Below are positions 1 through 43,302 of a stretch of DNA of 43,302 nucleotides, one piece after another. The notes under the pieces were generated by a model that saw nothing but the letters and a program-made list of their open reading frames with translations, made no database searches and was not told the DNA's origin. A program made the position numbers and the translations under genes. The number at the start of each line of letters is the position of its first letter. The stretch's first letter is position 1. The stretch is from Hyphomicrobiaceae bacterium (lineage in GTDB: Bacteria > Pseudomonadota > Alphaproteobacteria > Rhizobiales > Hyphomicrobiaceae), in NCBI GenBank assembly GCA_025359165.1, contig JANYHG010000069.1, forward strand, positions 1 to 43,302. Direction: 5' to 3'.

Positions 1-1107
1 AGCACCACCGAGATCCAGGAATTCCCGATGCCGGAGATTGCGCAGGACGCGGCGCTCCTCAAGATGGAGATCGCCGGGATCTGCGGCACCGACGTGAAGC
101 TCTACAAGACTCCGCCCAACGCCGAGCCCGTCATCATGGGCCACGAGAACATCGGCTACATCGCCAAGGCCGGCAGCGAATTCACGGCGCGCAAGGGCTT
201 CAAGGAAGGTGACCTGGTGTTCATCGAGCATTACGTCGGCTGCATGAAATGCGAGTGGTGTCACAAGGGCGAGTACCGTCACTGCGCCAACACCGACTGG
301 CGCTCCAATCCCGACGGCATCCGCTACGGCTACACCTCGGCCGACAAGCCGCCGCACCTGTGGGGCGGTTGGGCTGAATACGTGTATGTCGACCTCGAGG
401 AATTGCCCGGCACTAAAATCTACAAGCTCCCGGACGATATGAGTTTGCTGCTCGGTTCGCTGTCGGAGCCGCTGACCTCGTGCATTCGCGGGTTCAACCG
501 AGCCATTCGCGCCAACGGGTTCAAGTGGGGCGATACGGTTGTCATCCAGGGCACCGGGCCGATCGGCATCCTCGCTATCGCGGCGGCGCAAGAGATGGGT
601 GCCGGACGGGTGATCGCGGTCGGTGCGCCGGAGACACCCCGGCTTGCGTTGGCGCGCGCGTTCGGTGCGGAGGCGACGGTCGATATCGAGACGCACGTGA
701 CGGCAGAGGCCCGCATCAAGGCGGTGCGCGATATCGTCGGCGGCTACGGTGCCGACGTGGTCATGGATTGCTCGGGGCACCCGACGGCGGGACCTGAAGG
801 TATCGAGTTTTTACGCGATGGCGGCACGTATATCGAAATGGGCCAGTTCACCGATGCCGGGCCGATCATGACCAACTGGCATCGCATCTGCACGAAAGAT
901 ATCACGCTGCTGGGGTCCTGGGCGTTCACGGCCAACGATCTCGTGCTTGGCGTCGATATGCTCGACCGGGCGCGCGACAAATACCCGTGGCGCAGGATGC
1001 AGACGCTGTTTCCATTCACGCTCGATGGCGTCAAGGATGCGGTGGCACAGGCGATGGCGATGAAGACGGTGAAGAGCACCATCGTGCCGTTCGAGGATAT
1101 GATCTAG
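1..1107 (+). CDS. Zinc-binding alcohol dehydrogenase family protein (5' end missing)
   Basis: Medium-chain dehydrogenase/reductase that would oxidise or reduce an alcohol, polyol or aldehyde with NAD(P). The reading frame is open to the first base of the window, with residues STTEIQEFP before the first Met at position 28, so the true start lies upstream and 28 is probably not the start. Visible features are the catalytic-zinc segment GICGTD, the GHE motif after it, a structural-zinc cluster of four Cys (GCMKCEWCHKGEYRHC), and a Rossmann nucleotide loop around GTGPIGILA. The C-terminus is complete and ends at a TAG. The substrate cannot be told from sequence. A weak CTCCG/CGGAG hairpin without a T-run follows at 1123-1136. 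Confidence 0.85.
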   Translation, partial: STTEIQEFPMPEIAQDAALLKMEIAGICGTDVKLYKTPPNAEPVIMGHENIGYIAKAGSEFTARKGFKEGDLVFIEHYVGCMKCEWCHKGEYRHCANTDWRSNPDGIRYGYTSADKPPHLWGGWAEYVYVDLEELPGTKIYKLPDDMSLLLGSLSEPLTSCIRGFNRAIRANGFKWGDTVVIQGTGPIGILAIAAAQEMGAGRVIAVGAPETPRLALARAFGAEATVDIETHVTAEARIKAVRDIVGGYGADVVMDCSGHPTAGPEGIEFLRDGGTYIEMGQFTDAGPIMTNWHRICTKDITLLGSWAFTANDLVLGVDMLDRARDKYPWRRMQTLFPFTLDGVKDAVAQAMAMKTVKSTIVPFEDMI

Positions 1108-1327
1108 CTGCGTCTAAAGGCACTCCGACGGCGGAGAAACGGTTAATGCGCCAACCAAAACTCCGTCGTCAGAGTTAATGCGTTCTGCTGGTCAGAAATG
1201 CGATTTGGCAAGCTTTTGCACGTGACCGCAGGGGTGGGTGCCAACGGCTTGGTAAACGGTCTCTGGCGGGCCTCCCAGCGGGCTGCGCGACGCCTCTGGC
1301 AGGGCGGCGGTACGTCGCGCCGGTGGC

Positions 1328-2050
1328 TCACTCCGGCCGCAGCAGGCGGGTGGCGATGGGATAAAGGCCTTCCTGGCCGAGGACGATGACATTGAGCCCG
1401 TCGCGGCCGAACAGTGGGTCGAAGGTGCTGTCGAGCACGTTGAGGCCGCCGGTGAACGCACCGAACGCCGGCATGACCAGGCGGCGGCCATTGCCGAGAA
1501 AGCAGGGGCGGCGAATGGTGTGGCCATACAGGGAGACGCGCGCGGCGGGATGGTAATGTCCGGCGATTTCGTGGCTGACGTGGGCGTCGCTCGGAATGTG
1601 CCGGAGCGAGATGCCGGCGAGCACGAGGTGGTCGCAGACGGTGCCACCGAGCGAGGGGGCGATGTGGGGATCATGATTGCCGGTCACCCAGATCCAGCGA
1701 CGGCCTTCTTGCATCATGGCGAGGATGCGCACGTCGTCGTCGGCGATACGGTCGGCGGCGCGACTGTCGTGTAGACTGTCTCCGAGGGCGATCACGGTTT
1801 TAGGCTGATGCCGGTCGATGGCTTCCGCGAGCTTCATCAGCGTGGCGCGCGTGTCGTAAGGGGGCAGCATGCGACCGCGAGCAGCGTGCGCCGAACCTTT
1901 TTCGAGATGCAGGTCGGCAACGAGCAGCGCGCTCTCGGCTGGCCAGAAAAGAGCGCCTGACGTGTCTGCGACGAAATCCTTGCCGCACATCGCAAAGCCA
2001 TGCGTCGCGCCGTCGCGCGGATCGAATCGGTCGGATGCAAGGCTGAGCAT
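1328..2050 (-). CDS. pdeM: Ligase-associated DNA damage response endonuclease PdeM
   Basis: Calcineurin-like metallophosphoesterase of the PdeM family, which occurs with a DEXH helicase in bacterial DNA end-processing clusters. Metal-binding motifs are in order: the DLHLEK segment, GDSLHD, GNHD, the HEIAGHYHP block and a YGHTIRRPCF block. I chose the internal ATG at 2050 (240 residues, the usual family size, with CGGGGA upstream). An in-frame ATG at 2224, only 6 bases after the helicase stop codon, would add 58 residues of low-complexity sequence. That start would be translationally coupled and cannot be excluded. It is the last gene of a minus-strand run after the helicase. A ligD or exonuclease partner is not in the window. 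Family call is firm; start is uncertain. Confidence 0.85.
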   Translation of the reverse strand: MLSLASDRFDPRDGATHGFAMCGKDFVADTSGALFWPAESALLVADLHLEKGSAHAARGRMLPPYDTRATLMKLAEAIDRHQPKTVIALGDSLHDSRAADRIADDDVRILAMMQEGRRWIWVTGNHDPHIAPSLGGTVCDHLVLAGISLRHIPSDAHVSHEIAGHYHPAARVSLYGHTIRRPCFLGNGRRLVMPAFGAFTGGLNVLDSTFDPLFGRDGLNVIVLGQEGLYPIATRLLRPE

Positions 2051-2230
2051 GTGCGGCGTCCCCGAGGCAGCGGCTGTAGGCGAGAATGCAGTCGTGGTAA
2101 TGGTGCCCGTCGCCGGTGTCAGCAGCGCGCTTGCCCGAGAGATACGAATGGTGTGGCGTAGGTTCTCGTCAGACACAGCGATTGCGGCACGGACGTGTCG
2201 GGCGGAGCGAAACCGGCGCATCATGCCCGC

Positions 2231-4867
2231 TTATTCTTCGTTCGCTTCGCGGATCAGATCTTCGGCGGCCAGCCGCAACAGGTCTTCGCGGGCGCTGCCG
2301 CCGAACACCATCTCCTTGCCGATATCGAGCAGCACCGGCACCGCCAGCGGCGAGACATGCGCCAGGGGCTGATGGCGGATGTGGCCCTTGATGCGGCGCA
2401 GGAAGTCACCGAGGCGGCCAATATCGAGGAGGCCAGTGGAGGCATCGACCCAGGCGGCTTCCAGCAGAATATGACCGGGTTCATGCTGGCGCAGTACGTT
2501 GTAGATTAGATCGGAGGAAACGGTCACTTGTCGGCCGTTCTTTTCCTTGCCGGGGTGGCGGCGCTCGATCAGTCCGGCGATGACCGCGCACATGCGGAAC
2601 GTGCGTTTCATCATGGCGCTTTCGGCAAGCCAGGCGTCGAGGTCGTCGCCGAGCATATCTTCCTCGAACAGGCGGCGCAGATCGAGGCGACCGTCGCGGA
2701 TCATGGCGTTCAGGTCACCCAGCCCCCAGACCGCCAGCGCATAATCGCTGGCAACGAAGCCGAGCGGGGCGGCACCGGCGCGGTCGAGCCGACGGGTCAA
2801 CAGCATGCCGAGCGTCTGATGCGCGAGCCGTCCCTCGAACGGGTAGGCCACGAGGAAGTGATGGTGGCCGCGCCGAAACGTTTCGATGAGCACTTCGCCA
2901 GGATCGGGAATGACCGAGCGCAAGGCCTGCATCTCCAGCCATTCGGCGACCGGCAGCGGCAGTCCCGACCAGGCGCTGTGATCGGCGAGCATACTGCGTA
3001 CTCGCGAGGCGAGATGCGTCGAGAGCGGGAACCTGCCGCCGGCGTAACTGGGGATTTTGGCGTCGACGGATTTGCTGCGGGTGACGTAGGCTTCCGTCTC
3101 GCGCATGCCTTCGAAGCGGCAAATTTCACCGGCGAAAATGAAGGTATCGCCGGGCGTCAACTGTTCGAGAAACCATTCCTCCATTTCGCCGAGCACGCGG
3201 CCGCCGGAGAGGATGCGCGGCTGGCCGGATCGGCCCGGACGTGCGCGGCCGCCAAGCCGGACTTTGATCATCGGCGCTTCGACGATGGTGCCGACGTTGA
3301 GCCGATAGAGTTGCGCCAGACGCGGATGCGAGAGGCGAAGTTTGCCGTCGTCGGTCGGGCGCAGGCGCGCGAACCGTTCGTAGGCGCGCAAGGCGTAGCC
3401 GCCGGTCGAGACGAAGTCGACGATACGGTCGAAGGTCGGCCGCGACAGCATTGCGTAGGGAGCGGCGGAGCGCACTTCGTCGAACATCGTGTCGGGCGCG
3501 AAGGGTGCGGCACAGGCCATGCCCCAGATGTGCTGGGCAAGCACGTCTATGGCCCCGAGCCGCGACTGCACGGCATCCTGGGTGCCGCAGGCGGCAGCGT
3601 CGAGGGCCGCGCGGCATTCCAGAACCTCGAAGCGGTTGGCAGGCACCAGTACGGCGCGGCTCGGCTCGTCGAGCCGGTGGTTGGCGCGGCCGACGCGCTG
3701 GATCAGGCGGCTCGCGCCCTTGGGTGCGCCGACGTTGACGACGAGATCGACGTCGCCCCAATCGATGCCGAGATCGAGCGTCGAGGTGGCAACCACCGCC
3801 CGCAACGTGCCAGCCACCATGGCCGCTTCGACTTTACGGCGCTTGGCGGCGTCGAGCGAGCCGTGATGCAGGGCGATGGGCAAGCCGTCTTCGTTGATGT
3901 GCCAGAGGGCCTGGAACACCGCTTCGGCCTGGCTGCGGGTGTTGACGAAGACGAGCGCCAAACGTGCGCGCTTGATGGCCTGGTAGACTTCCGGCATCGC
4001 GTAGCGCGCGCTGTGACCGGCCCACGGCAAGGGGAGATCGGTTTCGAGAATGGTGATCTCGGGCGCAGCCCCGCCTGCGATTTCGATGTGATCGGCGAGC
4101 AGGGTGAGATCGCCGCTCGCCGGTTGTGGCTGGAGGTAGGCACGCAGTTCGGACGGCTGCGCCACCGTCGCCGAGAGACCAATTCGGATATGCGTGGGGG
4201 CGAGGCGGCTGAGCCTTGCGAGGCCCAGTGCCAGCAGGTCGCCGCGTTTGGAAGCGGCCAGCGCGTGCAACTCGTCGAGGATGACGGTGTGCAGGCCCGA
4301 GAACAGATGGGCGGCATCGGCATGACTGAGCATCAGCGCGAGTTGCTCGGGCGTGGTGAGCAGGATGTCGGGTGGTTTGAGACGTTGGCGCTGACGGACA
4401 GCCGCAGAGGTATCGCCGGTGCGCAGTTCGGTCTTGATCCGCAGCCCCATGTCACCGATCGGTGCCATCAGGTTGCGGCCGACGTCGGCTGCGAGGGCTT
4501 TCAAGGGCGAGATATAAAGCGTGTGCAGCGGCCGCGCTTCGCCGACGCGGCGAGGTTTTTGCGCGTGAAGATCGACGAGCGAGGGAAGGAAGCCGGCCAA
4601 CGTCTTGCCGGCCCCGGTGGGCGCGATCAGCAACGTCGAGCGGCGCTTCCGGGATTGAGCGATCAACTTGAGCTGATGCTGACGTGGTTGCCAGCCACGC
4701 TGCGTAAACCACGCGTGAAACAGTGGTGGCAGCAGTGCTTCATCGTCCGGTGCGCTGGGCGAGGCCACGGACGCGACAGGGTCGCGCAAGCGCGGCTGCG
4801 CATGTGTGAGCGCGCGTCGCTTCGGTGACTTGGGTTTTGTGGGCGGTGGCATCGGTGGCTTTGCCAT
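2231..4867 (-). CDS. Ligase-associated DNA damage response DEXH-box helicase (Lhr-like)
   Basis: Superfamily 2 helicase of the Lhr-related group found beside PdeM and ATP-dependent ligases, thought to process DNA during repair. With the start at 4867 the protein has 878 residues. It shows Walker A APTGAGKT (about 82-89), Walker B/DEXH DELH, the SAT motif, a second RecA-like domain with STLDLGIDWGDVD and the QRVGRANH arginine-finger motif VI, then a long Lhr-specific C-terminal half. An upstream in-frame ATG at 4966 would overlap the end of pyrD by 28 bases and add a poorly conserved stretch, so the ATG opening MAKPPMPPPTKPK is preferred. It lies between pyrD and pdeM on the same strand, so co-transcription is likely. 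Confidence 0.9.
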   Translation of the reverse strand: MAKPPMPPPTKPKSPKRRALTHAQPRLRDPVASVASPSAPDDEALLPPLFHAWFTQRGWQPRQHQLKLIAQSRKRRSTLLIAPTGAGKTLAGFLPSLVDLHAQKPRRVGEARPLHTLYISPLKALAADVGRNLMAPIGDMGLRIKTELRTGDTSAAVRQRQRLKPPDILLTTPEQLALMLSHADAAHLFSGLHTVILDELHALAASKRGDLLALGLARLSRLAPTHIRIGLSATVAQPSELRAYLQPQPASGDLTLLADHIEIAGGAAPEITILETDLPLPWAGHSARYAMPEVYQAIKRARLALVFVNTRSQAEAVFQALWHINEDGLPIALHHGSLDAAKRRKVEAAMVAGTLRAVVATSTLDLGIDWGDVDLVVNVGAPKGASRLIQRVGRANHRLDEPSRAVLVPANRFEVLECRAALDAAACGTQDAVQSRLGAIDVLAQHIWGMACAAPFAPDTMFDEVRSAAPYAMLSRPTFDRIVDFVSTGGYALRAYERFARLRPTDDGKLRLSHPRLAQLYRLNVGTIVEAPMIKVRLGGRARPGRSGQPRILSGGRVLGEMEEWFLEQLTPGDTFIFAGEICRFEGMRETEAYVTRSKSVDAKIPSYAGGRFPLSTHLASRVRSMLADHSAWSGLPLPVAEWLEMQALRSVIPDPGEVLIETFRRGHHHFLVAYPFEGRLAHQTLGMLLTRRLDRAGAAPLGFVASDYALAVWGLGDLNAMIRDGRLDLRRLFEEDMLGDDLDAWLAESAMMKRTFRMCAVIAGLIERRHPGKEKNGRQVTVSSDLIYNVLRQHEPGHILLEAAWVDASTGLLDIGRLGDFLRRIKGHIRHQPLAHVSPLAVPVLLDIGKEMVFGGSAREDLLRLAAEDLIREANEE

Positions 4868-4938
4868 GAGCCCATGGTGCCGCAGCAACGGGGGCGCGCG
4901 CAAGCCGCAACTCAGCGACGTTTCGTCCTCGACCGTCG

Positions 4939-6033
4939 TCAGCCGTCGAGCGGGCGGGCGGCCCACTCTTTCGCCTTGCTGCCGGTGAGGTCGGTGAGCG
5001 TTCCCGTGCTGCCGATTGCGCGTGTCAGCTCCGATTTGATGCGACCGATCAGCGCCGGGCCTTCGTAGATCATGCCGGTGTAGAGTTGAATCAACGATGC
5101 CCCAGCCTCGATTTTCTGCAGGGCGGTAGCACCCGATGTCACGCCGCCGATGCCGATCAGTGGCACGCTGCCGCCGGTTAATTCGAACACTCGCGCGAGG
5201 GCGACGGTGGATCGGTGAAACAGCGGCCGGCCAGACAATCCACCGGCTTGCGACGCGTCCGCGGTGCCGGATTTTAGACCGTTGCGGCTGAGGGTGGTGT
5301 TGGACACGGCGATGCCGTCGACGCGATTGGCGACGAGGCAGGCAACGATTGCGGGCAGATCGTCCTCTGCGATATCGGGTGCGATCTTGACCAGGATCGG
5401 TCGTGACGGGGCACCTCGGGCGACATGGGCGGCGCGAGCAGTCATGACGCGGCCGAGCAGTTCGTCCAATGCGGCGGGCGCTTGAAGATCGCGCAAGCCG
5501 GGGGTGTTCGGCGAGGAAATGTTGACCATGAAATAGCTGGCGAGGTCGTAGAACGTATCGATGCCGGCGACATAGTCGGCTGCCTTGTCGCTCGTGTCCT
5601 TGTTGGCACCGACGTTGACGCCGACGAGGCCGCCACGCGATCGGCGCGTCTGCAATCGCTTAAGAGCCGCGGCGTGGCCACCGTTGTTGAAGCCGAGGCG
5701 ATTGATCAGCGCGGCTTCGGACACGAGGCGGAAGACGCGCGGTTTGAGGTTTCCGGCCTGCGGCTGTGGCGTCACCGTGCCGATTTCGGCGAAGCCGCAG
5801 CCGAGGCCCAGAACGCCGTCGGGCACGCGCGCATCTTTGTCGAAGCCTGCGGCGATGCCGATCGGGTTGGAGAAGTTCAAGCCGAAAGCGTTGACGGCGA
5901 GGCGTCGATCATCGCCACCGGCAGCGCGCGGATAGAGGCCCGCTTCGAGCGCGCGCAATGTCAGTTCGTGCGCCTGCTCGGGTTCGAAGCCGAACAAAAA
6001 GGGCCGCGCCAGTCCATAGGCCAGGGACAACAT
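4939..6033 (-). CDS. pyrD: Dihydroorotate dehydrogenase (quinone), class 2
   Basis: Oxidises dihydroorotate to orotate in pyrimidine synthesis, passing electrons through FMN to membrane quinone. The 364-residue length and an N-terminal amphipathic segment (LAYGLARPFLFGFEPEQAHE) mark the membrane-associated class 2 enzyme. Conserved blocks in order are GIAAGFDKD, EIGTVTPQPQ, NRLGFNNGG, NISSPNTPGLR (containing the catalytic Ser of class 2), a VKIAPD segment, NTTLSR and GIGGVTSG near the FMN phosphate, then LYTGMIYEGP. It follows the DUF952 gene by 39 bases on the same strand, a spacing consistent with an operon. A 14-base tandem duplication sits immediately upstream of its start. Confidence 0.97.
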   Translation of the reverse strand: MLSLAYGLARPFLFGFEPEQAHELTLRALEAGLYPRAAGGDDRRLAVNAFGLNFSNPIGIAAGFDKDARVPDGVLGLGCGFAEIGTVTPQPQAGNLKPRVFRLVSEAALINRLGFNNGGHAAALKRLQTRRSRGGLVGVNVGANKDTSDKAADYVAGIDTFYDLASYFMVNISSPNTPGLRDLQAPAALDELLGRVMTARAAHVARGAPSRPILVKIAPDIAEDDLPAIVACLVANRVDGIAVSNTTLSRNGLKSGTADASQAGGLSGRPLFHRSTVALARVFELTGGSVPLIGIGGVTSGATALQKIEAGASLIQLYTGMIYEGPALIGRIKSELTRAIGSTGTLTDLTGSKAKEWAARPLDG

Positions 6034-6047
6034 TCAAACCTCGATCG

Positions 6048-6075
6048 GACAACTTGGATCAGACAACCTGGATCA
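6048..6075. repeat. 14-base tandem duplication upstream of pyrD
   Basis: Two adjacent copies of GACAAC(T/C)TGGATCA with one mismatch, running from the end of the DUF952 gene into the 39-base spacer before pyrD. Probably a slippage product; no function is claimed. Confidence 0.7.
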
Positions 6076-6414
6076 AACGACGTCGTCGGGCAGTATATGT
6101 GCACCGTCGCGGTCAAGGGGTAACGGCTTCCACCACCTGACGCTGGTGATTGGCAGTGGTCCGTAGATATGGGGGAAGGTGTCGCCGCCGCGCGAAACTT
6201 CCCATTTCAATGTCGTTTCCAGTGACTGGACGTCGACTGCCGCGATGACCAGATCGCCACGACGGGCAAAATGTTTTGCGAGCGTGGCTGCGGTTTGTGC
6301 GGCCGTGGAGAGGTGGATGAAGCCGTCGCGCAGGTCGTCGGGAGAACCGTCGAAGCGCCCGGTGTCGAGAGCGAGCTGCCAGCTTGCAGCATCGGTAATT
6401 TTGTAGATGAGCAT
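6073..6414 (-). CDS. DUF952 domain protein
   Basis: Small conserved protein of 113 residues from the ATG at 6414 (MLIYKIT). This fits the DUF952 family, whose hallmark is an N-terminal IYKI strand, a DGFIHLST segment and a C-terminal FPHIYGPLPI block; all three are visible here. An upstream in-frame ATG at 6456 would add 14 residues of unlike sequence and is not preferred. The biochemical role of the family is not established, although its fold has been compared with ADP-ribosyl-transferase-like proteins. It lies directly upstream of pyrD on the same strand. The gene on its other side is divergent. Confidence 0.88.
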   Translation of the reverse strand: MLIYKITDAASWQLALDTGRFDGSPDDLRDGFIHLSTAAQTAATLAKHFARRGDLVIAAVDVQSLETTLKWEVSRGGDTFPHIYGPLPITSVRWWKPLPLDRDGAHILPDDVV

Positions 6415-6585
6415 GGGATGTGCGCGCCACTGATATAAGTGTTTGTAGCGCATCAATCACATTGAACGGCGTCCGGCAACGTACAGATGCTTGCAGGCTC
6501 GAAAGCGACTGATAGAACTGTGCCGACGTCGCTTCTGCATCCCCCGAAATACCGGCGAACGACGCGTTTCGAGATCGAAATCGCA

Positions 6586-8325
6586 ATGATCCCCCAGCTT
6601 GTCTCCCGTTCGCTGTCTGTCGATCAGACGTTTGCAGCCCCATTCCTGTTCGTCTCGCCGGGCTATCAGCGGCCGTTCGCCTGGCAAGTCGACACGGCGG
6701 AGCGCTTGCTCTCGGATATACAGGTCGCTGCCGAAAGCGCGCCAGACGAGATTTATTTTCTCGGTGCGATTTTGCTCGTCCGGGTGCGCATCGCCGACGA
6801 GCAGGCTCATTCGATGCACGACGACACGCTGTTCACCGGACCGGAGCGGGTGTTCGAAATCGTCGACGGCCAGCAACGGATCGTCACGTTGGCGATGTTG
6901 CTGGCGGTGTTGCGCGATTTGACTGCGCAAGAGAGGTCACCACTCGCGCGTCGATTGGCGCGCGCGTCGGGGGCTGCGAAGGGGGCTGCGGTTGCCGACG
7001 GTGGGTCTGCCGGCATGGCGCGGGTTCGTTTGCGTGGTCAGGACGATGCGTTTCTCGACCAATGCATCGGTGCAGCCGGAGCATGTCTCGCGCTTCCTGC
7101 CGTCGAGGCGGTGGGTGAGCCGCAACGGCGGATACTGGAGATTCGTGATTTTTTCGTGCGGCAGTTGAGCCTGTTGGATGCCGACGAACTCAGGACGTTT
7201 GCAACGTTCGTACTCGACAACTGTGCGCTGGTCGCCATCGTCACCAATACGATCGATCGTGCCTATCAGATGTTCACGGTTCTCAACGACGCCGGCGAAC
7301 CGCTGACGCGCGGCGATATTCTCAAGGCCGAACTGATCGGTCAGATCGCGCCGGCGGAACGGGAGCGCGCGATTGCCGTGTGGGACGATTTGGAACGGCG
7401 GCTCGGCGGTGACTTCGAACAATTGTTCAGCTTCGTGCGGACGCAGGCGGGGCGCGGTGCAGGCCCGATCGTCGAGGCGGTACGCGCGCAGGTGGCGGCG
7501 ATGCCGGGCGGTGCTGGCGACTTTGTCTTCGACGTGCTGGCTCCGGCAGGTGACATCGTCGGAAAAATCTTGCAGGCCAGCCATTCCGGAACTGCTCAAT
7601 CATCCGAAATCAGCCGATTGCTGCGCTATCTGGGGTGGCTCTCGGGCAAGGAATGGGTGCCGCCGTTGCTCGCGTTCTGGAGGCGTCACGGTGACGACCC
7701 GGCTGCGTTGTTGCGGTTCCTGGCAGCGCTGGATAGGTTCGCGTTCGGTGTCCGGATGCAGGGACTGAGTGCCGACAAGCGTGCTCAACGCATGGCGGCG
7801 CTGACGACACAGATCGAGGGTGGCATGGCGATGCGAGGGCCGTGGCCCTCACTGCAATTCACGCGCGACGAAACGCGCGCCATCGAATTCAGCCAACGCG
7901 ATTTGCACAAGCGCAGCCCGTTGGTCTGCCGGCTGGTCTTGATGCGGCTCGACGAGCATTTTGGCGGCACACCGTTGCCAGCCGGCACGTCGCTGACGAT
8001 CGAGCACATCCTGCCGCTCAAAATCGCGCCGGGGTCGCAGTGGCGGCTCGACTTTCCCGACGCGGAGACGCGGCAGAAATTAGCGTCGTGTCTGGGAAAT
8101 CTCGCTCTCGTGACATCGGCCGTCAACGAACGTGCCGCCAACCACGACTTTTCAAAGAAGGTGACATTCTACTTCACCGACGGCAAGTCGACGGAGTCGT
8201 ATCTCACGGCCGAACTGTATGGCGTCAAGACGTGGACGCCGCACCAGATCGAGCAACGCTTGCTGCGGCTTAGCTCCGGGCTCAACGCAATGTGGCGCTT
8301 CAACGAACACGTCAGCACGCGCTGA
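6586..8325 (+). CDS. Single-chain GmrSD-like DUF262/DUF1524 protein
   Basis: 579 residues from the ATG at 6586. The N-terminal half carries the DUF262 hallmarks YQRPFAW (about residues 27-33) and IVDGQQR (about 92-98), the ParB-like nucleotide-binding motif of GmrS. The C-terminal quarter carries DUF1524 hallmarks: IEHILPLK with His near 474, then LGNLALV followed by Asn residues and a DFSKK end, the HNH-like nuclease signature of GmrD. GmrSD enzymes are type IV restriction systems that cut modified (for example glucosylated hydroxymethylcytosine) phage DNA, so antiphage defence is the best guess, inferred from family. It stands alone, with no methyltransferase or other defence gene beside it, and converges on galU with a 33-base gap. 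An upstream ATG at 6487 is less likely. Confidence 0.82.
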   Translation: MIPQLVSRSLSVDQTFAAPFLFVSPGYQRPFAWQVDTAERLLSDIQVAAESAPDEIYFLGAILLVRVRIADEQAHSMHDDTLFTGPERVFEIVDGQQRIVTLAMLLAVLRDLTAQERSPLARRLARASGAAKGAAVADGGSAGMARVRLRGQDDAFLDQCIGAAGACLALPAVEAVGEPQRRILEIRDFFVRQLSLLDADELRTFATFVLDNCALVAIVTNTIDRAYQMFTVLNDAGEPLTRGDILKAELIGQIAPAERERAIAVWDDLERRLGGDFEQLFSFVRTQAGRGAGPIVEAVRAQVAAMPGGAGDFVFDVLAPAGDIVGKILQASHSGTAQSSEISRLLRYLGWLSGKEWVPPLLAFWRRHGDDPAALLRFLAALDRFAFGVRMQGLSADKRAQRMAALTTQIEGGMAMRGPWPSLQFTRDETRAIEFSQRDLHKRSPLVCRLVLMRLDEHFGGTPLPAGTSLTIEHILPLKIAPGSQWRLDFPDAETRQKLASCLGNLALVTSAVNERAANHDFSKKVTFYFTDGKSTESYLTAELYGVKTWTPHQIEQRLLRLSSGLNAMWRFNEHVSTR

Positions 8326-8358
8326 GCGCGAGGTGTCGGGTCAAGCGTGACGGCGACT

Positions 8359-9252
8359 TCAAAGCAGCTTTTTGATTTCCGATTTGATATCGTCCGCCAG
8401 ATCAGGGCGGGCCAACGCGTAGGCGACGTTGGCGGTCAGCCAGCCGATCTTCGAGCCGCAATCGTAGATATCGCCGTCGAAGCGAACGGCGTGAAACGAC
8501 TGTTCCGGCTTTTTGGCGAGTTTGATCATCGCATCGGTGAGCTGGATTTCACCGCCCGCGCCGCGTTCCTGTTCTGCAAGCAGCGCGAAAATGTCGGGTT
8601 GGAGGATGTAGCGTCCGGAGATGTGCAGGTTCGACGGCGCCGTCCCTTTGGCCGGCTTTTCGATCATGCTGGTGATCTTGGTGACCTTCGCATTCGGATC
8701 GACGACGCCGCAGATGCCATACTGATGCGTCTGATCGTCAGGCACCGGTTTGACTGCGATGTGATTGCCGCCATGCTCGTTGTAGGCTTCCATCATCTCG
8801 GCGAGGCAGTGTCGGCTACCCTGATGCAGCATGTCCGGCAGCAATAGTGCGAAGGGTTCGTCGCCGACTAATTCGCGCGCGCACCAGACGGCGTGGCCGA
8901 GACCCAGCGGGGCTTGCTGGCGCGTGAATGCGGCCTGGCCGGCTTTCGGCAGGTCGCGGTTGAGGGCTTCTAGTTCGCGGCTCTTGCCCCGGGTCTCGAG
9001 CGTGTTCTCAAGCTCGAACTGGCTGTCGAAATGATCTTCGATCACGCCCTTGTTGCGACCGGTTACGAAGATGAAGAATTCGATTCCGGCTGCGCGTGCC
9101 TCATCGACCACGTGCTGAATGACGGGGCGGTCCACAACCGTCAGCATTTCCTTGGGCATGGCTTTGGTGGCGGGCAGGAAACGCGTCCCGAGCCCGGCGA
9201 CCGGGAAAACCGCTTTGCGGATCTTGCGATGCTTGACGCCAGAGACTGTCAT
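8359..9252 (-). CDS. galU: UTP--glucose-1-phosphate uridylyltransferase
   Basis: Makes UDP-glucose from UTP and glucose-1-phosphate, the donor for exopolysaccharide, lipopolysaccharide and glucan synthesis. It has 297 residues, the normal length. The nucleotidyltransferase signature AVFPVAGLGTRFLPATKAMP begins near residue 14, followed by KEMLTVVDRPVIQHVVDEA, PLGLGHAVWCA, a LLPD metal motif and VEKP-like MIEKPAKGTAP. It is divergent from galE, sharing a 199-base intergenic region. This pairs production of UDP-glucose with its epimerisation to UDP-galactose. Confidence 0.97.
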   Translation of the reverse strand: MTVSGVKHRKIRKAVFPVAGLGTRFLPATKAMPKEMLTVVDRPVIQHVVDEARAAGIEFFIFVTGRNKGVIEDHFDSQFELENTLETRGKSRELEALNRDLPKAGQAAFTRQQAPLGLGHAVWCARELVGDEPFALLLPDMLHQGSRHCLAEMMEAYNEHGGNHIAVKPVPDDQTHQYGICGVVDPNAKVTKITSMIEKPAKGTAPSNLHISGRYILQPDIFALLAEQERGAGGEIQLTDAMIKLAKKPEQSFHAVRFDGDIYDCGSKIGWLTANVAYALARPDLADDIKSEIKKLL

Positions 9253-9402
9253 CGGACGGATTCCTGCTGGATTGCTACGGGCGGCACGCCTAAGCGTTCC
9301 GTCGACCGCATTTGAAGATGTGTTCAGTGACAGTAACGCGTTTGAAGCCTAAGGGGTGGCATCCTATACGGCATAAACTGAGCGACTTATCTTCAGCAAG
9401 GG

Positions 9403-9420
9403 CCGTGTTAATCTACACGG
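9403..9420. promoter_or_regulatory. Inverted repeat upstream of galE (candidate operator)
   Basis: Perfect dyad CCGTGT-TAATCT-ACACGG, 31 bases before the galE ATG. Both flanking genes point away from it, so it is not a terminator. A binding site for a dimeric regulator is the simplest reading; no regulator is identified. Confidence 0.4.
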
Positions 9421-9451
9421 TTGATACAACACCCAGCGTTCGAGGACGGGC

Positions 9452-10441
9452 ATGAGCATTCTGGTGACGGGCGGCTGCGGCTACATCGGCAGCCATATGG
9501 TCTATGAGTTGACCGACGCAGGGCACGATGTCGTCGTGCTCGACAATCTGGTGACCGGGTTCAAGTGGGCCCTGCCGCCGACCGCCAAGCTGGTCGTCGG
9601 CGACATCGGCGATATCGAAATGGTCCAGAGCATGGTCGCCAAGCATGGCGTGACGGCGATCATCCATTTTGCCGGATCGGTGGTGGTGCCCGATTCTGTG
9701 TCCGATCCGCTCGGCTACTACCTCAACAATACCGTCAAATCGCGCGCGTTGATGGAAGCCGCCGTCAAAAGCGGAGTTAAAAATTTTATCTTTTCGTCAA
9801 CCGCCGCCGTCTACGGCATGGCCAAGGAGATGCCGGTACGCGAAACGACGCCTCTTGAACCGATGTCGCCCTACGGCTCGTCCAAATTGATGACCGAAAT
9901 CATGCTGCGCGACACAGCTTTCGCCCACGATTTCCGTTACGTTGCGCTGCGGTACTTCAATGTCGCGGGTGCCGATCCGCGCGGCCGCACGGGGCAGTCG
10001 ACCAAAGGCGCGACGCACCTGATCAAGGTGGCGTGCGAAACCGCCTTGGGGAAACGCGCGGGCATGGAGGTGTTCGGCACGGATTACGATACGGTCGACG
10101 GGACCTGCGTGCGCGACTACATCCACGTCAAGGATCTGGCGCGCGCCCACGTCTCGGCGCTGGGACATCTGGCGGATGGCGGCAAATCCGAGATCTTCAA
10201 CTGCGGCTACGGTAAAGGCTATTCCGTCCTCGAGGTGATCGAGGCGGTCAAACGCGTCTCGAAAAAACCGCTGGCCGCTAAAATGAGCCCGCGTCGACCC
10301 GGCGATCCCGCCTCCATCGTCGCTGCCTCCGACAAGATCCGCGGTCAACTCGGCTGGAAGCCGGAGCACGACAATCTCGATCTGATCGTCGAACATGCCC
10401 TCGCCTGGGAAGCACATCTGGCCAAGCGCAACGCGGTTTGA
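9452..10441 (+). CDS. galE: UDP-glucose 4-epimerase
   Basis: Interconverts UDP-glucose and UDP-galactose. It is an extended short-chain dehydrogenase with the N-terminal NAD loop GGCGYIGSH, a HFAGSVVVP segment, the SSTAAVYG strand carrying the catalytic Ser/Thr, and the YxxxK pair Tyr141/Lys145 (in SPYGSSK). RYFNVAGADP and the substrate loop RDYIHVKDLA are also present. At 329 residues it is the usual length. The start is supported by GAGGA five bases before the ATG. An 18-base perfect inverted repeat lies just upstream (9403-9420). It sits divergent to galU. Confidence 0.97.
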   Translation: MSILVTGGCGYIGSHMVYELTDAGHDVVVLDNLVTGFKWALPPTAKLVVGDIGDIEMVQSMVAKHGVTAIIHFAGSVVVPDSVSDPLGYYLNNTVKSRALMEAAVKSGVKNFIFSSTAAVYGMAKEMPVRETTPLEPMSPYGSSKLMTEIMLRDTAFAHDFRYVALRYFNVAGADPRGRTGQSTKGATHLIKVACETALGKRAGMEVFGTDYDTVDGTCVRDYIHVKDLARAHVSALGHLADGGKSEIFNCGYGKGYSVLEVIEAVKRVSKKPLAAKMSPRRPGDPASIVAASDKIRGQLGWKPEHDNLDLIVEHALAWEAHLAKRNAV

Positions 10442-10541
10442 TCAAATCTGACGCGCGGGTGCGTTTGCGTCCAATTCCGATTGCCGCAAAGCGCGCTTAT
10501 TTCTAGGCCAAGTTGATGCGTCTGTGAGTGGGGAGTATGGC

Positions 10542-11813
10542 GTGCAAAGGCTGTGGGCGAATTTTATCGCGACCGGAGTACTGCTGGCGACGATGTTTGC
10601 GCTCTCGTGTGGCCGGGCTTTGGCCGTCGAACCGCAAGCGTTCGATGCGTTTATCCAGCAGTTGTGGCCGGAGGCCGCGCAGCCGCCCTACGCGATCTCG
10701 TGGGCCACGTTCGAGCGGGCGACGCGGGGTCTGACCCCGGATTTCACTTTGCCGGATCTCGAAATTCCCGGGCAACCACCGCGTGCGCCGTCGCGGCAGG
10801 CCGAATTCGTTCGGCCACCCCAGGATTATTTGAACCGAAACCAGCTCGATACTCTGGCGCAGCAAGGCCGTGCCCTGGCCATCAAACACGCCGCCGCTTT
10901 GAAAAGGATCGAAGCCGAAATCGGCGTCGAGGGTCCGGTCGTGCTGGCGATCTGGGGGCGTGAGACCGATTATGGTAACTACAAGTTGCCGCACAATGCG
11001 CTGAGGGTGCTGGCGACGCAGGCGTACGTGGGCCGCCGCAAGCCCGAGTTTCGCCGGGAGCTACTTTTCGCCCTGAAGCTGGTCGAGGACCGGATCGTCG
11101 AACCGCAAGAAATGCGCGCCTCGTGGGCGGGTGCAATGGGCATGACCCAGTTCATGCCGTCTGAATTCTACAGCTCGCTCAAAGGGCTAGATGGCGGGCG
11201 TCCGGACCTTTTCAATTCCGTGCCCGACGCGCTGGCGTCGGCGGCAAACCAGCTCAAACAAAAGGGCTGGGTGACCGGCTTGCCATGGGGATTCGAAATT
11301 TCGATACCAACGACAGCGGACTGCGCGTTGGAAGGTCCGCTGCAGTCGCGCCCGATCGCAAAGTGGGTGGAGCAGGGCTTCGGCCGGGCCGACGGGCGGG
11401 GGTTTACCAAGTCGGAACTGGCGGCCGACGCCTACCTGATGTCTCCGGGCGGTGCCTATGGACCGTCGTTCCTGGTGACTGAAAACTATAAAGTCATTCG
11501 CCGCTACAATACCTCTGATCTTTATGCGACGTTTGTCGGCACGGTTGCGGACCGCATCGCCGGTGGCGGCGACTTCAAACGTCTCTGGGGCAACATCGCG
11601 CAGCTGACGGAGAAGGATGTGGCGGCCATCCAGCAAGTGCTCAAAGACCGTGGCAGCCCGATAGACAAACTCGATGGAAAAATCGGGTCGAACACGCGGG
11701 CCGAGATCGGTGCGTACCAGCGCAGGGCTGGTATGAAAGTCGACTGCTGGCCGACGGCCGCGCTGCTGCAGAGTATGAAATCGCCGGCAGCCAAGGCATC
11801 GGTCCGGCCCTAA
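10542..11813 (+). CDS. Lytic murein transglycosylase, MltB-like, exported
   Basis: Cleaves glycan strands of peptidoglycan to 1,6-anhydro products. I prefer the GTG at 10542 because GGGGAG lies six bases before it and because the protein then opens with a clean signal peptide (short basic start, hydrophobic run to FALSCGRALA). An earlier GTG at 10524 lacks a comparable site. The product has 423 residues. The catalytic Glu is near residue 141 in AIWGRETDYG. The family block SWAGAMGMTQFMPSEF and the PDALASAANQLK helix follow. A C-terminal peptidoglycan-binding domain starts at about residue 355, with LDGKIGSNTRAEI and AYQRRAG. It is followed 14 bases later by a paralogue. Confidence 0.92.
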   Translation: MQRLWANFIATGVLLATMFALSCGRALAVEPQAFDAFIQQLWPEAAQPPYAISWATFERATRGLTPDFTLPDLEIPGQPPRAPSRQAEFVRPPQDYLNRNQLDTLAQQGRALAIKHAAALKRIEAEIGVEGPVVLAIWGRETDYGNYKLPHNALRVLATQAYVGRRKPEFRRELLFALKLVEDRIVEPQEMRASWAGAMGMTQFMPSEFYSSLKGLDGGRPDLFNSVPDALASAANQLKQKGWVTGLPWGFEISIPTTADCALEGPLQSRPIAKWVEQGFGRADGRGFTKSELAADAYLMSPGGAYGPSFLVTENYKVIRRYNTSDLYATFVGTVADRIAGGGDFKRLWGNIAQLTEKDVAAIQQVLKDRGSPIDKLDGKIGSNTRAEIGAYQRRAGMKVDCWPTAALLQSMKSPAAKASVRP

Positions 11814-11827
11814 ACGCGAGGCATGAC

Positions 11828-13333
11828 GTGAGCGAGCAAAGGTTGCGAGACAATCCTACAGCGGCCAGCGGGCCGGGTCAGATGGCGGTGGGTAAGATCG
11901 CCGTTTCTGCTGACATGGCCATACCGCCGGGCACGCCGAGCGAACGCCGGCATACCGTGTCGTTGTGGCTCTATCTCATCGGGGCCGTCGCGTTCCTGTT
12001 CGGCTGCTACCTGCTGTTTCTCGAGGACACGGCTCAGACCCGGCTGACCCTGCCGTCGTTGTCACCGCGCACGGAGTTGCCGGGTGCCGACACGCGGCCG
12101 GCGGCGCGCGCCGAGGTGCGCGCACCGGTCGCACAAATTGCGGCGGCAGCCAGCGGCATTGCCGTCGGCGCGGTTGCGGTCGATCCGCGTCGCACTCTGA
12201 CCACCGAGTTCCTGGAGGGGTTGTGGCACGATGCGGAACTTGCAGGGGTGCGGCGTCAGACCTTCGACCGGGCCTTTCAGGGCAACACGAACCTCGATCT
12301 CGACATCGTCGCGCTCAATGCCAACCAGCCCGAATTCGATCGCACGGTTGGCGACTATGTCGGGATGATCGTCACTCCCGAGAGGATTGCGGTCGGCCGC
12401 GCCCGCCTCGAGCAGCACGCGGGTATTCTCGAAGCGATCGAAAAGCGCTACGGCGTCGACCGTCATGTGTTGTTGGCGATATGGGGCATCGAAACCAACT
12501 TCGGCTTGGCCAAGGGTGACCGCAGCGTAATCCGCTCGCTGGCCACCCTTGCCTCGGCCGAACCGCGCCGTGCCGCCTTCTGGCGCGGCGAGCTGGTGGC
12601 GGCGCTGATGTTCGCCGAGCAGGAGAAGATCGCCCCCGAGCGATTAGTGGGATCGTGGGCCGGTGCCATGGGCCACACCCAGTTCATGCCGTCGACCCTG
12701 CTGAAACATGGCGTCGATTTCGACGGTGACGGTGTGCGGGATGTCTGGGCCTCGGTGCCGGACGCCTTAGCCTCGGCGGCGCACTACCTGCAAGCCTCTG
12801 GCTGGATGGCTGGTCGCGCCTGGGGGCGCGAGGTCGTTCTCCCCGCCGACTTCGATTATCTCATGGCAACGCCGGCGGCCAGCCGCAGTCTGACGGCATG
12901 GCGCGTCCTCGGCGTGCGACCGCAAACCGGTGTGCTTCCGACGATCGAGGAGGGTACGACTTGGCAGTTGGTGGTGCCATCGGGGGCTGGCGGACCGGCG
13001 TTCCTTGTTTCGCCCAACTTCGATGCGTTGCTGAGTTATAATCGTGCCTATTCCTACGCGGTAGCCGTGGGTGCACTCGCTGACCGTCTTGCCGGAAATC
13101 CAAGTATCCAAGCCGCGTGGCCGAAGGGCGAGCCGCCACTGTCTCGGGATCAACGGATCGAGCTGCAGGAGATCCTGGTCTCTCTCGGTTTCGATACCGG
13201 CGGCGTGGACGGCGTGCTCGGCATGAAGTCCCGCGAGGCGATCCGCAACTTCCAGAAAGGCAAGCGACTGCCCGCCGACGGGTATCCGAGCAGCAGTCTG
13301 CTGACCCGCATTCGATCCGAGCGACGGCTTTGA
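11828..13333 (+). CDS. Lytic murein transglycosylase, MltB-like, membrane-anchored
   Basis: A paralogue of the preceding gene, 501 residues from a GTG start. Instead of a cleavable signal it has about 45 cytoplasmic residues and one transmembrane helix (near 46-66, LYLIGAVAFLFGCYLLFLE), so it is probably an inner-membrane-anchored enzyme facing the periplasm. The catalytic Glu is near residue 222 in AIWGIETNFG, followed by SWAGAMGHTQFMPSTL and a DFDGDG loop. A C-terminal peptidoglycan-binding domain begins near 435 (RIELQEILVSLGFDTGGVDG, then REAIRNFQKG). It is separated from the upstream gene by 14 bases, so both are likely on one transcript. A TGAAAGC/GCTTTCA hairpin overlaps its stop codon. 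Confidence 0.92.
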   Translation: MSEQRLRDNPTAASGPGQMAVGKIAVSADMAIPPGTPSERRHTVSLWLYLIGAVAFLFGCYLLFLEDTAQTRLTLPSLSPRTELPGADTRPAARAEVRAPVAQIAAAASGIAVGAVAVDPRRTLTTEFLEGLWHDAELAGVRRQTFDRAFQGNTNLDLDIVALNANQPEFDRTVGDYVGMIVTPERIAVGRARLEQHAGILEAIEKRYGVDRHVLLAIWGIETNFGLAKGDRSVIRSLATLASAEPRRAAFWRGELVAALMFAEQEKIAPERLVGSWAGAMGHTQFMPSTLLKHGVDFDGDGVRDVWASVPDALASAAHYLQASGWMAGRAWGREVVLPADFDYLMATPAASRSLTAWRVLGVRPQTGVLPTIEEGTTWQLVVPSGAGGPAFLVSPNFDALLSYNRAYSYAVAVGALADRLAGNPSIQAAWPKGEPPLSRDQRIELQEILVSLGFDTGGVDGVLGMKSREAIRNFQKGKRLPADGYPSSSLLTRIRSERRL

Positions 13334-13348
13334 AAGCGCCCGCTTTCA
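13331..13348. terminator. Hairpin at the end of the second transglycosylase gene
   Basis: TGAAAGC-GCCC-GCTTTCA includes the TGA stop. The stem is 7 bp with a 4-base loop, and no T-run follows, so termination is uncertain. Confidence 0.35.
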
Positions 13349-13497
13349 CGTCAATTGTCCGATAGGCGCGGTATCGAGGCATCTTAGCCCTCGACGGCGT
13401 GCTGGCGAACATGGCATCTGTGCGTTGTCATCAGTTGGCCCAGCAGCTGCGTTAGTGACAGCGCTCGTGGCCCGCCGTCGAGGATGCGCACCTGCGA

Positions 13498-15036
13498 ATG
13501 CCCAGATCGTTTGCCACTTTCAGTTTGCCGCTTGCCGTTTGGCGTCGCGTTGTCAAAGTCAGTCTAGCGGTGATGCTTCTGGCTGATGTGGGGCCGACGT
13601 TTGCACAGGGAACGTCCACGACCGGGGCCTTACAAGGCACGCGTCCGGCAGCGACCGCGCCAGCCGCCACTCCAGCCGCTGCCGAGACCGGTGCCAGCGG
13701 AACCAGCTACGTCAACCCGTTTCCACCCGGTGACATTTATAAACTGCAGGTCTACGGCGACGGCTTCGCCGAGGGTTTGCTGCAGGGTATGACCGAAATC
13801 ATGCGGCCGGAAGAACGGGTCGAGCTGCCGCGCAAACATCGCGCCCTGGGCGCGCTCATTCGCACAGAATACGAAGACGATCTGAAAATCGAAGAGCAAT
13901 CGCGCGATGTCTTCCATATCGGTGTCGTCATGCAGGGGCTGAATGATCGCGGCTCGTTGCGGTCGCCGGGTAGTTCGTCGATCAAGTTCGGCACGCCCGC
14001 CTGGAAGGATCAATACAGCCAACGCATCGATCGGCTGCTGAAAGCGTTGAAGCGTCGCAACATGGCGGTGTACGTCGTCGCGATGCCGCCGCTGCGGCGT
14101 CCGGAGGCCAACTCAGACCTGGAGTTCGTCAACGAAACCCTGGTCGAGCGTGCCTTCGCCAATGGTATCCGCTTGATTGAGGTGGCCGACAGTTTCAACG
14201 ACGAAAACGGAGCCTTTAGTCAGTTCGGACCGGACAGTGCCGGCAATCGCGAGAAGCTGCGAGATGGCGACGGCGTCGGTTTTACATCGGGTGGGTATCG
14301 CAAGCTCGCCGGCCTCGTGGTCACCGAACTCAAGCGCGATCTCGCGGCCGCACGCGCCGAGCGCGCCGTGCCGTTGGCGGGCAGCGAGTCCGAGCAACAG
14401 CGCATCAATCCCGACAAAGCCGGAATTACTGTCAGCCCGACGCTGCCGCGTCCGGTCGCGGGGAAAGACGGGCGGGAGCCGCGCGGGCCGTCCGGCGCAG
14501 TTGCGGCTCAAGCTGCTTCGGCAAGCGCGGTTCAGTTGCTGCGGGCGGGGCCGTCGCAAGGTGATCAGAAAGCAGAGACGACGAAGGTCGCGCTGAAATT
14601 GCCGGGCATCAGCGGGCGCACCGACGTGACGCAAGTGGAAATCGTGCGGCCCGCCATTTCGGCTGCCGTGATCGCGCTGTTGACCCGGAAGGAAACGGTC
14701 GACGCTGTCCAGCAGCCGTTCGAGCTGCTAGCCGACGACGTCGGCGACGGGGTGTCGGTCAGTACAATGGTGACGGCGCTGGCGGATTCGCCGGCGACCA
14801 GTGGCAAACGCAGAGGGCCGACCAATCAGGCGGCCTATACGGCAGTCTGGATTAAAGGGGAGCGTCTGCCGCCAAAACCCGGCCGCGCCGACGACTTCAC
14901 CTGGCCCCGCCCGGGCAGCGAACCGGACGCGGCAGCACCGGTTGCTGCACGACCAGCCGCATTATCCCCGGCACCAGCAGTTGCGACGCAACCCGAGCCA
15001 ACTGGACGGGCTAATCGCAGCAAATCCGGTCGATAG
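13498..15036 (+). CDS. DUF459/SGNH-like exported protein with degenerate active site
   Basis: 512 residues with an N-terminal hydrophobic signal segment (about 15-37, ending TFAQ), an SGNH-hydrolase-like domain (about 80-300) and a long Ala/Pro/Arg-rich tail. Related DUF459 proteins have GDS at the nucleophile and DGxH at the catalytic His. Here block I reads YGDGFAEGL, with Gly89 at the Ser position. The final block reads DGVGFTSGGYRKLAG, with Gly261 at the His position. Other parts of the fold remain: VVMQGLNDR (block III) and VVAMPPLRRP. I infer a non-catalytic, possibly carbohydrate- or peptidoglycan-binding, relative. It follows two lytic transglycosylases on the same strand after 164 bases, suggesting a cell-wall role. 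Confidence 0.78.
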   Translation: MPRSFATFSLPLAVWRRVVKVSLAVMLLADVGPTFAQGTSTTGALQGTRPAATAPAATPAAAETGASGTSYVNPFPPGDIYKLQVYGDGFAEGLLQGMTEIMRPEERVELPRKHRALGALIRTEYEDDLKIEEQSRDVFHIGVVMQGLNDRGSLRSPGSSSIKFGTPAWKDQYSQRIDRLLKALKRRNMAVYVVAMPPLRRPEANSDLEFVNETLVERAFANGIRLIEVADSFNDENGAFSQFGPDSAGNREKLRDGDGVGFTSGGYRKLAGLVVTELKRDLAAARAERAVPLAGSESEQQRINPDKAGITVSPTLPRPVAGKDGREPRGPSGAVAAQAASASAVQLLRAGPSQGDQKAETTKVALKLPGISGRTDVTQVEIVRPAISAAVIALLTRKETVDAVQQPFELLADDVGDGVSVSTMVTALADSPATSGKRRGPTNQAAYTAVWIKGERLPPKPGRADDFTWPRPGSEPDAAAPVAARPAALSPAPAVATQPEPTGRANRSKSGR

Positions 15037-15152
15037 ATCTGCCGCCGAGCGGCACGGCGCGCCTTTTCGGAGGCATCGCGCTGCAATGATCACACAACGA
15101 GATGCGCCATCGTAAATTAATGCAAATTATGGGGGTGCCTGAACACGTTGAA

Positions 15153-15179
15153 GAAGTCGCCGGCCGCGCCGGAGACTTC
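15153..15179. terminator. Hairpin between convergent SGNH-like gene and cspA
   Basis: Interrupted dyad GAAGTC-G-CCGGC-CGC-GCCGG-A-GACTTC with an 11-bp stem carrying one G/A mismatch. It lies between two convergent genes and may end both transcripts; T-runs are weak on both sides. Confidence 0.45.
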
Positions 15180-15218
15180 GGTCAATTGCGTGCGCCGGTC
15201 AAAATCAGCTAAACGAAA

Positions 15219-15434
15219 TCAGCTGGCGGCTTGCAGGTTGACGGCTTTGGGGCCTTTGCCGCGCTTGTCGGGCTCGGTCTCGAAGGAGACGCGCATACCT
15301 TCGTCGAGCGAACCGATGCCGGAACGTTCCACAGCAGTGATATGGACGAACACGTCCTTGCCGCCCTGGTCCGGAGTGATGAAGCCGAAGCCTTTGGTCT
15401 GATTAAAAAATTTAACTGTTCCGGTCTGCCGCAT
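15219..15434 (-). CDS. cspA: Cold-shock protein (CspA family)
   Basis: 71-residue single CSD-fold nucleic-acid-binding protein that acts as an RNA chaperone. The RNP1-like motif KGFGFITPD and RNP2-like DVFVHITAV are present, preceded by the canonical opening TGTVKFFNQT. The start at 15434 has AGGAG seven bases before the ATG. In-frame Met codons further upstream give unlike sequence and are rejected. The gene has a long leader (about 180 bases if the proposed promoter is right), as is common for cold-shock genes regulated through mRNA structure. Whether this one is cold-induced cannot be read from the sequence. Confidence 0.95.
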   Translation of the reverse strand: MRQTGTVKFFNQTKGFGFITPDQGGKDVFVHITAVERSGIGSLDEGMRVSFETEPDKRGKGPKAVNLQAAS

Positions 15435-15850
15435 GCTATGCTCCTGAAGTCCTCGAAGATGTTTCATCGGCGACCCTGGCGTGGGGCACGTCGAAGTAGA
15501 TCGAAACAGTCTGGCCCTCGATCGGGGAACCTGAGGCATTCTAGAGAACGCAAGCACGTGCAGGCTATCTCAACCAGTCTCAGCAGTTTCCGCCGGGTCC
15601 GATAAGCCACCCGAACTTACACAATATCTGTGATTGATTGATCACGTGCAAGGCTAAAATTTTCAGCATTTTGCTAAATTTATCGAAATTGATGCTGGTT
15701 TTGGCCTCACGCGCTCGTCGCGCTCCGGCCGGGGCGCCTACCGGCGACGGCGGTCGCCTACGTGCGGCCTAGCCGCAGGTGCATTTGGCAACGACGATGT
15801 TGGTGGGCATCTGAAGCGCCACTGGAGAGCCTGCCCCGGCCGGGGCGCGA
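15435..15850. other. 416-base gap: cspA leader and AT-rich upstream region
   Basis: No gene seen. It holds the cspA leader (15435 to about 15616), a candidate promoter, an AT-rich block (about 15650-15690) that stands out from the GC-rich surroundings, and a 13-base direct repeat (15725-15737 and 15836-15848). The second repeat copy lies in the perfect palindrome GCCCCGGCCGGGGC at 15833-15846, just after the rlmJ stop codon. Confidence 0.6.
15623..15651 (-). promoter_or_regulatory. Candidate cspA promoter with overlapping inverted repeat
   Basis: On the minus strand TTGCAC is separated by 17 bases from GATATT. The spacer contains the dyad GTGAT-N6-ATCAC (15630-15645), which could bind a regulator of the CRP/FNR type, although the spacing differs from the classic N4/N6 sites. 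The start would give a leader of about 180 bases. Confidence 0.4.
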
Positions 15851-16714
15851 CTAGCGCGTGAGGCCCAAATTGTACTTTCCTTTGCCGTCGTCGCCGAGGC
15901 GCTCGGCGAGCATCGGGAGCACCGCACTGAGATCCTGCTCCAGCTGGTAGGGTGGATTGATCACCGCCAGCCCTGCGCCGTTAAGCAGCAGCGGATTGCG
16001 CAAGGGGCGCAACAGCAACTCGACTTTGAGCGGTGGCGGCAGGCCGGCGGCAGTGGTGACGTCGAGCAGTCCGCGATAAAACCTCAGCACCGGCTTTTCG
16101 TCCTTGATCGGATACCACAACAGGTAAATGCCGGTGGCGAAGCGCTTGACAGCTTCGCCCAAGCTTTCCGTCATGCGGACGAGTTCTCCGGGCTGCTCGA
16201 ACGGTGGATCGACGAGAACGACGCCGCGGCGCTCCTTGGGCGGCAATTGTGCCTTCAGGGCCGCGTAGCCGTCGAGGTTGGAGACCTTGCACAATTTGTC
16301 TTTGGCCAGCACGGTTCTGAGCACCAGCACGTCGTCGGGATGCAACTCGTTGGCGATCAGGGCGTCTGTCGGGCGCAGCGCCGACTGAGCCAGCACCGGC
16401 GAGCCCGGATAGACGCCCAGCGTGCCGTCCGGATTCTCGGCGGTCACAGCGTCCAGATACGACGCCATCAGGGCCGCGAGTTTCGGCGGCAAGGCGTCTG
16501 CATCGGTGCCGTAGAGCCGGCCTATCCCGCCGCGCCACTCCTCGGTTTTGGCGGCCTCGGAGTGATCCAGCCGATAGCGACCGGGGCCTGCGTGGGTGTC
16601 GATGACGCGAAAGGGCGTATCCTTGCGCTTCAAATGGTCGAGACACAGCATCAGCACGACGTGCTTGAGCACATCGCCAAAGTTGCCGGCGTGGTAGACG
16701 TGACGATAATTCAT
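15851..16714 (-). CDS. rlmJ: 23S rRNA (adenine2030-N6)-methyltransferase RlmJ
   Basis: Methylates N6 of A2030 in 23S rRNA using S-adenosylmethionine. The opening MNYRHVYHAGNFGDVLKHVV is diagnostic of RlmJ. It is followed by the SAM-binding DTHAGPGRY, the LHPDD segment after NE, and the catalytic VLVDPPFEQ block (DPPF in place of the N-6 methylase NPPY). At 287 residues it is normal length. It is six bases downstream of holC on the same strand, so the two are surely co-transcribed. Confidence 0.95.
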   Translation of the reverse strand: MNYRHVYHAGNFGDVLKHVVLMLCLDHLKRKDTPFRVIDTHAGPGRYRLDHSEAAKTEEWRGGIGRLYGTDADALPPKLAALMASYLDAVTAENPDGTLGVYPGSPVLAQSALRPTDALIANELHPDDVLVLRTVLAKDKLCKVSNLDGYAALKAQLPPKERRGVVLVDPPFEQPGELVRMTESLGEAVKRFATGIYLLWYPIKDEKPVLRFYRGLLDVTTAAGLPPPLKVELLLRPLRNPLLLNGAGLAVINPPYQLEQDLSAVLPMLAERLGDDGKGKYNLGLTR

Positions 16715-16720
16715 AAAAGC

Positions 16721-17182
16721 TCAGGCCTTCTGTTCCCAACGGCCGTCCTGGTTCTGTTGCCAATAGGTGAGTTTGATCGCACCGTCGGTGACAGCTTTGG
16801 CTTCTTTCCAATGCTTGCGGGCGGCCGCCAACGCATCCGGATTACGCCCATCGAACAACAGGACGACCCGGTTGTAGCCTGAAAACGTGCTGGGGGCTGC
16901 GCCTTCAACGAGAAACCGCACGGTCGCGCTGTTCGGGTTGTCGGCCTCGGTGGTGAGGTAGACCGGTTGCTGTTCGGGCGGCCCATCGGCCTTGGTGCCG
17001 TGCGGCAGGAAGCTTTCGGGCTTATAGGTCCAGAGCAGCGTGTTGAGGGCGGCCAGCCGCTCGGGATCGCCAACCTCGATCACGGTGCGCCAGCCACGCT
17101 CCACCACCCGCTCGATAAGCGTCGGCAGCACGGTTTCGAGCGGTTGTCGCTCGAGATGGTAAAACAGGACTTCAGTGGGCAT
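16721..17182 (-). CDS. holC: DNA polymerase III chi subunit
   Basis: The chi subunit of the DNA polymerase III clamp-loader complex, which links the loader to single-strand-binding protein. The 153-residue protein opens VLFYHLERQPLETVLPTLIE, then GWRTVIEVGD, LNTLLWTYKPESFLPHG and FDGRNPDALAAARKHW, all typical of alphaproteobacterial HolC. It is followed by rlmJ after six bases. The intergenic region upstream (17183-17340) is shared with a divergent transporter gene. Confidence 0.93.
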   Translation of the reverse strand: MPTEVLFYHLERQPLETVLPTLIERVVERGWRTVIEVGDPERLAALNTLLWTYKPESFLPHGTKADGPPEQQPVYLTTEADNPNSATVRFLVEGAAPSTFSGYNRVVLLFDGRNPDALAAARKHWKEAKAVTDGAIKLTYWQQNQDGRWEQKA

Positions 17183-17340
17183 GTCGACGGCGCGGCTTGC
17201 TCTCGATTGCGGTGCAGTTGCCTAGGTATAGCAGAAACTGAGATTGCTCCTAAGCTGGTTTGCCGGATGTCAGGATCGCGATAGAAGCCACCGACGATCC
17301 CGGAAAAGACCGGGCGGCTGACCGACGATCGAGGATGTGA

Positions 17341-18678
17341 ATGAGCCGCGCATTGCAATCGCCCTGGCATGACAGACTGCGTGCGACGCTGGCGCGGGTG
17401 GTGACGGTTGAGCCGGCCGAACGCGCCGGGCTCGCGTGGTCATTCGTCTATTTTTTCTGCGTGCTGGCTGCCTATTACATCGTGCGGCCGGTGCGCGACG
17501 AGATGGGCGTGGTGGCAGGCAAAGACGGACTCGAGCGCATTTTCATTTATGTCTTCCTCGTCATGCTGGCGGCGGTGCCGGTGTTCTCGAAAATCGTCGC
17601 CAGCGTATCCCGCCGCCTGGTGGTGCCTGTCATCTATGTGTTCTTCATCGCCAACCTGATCGCTTTTCGCGTCGCGTTGGGCTTTGGCGAAAGCAAGCTG
17701 CTGGCGCAGAGCTTCTTCGTGTGGGCGAGCGTATTCAATCTGTTCACCATTTCCCTGTTCTGGATCGTGATGAGCGAGCATTGGGGCAGCGAGCAAGCCA
17801 AGCGTCTTTACGGTTTCATCGCGGCCGGCGGAAGTATCGGCGGCATCGTTGGGCCGTTCATCGCTCAGTCGCTGGTGCAGGTGATCGGCCCTGATAATCT
17901 GCTGCTGGTGTCGGCGGTGTTCCTGGGGCTGGCGCTGATGGCAGCGATGCAAGTGCGCGCTGCATTTTCCGGTTTGAAAAGTCAGACGGTCGCCGAGCGC
18001 GCACCATCGCCGGAACGCGACAGCTTGTTCAAGGGTGCCGAGCAGGTCTGGCGCTCGCCATACCTGTTTCAGATCGCGCTCGCTATCCTCGTCGCCAACG
18101 TCGTGTCGACCTTTTTTTATCTCGAACAGGCCGGCATCGTCGGAGGGGCGATCACCGATCGCGCCGAGCGGGTGCAGCTATTCGCGCGCATGGATTTGAC
18201 CGTCAGTGTATTGACCATCGCGATGCAGGTGTTGCTGACGCGCGTGGTGATGCAGCGCATGGGCGTCGGCATCGCGGCAGGACTATTGCCGGTGGCCGCG
18301 TTACTCGGGTTCGTGGCGTTGGCGGTCAAGCCGGTGCTGTGGGTCATCGTGACGGTCGTCGTCATCGAGCGCGCCATCACGTTTTCCATCGCCAGCCCGG
18401 CAATGCGCGTCTTGTATACCCTGGTCGAGCCGGACGAGAAGTACCGCGCGCAGAACTTCATCGACACGGTGGTCTATCGTGGCGGCGATGCGATTTCGGG
18501 CTCGCTGTTCAGCGTGATGACGAAGACGTTCGCGATGGCGTCCGCCGGGGTGGCGGTGGTGAGCATTCCCTTGGCGCTGCTCTGGCTCGCCATCTGCCTC
18601 GGGCTTGGTAAACGGCACGCCGAGCGGGCGGCAGAAATGGACCGCGAGACCCTGTCGCACAAGGTTGCGCATGGCTGA
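17341..18678 (+). CDS. NTP/NDP exchange (ATP/ADP translocase)-like membrane carrier
   Basis: 445-residue polytopic membrane protein with about 11-12 predicted hydrophobic helices. It resembles the free-living branch of the nucleotide-carrier (TLC/NTT) family, a side group of the major facilitator superfamily. The marker segments are the N-terminal YYIVRPVRDEMGVVAG, SLFWIVMSEHWGSEQAKRLYGFIAAGGSIGGIVGPF, and RVLYTLVEPDEKYRAQNFIDTVVYRGGDAISG; each is a family-wide conserved block. Substrate in free-living bacteria is unknown, and nucleotide exchange should not be assumed. GAGGA lies five bases before the ATG. The following gene is separate (175 bases away). Confidence 0.85.
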   Translation: MSRALQSPWHDRLRATLARVVTVEPAERAGLAWSFVYFFCVLAAYYIVRPVRDEMGVVAGKDGLERIFIYVFLVMLAAVPVFSKIVASVSRRLVVPVIYVFFIANLIAFRVALGFGESKLLAQSFFVWASVFNLFTISLFWIVMSEHWGSEQAKRLYGFIAAGGSIGGIVGPFIAQSLVQVIGPDNLLLVSAVFLGLALMAAMQVRAAFSGLKSQTVAERAPSPERDSLFKGAEQVWRSPYLFQIALAILVANVVSTFFYLEQAGIVGGAITDRAERVQLFARMDLTVSVLTIAMQVLLTRVVMQRMGVGIAAGLLPVAALLGFVALAVKPVLWVIVTVVVIERAITFSIASPAMRVLYTLVEPDEKYRAQNFIDTVVYRGGDAISGSLFSVMTKTFAMASAGVAVVSIPLALLWLAICLGLGKRHAERAAEMDRETLSHKVAHG

Positions 18679-18853
18679 GGCGACGCCTGTCGGTCGACGG
18701 GCTGAATGTCCGGTAACACGATGACAGCAATGTGTTTTGAGTTGCTGCCCCGATCCGGCAGTTGTACGATATTGGACGCGATGCTGGTCGGTCGAGACTC
18801 GGGAAGCGTGACGTTGAGTAACGGGAAGTTTGCGTGAGGCAGGGTGTCCGTGC

Positions 18854-20104
18854 ATGTCGCAGTCGCTGACGTCTTCAGAAGCTGCAAGCACGGTCTTCAG
18901 CGACGCATCGCATCCAGGCGTCGCAGCGTCTCGTCTCGGGCACTCTATCGCTGCGGTGAGGGCTGGTGCCCATCGCGGCGCTGAACGCGCGTCCACCTTT
19001 CTCTCCAACCTGACCGGGGTGTCGCTCGTCGTGCTGGCCGGCTTCGTAGCGGTCCTGGCGCTGCAAGGACACGAGCAAGACGATCCACGCGGGCAGAGCG
19101 TGATCGAAGGCGGGCCGGCGTTGAGTGAAATCAAGACGCGGCGCGTCCCGACGGAGCGGATCGACAAAAGCGGCGTTTCGCAAACTGGCCCCGGAAACAG
19201 TGGTATGCCGCCGGTGCCGGTCACCTCACCGCTTGTACCGAGCGACACTGTACCGACCGAAACAAAGCGCGACGCTGCGGCACCGCCGGCCGCCAAGGTG
19301 GAGAGTCCTGCTCCGGTGCCGTCGCCCCTCAAGCCCGCCGAGCCGGTCGAAAAAGCCATCGTGGCACCGCCGCTGCCGACGGAATGGACAGAAGCGCAAC
19401 GCACCGCTGCGGCGGCGGTCTGCATGACCGCGCTGCAAGCCAAATCGATACGTTCGGAAGCTGCGTTGCCGATGCGCTCGGGGGCATGTGGAGATGCGTC
19501 GCCCGTAACAGTCATGACGTTGGGCGAGCCGGCCGTCACCCTCAAGCCGGCGATTACCAGTAACTGCAAATTGGCTGGTGCGGTTGATGTCTGGGTCAAA
19601 GAGGTCTTGCAGCCGGCGGCCAAAGAACTGCTCGGTTCGCTGGTCGTGAGCATGGAAGGGACATCGTCGTACGTCTGCCGCAACAGAAACGGGGCTGCGG
19701 CCGGGCCGATCAGCGAACATGCGTTTGCGAATGCCTTCGACGTAGCGTCGTTCCGCCTCGCTGACGGACGGGTGATCGATGTCGCGGCGTGGGGAGCGAC
19801 CGTCGTGCGGCCCATTGCGCTGCCGCAACGATCTCCACCGCTCAAAATTCCAGCAAAGGAGAAAAGGATCGGCGCGCCGGGCGCATCGCAGCTTGGTAAG
19901 TCAGAAGCGATGCCCGCACCACCGGTCACTGCGTCGACATCGGCGGCCGGATCCGAAGATGTCAAAATCAGCTTTTTAAAGCGCATCCACCGCGATGCGT
20001 GTCACTTGTTTGGAACGGTGCTCGGGCCGGAGGCCAATGAGGCGCATCGCGAACATCTGCATTTCGACCTGAAGCGACGCGGTAGCAAGTCGTTCTGCGA
20101 ATGA
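18854..20104 (+). CDS. Extensin-like family protein, membrane-anchored
   Basis: 416 residues from the ATG at 18854; a TTG at 18830 would add eight residues. One transmembrane helix lies near 50-71 (LTGVSLVVLAGFVAVLAL), then a Pro/Ala-rich linker to about 180. The C-terminal extensin-like domain (about 180-416) has paired Cys residues and the blocks EHAFANAFDVASFRLADGR and LKRIHRDACHLFGTVLGP, ending EAHREHLHFDLKRRG. The closing HxHFD resembles metal-dependent LAS/D-Ala-D-Ala peptidases, so a peptidoglycan-related role is plausible but unproven. A roughly 30-residue Ser/Pro/Ala insertion lies between the two conserved halves. Confidence 0.85.
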   Translation: MSQSLTSSEAASTVFSDASHPGVAASRLGHSIAAVRAGAHRGAERASTFLSNLTGVSLVVLAGFVAVLALQGHEQDDPRGQSVIEGGPALSEIKTRRVPTERIDKSGVSQTGPGNSGMPPVPVTSPLVPSDTVPTETKRDAAAPPAAKVESPAPVPSPLKPAEPVEKAIVAPPLPTEWTEAQRTAAAAVCMTALQAKSIRSEAALPMRSGACGDASPVTVMTLGEPAVTLKPAITSNCKLAGAVDVWVKEVLQPAAKELLGSLVVSMEGTSSYVCRNRNGAAAGPISEHAFANAFDVASFRLADGRVIDVAAWGATVVRPIALPQRSPPLKIPAKEKRIGAPGASQLGKSEAMPAPPVTASTSAAGSEDVKISFLKRIHRDACHLFGTVLGPEANEAHREHLHFDLKRRGSKSFCE

Positions 20105-20132
20105 TCGGCGCGCTGTCATCGAGCGGCTGCGA

Positions 20133-21008
20133 TCAAACGTGCTTGCGAAAAAAGTTTACGACATCCTCTAAAACCGGCGCACGGTTGCGAAGCGTGACCG
20201 ACAACGCCAGCATGATGCCGACGTGGCCCACGTTCTTGTAGGTTTTGACGGTAACGTCGGCGCCTGCGGCGCGGAGGAGTTCGGCTAGTTTGCGGGTATT
20301 GCGGGGCTTGACGGTATCGTCGTCTTCTCCGGTCGCGAGCAGAAACGGCGGTGCCGATCGTGTCACATACGAGATCGGTTGAGTGGTTGTAAGATCCTTG
20401 GCGCGGCCGAACGTCTCGCGTGTCGACTGCACGTCGAGAGGCAGAAAATCGAACGGGCCTGCGAGCGCTGCAACGCCACGGATTGTGGACTGCGGCAGTT
20501 TCAGCGCGGCCAGGAAGCGCGCATCCAGCCCGATCATGGCGGCATTGTAAGCGCCCGCCGAATGGCCGAGCAGGAAGATGCGATCACTACGACCGCCGAA
20601 CCTTGCGGCATTGGCGTGCGTCCAGGCCACCGCTGCCGCACAGTCGTCGAGAAAGTCGGGAAAATAAACGTCAGGCACCAGCCGGTAGTCCGCGACCACG
20701 GTGACGAAGCCGCGCGCCGCCAGTGCCTTGCCGATGAAGGCGTAGTCCGTCTTACTGCCGCTATTCCACGATCCGCCGTAGAAGAACACCACGACAGGTG
20801 CATTGTCGGGCCGGTTGTCGAGCGCGTAGACGTCGAGCCGTTGCCGTGGATCGGTTCCATAGGCGATGTCTCGCGCGGCGACGCTGCCGCCGTCGTCTGC
20901 TGGCAGCAACGTATTGTAGGCGCTCAACGGGGCGCAGCCGACCGCGACGGCTGCAAGCCCCAGCATGGCCGCCAGGGCAGGTAGCAACAGGTGTAAGGAA
21001 GCGCGCAT
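20133..21008 (-). CDS. Alpha/beta hydrolase, carboxylesterase-like lipoprotein
   Basis: 291-residue esterase/lipase-type hydrolase. The N-terminus has a lipoprotein signal ending in a lipobox (AVAVGCAPL, Cys at about 25), so it is probably tethered to a membrane. The oxyanion segment reads FFYGGSWNSG, Tyr replacing the His of the HGG motif, which occurs in this group. The nucleophile is in GHSAGAYNA. The acid is probably in GEDDDTVKP and the His in NVGHVGIML. The substrate is unknown. It lies 100 bases downstream of dadA on the same strand; co-transcription is possible. Confidence 0.88.
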   Translation of the reverse strand: MRASLHLLLPALAAMLGLAAVAVGCAPLSAYNTLLPADDGGSVAARDIAYGTDPRQRLDVYALDNRPDNAPVVVFFYGGSWNSGSKTDYAFIGKALAARGFVTVVADYRLVPDVYFPDFLDDCAAAVAWTHANAARFGGRSDRIFLLGHSAGAYNAAMIGLDARFLAALKLPQSTIRGVAALAGPFDFLPLDVQSTRETFGRAKDLTTTQPISYVTRSAPPFLLATGEDDDTVKPRNTRKLAELLRAAGADVTVKTYKNVGHVGIMLALSVTLRNRAPVLEDVVNFFRKHV

Positions 21009-21108
21009 CTGTGTCCCCGGACGCCGTCTGTCGATCCTTATACGCGGTGCGCGGCGCTAAGTTTCGTCATCGGCGTCCGACCCGTCCGAAAGGTAAGTTC
21101 GATGAAGC

Positions 21109-22449
21109 TCAGGCGTTGCTGCGGGCTGCGGCGGTTGCGAGGGCGGCGACGGCATCGGCGGTGGCGGCCGACAATGTCCACCCCAGATGACCGTGACCGG
21201 TGTTGTAGAACACGCGCGGATTCTTTCCCTGCATCACGCGTGGCAGCATGTCGGGCATCATCGGTCGCAATCCGGCCCACGGCACCGCATGGCGGGTGCT
21301 CATGCCGGGAAAGTGTGCCCGGCACCAGGTCACCAGCGGATCGATCCGTTCGGCGCGGATGTCCTTGTTAGTGCCGTTGAATTCGGCGGTCCCTGCAACC
21401 CGAAAGCGGGTGAGGCCGAGACGGCTGGTGACGATCTTCGCGTTGTCGTCGAGCAGGCTGACCCATGGGGCTGCTGCCTGATCCGCAGCGTCTGGCAAGC
21501 TGACCGTGATCGAATACCCTTTTACCGGATAGACATTGATGCGATCGCCGAGACTTGCGCCCAAGTCACGCGACAGCACGCCCGAGCAAACGATGATCTG
21601 ATCGAATGTCGAGATTTCGGTGTCATGGTGTTTCTCGTCCAGTAGCGGTTCGGTGGAGATGTGCGCGACGGTTACCTGCGCCGCCGACGCCGCGACCGAA
21701 AGCACTTTCGTCCCGAATAGCATCTTCACGCCCAGGCGCTCGCAGGCTTTGGCAAGCCCGATTGTGAACTTGTGAATATCGCCGGTGAAGTCTGACTCAG
21801 TGTAAAAGCCGCCGTAAAGCTCACCTTTCAATGCAGGTTCAATCGTGTGAATTTCCGATGGCGTCACGGCGCGGCGCGTCAAACCGCCTTTGGCAAGCAG
21901 CACAGACGTTTTAGCGGCCGCGTCGAAATCTTTTTTATTGTTGTAGAAGTGCAGGATGCCGCGCTGTTCGCAATCGAAGTCGATGCCGGCCTCTTTCGCC
22001 ATCCGCGTCAGGTGCTCGCGCGCTTCGATCGCCATGCGAACTGTGGTGACGGTATTTTGTTCGTGCTTTGGAATAGCTGCGACGAACTCGGCCATCCACG
22101 ACATCTTGTGCCAGGACGGTTTTGGATTGACGAGCAGCGGCGCGCCCGGCGTGAACATCCATTTCATGCCCTTGAGCACGGTGCCCCAACTGTTCCACAC
22201 CTCCGCGTTGGAGGCGGAGAGCTGGCCGCCGTTGGCAAACGACGTTTCCATCGCCGCATAGGGGTGTTTTTCGAAGACCGTCACGGCACACCCGCGCTTG
22301 GCGAGGTTATAGGCCGTCGTAATGCCGGTGATGCCGGCACCGATCACGGCGACGCGCGCCGACGACGAGGTCGATCCGGACGCGCTGGATTTCGGGACCG
22401 ACGAAACGGGTTTTGAAACTGGCTCGGGTTGTGTAAGCAGCGTGGACAT
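21109..22449 (-). CDS. dadA: D-amino acid dehydrogenase (DadA), FAD-dependent
   Basis: Oxidatively deaminates D-amino acids (classically D-alanine) with FAD, feeding electrons to the respiratory chain. The 446 residues include a dinucleotide loop AVIGAGITGITTAYNLAKRG, then ETSFANGGQLSASNAEVW, VYPVKGYSITV, AGLRPMMPDMLPRV and NTGHGHLGWTLSA. An unusual Ser/Pro-rich extension of about 31 residues precedes the Rossmann strand; no later Met gives a better start. AGGAG lies eight bases before the ATG. A tandem glycine riboswitch sits between its promoter and the coding region, so expression is probably glycine-controlled. Glycine itself could be a substrate, as glycine-oxidase relatives exist; this is inference. 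Confidence 0.93.
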   Translation of the reverse strand: MSTLLTQPEPVSKPVSSVPKSSASGSTSSSARVAVIGAGITGITTAYNLAKRGCAVTVFEKHPYAAMETSFANGGQLSASNAEVWNSWGTVLKGMKWMFTPGAPLLVNPKPSWHKMSWMAEFVAAIPKHEQNTVTTVRMAIEAREHLTRMAKEAGIDFDCEQRGILHFYNNKKDFDAAAKTSVLLAKGGLTRRAVTPSEIHTIEPALKGELYGGFYTESDFTGDIHKFTIGLAKACERLGVKMLFGTKVLSVAASAAQVTVAHISTEPLLDEKHHDTEISTFDQIIVCSGVLSRDLGASLGDRINVYPVKGYSITVSLPDAADQAAAPWVSLLDDNAKIVTSRLGLTRFRVAGTAEFNGTNKDIRAERIDPLVTWCRAHFPGMSTRHAVPWAGLRPMMPDMLPRVMQGKNPRVFYNTGHGHLGWTLSAATADAVAALATAAARSNA

Positions 22450-22468
22450 GACAAAGCTCCTGCTCTGT

Positions 22469-22484
22469 CCGCGACTTGGCGCGG
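22469..22484 (-). promoter_or_regulatory. Hairpin next to the dadA ribosome-binding site
   Basis: CCGCG-CCAAGT-CGCGG on the minus strand, between the riboswitch and AGGAG. The word GACAGAG that ends the second aptamer (22500-22506) recurs right after this hairpin (22463-22469). It could serve as an alternative pairing partner in an expression platform. Confidence 0.45.
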
Positions 22485-22495
22485 CACAGATCGAG

Positions 22496-22686
22496 CCCCC
22501 TCTGTCATAAGCCTGAGAGTATCACCTGTCCCGGTCATCGGGCACGAGGCTTACACCGCCGGCGGGAGCGACCACTCCACTTTTCAGAGTCACAGTTCCT
22601 AATGCGGTTCTTTTGCCTGAGAGTTTCCGGGGCGGTTGCTCCTTCGGCGCCGGCTCAGCCGCAGGGCCCGCCGATCTCTTCCGCAG
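22496..22686 (-). ncRNA. Tandem glycine riboswitch upstream of dadA
   Basis: Read on the minus strand, aptamer 1 (about 22686-22583) has the canonical core GCCGAAGGAGCAA, then CTCTCAGGCAAAAGAACCG, and a closing ACTCTG. Aptamer 2 (about 22582-22496) has GCCGGCGGTGTAA at the matching place, then CTCTCAGGC and the closing GACAGAGGGGG typical of the downstream aptamer. Aptamer 2 therefore departs from consensus: AA is changed to GC in the core, and the segment after CAGGC is short. The element ends about 47 bases before the dadA start. Glycine riboswitches often switch on glycine-consuming genes. Identification rests on conserved motifs and their order. Confidence 0.9.
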
Positions 22687-22692
22687 TCGCAC

Positions 22693-22722
22693 ATATTTGC
22701 CTCTGTTTTCGCACTGCGTCAA
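22693..22722 (-). promoter_or_regulatory. Candidate promoter for the riboswitch-dadA transcript
   Basis: On the minus strand TTGACG (22722-22717) is followed after 18 bases by AAATAT (or after 17 by CAAATA). Transcription would begin near 22686, precisely where the riboswitch fold begins, which supports the call. Confidence 0.55.
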
Positions 22723-22776
22723 TATCTGCTTTGCGTTGTGCCATATCGCCTGAAATATGCTGCGCTGCGATACGCG

Positions 22777-22782
22777 TTGACA
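22777..22782 (+). promoter_or_regulatory. Candidate -35 box for the DEAD-box helicase gene
   Basis: Perfect TTGACA. The -10 region 17 bases on (CATTGG) is poor, so the call is tentative. If used, the leader would be about 240 bases. Confidence 0.3.
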
Positions 22783-22885
22783 AAGCCCGTCAAATCAAGC
22801 ATTGGTCATCGTGATTGCTCGTGAGCGCGCCAACGCGCTCTTCCGCCTCGACTGATGCCAGCCTGCTGCGCTGTGGTCCCATCCA

Positions 22886-22906
22886 CGGTCTGGTCAGGCC
22901 AGACCG
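22886..22906 (+). promoter_or_regulatory. Hairpin in the DEAD-box helicase leader
   Basis: Perfect 8-bp inverted repeat CGGTCTGG-TCAGG-CCAGACCG, about 150 bases before the GTG start. It may be a leader-RNA structure or an operator; no T-run follows. Confidence 0.4.
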
Positions 22907-23054
22907 ATGCTTCCAAGCGTCTTCTTACGAGCAAATCCCGTTTGAACCCGACACCATCCCGAGGCCGCGCGCCGGATGGGTCATGATGCGTTGCCGTCCG
23001 GAGTCTCGCCTGAGTGCGGACCGGCGTTTGCAGCGCTAGAAGGAATTTGTCCTC

Positions 23055-25232
23055 GTGACTGAAGTTACTTCCGCAAGCCTCACTTTCGCAAGTCTGGGCT
23101 TGGCCGAACAGTTGTTGTCGGCTCTCGCCGGCTCCGGCTACACCACCCCGACCTCCATCCAGGCTCAAGCGATCCCGCCGCTGCTCGCGGGCAAAGACGT
23201 GCTCGGCCTTGCTGAAACCGGCTCTGGCAAGACGGCGGCGTTCGCGCTGCCGATCCTGCAAGCGCTGGCCAAAATCAAAGATCCGGTGGCACCGCGCACC
23301 TGCCGTGCGCTGATCCTGGCCCCGACGCGCGAACTCGCCATTCAGATCGGTGAGAGCTTCGAAACCTACGGCAAGCAGTTCCACTTGCGCCATACGGTCG
23401 TGTTCGGTGGCGTCGGTTCGCGTCCGCAGATCCGCGCCATGGACCGTGGCGTGGATATCCTGATCGCCACGCCGGGACGTCTGCTCGACCTGATGGGCAC
23501 CCGCAACGTCAACCTGTCCCGCGTGCAGTTCTTCGTGCTCGACGAAGCCGACCGGATGCTCGACATGGGCTTCATCCGCGACGTCAAGCGCATCACCAAG
23601 GAACTGCCGAAGGTGCGTCAGTCGTTGCTGTTCTCGGCGACCATGCCGCTGGACATCACGTCGCTGGCCAACGAGATTTTGCATCATCCTGTCCGCGTCG
23701 AAGTCGCCCGCGCCGGCAAGACCGTCGATCGCATCGACCAGTTCGTTTATCACGTCGATACCAAGTCCAAGCGCGGTGTGCTGGCGGCGTTGCTGAAGGA
23801 CGAGGCGATGAGCCGGGTCATTCTCTTTACGCGCACCAAGCACGGCGCTGATCGCGTCGCGCGCGGTCTGGGTGCAAGCGGCGTCGGCGCTTTCGCCATT
23901 CACGGCAACAAGAGCCAGAATGCGCGTCAGGCTGCACTCGAAAGCTTCCGCACCGGGAAAGCGCGTGTGCTTGTTGCCACCGACATTGCCGCACGCGGCA
24001 TCGATATCGACGATATCAGCCACGTCGTGAACTACGATATTCCGAACATTCCCGAAAGCTACGTGCATCGTATCGGCCGTACGGCACGCGCCGGGAAGAC
24101 CGGTATCGCCATCGCTTTGTGCGCACCGGAAGAGCGCGCTTTCCTGCGTGATATCGAGCGGTTGACGCGCAAGCCGTTGACGCTTGGAGCGGCTATCGAA
24201 GGCCTCGCCGAAGTCACCGCCAGCCTGCCGCCGATCCCTAACAAAGGCGGCGACGACCGCGACGAAAACCAGGCATTCGAGCGTGGCCGTGGCCGTGTCT
24301 CGGGTCGTCGGCATATGCCTTCTACCCGTCCGGCGACGGCATGGCGCGATAGCGATCCGGCACGTCCGGTTGAAGCTGGCGCGCACGCGGCATCGAATGC
24401 TCGCACACGCGACGACCGTGGCGCACCGCGTCAAGCGCGCGCTCGCGACGGCGAACGCCGTGGTCAATCTAGTGACGGCGAACGCCGTGGCCCGCCTAAG
24501 ACAGATCACAGCGTCGGCGATCGCGCGCCAAGCGACAGGTCACGTTCGGATGCTCCGCGTGCCCCGCGCACGCACGGCAGCCATGGTGATCGTCCCTTCG
24601 CAAAGGGTCCGGGCGCACCGCGCAGCGATCGTCCGTTCCAGGCACGCGACGGTGAGCGTCGTGGCCCGTCGGCCGATGGCGAACGTCGCGCACCGCCCCG
24701 CGATGGCGGTCGAGACAATCATCGCAACAGCGCTCCGCGCAGCAATAGCGCTCCGCGCAGCAACAGCGCGCCGCGTGGTGAAGGCCGTCCGTTCCAGGCC
24801 CGCAGCGATGCGCCGCGCTCGGTCGACGCTCCCCGCAACGATCGTGGGGGTGATCGTGGCCGTTCGCCGGAACGCCGTGAAGGCGCTGGACGCGATTTCA
24901 AACGTCCTGATCGTGCCGGCGCAGATCGTGGCGAGCGTTCGCGCGACCCGGTGATCAGTTCCTCCAAGCCTTGGGAGAACAAGATTGGGGAGAACAAGGT
25001 TGGCGAGAGCCGTCCTTCGGCCAATACCGAAGCGCGTTCGCAGAATGCACGTCCCCAGAATTCGCGTCCTGAAACTACCGGGGCACCGCGCTCGCCTGCG
25101 CCGCGCAGCGACGATCGTAGTCCCGGCGGTGGCCGTCCGATCAATCGCTGGAGCGCTGGCGCTGGGAGCCGTCCTCGCGGTGGCGATCAACCCCGCCGTG
25201 CCAGCGATCCCGCACGCACAAAAACAGAGTAA
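23055..25232 (+). CDS. DEAD-box RNA helicase, RhlE-like, with long basic repetitive tail
   Basis: ATP-dependent RNA unwinding, probably in ribosome assembly or RNA decay. The helicase core (about residues 1-380) shows the Q motif TPTSIQAQAIP, motif I AETGSGKT, PTRELA, TPGR, motif II DEAD, SAT, ATDIAARGID and HRIGRTAR. The tail (about 385-725) is low-complexity and rich in Arg, Asp, Ser, Pro and Gly. It has repeats such as RDGERRGP, SDGERRGP and RSNSAPRSNSAPR, and resembles RNA-binding disordered tails. A GTG start is used because no nearby ATG fits; AAGGA lies somewhat far upstream. A strong terminator follows. The total of 725 residues is much longer than the 400-500 common for RhlE. Confidence 0.93.
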   Translation: MTEVTSASLTFASLGLAEQLLSALAGSGYTTPTSIQAQAIPPLLAGKDVLGLAETGSGKTAAFALPILQALAKIKDPVAPRTCRALILAPTRELAIQIGESFETYGKQFHLRHTVVFGGVGSRPQIRAMDRGVDILIATPGRLLDLMGTRNVNLSRVQFFVLDEADRMLDMGFIRDVKRITKELPKVRQSLLFSATMPLDITSLANEILHHPVRVEVARAGKTVDRIDQFVYHVDTKSKRGVLAALLKDEAMSRVILFTRTKHGADRVARGLGASGVGAFAIHGNKSQNARQAALESFRTGKARVLVATDIAARGIDIDDISHVVNYDIPNIPESYVHRIGRTARAGKTGIAIALCAPEERAFLRDIERLTRKPLTLGAAIEGLAEVTASLPPIPNKGGDDRDENQAFERGRGRVSGRRHMPSTRPATAWRDSDPARPVEAGAHAASNARTRDDRGAPRQARARDGERRGQSSDGERRGPPKTDHSVGDRAPSDRSRSDAPRAPRTHGSHGDRPFAKGPGAPRSDRPFQARDGERRGPSADGERRAPPRDGGRDNHRNSAPRSNSAPRSNSAPRGEGRPFQARSDAPRSVDAPRNDRGGDRGRSPERREGAGRDFKRPDRAGADRGERSRDPVISSSKPWENKIGENKVGESRPSANTEARSQNARPQNSRPETTGAPRSPAPRSDDRSPGGGRPINRWSAGAGSRPRGGDQPRRASDPARTKTE
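24430..24800 (+). repeat. Degenerate coding repeats in the helicase tail
   Basis: Imperfect repeats encode (R/S)DGERRG(P/Q) at four places. A short unit reading AGCAA(T/C)AGCGC(T/G)CCGCG is copied in tandem near 24740-24780. Such repeats can vary in copy number between strains. Confidence 0.65.
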
Positions 25233-25262
25233 TTGGGCTTAGTCTGATCGCTTTGGAAGTCA

Positions 25263-25288
25263 GAGGGAGTGCCGCAAGGCGCTCCCTC
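25263..25288 (+). terminator. Strong hairpin terminator after the DEAD-box helicase
   Basis: GAGGGAGTGCC-GCAA-GGCGCTCCCTC: an 11-bp stem (one G-T pair) closed by a GNRA tetraloop, 30 bases after the stop codon. The tract after it (GTTGGTTTGTGG) is only moderately T-rich. Confidence 0.75.
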
Positions 25289-25368
25289 GTTGGTTTGTGG
25301 GACAGCGTCTTTTGATCGGTCGCGCGTCAGTGTAGTGTTTGCATCATTCGATTCACAGAGGCGTGCCT

Positions 25369-25575
25369 ATGGACGAGATTCCCATCGATCCTGCCATGAT
25401 GGGCAAGCTCGCTCACGCGGTCGGGTTCATCTGCGGGGCCGATCACCCGGCGACGGTTGCGCTTCGGAAAGCCGCCGACAGCGGCGTCGACAAGGATATC
25501 AAGGCTGCTCGGAAAGCGTTCCTCAAGTTGAAGCTCGGCGAGCGCCGTGGCGCGTTGACGATGCTCGAGGACTGA
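25369..25575 (+). CDS. Hypothetical small protein
   Basis: 68 residues from the ATG at 25369, supported by AGAGG eight bases upstream. An earlier in-frame start at 25339 is less likely. I do not recognise a family. The sequence opens MDEIPIDPAMMGKLAHAVGF and is otherwise helical and charged, with a Lys-rich middle (DKDIKAARKAFLKLKLG). There is no signal peptide or membrane segment, so it should be cytoplasmic. The next small gene starts six bases after its stop, so the two form a pair of likely co-translated genes. Confidence 0.65.
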   Translation: MDEIPIDPAMMGKLAHAVGFICGADHPATVALRKAADSGVDKDIKAARKAFLKLKLGERRGALTMLED

Positions 25576-25581
25576 GTAGCC

Positions 25582-25899
25582 ATGCTGCCCGCGCGCATCC
25601 CAACGGTCGATCAGTTCTCGGCGCGCCTGGCGCAGCGGGAGATCTTGTTGTGGACGACGAAGGACGGCCGGGAAATTCCGCTCGACGAGATGAGCGACGA
25701 TCACATTGCCAATGCGACCCGCGTGCTGACGCTGTGGAAATCGCGCGCCAAAAAGCGTGATGCCCGCGATCCGATCGTGCGTGAACTTGGTGACGCCATC
25801 GATCGCTTCAAGCGCATCCTGCGAACGCGCAAGAAGAGTGCGACACGACAAGACGGTGCCGATGCCCGGACACCCCGGATCGGCATGCGCCGAGGCTGA
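25582..25899 (+). CDS. Hypothetical protein with WTTKDGREIPLDEM motif
   Basis: 105 residues. The N-terminal half holds a short motif, LLWTTKDGREIPLDEMSDDH, followed by IANATRVLTLW. It resembles a motif seen in many small phage, plasmid and chromosomal proteins of unknown role, in which a W-T-x-DG-x-x-I strand is followed by an M-x-x-x-H-(I/L)-x-N helix. The C-terminal third is basic (RTRKKSATRQD, then RIGMRRG), so nucleic-acid contact is possible. It starts six bases after the preceding small gene. I assign no function. It is convergent with the epoxide-hydrolase-like gene. Confidence 0.65.
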   Translation: MLPARIPTVDQFSARLAQREILLWTTKDGREIPLDEMSDDHIANATRVLTLWKSRAKKRDARDPIVRELGDAIDRFKRILRTRKKSATRQDGADARTPRIGMRRG

Positions 25900-25918
25900 C
25901 GTCTCGTGTCGACGTTCG

Positions 25919-26830
25919 TCAACCCACCCGCGCGCGGTGTTTGTCGATGAACGCTGCGATCAGGGCCGTTACTTCGGCGGGCTTCTGGTGGATGATCCAG
26001 TGATCGGCATCGGCGAATTCGTGCAGCGTGAGATCATCGCAGAGATCGGCCAGTCCGGCCCGCGTGGTCGGCAACAGCGCACGATCCTGCATGCCCCAGA
26101 TGACCTGATGCGGCATGGGCACACGCACTTTGGCGCGGTCGACAGCGGCCATCGGATCGGCGGTTACGGCTTCGTCCGGTGCGGCGACCACGACGGGCGA
26201 TGCCTTATACCATGACGTCATGGCGGCCATCGCACCGGGCTGGCCCCACGCGTGCAGATAGCCGCGCCGCCTGTCGTCGGTCAGCCATGCACCGCCGTCG
26301 AAGCCGCGTGACAGCATCTCGAGGACGCGGGCGAAATTGTTCTCGGACAGGATTTTTGCGGCGTCCTCGCGGCGCAGGAAGCGCATGTATTGGCTGGCGG
26401 CGCGCTGTGCGGGATCGGTGTTTAAAGCATTTTGAAATGGAATGGGATGGACGCCGTTGCACACCGTCAGCGACGCGATCCGCTCGGGGGCCATGAATGC
26501 CATCATGTACGCGACCGATGCGCCCCAGTCGTGGGCGACAAGGTGAAACGGCTTGCCGATGGAGTAGACGGCGGCCAGATCGAGCATGTCCTTGGCAAGC
26601 AGCTGCACGCGATAATTTTCGACGCCGTCGGGTTTGGACGACGTTGCATAGCCGCGCTGATTGGGGGCGACGGCCAGATATTTGTCGCCGAATTGGGGCA
26701 ACAGTTCCGACCATGCCCCTGCGTACTCCGGAAAGCCGTGCAGAAATAAAACCAGCGGCGCGCCTTCCCGGCCGTCGATCAGCGTCTCGAATTCAAGGCC
26801 ATTGGCCGGCGTGCGAACATTACGGATCAT
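25919..26830 (-). CDS. Alpha/beta hydrolase, epoxide hydrolase-like
   Basis: 303-residue soluble hydrolase. The oxyanion segment is LFLHGFPEY. The nucleophile is Asp101 in LVAHDWGAS, the pattern of epoxide hydrolases and haloalkane dehalogenases and not of Ser esterases. The catalytic His is probably near residue 277 in ADADHWIIH, and the acid lies near WGMQDRALLP. A cap domain lies between, with NGVHPIPFQNAL and conserved Tyr residues. The substrate is unknown. It is upstream of the PRMT-like gene in coordinate order but on the same strand, with its start 96 bases beyond that gene's stop, so a shared transcript is possible. Confidence 0.88.
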   Translation of the reverse strand: MIRNVRTPANGLEFETLIDGREGAPLVLFLHGFPEYAGAWSELLPQFGDKYLAVAPNQRGYATSSKPDGVENYRVQLLAKDMLDLAAVYSIGKPFHLVAHDWGASVAYMMAFMAPERIASLTVCNGVHPIPFQNALNTDPAQRAASQYMRFLRREDAAKILSENNFARVLEMLSRGFDGGAWLTDDRRRGYLHAWGQPGAMAAMTSWYKASPVVVAAPDEAVTADPMAAVDRAKVRVPMPHQVIWGMQDRALLPTTRAGLADLCDDLTLHEFADADHWIIHQKPAEVTALIAAFIDKHRARVG

Positions 26831-26926
26831 GACCGCCTCTCGAGTGACAGCGCCTTCTCATCGAATATTTAGCACACTCGGCTTCGACGAGTCTTTCCAC
26901 CTGCAGCGATCTCGCACGACCCATCT

Positions 26927-27865
26927 TCAGGGCAAAAATCCCTTTTTCAGGTCCATGGTCTGTTTGAGGCGCTCGCGGCCTTTGGCGTCTGTCACAGCCA
27001 GCGTCCAGGTGACGTTGGTGCCTTCGCCGTAGGAGGTGGTCGAGCGGATGCGTGCCGACAGCGTTTCGCCGCGCGCAATGTCGAACGGTTCGGCGATTGG
27101 CAGATATAGCTGCTCCCAATGCGTGCGCGGATCTTCGGGACCGGTGCCGAGCGTGATGCCGTCGACCAGGTCCGCCGACCACCAGATCGCCAGACCCGTG
27201 ATGTGCGCCTTGGCTTTCGGTTCCCATGTGGCTTGGCCGAGGCGCGTCGTTTTGGTCGGCTTGGCAAGATCGACGGCGTCCCATTGTTGCGTCGCGCGGC
27301 CGTTGTCGAGCAGGTCCGACGGCTGCAGCCATCGCACATAGATGTTGTTAAGGCCCATCTCCTTGGCGGCGTCGAAATTCAGCTCGTAGCCGACGTCGTC
27401 CCAGGCGGCGAGATGCTTGTGCAAGGAGGGACTGACGACCGGGCAGACAAATTGCCGGACCTTGCCTGGAATGAGCACGCCACCGGGCTCAAGATAGCGG
27501 TCGCGGGCGTCGCCGAGCGTTTCGATCAAGTTCTCTTCGAACGCGTAGTTGCCGAGCGTTTCGGACACTGCGATGTCGAAGCGTTCGGGCGGATCGAGTT
27601 CGGTCGAGTGGGCGGGGACAACCTCGATATTGCGGAAGCCATTCGCTTTCATGAGCCGCTTGGCGAGCGAAGCGATCTCGGCGGTTTCGATCAGCACGAC
27701 GCGCTTGGCACCGAGTTTGGCCGCCATGAAGCCGAGAAAGCCGGTGCCGCAGCCGATATCGACGACCTTGGATTTGCCCGGCACCACGACGCGCTTCAGC
27801 GCTTCGTGGAAGGCTTCGTTGCGCACCCGGTCGGAAAGCAGGGTGCGGTGATATTCGATGCGCAT
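26927..27865 (-). CDS. PRMT-like SAM-dependent methyltransferase
   Basis: 312 residues, close to the length of the catalytic core of eukaryotic protein arginine methyltransferases (PRMTs). In order: EYHRTLLSDRVRNEAF (like the PRMT opening helix), the SAM loop VVDIGCGTGFLGFMAAKLGA (34-53), and the acidic IE at about 59-60. Next is the double-E loop SETLGNYAFEEN with Glu102 and Glu111 spaced as in PRMT1, and the THW motif at 248-250 (RTHWEQLYLPI). Together these are the diagnostic PRMT set, so arginine methylation of a protein is a good hypothesis. Bacterial relatives are usually just called class I methyltransferases. The reading frame stays open far upstream, antisense to yicC, but homology begins at the ATG 27865. 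Confidence 0.85.
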   Translation of the reverse strand: MRIEYHRTLLSDRVRNEAFHEALKRVVVPGKSKVVDIGCGTGFLGFMAAKLGAKRVVLIETAEIASLAKRLMKANGFRNIEVVPAHSTELDPPERFDIAVSETLGNYAFEENLIETLGDARDRYLEPGGVLIPGKVRQFVCPVVSPSLHKHLAAWDDVGYELNFDAAKEMGLNNIYVRWLQPSDLLDNGRATQQWDAVDLAKPTKTTRLGQATWEPKAKAHITGLAIWWSADLVDGITLGTGPEDPRTHWEQLYLPIAEPFDIARGETLSARIRSTTSYGEGTNVTWTLAVTDAKGRERLKQTMDLKKGFLP

Positions 27866-28046
27866 GGGAAGGTCCGGGATGAAAGGATCGTCAGGGTCGC
27901 AGCGGCGGTGTCGTGGCGACGTACAGCAAATTGCGACCAAGCAGAAGCCGGGACCAATCTTCCAATTCCGTACTTTCGGAAGATACCCTAATGTCGGCCT
28001 GTGGCGGTGCATCACGACCGTCGCGTGAATTGGACATGGGCGACAG

Positions 28047-28937
28047 ATGGCATTGACCAGCATGACCGGCTTCGGCCGCAGCGACGGGGGCAGCGGCGCT
28101 TCGGTCTGGACGTGGGAGATCCGCACGGTCAACGGGCGTGGGCTGGACGTGCGGTTGCGCCTGCCGCCGGGAGCCGAAGTTTTGGAGGCGAAAGTGCGCG
28201 AGGCGATCGGTCGCAAACTCAATCGCGGCAGTGTCAACGCAGCACTGACCCTGCGGCAGACCGGTGCGCCTGTGACCCTCAAGCTCAACACCGAAGTGCT
28301 CGACGATCTGTTGCGTGCCGTGGAAGTGCTGCGCGCGCGTGTCGGCGGGCCGGCACCGTCGGCTGAATCCCTGATCGGTTTTCGCGGACTGATCGAACCC
28401 GTGGAGGCGAGCGAAGATGAGGTTGCGGCGGCCGAGCGGACGCAGGCGATGCTGGCCAGCCTCGAAATCGCGCTCGACGGCGTCGTGGCGTCGCGCCGGG
28501 CGGAGGGGCTGCGCCTGTCGCAGGTGATCGCCGAGCAACTCGCCATCGTCGAACGCGGTGTCGCAACGGTCGCCGCATCGCCGGCGCGCAACGTCGAGGT
28601 GATAGGCGCGCGGTTGGCCGAACAGGTGCAGCGGTTGCTGGCGGCGTCGGGCAATACGCTCGATCCAGCGCGGCTGCATCAGGAGGCGGCATTGTTGGCG
28701 ACACGCATCGACGTGGAAGAGGAGCTGAAGCGCCTCACCGCCCACCTCGCGGCCGCCCGGGATCTGTTGGCCGCCGACGAGCCGGTGGGGCGCAAGTTCG
28801 ACTTCCTGACGCAGGAGTTCAATCGCGAAGCCAATACGCTATGTTCGAAAGCCAATGATCCGCAGATCACCCGCGTCGGGCTTGAACTGAAGGCCGTAAT
28901 CGATCAAATGCGCGAGCAGGTGCAAAACATCGAATAG
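28047..28937 (+). CDS. yicC: YicC family endoribonuclease
   Basis: 296-residue protein of the YicC/YloC family, reported to act as an endoribonuclease in E. coli. It has the diagnostic opening MALTSMTGFGRS, then WEIRTVNGRGLDVRLRLP, a central coiled helix region and the C-terminal GRKFDFLTQEFNREANTLCSKANDPQIT with the closing LKAVIDQMREQVQNIE. It is followed by gmk after 15 bases, a widely conserved pair, so the two are very likely one transcript. The upstream 181-base region is shared with the divergent PRMT-like gene. Confidence 0.96.
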   Translation: MALTSMTGFGRSDGGSGASVWTWEIRTVNGRGLDVRLRLPPGAEVLEAKVREAIGRKLNRGSVNAALTLRQTGAPVTLKLNTEVLDDLLRAVEVLRARVGGPAPSAESLIGFRGLIEPVEASEDEVAAAERTQAMLASLEIALDGVVASRRAEGLRLSQVIAEQLAIVERGVATVAASPARNVEVIGARLAEQVQRLLAASGNTLDPARLHQEAALLATRIDVEEELKRLTAHLAAARDLLAADEPVGRKFDFLTQEFNREANTLCSKANDPQITRVGLELKAVIDQMREQVQNIE

Positions 28938-28952
28938 GGGCGACCCGTCGCA

Positions 28953-29648
28953 ATGCCGCAGAAGCCCGAAAAACAATCCCGTAAAGGTGTCAGCAGCACG
29001 AGTGCGGCAGCCGTCAGTGCCGGCATCGAGCGGCGTGGACTGTTGCTCGTGCTGTCGTCGCCGTCAGGTGCCGGAAAGACGACATTGGCGCAACGCCTCG
29101 TCGAAAGCGACCAGCACATCGCCATGTCGGTGTCGGTGACGACGCGCACTTGTCGGCCGGGCGAGGTCGACGGCCAGGATTATCACTTTATCAGCGAGGC
29201 GGAGTTTGCGAGCCGTCGCGACAGGGGCGATCTCCTGGAATGGGCTGCCGTGTTCGATCATCACTACGGCACGCCCAAAAAGCCGGTGATGGATGCACTG
29301 GCGGGCGGGCGCGACGTGCTGTTCGACATCGACTGGCAGGGTGCACAGCAACTCAACGAGCAGTTACCTCATGACCTGGTGCGGGTGTTCATCCTGCCGC
29401 CAGATGGCAAGACACTGGAGCGGCGGCTGACCGCGCGGGCTCAGGATGCGCCCGACGTGGTGGCCAAGCGCATGAAGAAAGCCAGCGCCGAGATCAGCCA
29501 CTGGCCGGAATACGACTACGTGATCGTCAATCGCGACATCGACGAAAGCCATGCGAATCTCAGCGCCATCCTGATCGCAGAGCGCCTGAAGCGCCGTCGC
29601 CAATTGGGCCTGATGCGTTTCGTGCGCGCCGTTACCGATCAGCTATGA
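28953..29648 (+). CDS. gmk: Guanylate kinase
   Basis: Phosphorylates GMP to GDP with ATP, an essential step in guanine nucleotide synthesis. The 231 residues include a P-loop SSPSGAGKTT (about 35-44) and the GMP-binding segment SVSVTTRTCRPGEVDGQDYHF. EWAAVFDHHYGTPK, VLFDIDWQGAQQL and the lid arginines RLTARAQD complete the fold. An N-terminal Ser/Lys-rich extension of about 27 residues precedes the core, longer than in E. coli. It follows yicC after 15 bases. Confidence 0.97.
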   Translation: MPQKPEKQSRKGVSSTSAAAVSAGIERRGLLLVLSSPSGAGKTTLAQRLVESDQHIAMSVSVTTRTCRPGEVDGQDYHFISEAEFASRRDRGDLLEWAAVFDHHYGTPKKPVMDALAGGRDVLFDIDWQGAQQLNEQLPHDLVRVFILPPDGKTLERRLTARAQDAPDVVAKRMKKASAEISHWPEYDYVIVNRDIDESHANLSAILIAERLKRRRQLGLMRFVRAVTDQL

Positions 29649-29753
29649 GGGTGGGAGTGACAGCCTGACCCGGCGTCATCTCCACAAGCGGCTATCGTAT
29701 TCCGCTCCACCTCGGACGTGCCGCCCATCGATGTCGCGCCTCCTGCACACCTG

Positions 29754-30266
29754 TCACGTTTTGGTCGCAGCAGCGTCGTCGCTTGCGGTCACCGGGCCAG
29801 CATCCGTCGGCATCTCGTGGATCTGCGCCAGTGCCTCGGCAATGCTGCCGCTGTCGAGGCTGTCCTTGTGGATCGTCACGGCGGCGCCGGCCTTGATGAG
29901 CGTTGCGGCGCGCTTGCGGTCGAGCAGGCCGCTGACCACGATGATCGGGCCGGTGTAGTTGCAGCGGCGCAAGAACGGGATGGTGTGGGCCGCGTTGTCG
30001 TTCGGCTTCAGGTGATCATCGAGAAAGATCAGATCCGGCTGACGTTCGATGACGCGATCCAAGGCGCTGCCCAAAGTTGCGGCATGGCGCGTGACGATTT
30101 CGTAACCGAAAATCGAATGCAACGTCGCTTTCAGGCGATCGGCATCGAGCTTGGTATCCTCCACGACAAGGATGTCGTTGAAGCGCGGGCGACCCTGGCG
30201 GGCGATGGCCAGCGTACTCTTGCGCTCCAGAAACGCGCCTCCGGTGCGGGTTGGTGTCGTTGGCAT
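29754..30266 (-). CDS. Receiver-domain response regulator
   Basis: 170 residues. A single receiver domain (about 30-148) is flanked by short extensions, with no DNA-binding or enzyme output domain. Phosphorylation-site residues: acidic Glu36/Asp37 (LVVEDTKLD), phospho-acceptor Asp83 (LIFLDDHLK), Ser112 (VVSGLL) and Lys134 (TIHKDS). GGAGG lies four bases before the ATG. It comes last in the minus-strand block of five genes, 273 bases after the histidine kinase, so it may be on the same transcript or have its own promoter. It is the probable partner of that kinase, by proximity only. A protein-protein output is inferred because no effector domain is present. Confidence 0.87.
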   Translation of the reverse strand: MPTTPTRTGGAFLERKSTLAIARQGRPRFNDILVVEDTKLDADRLKATLHSIFGYEIVTRHAATLGSALDRVIERQPDLIFLDDHLKPNDNAAHTIPFLRRCNYTGPIIVVSGLLDRKRAATLIKAGAAVTIHKDSLDSGSIAEALAQIHEMPTDAGPVTASDDAAATKT

Positions 30267-30539
30267 GTGTCCTCCGGCGGAAAGCCGAACATCGTTGGAT
30301 TTGGCTGCGTGCTTGTCGAGCGCGGGCCACGTCCGGTGGCCTGTCGTAAATCCGGCTCGTCGATGCAGCTCAGGCTGTTTACGACACGCACAGTCGAAGT
30401 GTCGTACCCGGGCGATTGCGGCGAACGCAAGATCGACGGTACAATGCCGCGACTTCAGTTATTCACGCCAGCTCTATTTTACGGCAGCATTGTCAACGTC
30501 GCGACTAAAATGGATTAGCCTTAAGGCAGCGGACGCTCC

Positions 30540-31745
30540 CTATTCGGCCTTGTTGCGCAGTTTGAGTGGCCAATGCACCGTGAACGTCGTGCCACGCTCG
30601 ACGGGCGCGCCGGAGGTGACTTCGATCGTCCCGCCAAGCGATTCGACGGTCTTTTTGACCAGCGCGAGGCCGATGCCGCTGCTTTCGGGATGGTGCGCGT
30701 CGTCGATCTTGCGAAAAGGCTCGAAAATCGCCTTCTGCCATTCCTCCGCAATGCCCCGGCCGTCGTCGGTAATCCTGAATACGATGTGCCGCGTCTCGAT
30801 GGCGGCAGTGACCTCGATGCGCCCACTCTCGCGATCATGATGTTTGACGGCATTTTCGATCAGATTGCGCAATACGACGTCGAGGGGTGCTGCCGCCGTT
30901 TCCAAGGTCGGCCATTCGCCTAAGACGATCAGATCGAGCTTGGTTGCCGGTCTTAAGGTCGACATGACGTCATCGATGAGCGCGCGCGTTTGGACAGGTT
31001 CGATCGCGTCGTGGACGCGCCCAATGCGGGAGTAATCGAGCAGATCGATCAGCATCTTCGACATGCGCCGCGTTTGACCGGCGATTTCGCCGGCGGTGCG
31101 ATGCAGGAACTCGGTGTCGATGCTGGTCTTCGTCGTCGCCAGGGATGCCTTGAGGTCGTCGGTCAGGTAGCGCAGAGCACGCAACGGCGCATTGAGATCG
31201 TGACTGATCACGTAGGCGAATTCTTCGAGCTGCTGATTGATACGCACATATTCGGCCGACTTGGCCGCCAGATCCTGTTCAATCAGGCGCCGTCTGCGAA
31301 TTTCCTGATCAAGCTCAGCGGTGGGAGAGCCTTGCATGAAAATCATGCCGAGCAGTACGAGAAAGCGCTGCCGCGGATGGTTCCAGAAAATATCGATATT
31401 AAAACGGCGCGACTGTTGACCGTCGCTGGTCATGACGGCGGTGTTGGTAAGACGCAACGGCTCGGCCGCCGTCTGGGTTTTGAGCGCCAGGATCGCGCTG
31501 TCGAGGCCGATCAGTGGAATGAGGGCATCTGAGACGTGATCGCCGATGATCAGGCCATCGGGCAATACGCCCCCGGCACTGACGACCCGCAGGTCGGGAT
31601 CGAGCCAGAGAACACCGAAGGCCTTCTGCTCCGCGAGCGCCAGTGCCGCATCGATGGTCGGATCGACCTCGGCGGCAGTGCCGCGTGGAGATCTCGCGCC
31701 CGAGGTCGCCTCAGAGACCGCGACGAAGGATGGCGTTTGCGGCAT
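30540..31745 (-). CDS. Sensor histidine kinase with PAS-like N-terminus, soluble
   Basis: 401 residues from the ATG at 31745, which overlaps the end of the GTPase gene by 35 bases. The N-terminal part (about 35-140) looks PAS-like, with the strand pattern GVLWLDPDLRVVSAGG and a closing FLVLLGMIF. A linker coil leads to the dimerisation domain with phospho-acceptor His182 in YVISHDLNAPLRAL. The ATPase domain has N-box NLIENAVKHHD, ITDDGRGIAEE, FEPFRKIDD and the SSGIGLALVKKTVES lid. There is no membrane helix, so it senses inside the cell. The H-box type (EEFAYVISHDL) matches the phytochrome-like kinase group. The overlap with the GTPase implies coupled translation. Confidence 0.9.
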   Translation of the reverse strand: MPQTPSFVAVSEATSGARSPRGTAAEVDPTIDAALALAEQKAFGVLWLDPDLRVVSAGGVLPDGLIIGDHVSDALIPLIGLDSAILALKTQTAAEPLRLTNTAVMTSDGQQSRRFNIDIFWNHPRQRFLVLLGMIFMQGSPTAELDQEIRRRRLIEQDLAAKSAEYVRINQQLEEFAYVISHDLNAPLRALRYLTDDLKASLATTKTSIDTEFLHRTAGEIAGQTRRMSKMLIDLLDYSRIGRVHDAIEPVQTRALIDDVMSTLRPATKLDLIVLGEWPTLETAAAPLDVVLRNLIENAVKHHDRESGRIEVTAAIETRHIVFRITDDGRGIAEEWQKAIFEPFRKIDDAHHPESSGIGLALVKKTVESLGGTIEVTSGAPVERGTTFTVHWPLKLRNKAE

Positions 31746-32229
31746 CGATGAAGGTTTCTTTGATGTTGTCGCCCGACTTGGCACTGGTTTTCCTGACGCT
31801 GTGCGGCGTTTTCTGCAGCTCGACAGGCACATCGTAGTTGCTATCGGCGTCCAGCAAATCCACTTTATTGAATAATAGATACACGGGGCGGCCCGGCAAA
31901 TGGACGTCGCATTGCGATGACAGCACCGCCATCGTGGAGAGTGTACGCGGCCGGGTAACGTCGCCGACGACGATCACGGCGCTCGCGCCTTTGACGGCCG
32001 CATCGAGATGAAAAGCGCTCGCGCCGAGGCCGCCGTCGGTATCCCAGATCACCAGCTCCAGACTTTGATCGCGCGCCGGCCCAAGCCCCGTTAGAGGATA
32101 GACGAAAATGTCGTGGCCGAGCGTGCCTTTGTAGTTGCCGTCGAAGCGATCGAGCACCATGCGGCGCACGATGGATGTCTTGCCGACGGCCATTTCGCCG
32201 AGCATGACGACTTTGCGCCGCTGGCTCAT
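31711..32229 (-). CDS. Ras/Rab-like small GTPase
   Basis: 172 residues, a single G domain of the Ras superfamily as found in prokaryotes. Motifs are P-loop GEMAVGKTS (11-19), switch I Thr36 within NYKGTLGHD, switch II WDTDGG (62-67), the NKVD guanine-specificity motif (121-124) and TSAKS (148-152). In Ras-type proteins the switch II sequence is DTAGQ. Here it is DTDGG, so the catalytic Gln is replaced by Gly67 and intrinsic hydrolysis is predicted to be slow. There is no lipid-anchor Cys at the C-terminus. The ATG overlaps the stop of the OmpA-domain gene by ATGA, and the kinase gene overlaps its end. The same frame stays open upstream but reads antisense-like sequence. Confidence 0.9.
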   Translation of the reverse strand: MSQRRKVVMLGEMAVGKTSIVRRMVLDRFDGNYKGTLGHDIFVYPLTGLGPARDQSLELVIWDTDGGLGASAFHLDAAVKGASAVIVVGDVTRPRTLSTMAVLSSQCDVHLPGRPVYLLFNKVDLLDADSNYDVPVELQKTPHSVRKTSAKSGDNIKETFIDAANAILRRGL

Positions 32230-34433
32230 GGTGTAGTCTCCGCCTCGCCGGTGAAGCCGAGCTCGAATTCGACGCGCCGGTTTGCACTGTTGGGTCCGGC
32301 GGACCGCGACAGGTCTTTGTTCGTCAGGCGGCCGACCGAAACGACCCTGACCATGCCGACGCCACGATCGGCGAGGACGGCGGCGACGCGGTCGGCACGG
32401 TTCTGTGCGAGGTTCGAGTTGATCGCCTGCCCGCCACGTTCGTCCGTATAGCCGACGATGCGGAGAGTGAGGTCGGGGTTGTCGCGCAGTCGCCGCGCCA
32501 ATTGATCGAGGATCGCGTTGGCCGCGCCTGGATCGCGGAAATCGGTGCCATTGCCGAAAAAGATCGCGTTCGCGCGCACGAACTGTTCCAATTCGTCGCG
32601 TGGCGTGGGCGGCCGGAGGCGGTCGATCCTGGCACCGAGCGCGGTGAGGTTGGTAGGGACGCCAAGACCGAGACCGGCGGCACCGATCCGCTCGGCCAGC
32701 AGACCGGCGTCCTCGGCCAACTGTGCGCGGTCCGTCGGCTGACTTTCGGTCGGGGATATCGGTGCCGGTGTGCCTGATAGTAGCGAAGAAAGACGTGTGT
32801 CGACCAAGTTCAGCGCTGCCCAAAGATCTGCCAACTGACTGGTTTCCGGTGGACGCAGGTCGGCGAGCGGCTTGGTGCGGTCGAGTGCCGTATCCAATGC
32901 GGCTCGCAACTCGGCGAGTGCGGGGGACGCTGGAGAGCCGCCCTGCTGTTCCTGACGCACGACGGCGATGCGAACAGCTTCGAGGCGCGGACGCACCCGC
33001 GCGATCGAACGATTGACCGCCAGCGTCTGCGCATCTTGTCTTTGACGCTCTGCCTCGGTGCGCCACTGGGCCAGCGCTGCTTCTACCTCGGTCGCGTCGC
33101 GTGGCAGAATGCCGAGCTGATTGTGGACTTTCGCTTGCGGTACCTCCTGGCCCAGCCGGGTCAGGATCTCGTCACGCAATGCCGGGCTCGGAACGAACCC
33201 CGACAGGGTCAGCGCGCGGCCGCCGCGCGCCACTTCGACCTTGGGCGGTACGCCCTTGATGTCGTCGATCGTCTCCAAAACGCGATTGGCCGCACTTTCG
33301 GTGCGTGTCGTTTCGAATGTCTGGTAGGCCGACCACGCTCCCCAAAGTAGGAAGGGCGTCGCCAGAAGTCCGATCAACACGTAGAGGCGGGTTAAGCTCG
33401 GTGCCACCACGCCCTTGCCCGCCTGCTCGCTGGTAAGCGCGGCCTGACGGTCGAAGGTCTGCTTTTCGATCGCTTTGCCGACGTTGGGAAGAATGGCGGC
33501 AATCTCGGCGCGGGTCTGGGCCTGCGCCGCGCTCGTGGCGGCGGGGTTGCCGCTTGCGCTGCGTCGGCTGCCGTCGGCGACGAGCACCTGCTGATAGCGT
33601 TCGAGGGTGTCGAGAAAGACTTCGTCGATCACCTGTTCGGCGACAGGCCCGGCGGTCCCGCGGCAGCGAACGGCCAACAAGTGTGCCGCCGAACCGCGTA
33701 CGAAAATGCGGTCGCCGTCTTCCAGTTCGAGTGTGCGAAAGCTGCCCGGGGCGGCGCCGAAGGCCTCTTCCGAGAAGGTCATGATGCCGCTGATGTAGCC
33801 TGAAATCAGCACGTCGCGGTTCGAGCCGCCAGGGCGTGCGGCTCCTTCGGCCGGCGTATCCTTCTCCCAGTGTGCGATCAGATCGCCCGAACCGCGACGG
33901 ACCAGGAACACCTCCTCGACGCGCAGCCGATTGGCATCGGCCAAAGCGAGGTCGCCCATGGAAACGCCGGTCGCCGCACTCTTTGACGCCAACGCCGCAG
34001 GCCGACCGCCGCCGAGCCGCGCGTTGATCTCGATCATGCGTCTGTTGACTTCGGCCTGGACGTAGCTTTTCACGAGCCGGCCGGTGATCGGATACAAGGC
34101 GTCGACCATCTCGTCCTGGCTGTCGCGCAGCTGGATTTTGATGGTGCGCACGATCAGCGGCGCAATAGCCTGGCTGAGCGGTTCGTGACGGACGATCTCG
34201 GCTGCGCGCAGGGCACCGTCGATGATGTTGGAAACGCTGTGCAACAGGCGCTCTTCGGTTCCCGCCCGCTCGAAAACCGCATCGAGCCGCTCGGACAACA
34301 GGCCTTCGCGCTGCTTGCCGGCGCTTGCTTCGGCATCCAGACGACGGGTCAACTCGTCGAGCCGCATCGTTTCGCGTTCGAACAGAAGTTCCTTGAGAAG
34401 CTTGACGCCTTGAGGCGGGGGCTGATCGGTCAT
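32226..34433 (-). CDS. Single-pass membrane protein with cytoplasmic domain, BON and OmpA domains
   Basis: 735 residues, without a signal peptide. Residues 1-345 should be cytoplasmic: a helical region (1-145) and an alpha/beta region (about 165-260, RVEEVFLVRRGSGDLIAHW to HLLAVRCRG). The latter reads like a roadblock or longin-type fold; that is my inference from strand pattern. One transmembrane helix follows (about 349-368). Outside it come a BON-like domain (about 395-445), a coiled linker, and a C-terminal OmpA peptidoglycan-binding domain (about 620-728; GYTDERG, NLAQNRADRVA, NRRVEFEL). It would link the inner membrane to peptidoglycan while presenting a large cytoplasmic part. Stop and start overlap as ATGA with the GTPase gene, suggesting a functional partnership. 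Confidence 0.85.
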   Translation of the reverse strand: MTDQPPPQGVKLLKELLFERETMRLDELTRRLDAEASAGKQREGLLSERLDAVFERAGTEERLLHSVSNIIDGALRAAEIVRHEPLSQAIAPLIVRTIKIQLRDSQDEMVDALYPITGRLVKSYVQAEVNRRMIEINARLGGGRPAALASKSAATGVSMGDLALADANRLRVEEVFLVRRGSGDLIAHWEKDTPAEGAARPGGSNRDVLISGYISGIMTFSEEAFGAAPGSFRTLELEDGDRIFVRGSAAHLLAVRCRGTAGPVAEQVIDEVFLDTLERYQQVLVADGSRRSASGNPAATSAAQAQTRAEIAAILPNVGKAIEKQTFDRQAALTSEQAGKGVVAPSLTRLYVLIGLLATPFLLWGAWSAYQTFETTRTESAANRVLETIDDIKGVPPKVEVARGGRALTLSGFVPSPALRDEILTRLGQEVPQAKVHNQLGILPRDATEVEAALAQWRTEAERQRQDAQTLAVNRSIARVRPRLEAVRIAVVRQEQQGGSPASPALAELRAALDTALDRTKPLADLRPPETSQLADLWAALNLVDTRLSSLLSGTPAPISPTESQPTDRAQLAEDAGLLAERIGAAGLGLGVPTNLTALGARIDRLRPPTPRDELEQFVRANAIFFGNGTDFRDPGAANAILDQLARRLRDNPDLTLRIVGYTDERGGQAINSNLAQNRADRVAAVLADRGVGMVRVVSVGRLTNKDLSRSAGPNSANRRVEFELGFTGEAETTP

Positions 34434-34559
34434 CGCGAAGGGCTCATCTGCAAAGGACCGGCGGTAGCGGGCGCGCGACGTGAAAGATTTGCAAGTGTCG
34501 AAAACGCTCGCCCGATTTTCTGCGCAAACGATCTGGCGATAGAAGTACCGTGCAGTGTT

Positions 34560-34880
34560 TTACGAGCGGGCCAGGCTTCGGATGTGCTGGCCGAGGTCAT
34601 CGATGCCGGCAGCAAGAGCTGAAATATGGTCTTGGCGGGCGGCTTTGTGCTCGTGACGAAAAGCGTCGAGCTTGTCTTCGAGCGTCTGCAATCGGGTTTC
34701 CAGCGTGTGCAGCCGCGCGTCCCAGTGCCGACGAAGATCGCCCAGGATCAGATCGCGGATCTGGTCCATGGAGTCGTCGTGCAGGTCGCGTTGCACGTCG
34801 CGCGCCGGTTCGTAACCGTTTTGGTCGCGCTCGCGCGGCGTCGCGTAGGAAGAGCCGTTCACGTAAGGATTGATCGTCAT
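34560..34880 (-). CDS. Small coiled-coil protein of the GTPase/OmpA block
   Basis: 106 residues from the ATG at 34880; an upstream in-frame ATG at 34943 would add 21 unlike residues. The N-terminal half is polar and disordered-looking (MTINPYVNGSSYATPRERDQ). The C-terminal half is a heptad-like coiled coil rich in Leu, Arg, Asp and His (WDARLHTLETRLQTLEDKLD). There is no signal or membrane helix. It is the first gene of the minus-strand block, 126 bases before the OmpA-domain gene. I do not recognise a family. It may be a cytoplasmic adaptor for that protein or for the GTPase, on context only. Confidence 0.7.
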   Translation of the reverse strand: MTINPYVNGSSYATPRERDQNGYEPARDVQRDLHDDSMDQIRDLILGDLRRHWDARLHTLETRLQTLEDKLDAFRHEHKAARQDHISALAAGIDDLGQHIRSLARS

Positions 34881-35062
34881 GGTACGCACCCAACACTCAG
34901 TTCGTTGCGGCTGCCAGTGCCACTCGTGGAGATCTGCAAGCACCTGATCTGCGACCGAGCGGTCGAAGTCTACCCTGACCGCTCGTCATGGTCGATCGTC
35001 GCCGGTTCTGACACTCTGCCGGCTCGACCCTGCGTATGCCGTTGCAAACTAGCGCATTTCTC

Positions 35063-35090
35063 TCCGAAACCGAAGCGACATTGTTTCGGA
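35063..35090. other. Inverted repeat between matB and the coiled-coil gene
   Basis: Perfect 8-bp dyad TCCGAAAC-N12-GTTTCGGA, 52-79 bases after the matB stop codon on the minus strand. It also lies upstream of the next minus-strand block, so it could be a weak terminator for matB or an operator for the block. Confidence 0.35.
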
Positions 35091-35141
35091 CGGCTTGCGC
35101 TCGCAACTCGACGCCGACGGGTGACTCGGGTTCAGAACGTG

Positions 35142-36668
35142 TTAATTTTTGAAAGTGGCCTGATACGTCGAGCGCAGGTCCGCCTTCTGCACCTTGCCCA
35201 TCGCATTGCGCGGCAACTCCGGCACGACGAACACGCGTTTCGGCAATTTGAACTTGGCGAGCCGCCCGCCGAGGGCAGCGATAATATCGGCTTCGACGGG
35301 GGCCGGTTTGTCGGCGGCTGCCGTCACAACGGCTGCGACGCCTTCGCCAAAATCGGGATGCGGCAGACCAATAACGGCGGCCTCGCCGATCCCTTCGAGG
35401 GCGTTGATCTCGTCTTCGATTTCCTTCGGATAGACGTTGAAGCCGCCCGAAATGATCAGATCCTTGGAGCGACCGACGATCGTCACGCGGCCATCATCGG
35501 CTTGAGTTGCGAGATCGCCGCTGATGAAATATCCATCGGCGCGGAATTCTTCCTTGGTCTTTTCCGGGTTGCGCCAGTAGCCGGCGAAGACGTTCGGGCC
35601 TTTGACCTCGAGCACGCCGGGCTCGCCGGTGGGGAGCACCTTGCCATCTGCGGATGCGATGCGCACCGAGACGCCGGGCAGCGCAAAGCCCACAGTCCCG
35701 GCAATGCGCTCGCCCGTTCGGTAGGGATTGGAAGTAATCATGCCGGTTTCGGTCATGCCGTAGCGTTCGACGATGTCGAGGCCGGTCCGCGCTTTGAATT
35801 CGATATGCGTTTCTGCCAGCAGCGGTGCCGATCCAGCGATCACCAGTCGCAATTTCTTGCAGAGTTCGGCGGTGAATTTGGGCGTGCCCAGCATACGGGT
35901 GTAGAACGTAGGCACGCCCATCATCACCGTCGCGTCCGGCAGGTCGGCCAACACGGCATTGAGGTCGAATTTCGTATGCCAAAGGATCTTGGCACCGTTC
36001 AGCAGTGCCGTGTGCAAAGCCACGAACAGGCCATGCACGTGAAAGATCGGCAGCGCGTGCAGCAGCACGTCGGCGTTGGAAAAGCCCCATTCCGTCGATA
36101 GGGTCTCGACGTTGGAGACAAGGTTTTCGTGGGTGATCATCGCCCCTTTCGAGCGCCCGGTGGTGCCGGACGTATAGAGCAACGCGGCGAGATCCTTCGG
36201 CGTCCGCGCCACCGTCGCATGGACGTCGGACTGCTTGAATGCGAGGTCGAGGATCGATCCGCTGCCGTCGGCTTCGAGCGTTTCGATGGCCTTGATGTTT
36301 TTTGCAACCGGCAATGCGGCCAGCGCCGCTTTGGCGGCTTTGGAAATCAACAGAACCGTGGGTTCGGCATCACCGATGAAATACTCGAGTTCGGCGGCGG
36401 TGTAGGCGGTATTGAGTGGATTATAGACGGCGCCGAGCTTCAATACCGCGAGATAGATGCACACGCTCGTAATCGACTTCTCCGCCTGCACCATGACGCG
36501 GTCGCCGGGCTTGACGCCGAGCGCCGCCAGCGTATTGGCAAAACGGCCGGCGGCACTGCGGAGCTGATCGTAGCGCAGCGTGATACCGCCCGCTTGGACG
36601 AAAGCCACATTACGCGCAGCCGATTTCATGCCGGCGTCCAGGCGCGTGAATAGATTGGCATCTGTCAT
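35142..36668 (-). CDS. matB: Malonyl-CoA synthetase (MatB family)
   Basis: Adenylate-forming ligase that makes malonyl-CoA (and often methylmalonyl-CoA) from the free acid, ATP and CoA. The 508 residues show the AMP-binding P-loop LLYTSGTTGRSKGAM, HALPIFHVHGLF, the ERYGMTETGM motif, GYFISGDLA and the C-terminal hinge GRSKDLIISGGFNVYPKEIE, ending with the catalytic Lys in NAMGKVQK. These match MatB closely, though a related short-chain acyl-CoA synthetase cannot be fully excluded. It lies 172 bases downstream of ccr on the same strand, and would supply C3/C4 CoA esters related to the EMC pathway. Confidence 0.9.
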   Translation of the reverse strand: MTDANLFTRLDAGMKSAARNVAFVQAGGITLRYDQLRSAAGRFANTLAALGVKPGDRVMVQAEKSITSVCIYLAVLKLGAVYNPLNTAYTAAELEYFIGDAEPTVLLISKAAKAALAALPVAKNIKAIETLEADGSGSILDLAFKQSDVHATVARTPKDLAALLYTSGTTGRSKGAMITHENLVSNVETLSTEWGFSNADVLLHALPIFHVHGLFVALHTALLNGAKILWHTKFDLNAVLADLPDATVMMGVPTFYTRMLGTPKFTAELCKKLRLVIAGSAPLLAETHIEFKARTGLDIVERYGMTETGMITSNPYRTGERIAGTVGFALPGVSVRIASADGKVLPTGEPGVLEVKGPNVFAGYWRNPEKTKEEFRADGYFISGDLATQADDGRVTIVGRSKDLIISGGFNVYPKEIEDEINALEGIGEAAVIGLPHPDFGEGVAAVVTAAADKPAPVEADIIAALGGRLAKFKLPKRVFVVPELPRNAMGKVQKADLRSTYQATFKN

Positions 36669-36739
36669 GATAACGCTCGTATTCGTGTGAGGCCGCGCCC
36701 GTCCGGCGACCGCGCGCCGGCCCCAAGCGCAGCGCTCAT

Positions 36740-36765
36740 CTGACGCCCCTTATAGCGGGCGTCAG
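36740..36765. terminator. Strong hairpin between ccr and matB
   Basis: Perfect 9-bp stem CTGACGCCC-N8-GGGCGTCAG, about 76-101 bases after the ccr stop codon. No T-run follows on the minus strand, so it may be an mRNA-end-stabilising or attenuating structure as well as a terminator. Confidence 0.45.
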
Positions 36766-36840
36766 CGCGACTGCAACCACCTCGCGGTCGCCGCCTCACC
36801 GTTCAACCGGCTTGTGCCGCAATGGTAGTCCGAGCGGGGA

Positions 36841-38157
36841 TCAGGCCCTTTTCGCGCTGGCTTCCAGTACGTCTTCGTACGTCCTGAGGCCGGTGCGGGG
36901 GGACGACACGAGCACGGCCATGTTGCCGGGTTTGTGCTGGTTCTTGAACATGCGCATATGCGCCTTGGGAATTTCGTCCCAGGTGTAGACCTCGCTCATG
37001 CAAGGTTCGATGCGGCGCTCGACCACCAGTTTGTTGGCCTGCGAGGCCTGCAGATAGTTGGCGAAATGGCTGCCCTGCACACGCTTCTGATGCATCCAAA
37101 GGTAGCGCGCATCCATGGTCAGATTGTAGCCGGTGGTGCCGGCACAGATCACCACCATGCCGCCGCGCTTCACGATCATGACCGACACGGGGAAGGTGCT
37201 CTCGCCGGGATGCTCGAACACGAAGTCGACGTTGTTTCCCTTGCCGGTGATTTCCCAAATCGCCGAGCCGAATTTGCGTGTTTCCTTCATCCAAGCCGCA
37301 TACTCGGGCGAATTGACCACTGGCAGCTGGCCCCAACATTTGAAGTTCTTGCGGTTGATCACGCCTTTGGCGCCCAACTGCATGACGAAGTCGCGCTTGT
37401 CGTCTTCACTGACGACGCCGATGGCATTTGCACCGGAGGTGGCAATCAACTGTGTCGCCATCGAGCCGAGGCCTCCCGACGCGCCCCAGACGAGCACGTT
37501 GTGACCGGGGCGCAGCACATGCGGACGGTGACCAAACAACATGCGATAGGCGGTCGCGAGCACCAGCGTGTAGCAGGCGCTTTCTTCCCACGTCAGATGC
37601 TTCGGTCGCTCCAGCAGTTGCCTGTCCTGAACGCGTGCGAACTGTGCGAAGGAACCGTCCGGGGTCTCGTAGCCCCAGATGCGCTGGCTGGGCGAGAACA
37701 TCGGGTCGCCGCCGTTGCATTCCTCGTCGTCGCCATCGTCCTGGTTACAATGGATGACGACCTCGTCGCCGACTTTCCAGCGCTTGACCTTGGAGCCCAC
37801 TTTCCACACGATACCCGCAGCATCGGAACCCGCGACGTGGAAGGGGTTCTTGTGCACATCCTTGATCGGCGAAATCGGCGTGCCGAGTGCGGCCCAGACG
37901 CCATTATAATTGACGCCGGCCGCCATCACGAGCACCAACACGTCGTGGCTGTCGAGTTCCCACGTCGGGATCACCTCGACCTGCATTGCCGTATCGGGGT
38001 TGCCGTGGCGTTCGGCGCGAATGGTCCACGCGTACATCGTCTTCGGCACATGACCCATCGGCGGAATTTCACCGATCTCGTACAGATCTTTGAGCTGCGT
38101 CGTCGGGCCCGAGGCGGCCTGAGCGCTTTGAGTGGTCTGTGATGCTGCCTGCGCCAT
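36841..38157 (-). CDS. ccr: Crotonyl-CoA carboxylase/reductase
   Basis: Key enzyme of the ethylmalonyl-CoA pathway: reductively carboxylates crotonyl-CoA to ethylmalonyl-CoA with NADPH and CO2. The 438 residues are normal for Ccr. Conserved parts: KDLYEIGEIPPMGHVP near the start, GVNYNGVWAALG, NPFHVAGSDAAGIVW, the acidic/Cys insertion NQDDGDDEECNGGDPMFSP, and SQRIWGYETPDGSFAQF. The NADPH loop VLVWGASGGLGSMA and the FEHPGESTFPVSVMIVKRGG block follow, the latter forming the CO2/substrate site region. AGGAG lies nine bases before the ATG. It diverges from the membrane-protein/ecm side. Confidence 0.97.
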   Translation of the reverse strand: MAQAASQTTQSAQAASGPTTQLKDLYEIGEIPPMGHVPKTMYAWTIRAERHGNPDTAMQVEVIPTWELDSHDVLVLVMAAGVNYNGVWAALGTPISPIKDVHKNPFHVAGSDAAGIVWKVGSKVKRWKVGDEVVIHCNQDDGDDEECNGGDPMFSPSQRIWGYETPDGSFAQFARVQDRQLLERPKHLTWEESACYTLVLATAYRMLFGHRPHVLRPGHNVLVWGASGGLGSMATQLIATSGANAIGVVSEDDKRDFVMQLGAKGVINRKNFKCWGQLPVVNSPEYAAWMKETRKFGSAIWEITGKGNNVDFVFEHPGESTFPVSVMIVKRGGMVVICAGTTGYNLTMDARYLWMHQKRVQGSHFANYLQASQANKLVVERRIEPCMSEVYTWDEIPKAHMRMFKNQHKPGNMAVLVSSPRTGLRTYEDVLEASAKRA

Positions 38158-38222
38158 TTGTTTTGTCTCCTCGGGGCGAAACGCGTGCGCTCATGCCTGA
38201 CGATGCATGGCTGGTCCAACCG

Positions 38223-38257
38223 TATTGCATTGCCACACCGGACTGTGCACCGCAATA
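38223..38257. promoter_or_regulatory. Dyad region upstream of ccr (candidate operator)
   Basis: TATTGC and GCAATA are separated by 23 bases, with CACA-CCGGAC-TGTG nested inside. It contains TGTGCACCGCA (38244-38254), which matches the word TGTGCATCGCA upstream of ecm at 10 of 11 positions. It lies 66-100 bases upstream of the ccr start. Confidence 0.4.
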
Positions 38258-38416
38258 TTTTTACACTCTGTTTTTCCCTTGGGCCTTTACTTAGCGGCTG
38301 AGTACCCCGTCGCAGCGGGCGGTAAATGGACCTTAACGTTTAGCCGTTACGTTGGCTGGACCGATGTCTCGCCTCCACCGACCCGTGCCGCGCGAACCCA
38401 ATACGAGGAACAGCCC

Positions 38417-38761
38417 GTGTCATTTCTCATGCCGCATCTGCAGGCGTTGTTCGATATCCCGGCATCGACGCTGACGCTGATCGCAATCATGTGCAGCGCG
38501 GCCATGTATTTCGTTCGCGAGCATCTGGTCTATTCGTGGTTCGTGCTGCTGCTGGGTCCGTTCAGTTTTGCGCTGTCGGCATTCATCAACTATGGGCTGA
38601 CTTATTTCGAGGTTTTCCCGATCGCCAAGACCGAGCAATGGCTAATGTGCACGATCTTTTCGGCCACCGTCGGGATCATCGGCGGACTGTTGGTCGCCGT
38701 CGGCATCGGACGCCTGATCGAACGTTCGCAGTCCAATCCGGAGCGTTTCCACCGCGCGTGA
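38417..38761 (+). CDS. Small membrane protein, unknown function
   Basis: 114 residues from a GTG at 38417, with GAGG upstream; an ATG at 38429 would shorten it by four residues. Hydrophobicity suggests three transmembrane helices: IPASTLTLIAIMCSAAMYF, a second from SWFVLLLGPFSFALSAFINY, and a third in MCTIFSATVGIIGGLLVAVG. The C-terminal tail is polar (RLIERSQSNPERFHRA). No family is recognised. It sits between divergent ccr and ecm, 115 bases before ecm on the same strand. A link with short-chain acid use is only a guess from position. Confidence 0.7.
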   Translation: MSFLMPHLQALFDIPASTLTLIAIMCSAAMYFVREHLVYSWFVLLLGPFSFALSAFINYGLTYFEVFPIAKTEQWLMCTIFSATVGIIGGLLVAVGIGRLIERSQSNPERFHRA

Positions 38762-38809
38762 TCGCATCCGGCTGCGTTCGTTCTTGCGGTTATCTTACTT
38801 AGACCTCTG

Positions 38810-38831
38810 TTGTGCATCGCACAATCGATGC
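38810..38831. promoter_or_regulatory. Overlapping palindromes upstream of ecm (candidate operator)
   Basis: Two perfect dyads overlap: TTGTGC-ATC-GCACAA (38810-38824) and GCATCG-CACAAT-CGATGC (38814-38831). They lie 46-67 bases before the ecm ATG and cannot form as hairpins together. A transcription-factor site is likely; the word TGTGCATCGCA recurs upstream of ccr. Confidence 0.5.
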
Positions 38832-38876
38832 GCTAGTGTTCGATCCAATTGATTTGGATTGCACAGGAGCCCGCAG

Positions 38877-40910
38877 ATGGGACAGGCAGACGCGGGTAAA
38901 TCGGTTAAAGTGCCGGCGGCAGGTAACGGCAACTCGACCGCAAAGCCGGACGCGCCCTGGTTGTTTCGCACCTATGCCGGTCATTCGACGGCCGCCAAAT
39001 CCAATGCGCTTTATCTGGGCAATCTCGCCAAAGGCCAGACCGGCCTCTCGATCGCCTTCGATCTGCCGACGCAGACCGGCTACGACAGCGACGACCCGCT
39101 GGCGCGCGGCGAAGTCGGCAAGGTCGGCGTGCCGGTTTCGCACCTCGGGGACATGCGGACGCTACTCGCGGGTATTCCACTCGACCGCATGAATACGTCG
39201 ATGACCATCAATGCGACGGCCGCCTGGTTACTTTCGCTTTACGTCGCCACGGCGGATGCGACCGGTGCTGATCGGGGTAAGCTCACGGGCACCATCCAGA
39301 ACGACATCATCAAGGAATATCTCTCGCGTGGCACTTATATCTTCCCGCCCGCGCCGTCGCTCAAGCTGATCAAAGATACTATCGTTTTCTCCGGCCAGGA
39401 GTTGCCGCGCTGGAACCCGACCAATGTCTGCTCCTACCATCTGCAGGAGGCCGGCGCGACGCCTGTGCAGGAACTCGCCTACGCGCTCGCAACGGCCATC
39501 GCCGTGCTCGACACGGTGAAGGCTTCAGGTGAGATCAAGGATGCCGACTTCGCCGTTATCTTCGGGCGTATCTCGTTCTTCGTGAATGCAGGTCTGCGTT
39601 TCGTTACCGAGATCTGCAAGATGCGTGCTTTCACCGAAATGTGGGAGGATATCGGCCGCACACGTTATGGCGTCACAGATCCGAAGTTCCTCATGTTCCG
39701 CTATGGCGTGCAGGTCAATTCGCTGGGTCTGACCGAGAGCCAGCCCGAGAACAACGTCAGCAGGATTTTGCTGGAAATGCTGGCCGTCACGCTGTCCAAG
39801 AAAGCGCGCGCGCGTGCCGTGCAGTTGCCGGCCTGGAACGAAGCGTTGGGCCTGCCTCGCCCGTGGGATCAGCAGTGGTCGCTGCGCATGCAGCAGGTGC
39901 TGGCCTACGAGACCGACTTGCTCGAATACGGCGACATCTTCGACGGTTCGCCGGAAATCGCGCGCAAGGTCGCGAGCCTGAAGGAAGAGGCGACCGCCGA
40001 ACTCGCCACTATCGATCGGATGGGTGGCGCGGTAGCCGCTATCGACTACATGAAGCGCCGCCTTGTCGAGAGTAACTCGACACGGCTGAAGAAGATCGAG
40101 AGCGGCGAACAGGTCGTCATCGGCGTCAATCGCTTCACTGAAACAGCACAGTCGCCGCTCGCTGGCGGCACCGCTTCGATCGAAGTCGTCGATCCCGCTG
40201 TCGAGGCCGAACAGATCGCGCGCCTGCAGGCCTGGCGAGCCGAACGCGACGCCAAAGCCGCAGCCAAAGCCATGGCTGCCCTGACGGCCGCCGCCAAGGA
40301 CGGTGCCAACGTCATGCCGGCATCGATCGCGTGCGCCAAGGCTGGCGTCACGACCGGCGAATGGAGCACCGCTCTGCGCCTCGCCTATGGCGAATATCGC
40401 GCGCCGACCGGCGTCGGTGGTGGCGCAACGTCGGTTGCAACTTCCAACGACCAGATATCAGGCATTCGCCAAGCGGTCGACGCCGCCTCGGCCAAGTTGG
40501 GCCGACGCGTCAAATTCCTGGTCGGCAAGCCCGGTCTCGATGGTCATTCCAACGGTGCCGAGCAGATCGCCGTGCGCGCGCGCGACTGCGGCATGGACGT
40601 GGTCTACGAGGGTATCCGTCTGACACCCGCTCAGATCGCTCGCGCCGCCGTCGACGAGGCCGTGCACGTGGTCGGGCTGTCGATCCTGTCGGGTAGCCAC
40701 GTGTCGCTAGTGCGCGACGTGCTCGATCTGATGCGCCGCGAAGGCGTCGGCGATATTCCCGTCGTCGTCGGCGGCATCATTCCGCCCGAGGATGCCGTCC
40801 TCCTCAAGGCCGCCGGCGTCGCCGCGATCTACACGCCCAAGGATTTCGATTTGAATGCGATCATGGCGGACATCGTCAGGCTGGCGGCTGGGGCGGAGCA
40901 GGCGGCCTAG
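38877..40910 (+). CDS. ecm: Ethylmalonyl-CoA mutase
   Basis: Coenzyme-B12-dependent conversion of ethylmalonyl-CoA to methylsuccinyl-CoA in the EMC pathway. The ATG at 38877 has a perfect AGGAG seven bases before it; a TTG at 38859 is in frame but inferior. The 677 residues have the mutase barrel (about 20-540; TYAGHSTA near the start, then IAFDLPTQTGYDSDDP, MNTSMTINATA and NNVSRILLEML). The B12-binding domain (about 540-677) has KPGLDGHSNGAEQIA carrying the cobalt-ligand His in DGHSNG, then LSILSGSH and VVGGIIPPED. The length and barrel fit the single-subunit Ecm/MeaA branch, not the methylmalonyl-CoA mutases. It pairs with divergent ccr. Confidence 0.95.
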   Translation: MGQADAGKSVKVPAAGNGNSTAKPDAPWLFRTYAGHSTAAKSNALYLGNLAKGQTGLSIAFDLPTQTGYDSDDPLARGEVGKVGVPVSHLGDMRTLLAGIPLDRMNTSMTINATAAWLLSLYVATADATGADRGKLTGTIQNDIIKEYLSRGTYIFPPAPSLKLIKDTIVFSGQELPRWNPTNVCSYHLQEAGATPVQELAYALATAIAVLDTVKASGEIKDADFAVIFGRISFFVNAGLRFVTEICKMRAFTEMWEDIGRTRYGVTDPKFLMFRYGVQVNSLGLTESQPENNVSRILLEMLAVTLSKKARARAVQLPAWNEALGLPRPWDQQWSLRMQQVLAYETDLLEYGDIFDGSPEIARKVASLKEEATAELATIDRMGGAVAAIDYMKRRLVESNSTRLKKIESGEQVVIGVNRFTETAQSPLAGGTASIEVVDPAVEAEQIARLQAWRAERDAKAAAKAMAALTAAAKDGANVMPASIACAKAGVTTGEWSTALRLAYGEYRAPTGVGGGATSVATSNDQISGIRQAVDAASAKLGRRVKFLVGKPGLDGHSNGAEQIAVRARDCGMDVVYEGIRLTPAQIARAAVDEAVHVVGLSILSGSHVSLVRDVLDLMRREGVGDIPVVVGGIIPPEDAVLLKAAGVAAIYTPKDFDLNAIMADIVRLAAGAEQAA

Positions 40911-41251
40911 GGGTGTCGATCACGGGCTGCGCCTGATGAACCGAGGCTGTTTCAGCGATGTTTTTCGCGACGGCGAAAGCGGTGCGCACGTGGAATATAA
41001 TACTTCGGTTTACATCTATTTTTATTCGACTTGATGCGCATGCTTTTGGTTTTCGCAGTGGCGTGATCTGCGCAGGCTTTTCCTCAATTTCAAAATGGAA
41101 TTGCCGCTTAGTTGCCCTCCCGTTGTGGCGTGTCGTTTAACGCGCCTCCTGTAGATCGATGACCAGGGGGCGGTGGTGCCTCCTTGCGATCATCGGACCG
41201 AGTTGGCGACGCCGATGCGTCCGGCAGGAAAACTTTTGTGGAGACGCAGGT
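40911..41251. other. 341-base gap between ecm and the RTX gene
   Basis: No gene seen. A TTTCGC-GACG-GCGAAA hairpin (40963-40978) may end the ecm transcript, although no T-run follows. An AT-rich stretch (about 40990-41035) includes TATAAT at 40996-41001, without a good -35 box. It may carry the RTX promoter. Confidence 0.5.
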
Positions 41252-42769
41252 ATGAGTACGATCAACGGCACGAACGGTATCGACGCGTTGAATGGCAAGA
41301 GTGGCAGCGACGTCATTTTCGGTAAAGGTGGCAACGATACGCTTGTCGGCAACGACGTCGGCGGCACTCAACTGCTTGTCGACGGCGGCTTTGAAACAGC
41401 ACCGACGGCCGCCAATAGTTGGGGCCATTACACAACGGTCGGCGGATGGCACTCCGACACCGGTATCGAAGTGTGGGGGAAAAACTTTCTCGGAACCCAC
41501 GCCACCGAAGGCAACAAAATTGTCGAGTTGGACTACGACACACGCTTCAGCAAAGTTTGGCAGGACGTGCATACGGAAGCGGGCAAGTCGTACGACTTCT
41601 CCTTCGACTTTTCCGAACGCGCAGGCACGGCGCCGTCGACAAACTCCATCCAAGTCTACTGGAACAATCATCTGGTCGGTGGATTCGATCCGCAGTCTAC
41701 AGCGTGGCAACACGGCTCCCTTTCGCTGACGGGGACCGGCGGCCTGGACCGCCTGGAGTTTCGCGAACTGGCCAGCCAGAACAACAGCCTCGGCGGCTTG
41801 ATGGACAACGTCTCGCTGAAAGCTTCCGGCAGTGGCGATGACGTCATTTTCGGCGGCTCCGGCAGCGACATGATTTCCGGTGGCGGCGGCAATGACGTTC
41901 TGTACGGGAGCAGCGGCGTCAGTTCGTCTGGATCGAGCGCCGTCAGTTCCGCGCACGGGTCAGCGGCGGCCGACAACGACACCATTCATGGCGGCAACGG
42001 CAACGATACGATCTACGGTAACCGCGGCGACGACCACCTCTTCGGCGACGCCGGCAACGACATCGTCAACGGCGGTCGTGGCAACGACGTCGTCGCAGGT
42101 GGTGCCGGCAACGACAGATTGGCCGGCAACAGCGGCGACGACATCTTGTCCGATGGTTCCGGTAGCGACGTGGTCGAGGGCGGCACAGGCAACGACCGTA
42201 TCGTGGCTGGTGCCGGTGACGACATCTATCGCGGTGGTGCGGGTTTCGACACGCTCGACATGTCGGAAGCGACGCAAGGCGTGACCGTCGATCTCGCCAA
42301 GCATACCGCGAATGGTTTGGGCAACGATCGGGTCTACGGCATCGAAGAGGTCATCGGCTCGTCGGGCAACGATACGCTCAGGGGGAGCACGCACAACGAA
42401 GTGCTGAATGGCGGCGCAGGTAATGACGTGCTGCGCGGCCACGGTGGCTCGGACACGCTGACCGGCGGCACGGGTGCCGACACCTTCGTCTGGACCAACG
42501 ACGATATCCATCGCCAAACCCAGCACAACGACGTCACGACGATCACCGATTTTTCGGCGAATGATCATCTTGACTTCACGGGATTGCTACGCGGCATGAA
42601 TATATCGAGCGCGTCCGATATCGATCGAGCCGTCACTGTTACCGACGACGGTCACAACTCACATGTGTTCGTGAAGCAGGGCGACGCTTTCTCGGAAGTG
42701 GCGGTATTGCAGAATTTCACCGGCCACACCGCGCAGGACATGGCGCACCACGGCATGATCCTTGTGTAA
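41252..42769 (+). CDS. RTX (hemolysin-type calcium-binding) protein, probably type I secreted
   Basis: 505 residues from the ATG at 41252 (GGAG eight bases upstream); an ATG at 41159 is rejected as its extra sequence is unlike RTX proteins. A short RTX-like repeat opens the protein (GSDVIFGKGGNDTLVGNDVGG). A beta-sandwich-like domain of about 150 residues (about 38-190; VDGGFETAPTAANSWGHY and later DVHTEAGKSYDFSFDFSERA) looks like a carbohydrate-binding or jelly-roll module. About a dozen GGxGxDxxx repeats follow (about 195-415), which bind calcium. The C-terminus has a secretion-type region (TFVWTNDDIHRQTQ, then TITDFSANDHLDFTG). No catalytic domain is recognised and no type I secretion genes are in the window. 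Confidence 0.88.
   Translation: MSTINGTNGIDALNGKSGSDVIFGKGGNDTLVGNDVGGTQLLVDGGFETAPTAANSWGHYTTVGGWHSDTGIEVWGKNFLGTHATEGNKIVELDYDTRFSKVWQDVHTEAGKSYDFSFDFSERAGTAPSTNSIQVYWNNHLVGGFDPQSTAWQHGSLSLTGTGGLDRLEFRELASQNNSLGGLMDNVSLKASGSGDDVIFGGSGSDMISGGGGNDVLYGSSGVSSSGSSAVSSAHGSAAADNDTIHGGNGNDTIYGNRGDDHLFGDAGNDIVNGGRGNDVVAGGAGNDRLAGNSGDDILSDGSGSDVVEGGTGNDRIVAGAGDDIYRGGAGFDTLDMSEATQGVTVDLAKHTANGLGNDRVYGIEEVIGSSGNDTLRGSTHNEVLNGGAGNDVLRGHGGSDTLTGGTGADTFVWTNDDIHRQTQHNDVTTITDFSANDHLDFTGLLRGMNISSASDIDRAVTVTDDGHNSHVFVKQGDAFSEVAVLQNFTGHTAQDMAHHGMILV
41840..42480 (+). repeat. RTX nonapeptide repeat array
   Basis: Repeated codons for GG-x-G-(N/S)-D-x-x-x across this stretch, each repeat about 27 bases. The array is broken once by a Ser-rich linker (about 41910-41980) and once by a DTLDMSEATQGVTVDLA spacer near 42250-42300, typical of RTX proteins. 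Confidence 0.8.
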
Positions 42770-43056
42770 GTTGGTTCAGGGCGTGAAGTTCTGATGAGCA
42801 GATGTGCAAGCGGTCGGGTCGGTACGCCGACGTGATCGCTTGCCGCGACCCGTCTGTGGTTTGCGTGCGGCCGCCCCACATAAGTCGGTACGTATGACCG
42901 TCGGTATCATGCGATAGAATGGCGGCGTCATTGCCACTTGCCACCTTGGTGCGGTTCCACTAAAACCGCTCGAGAATTCATGACATTTTGCTGGGTGCGC
43001 TCGTTTTGCGGGACGGCTTGGCATGGTGCGTACAAGATCTGCCAGCGAGACCGACC

Positions 43057-43281
43057 ATGAACAAGACCGAAGATTTTCATCCGGACTATCATCAGATCAC
43101 CGTCATGCAGACCGACGGTACGTCGTTCACGACATATTCGACTTACGGTAAAGAGGGCGATACGCTCAACCTCGACATCGATCCGTTGACGCATCCGGCC
43201 TGGACCGGCGGCAATCAGCAGTTGATGGATCGCGGCGGTCGTCTGTCGCGCTTCAAAAAGAAGTTCGAAGGCATGTTCTGA
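43057..43281 (+). CDS. rpmE: Ribosomal protein bL31
   Basis: 74-residue protein of the large ribosomal subunit, with [40 protein letters not shown] and [15 protein letters not shown]. There are no Cys residues, so this is the zinc-free (C-minus) form, common in Alphaproteobacteria. The ATG at 43057 fits the usual start; the upstream in-frame ATG at 42988 gives unlike sequence. The 287 bases upstream contain no gene, and no clear operator or leader structure was found there. Confidence 0.95.
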
Positions 43282-43302
43282 GGCGGGTGAGACGTTTGGT
43301 TT

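Follow-up and report, generated by a model that had tools for sequence, protein, structure and literature searches.

Protein arginine methylation is usually regarded as a eukaryotic system, the arginine-glycine-rich tails of proteins being the usual targets of the protein arginine methyltransferases (PRMTs); an example in eukaryotes is uS5/RPS2, on whose RGG tail PRMT3 acts. In type I PRMTs, helix X with its YFxxY motif closes the SAM pocket and touches the second glutamate of the active site together with the THW loop (PMC8623767), YFxxY being the type I motif and PLxxN the type II motif (PMC12925635). A full-text literature search for bacterial PRMTs, with most subscription journals outside its reach, returned no paper on point. 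The protein described here is encoded in a stretch of 43,302 nucleotides from a Hyphomicrobiaceae bacterium (contig JANYHG010000069.1; hereafter the window). It belongs to a bacterial PRMT lineage that is conserved among Hyphomicrobiaceae and has a shorter N-terminus than eukaryotic type I enzymes, and it is probably a SAM-dependent protein arginine N-methyltransferase.

Comparison with the described PRMT classes

The eukaryotic type I enzymes (PRMT1, PRMT2, PRMT3, CARM1/PRMT4, PRMT6, and PRMT8) share with the window protein the core of Rossmann domain and β-barrel, motif I, the post-I glutamate, the nine-residue spacing of the double-E loop, the D51-H293 pair, the THW loop, and an arm-like insert, with a Z score of about 28 over the whole model. 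Unlike them, the window protein is devoid of YFxxY and the N-terminal half of helix X, beginning just past the position of PRMT1 Y39, and carries several substitutions relative to PRMT1, namely M48 to L9, W145 to T103, Y148 to N106, and M155 to L113. Its double-E loop, SETLGNYAFEEN, is set against a type I consensus of SExMGxxLxxExM, which it matches only in part, and the wording of this loop is nearer to PRMT5 (SELLGSFADNE, compared with SETLGNYAFEE in the window protein) than to type I.

PRMT5, a type II enzyme, likewise has no type I YFxxY, and the Pfam PRMT5_C model matches the window protein over its cut-off (E = 8.8e-8). In contrast to PRMT5, whose THW loop is altered and contains an insert, the window protein has a THW loop of the type I form; it has L9 at the product-specificity site where PRMT5 has Phe, and its 312 residues include neither an N-terminal TIM barrel nor any added domain. 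PRMT7, PRMT9, and the bacterial proteins that combine tetratricopeptide repeats with a PRMT domain (TPR-PRMT proteins) have the PRMT core, the double-E loop, and the HW of the THW loop in common with the window protein, but the latter lacks both the WHFxMLND-type start of these proteins and the tetratricopeptide repeats of the bacterial ones. Another bacterial relative, L052, possesses a similar double-E loop (SETIGSFAVDEN) and a THWKQ sequence, and differs in its longer N-terminus and a SEC-C-like C-terminal tail, CPCGSG...KKCC.

The gene and the start of the protein

The gene occupies 27865 to 26927 on the minus strand and comprises 312 codons, with ATG at 27865 and TGA at 26927-26929; the plus-strand reading of 26927-27865 is interrupted by a stop. 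As the protein starts beyond the expected position of YFxxY, the possibility of a mis-called start that hides the motif upstream was considered and ruled out, given that the upstream frames are unconserved and many of them stop within a few codons. An ATG is found at the matching position in 45 of 46 orthologous reading frames, the single exception being due to the way in which a Spirochaete frame was cut, and an in-frame stop lies no more than 25 codons upstream of the start in 28 of the 46. The shared ATG and the upstream stops together indicate that the short N-terminus is real. Residues 2-16, RIEYHRTLLSDRVRN (27818..27862, minus strand), make up the C-terminal part of helix X and include H6, L9, D12, and R15, with no YFxxY upstream.

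Predicted fold and active site

The Pfam PRMT_C model matches the protein with E = 9.8e-11 and 42 bits against a cut-off of 27. All 60 of the matches listed in a phmmer search of the PDB are PRMTs, the best being PRMT6 (E = 1.4e-28, residues 3-274). An AlphaFold2 model built from 12 sequences reached a pLDDT of 83 and a pTM of 0.82, the middle of the barrel insert being modelled with lower confidence. When the model was used in Foldseek and VIA searches, only PRMTs appeared among the 50 matches listed: PRMT6 was the best Foldseek match (E 1.2e-26), and VIA aligned PRMT2 with model residues 1-307 (Z 28.7, rmsd 3.4, 303 aligned), PRMT1 (Z 28.4, rmsd 3.4, 300 aligned), and CARM1, the last likewise end to end at a Z of about 28. 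PRMT1 enters the VIA alignment at chain residue 41, opposite model residue 2. The β-barrel or oligomerisation subdomain (Pfam PRMT_C residues 139-276; 27038..27451, minus strand) includes a helical insert at about residues 154-190 that resembles a dimerisation arm; it aligns with the arm of PRMT1, is of similar length, and is helical in the monomer model, with a middling pLDDT of about 66-74 at residues 151-180. On the basis of sequence and the predicted model, the window gene encodes a full-length PRMT catalytic core and not a generic methyltransferase.

The active-site correspondence was read from an alignment in which PRMT1, CARM1, and PRMT5 were verified letter by letter against PDB chains and PRMT6 and TbPRMT7 were taken from search alignments. 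PRMT1 residues H45, D51, R54, E100, E144, E153, and T292-H293-W294 correspond to H6, D12, R15, E60, E102, E111, and T248-H249-W250 of the window protein. Motif I, the SAM-binding loop VDIGCGTG, occupies residues 35-42 (27740..27763, minus strand) and is recognised by its sequence, its alignment to PRMTs, and its conservation in orthologues. It is followed by the post-I acidic residue E60, which is also conserved, by the double-E loop SETLGNYAFEENL at residues 101-113 (27527..27565, minus strand), and by the THW loop, THWEQ, at residues 248-252 (27110..27124, minus strand). The first-pass annotation had claimed a double-E spacing as in PRMT1 and a THW triplet at 248-250; E102 and E111 do lie nine apart and align with E144 and E153, the triplet aligns with PRMT1 292-294, and the coordinates of this minus-strand gene and the residue numbers given for the SAM loop, Glu102, Glu111, and THW were exact. 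The absence of YFxxY and of the N-terminal half of helix X, and the replacement of PRMT1 M48, Y148, and M155 by Leu, Asn, and Leu, are points that it did not contain.

Across 38 distinct orthologues (43-89% identity), E102, E111, H249, W250, E251, and Q252 are conserved in every sequence, as are D12, R15, G38, G40, and G42, and T248 is conserved in 97%. Such conservation, 97-100% at the key residues against a mean column identity of 66% in a 12-sequence alignment, is not a matter of chance.

From these sequence correspondences, we infer catalysis, SAM binding, guanidinium binding, dimerisation, and the use of a protein as the substrate. By homology, SAM would be held in the Rossmann domain by motif I, E60, and R15, while E102 and E111 would hold the guanidinium group of the substrate, and the D12-H249 pair and W250 would complete the pocket beside the β-barrel. 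The putative dimerisation arm may allow the formation of a ring dimer, and methyl transfer would be expected to yield omega-N-methylarginine, be it the mono-, the asymmetric dimethyl, or the symmetric dimethyl form.

Phylogenetic placement

Two trees were built with eukaryotic PRMT1, 4, 5, 6, 7, and 9 and the bacterial relatives. In both, the group of the window protein forms one clade with a support of 100/100, which lies outside eukaryotic PRMT1/4/6, PRMT5, and PRMT7/9 and is not nested among eukaryotic sequences; the branch of PRMT5 is too long for its placement to be trusted. A position among small-molecule or ribosomal methyltransferases, the outcome that would have counted against the original reading, was not seen. 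The orthologues from Spirochaetota (L023 and L095) are sister to the Hyphomicrobiaceae clade, a position that suggests a transfer between phyla.

The bacterial TPR-PRMT proteins fall together with PRMT7 and PRMT9 in one clade, supported at 99/90 and 100/100 in the two trees. TPR repeats ahead of a PRMT domain whose start is of the WHFxMLND type were seen in L009, L011, L053, L055, L058-L060, L064-L067, L074, and others, from Alphaproteobacteria and other bacteria. A single clade of eukaryotic type I and 7/9 PRMTs was rejected (AU p = 0.0018, five sequences). Type I and the window's clade as one clade was not rejected (AU p = 0.14), although the two stand apart in both trees. L052 and the degenerate group of L063, L069, and L071 form a weakly supported sister branch to the window's clade (81/53). 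The latter three represent a PRMT-like bacterial clade in which the double-E and THW residues are replaced, and judging from these replacements they could possibly be a non-catalytic or differently acting branch.

Distribution and genomic setting

The gene is present as one copy in its own genome and was found in 92 of 103 Hyphomicrobiaceae genomes (71 of the 76 of high quality) and in 19 of 25 genera, with Hyphomicrobium zavarzinii ATCC 27496 among the carriers. In a sample of 199 genomes of the order, the orthologue was confined to the seven Hyphomicrobiaceae, with distant relatives in four other genomes. Outside the family, orthologues were encountered within the samples searched only in Spirochaetota, where two of 247 genomes (G1014 and G1162) carry clear ones with 43% and 40% identity and the same short start. 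The phages searched gave no homologue. The earlier description of such proteins as rare in bacteria holds insofar as they are uncommon, but they are not exceptional: a PRMT_C search gave matches in 12 of 398 Pseudomonadota, and the A1 profile gave matches in 51 of 385 Alphaproteobacteria, the strong one being in the window's own genome, while the other 50 genomes encode distantly related PRMT-like proteins, many of which carry TPR repeats.

Between closely related pairs, dN ranges from 0.07 to 0.22 and dS from 0.86 to 1.8, and the resulting dN/dS of about 0.07-0.25 indicates that the gene is under purifying selection. No neighbouring gene was shared around orthologues of different genera; YicC, Gmk, and other neighbours are shared only with a same-genus locus of 89% identity, and the inference of an operon or partner from the neighbours was accordingly dropped. 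The near-universal single copy and the lack of conserved neighbours between genera mark the PRMT as a stand-alone core gene of Hyphomicrobiaceae.

Alternative functions

An enzyme of PRMT fold could methylate a small guanidino compound, such as free arginine, agmatine, or a metabolite, in place of proteins. The mouth of the active site would be built differently with a short helix X and no YFxxY, and the genomic context ties no substrate protein to the gene, both of which would suit such an activity; against this, the barrel, the THW loop, and the arm-like insert, parts that serve peptide binding or dimerisation in PRMTs, have all been kept, and a gene that is present almost universally, in single copy, and next to unlinked neighbours is more in keeping with a housekeeping function than with a biosynthetic cluster. 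This function is therefore considered unlikely.

Less likely still is a PRMT-fold protein methyltransferase directed at another side chain, or a binder of low activity in the manner of a prozyme. The changes to T103, N106, and L113 near the glutamates and the missing YFxxY may be cited in its favour, but D12, R15, E102, E111, H249, and W250 are all invariant. This invariance is informative because truly degenerate bacterial relatives lose their catalytic residues: in L063, D and Y stand at the positions of E144 and E153, and IRR takes the place of THW, while the window protein keeps both glutamates and THW.

A ribosomal protein L11 methyltransferase of the PrmA type can scarcely be credited, since the Pfam PrmA match (3.1e-8) extends over residues 22-106, the Rossmann part, and no further, the barrel is covered by PRMT_C, the listed PDB matches are all PRMTs, and no listed NCBIfam model comes near its cut-off (prmA, 25.5 bits against 183; PRK00517, 32 against 188), even though four of 14 distant plasmid-borne PRMT-like homologues bear the L11 methyltransferase name. 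The label on these plasmid records (NZ_CP124617, NZ_CP082345, NC_017966, and NZ_CP066077, given as 50S ribosomal protein L11 methyltransferase) is likely a misannotation. The preferred reading thus remains that of a PRMT: the PRMT-like character first proposed is borne out by Pfam, PDB matches, predicted fold, active-site conservation, and the tree, and arginine methylation, initially put forward as plausible, would be expected by homology. Points that weigh against this reading are the missing YFxxY helix, the changes of W145 and Y148 in the double-E loop and of M48 and M155, the lack of a conserved neighbour that would hint at a substrate, and the bS6 tails, whose RGG content does not track the PRMT gene within the family.

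Candidate substrates

The tail of a DEAD-box helicase in the window had been put forward as a possible substrate. It contains 67 Arg and 40 Gly in 330 residues and two RGG, compared with 1.0 in shuffled sequences (P 0.25), and the helicase gene was not found in the flanks of eleven orthologous loci, some of them short; the proposal was thus not sustained.

A search of the same genome with a repeated-RGG DNA pattern, which misses mixed codons, gave one match, in frame in the ribosomal protein bS6 (Pfam Ribosomal_S6, 1.1e-30). This bS6 (L100, C216:894-1289 and on) has the tail ERGGFGDRGDRGGRGGGGGFRGGGDRGPRG..., and tails of the RGGFRGGDRGG type occur in bS6 of many other Hyphomicrobiaceae, the GAR/RGG-tailed examples being L100, L102, L104, L105, L108, L111, L113-L116, L120-L123, and L127-L130. 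RGG-rich C-terminal tails were also seen in some Hyphomicrobiaceae genera on uS3 (L106:730-1581, L125:1438-2388) and on PNPase (L101:1-1551, L118:1-1695).

Among 220 bS6 tails, the 88 from PRMT-positive Hyphomicrobiaceae contained 3.86 RGG on average and the 123 from other members of the order 0.77, and shuffled tails gave 1.42 and 0.37, respectively, so that the observed values exceed those due to composition; the P values of this contrast mean little, as one clade is compared with others. The nine Hyphomicrobiaceae without the PRMT gene, several of them represented by incomplete genomes, had a mean of 3.0, and the comparison of carriers and non-carriers within the family gave p 0.28 for RGG and 0.04 for RGGF, uncorrected and with relatedness ignored. 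No such bS6 tail was found in the two Spirochaetota carriers. Co-occurrence as proof of a bS6 substrate was consequently rejected: family members without the PRMT gene often keep their RGG tails, and the Spirochaetota carriers have none.

The GAR tail of bS6 is retained as a lead, that is, as a candidate PRMT substrate, and the substrates at large may be sought among the arginine-glycine-rich tails of RNA-binding proteins, bS6 above all. A native arginine-methylation system of Hyphomicrobiaceae, in which the shortened PRMT would methylate the GAR tails of bS6, and in some genera those of uS3 and PNPase, as a counterpart of PRMT3, is a tentative and rather doubtful proposal.

Significance

The lineage of the window protein dispenses with the YFxxY helix, which in type I enzymes has been counted among the elements of the active site. 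The interleaving of bacterial lineages with the eukaryotic PRMT classes in the tree bears on the origins of PRMTs. With a single-copy PRMT across a whole bacterial family that includes cultured Hyphomicrobium strains, bacterial arginine methylation becomes directly testable.
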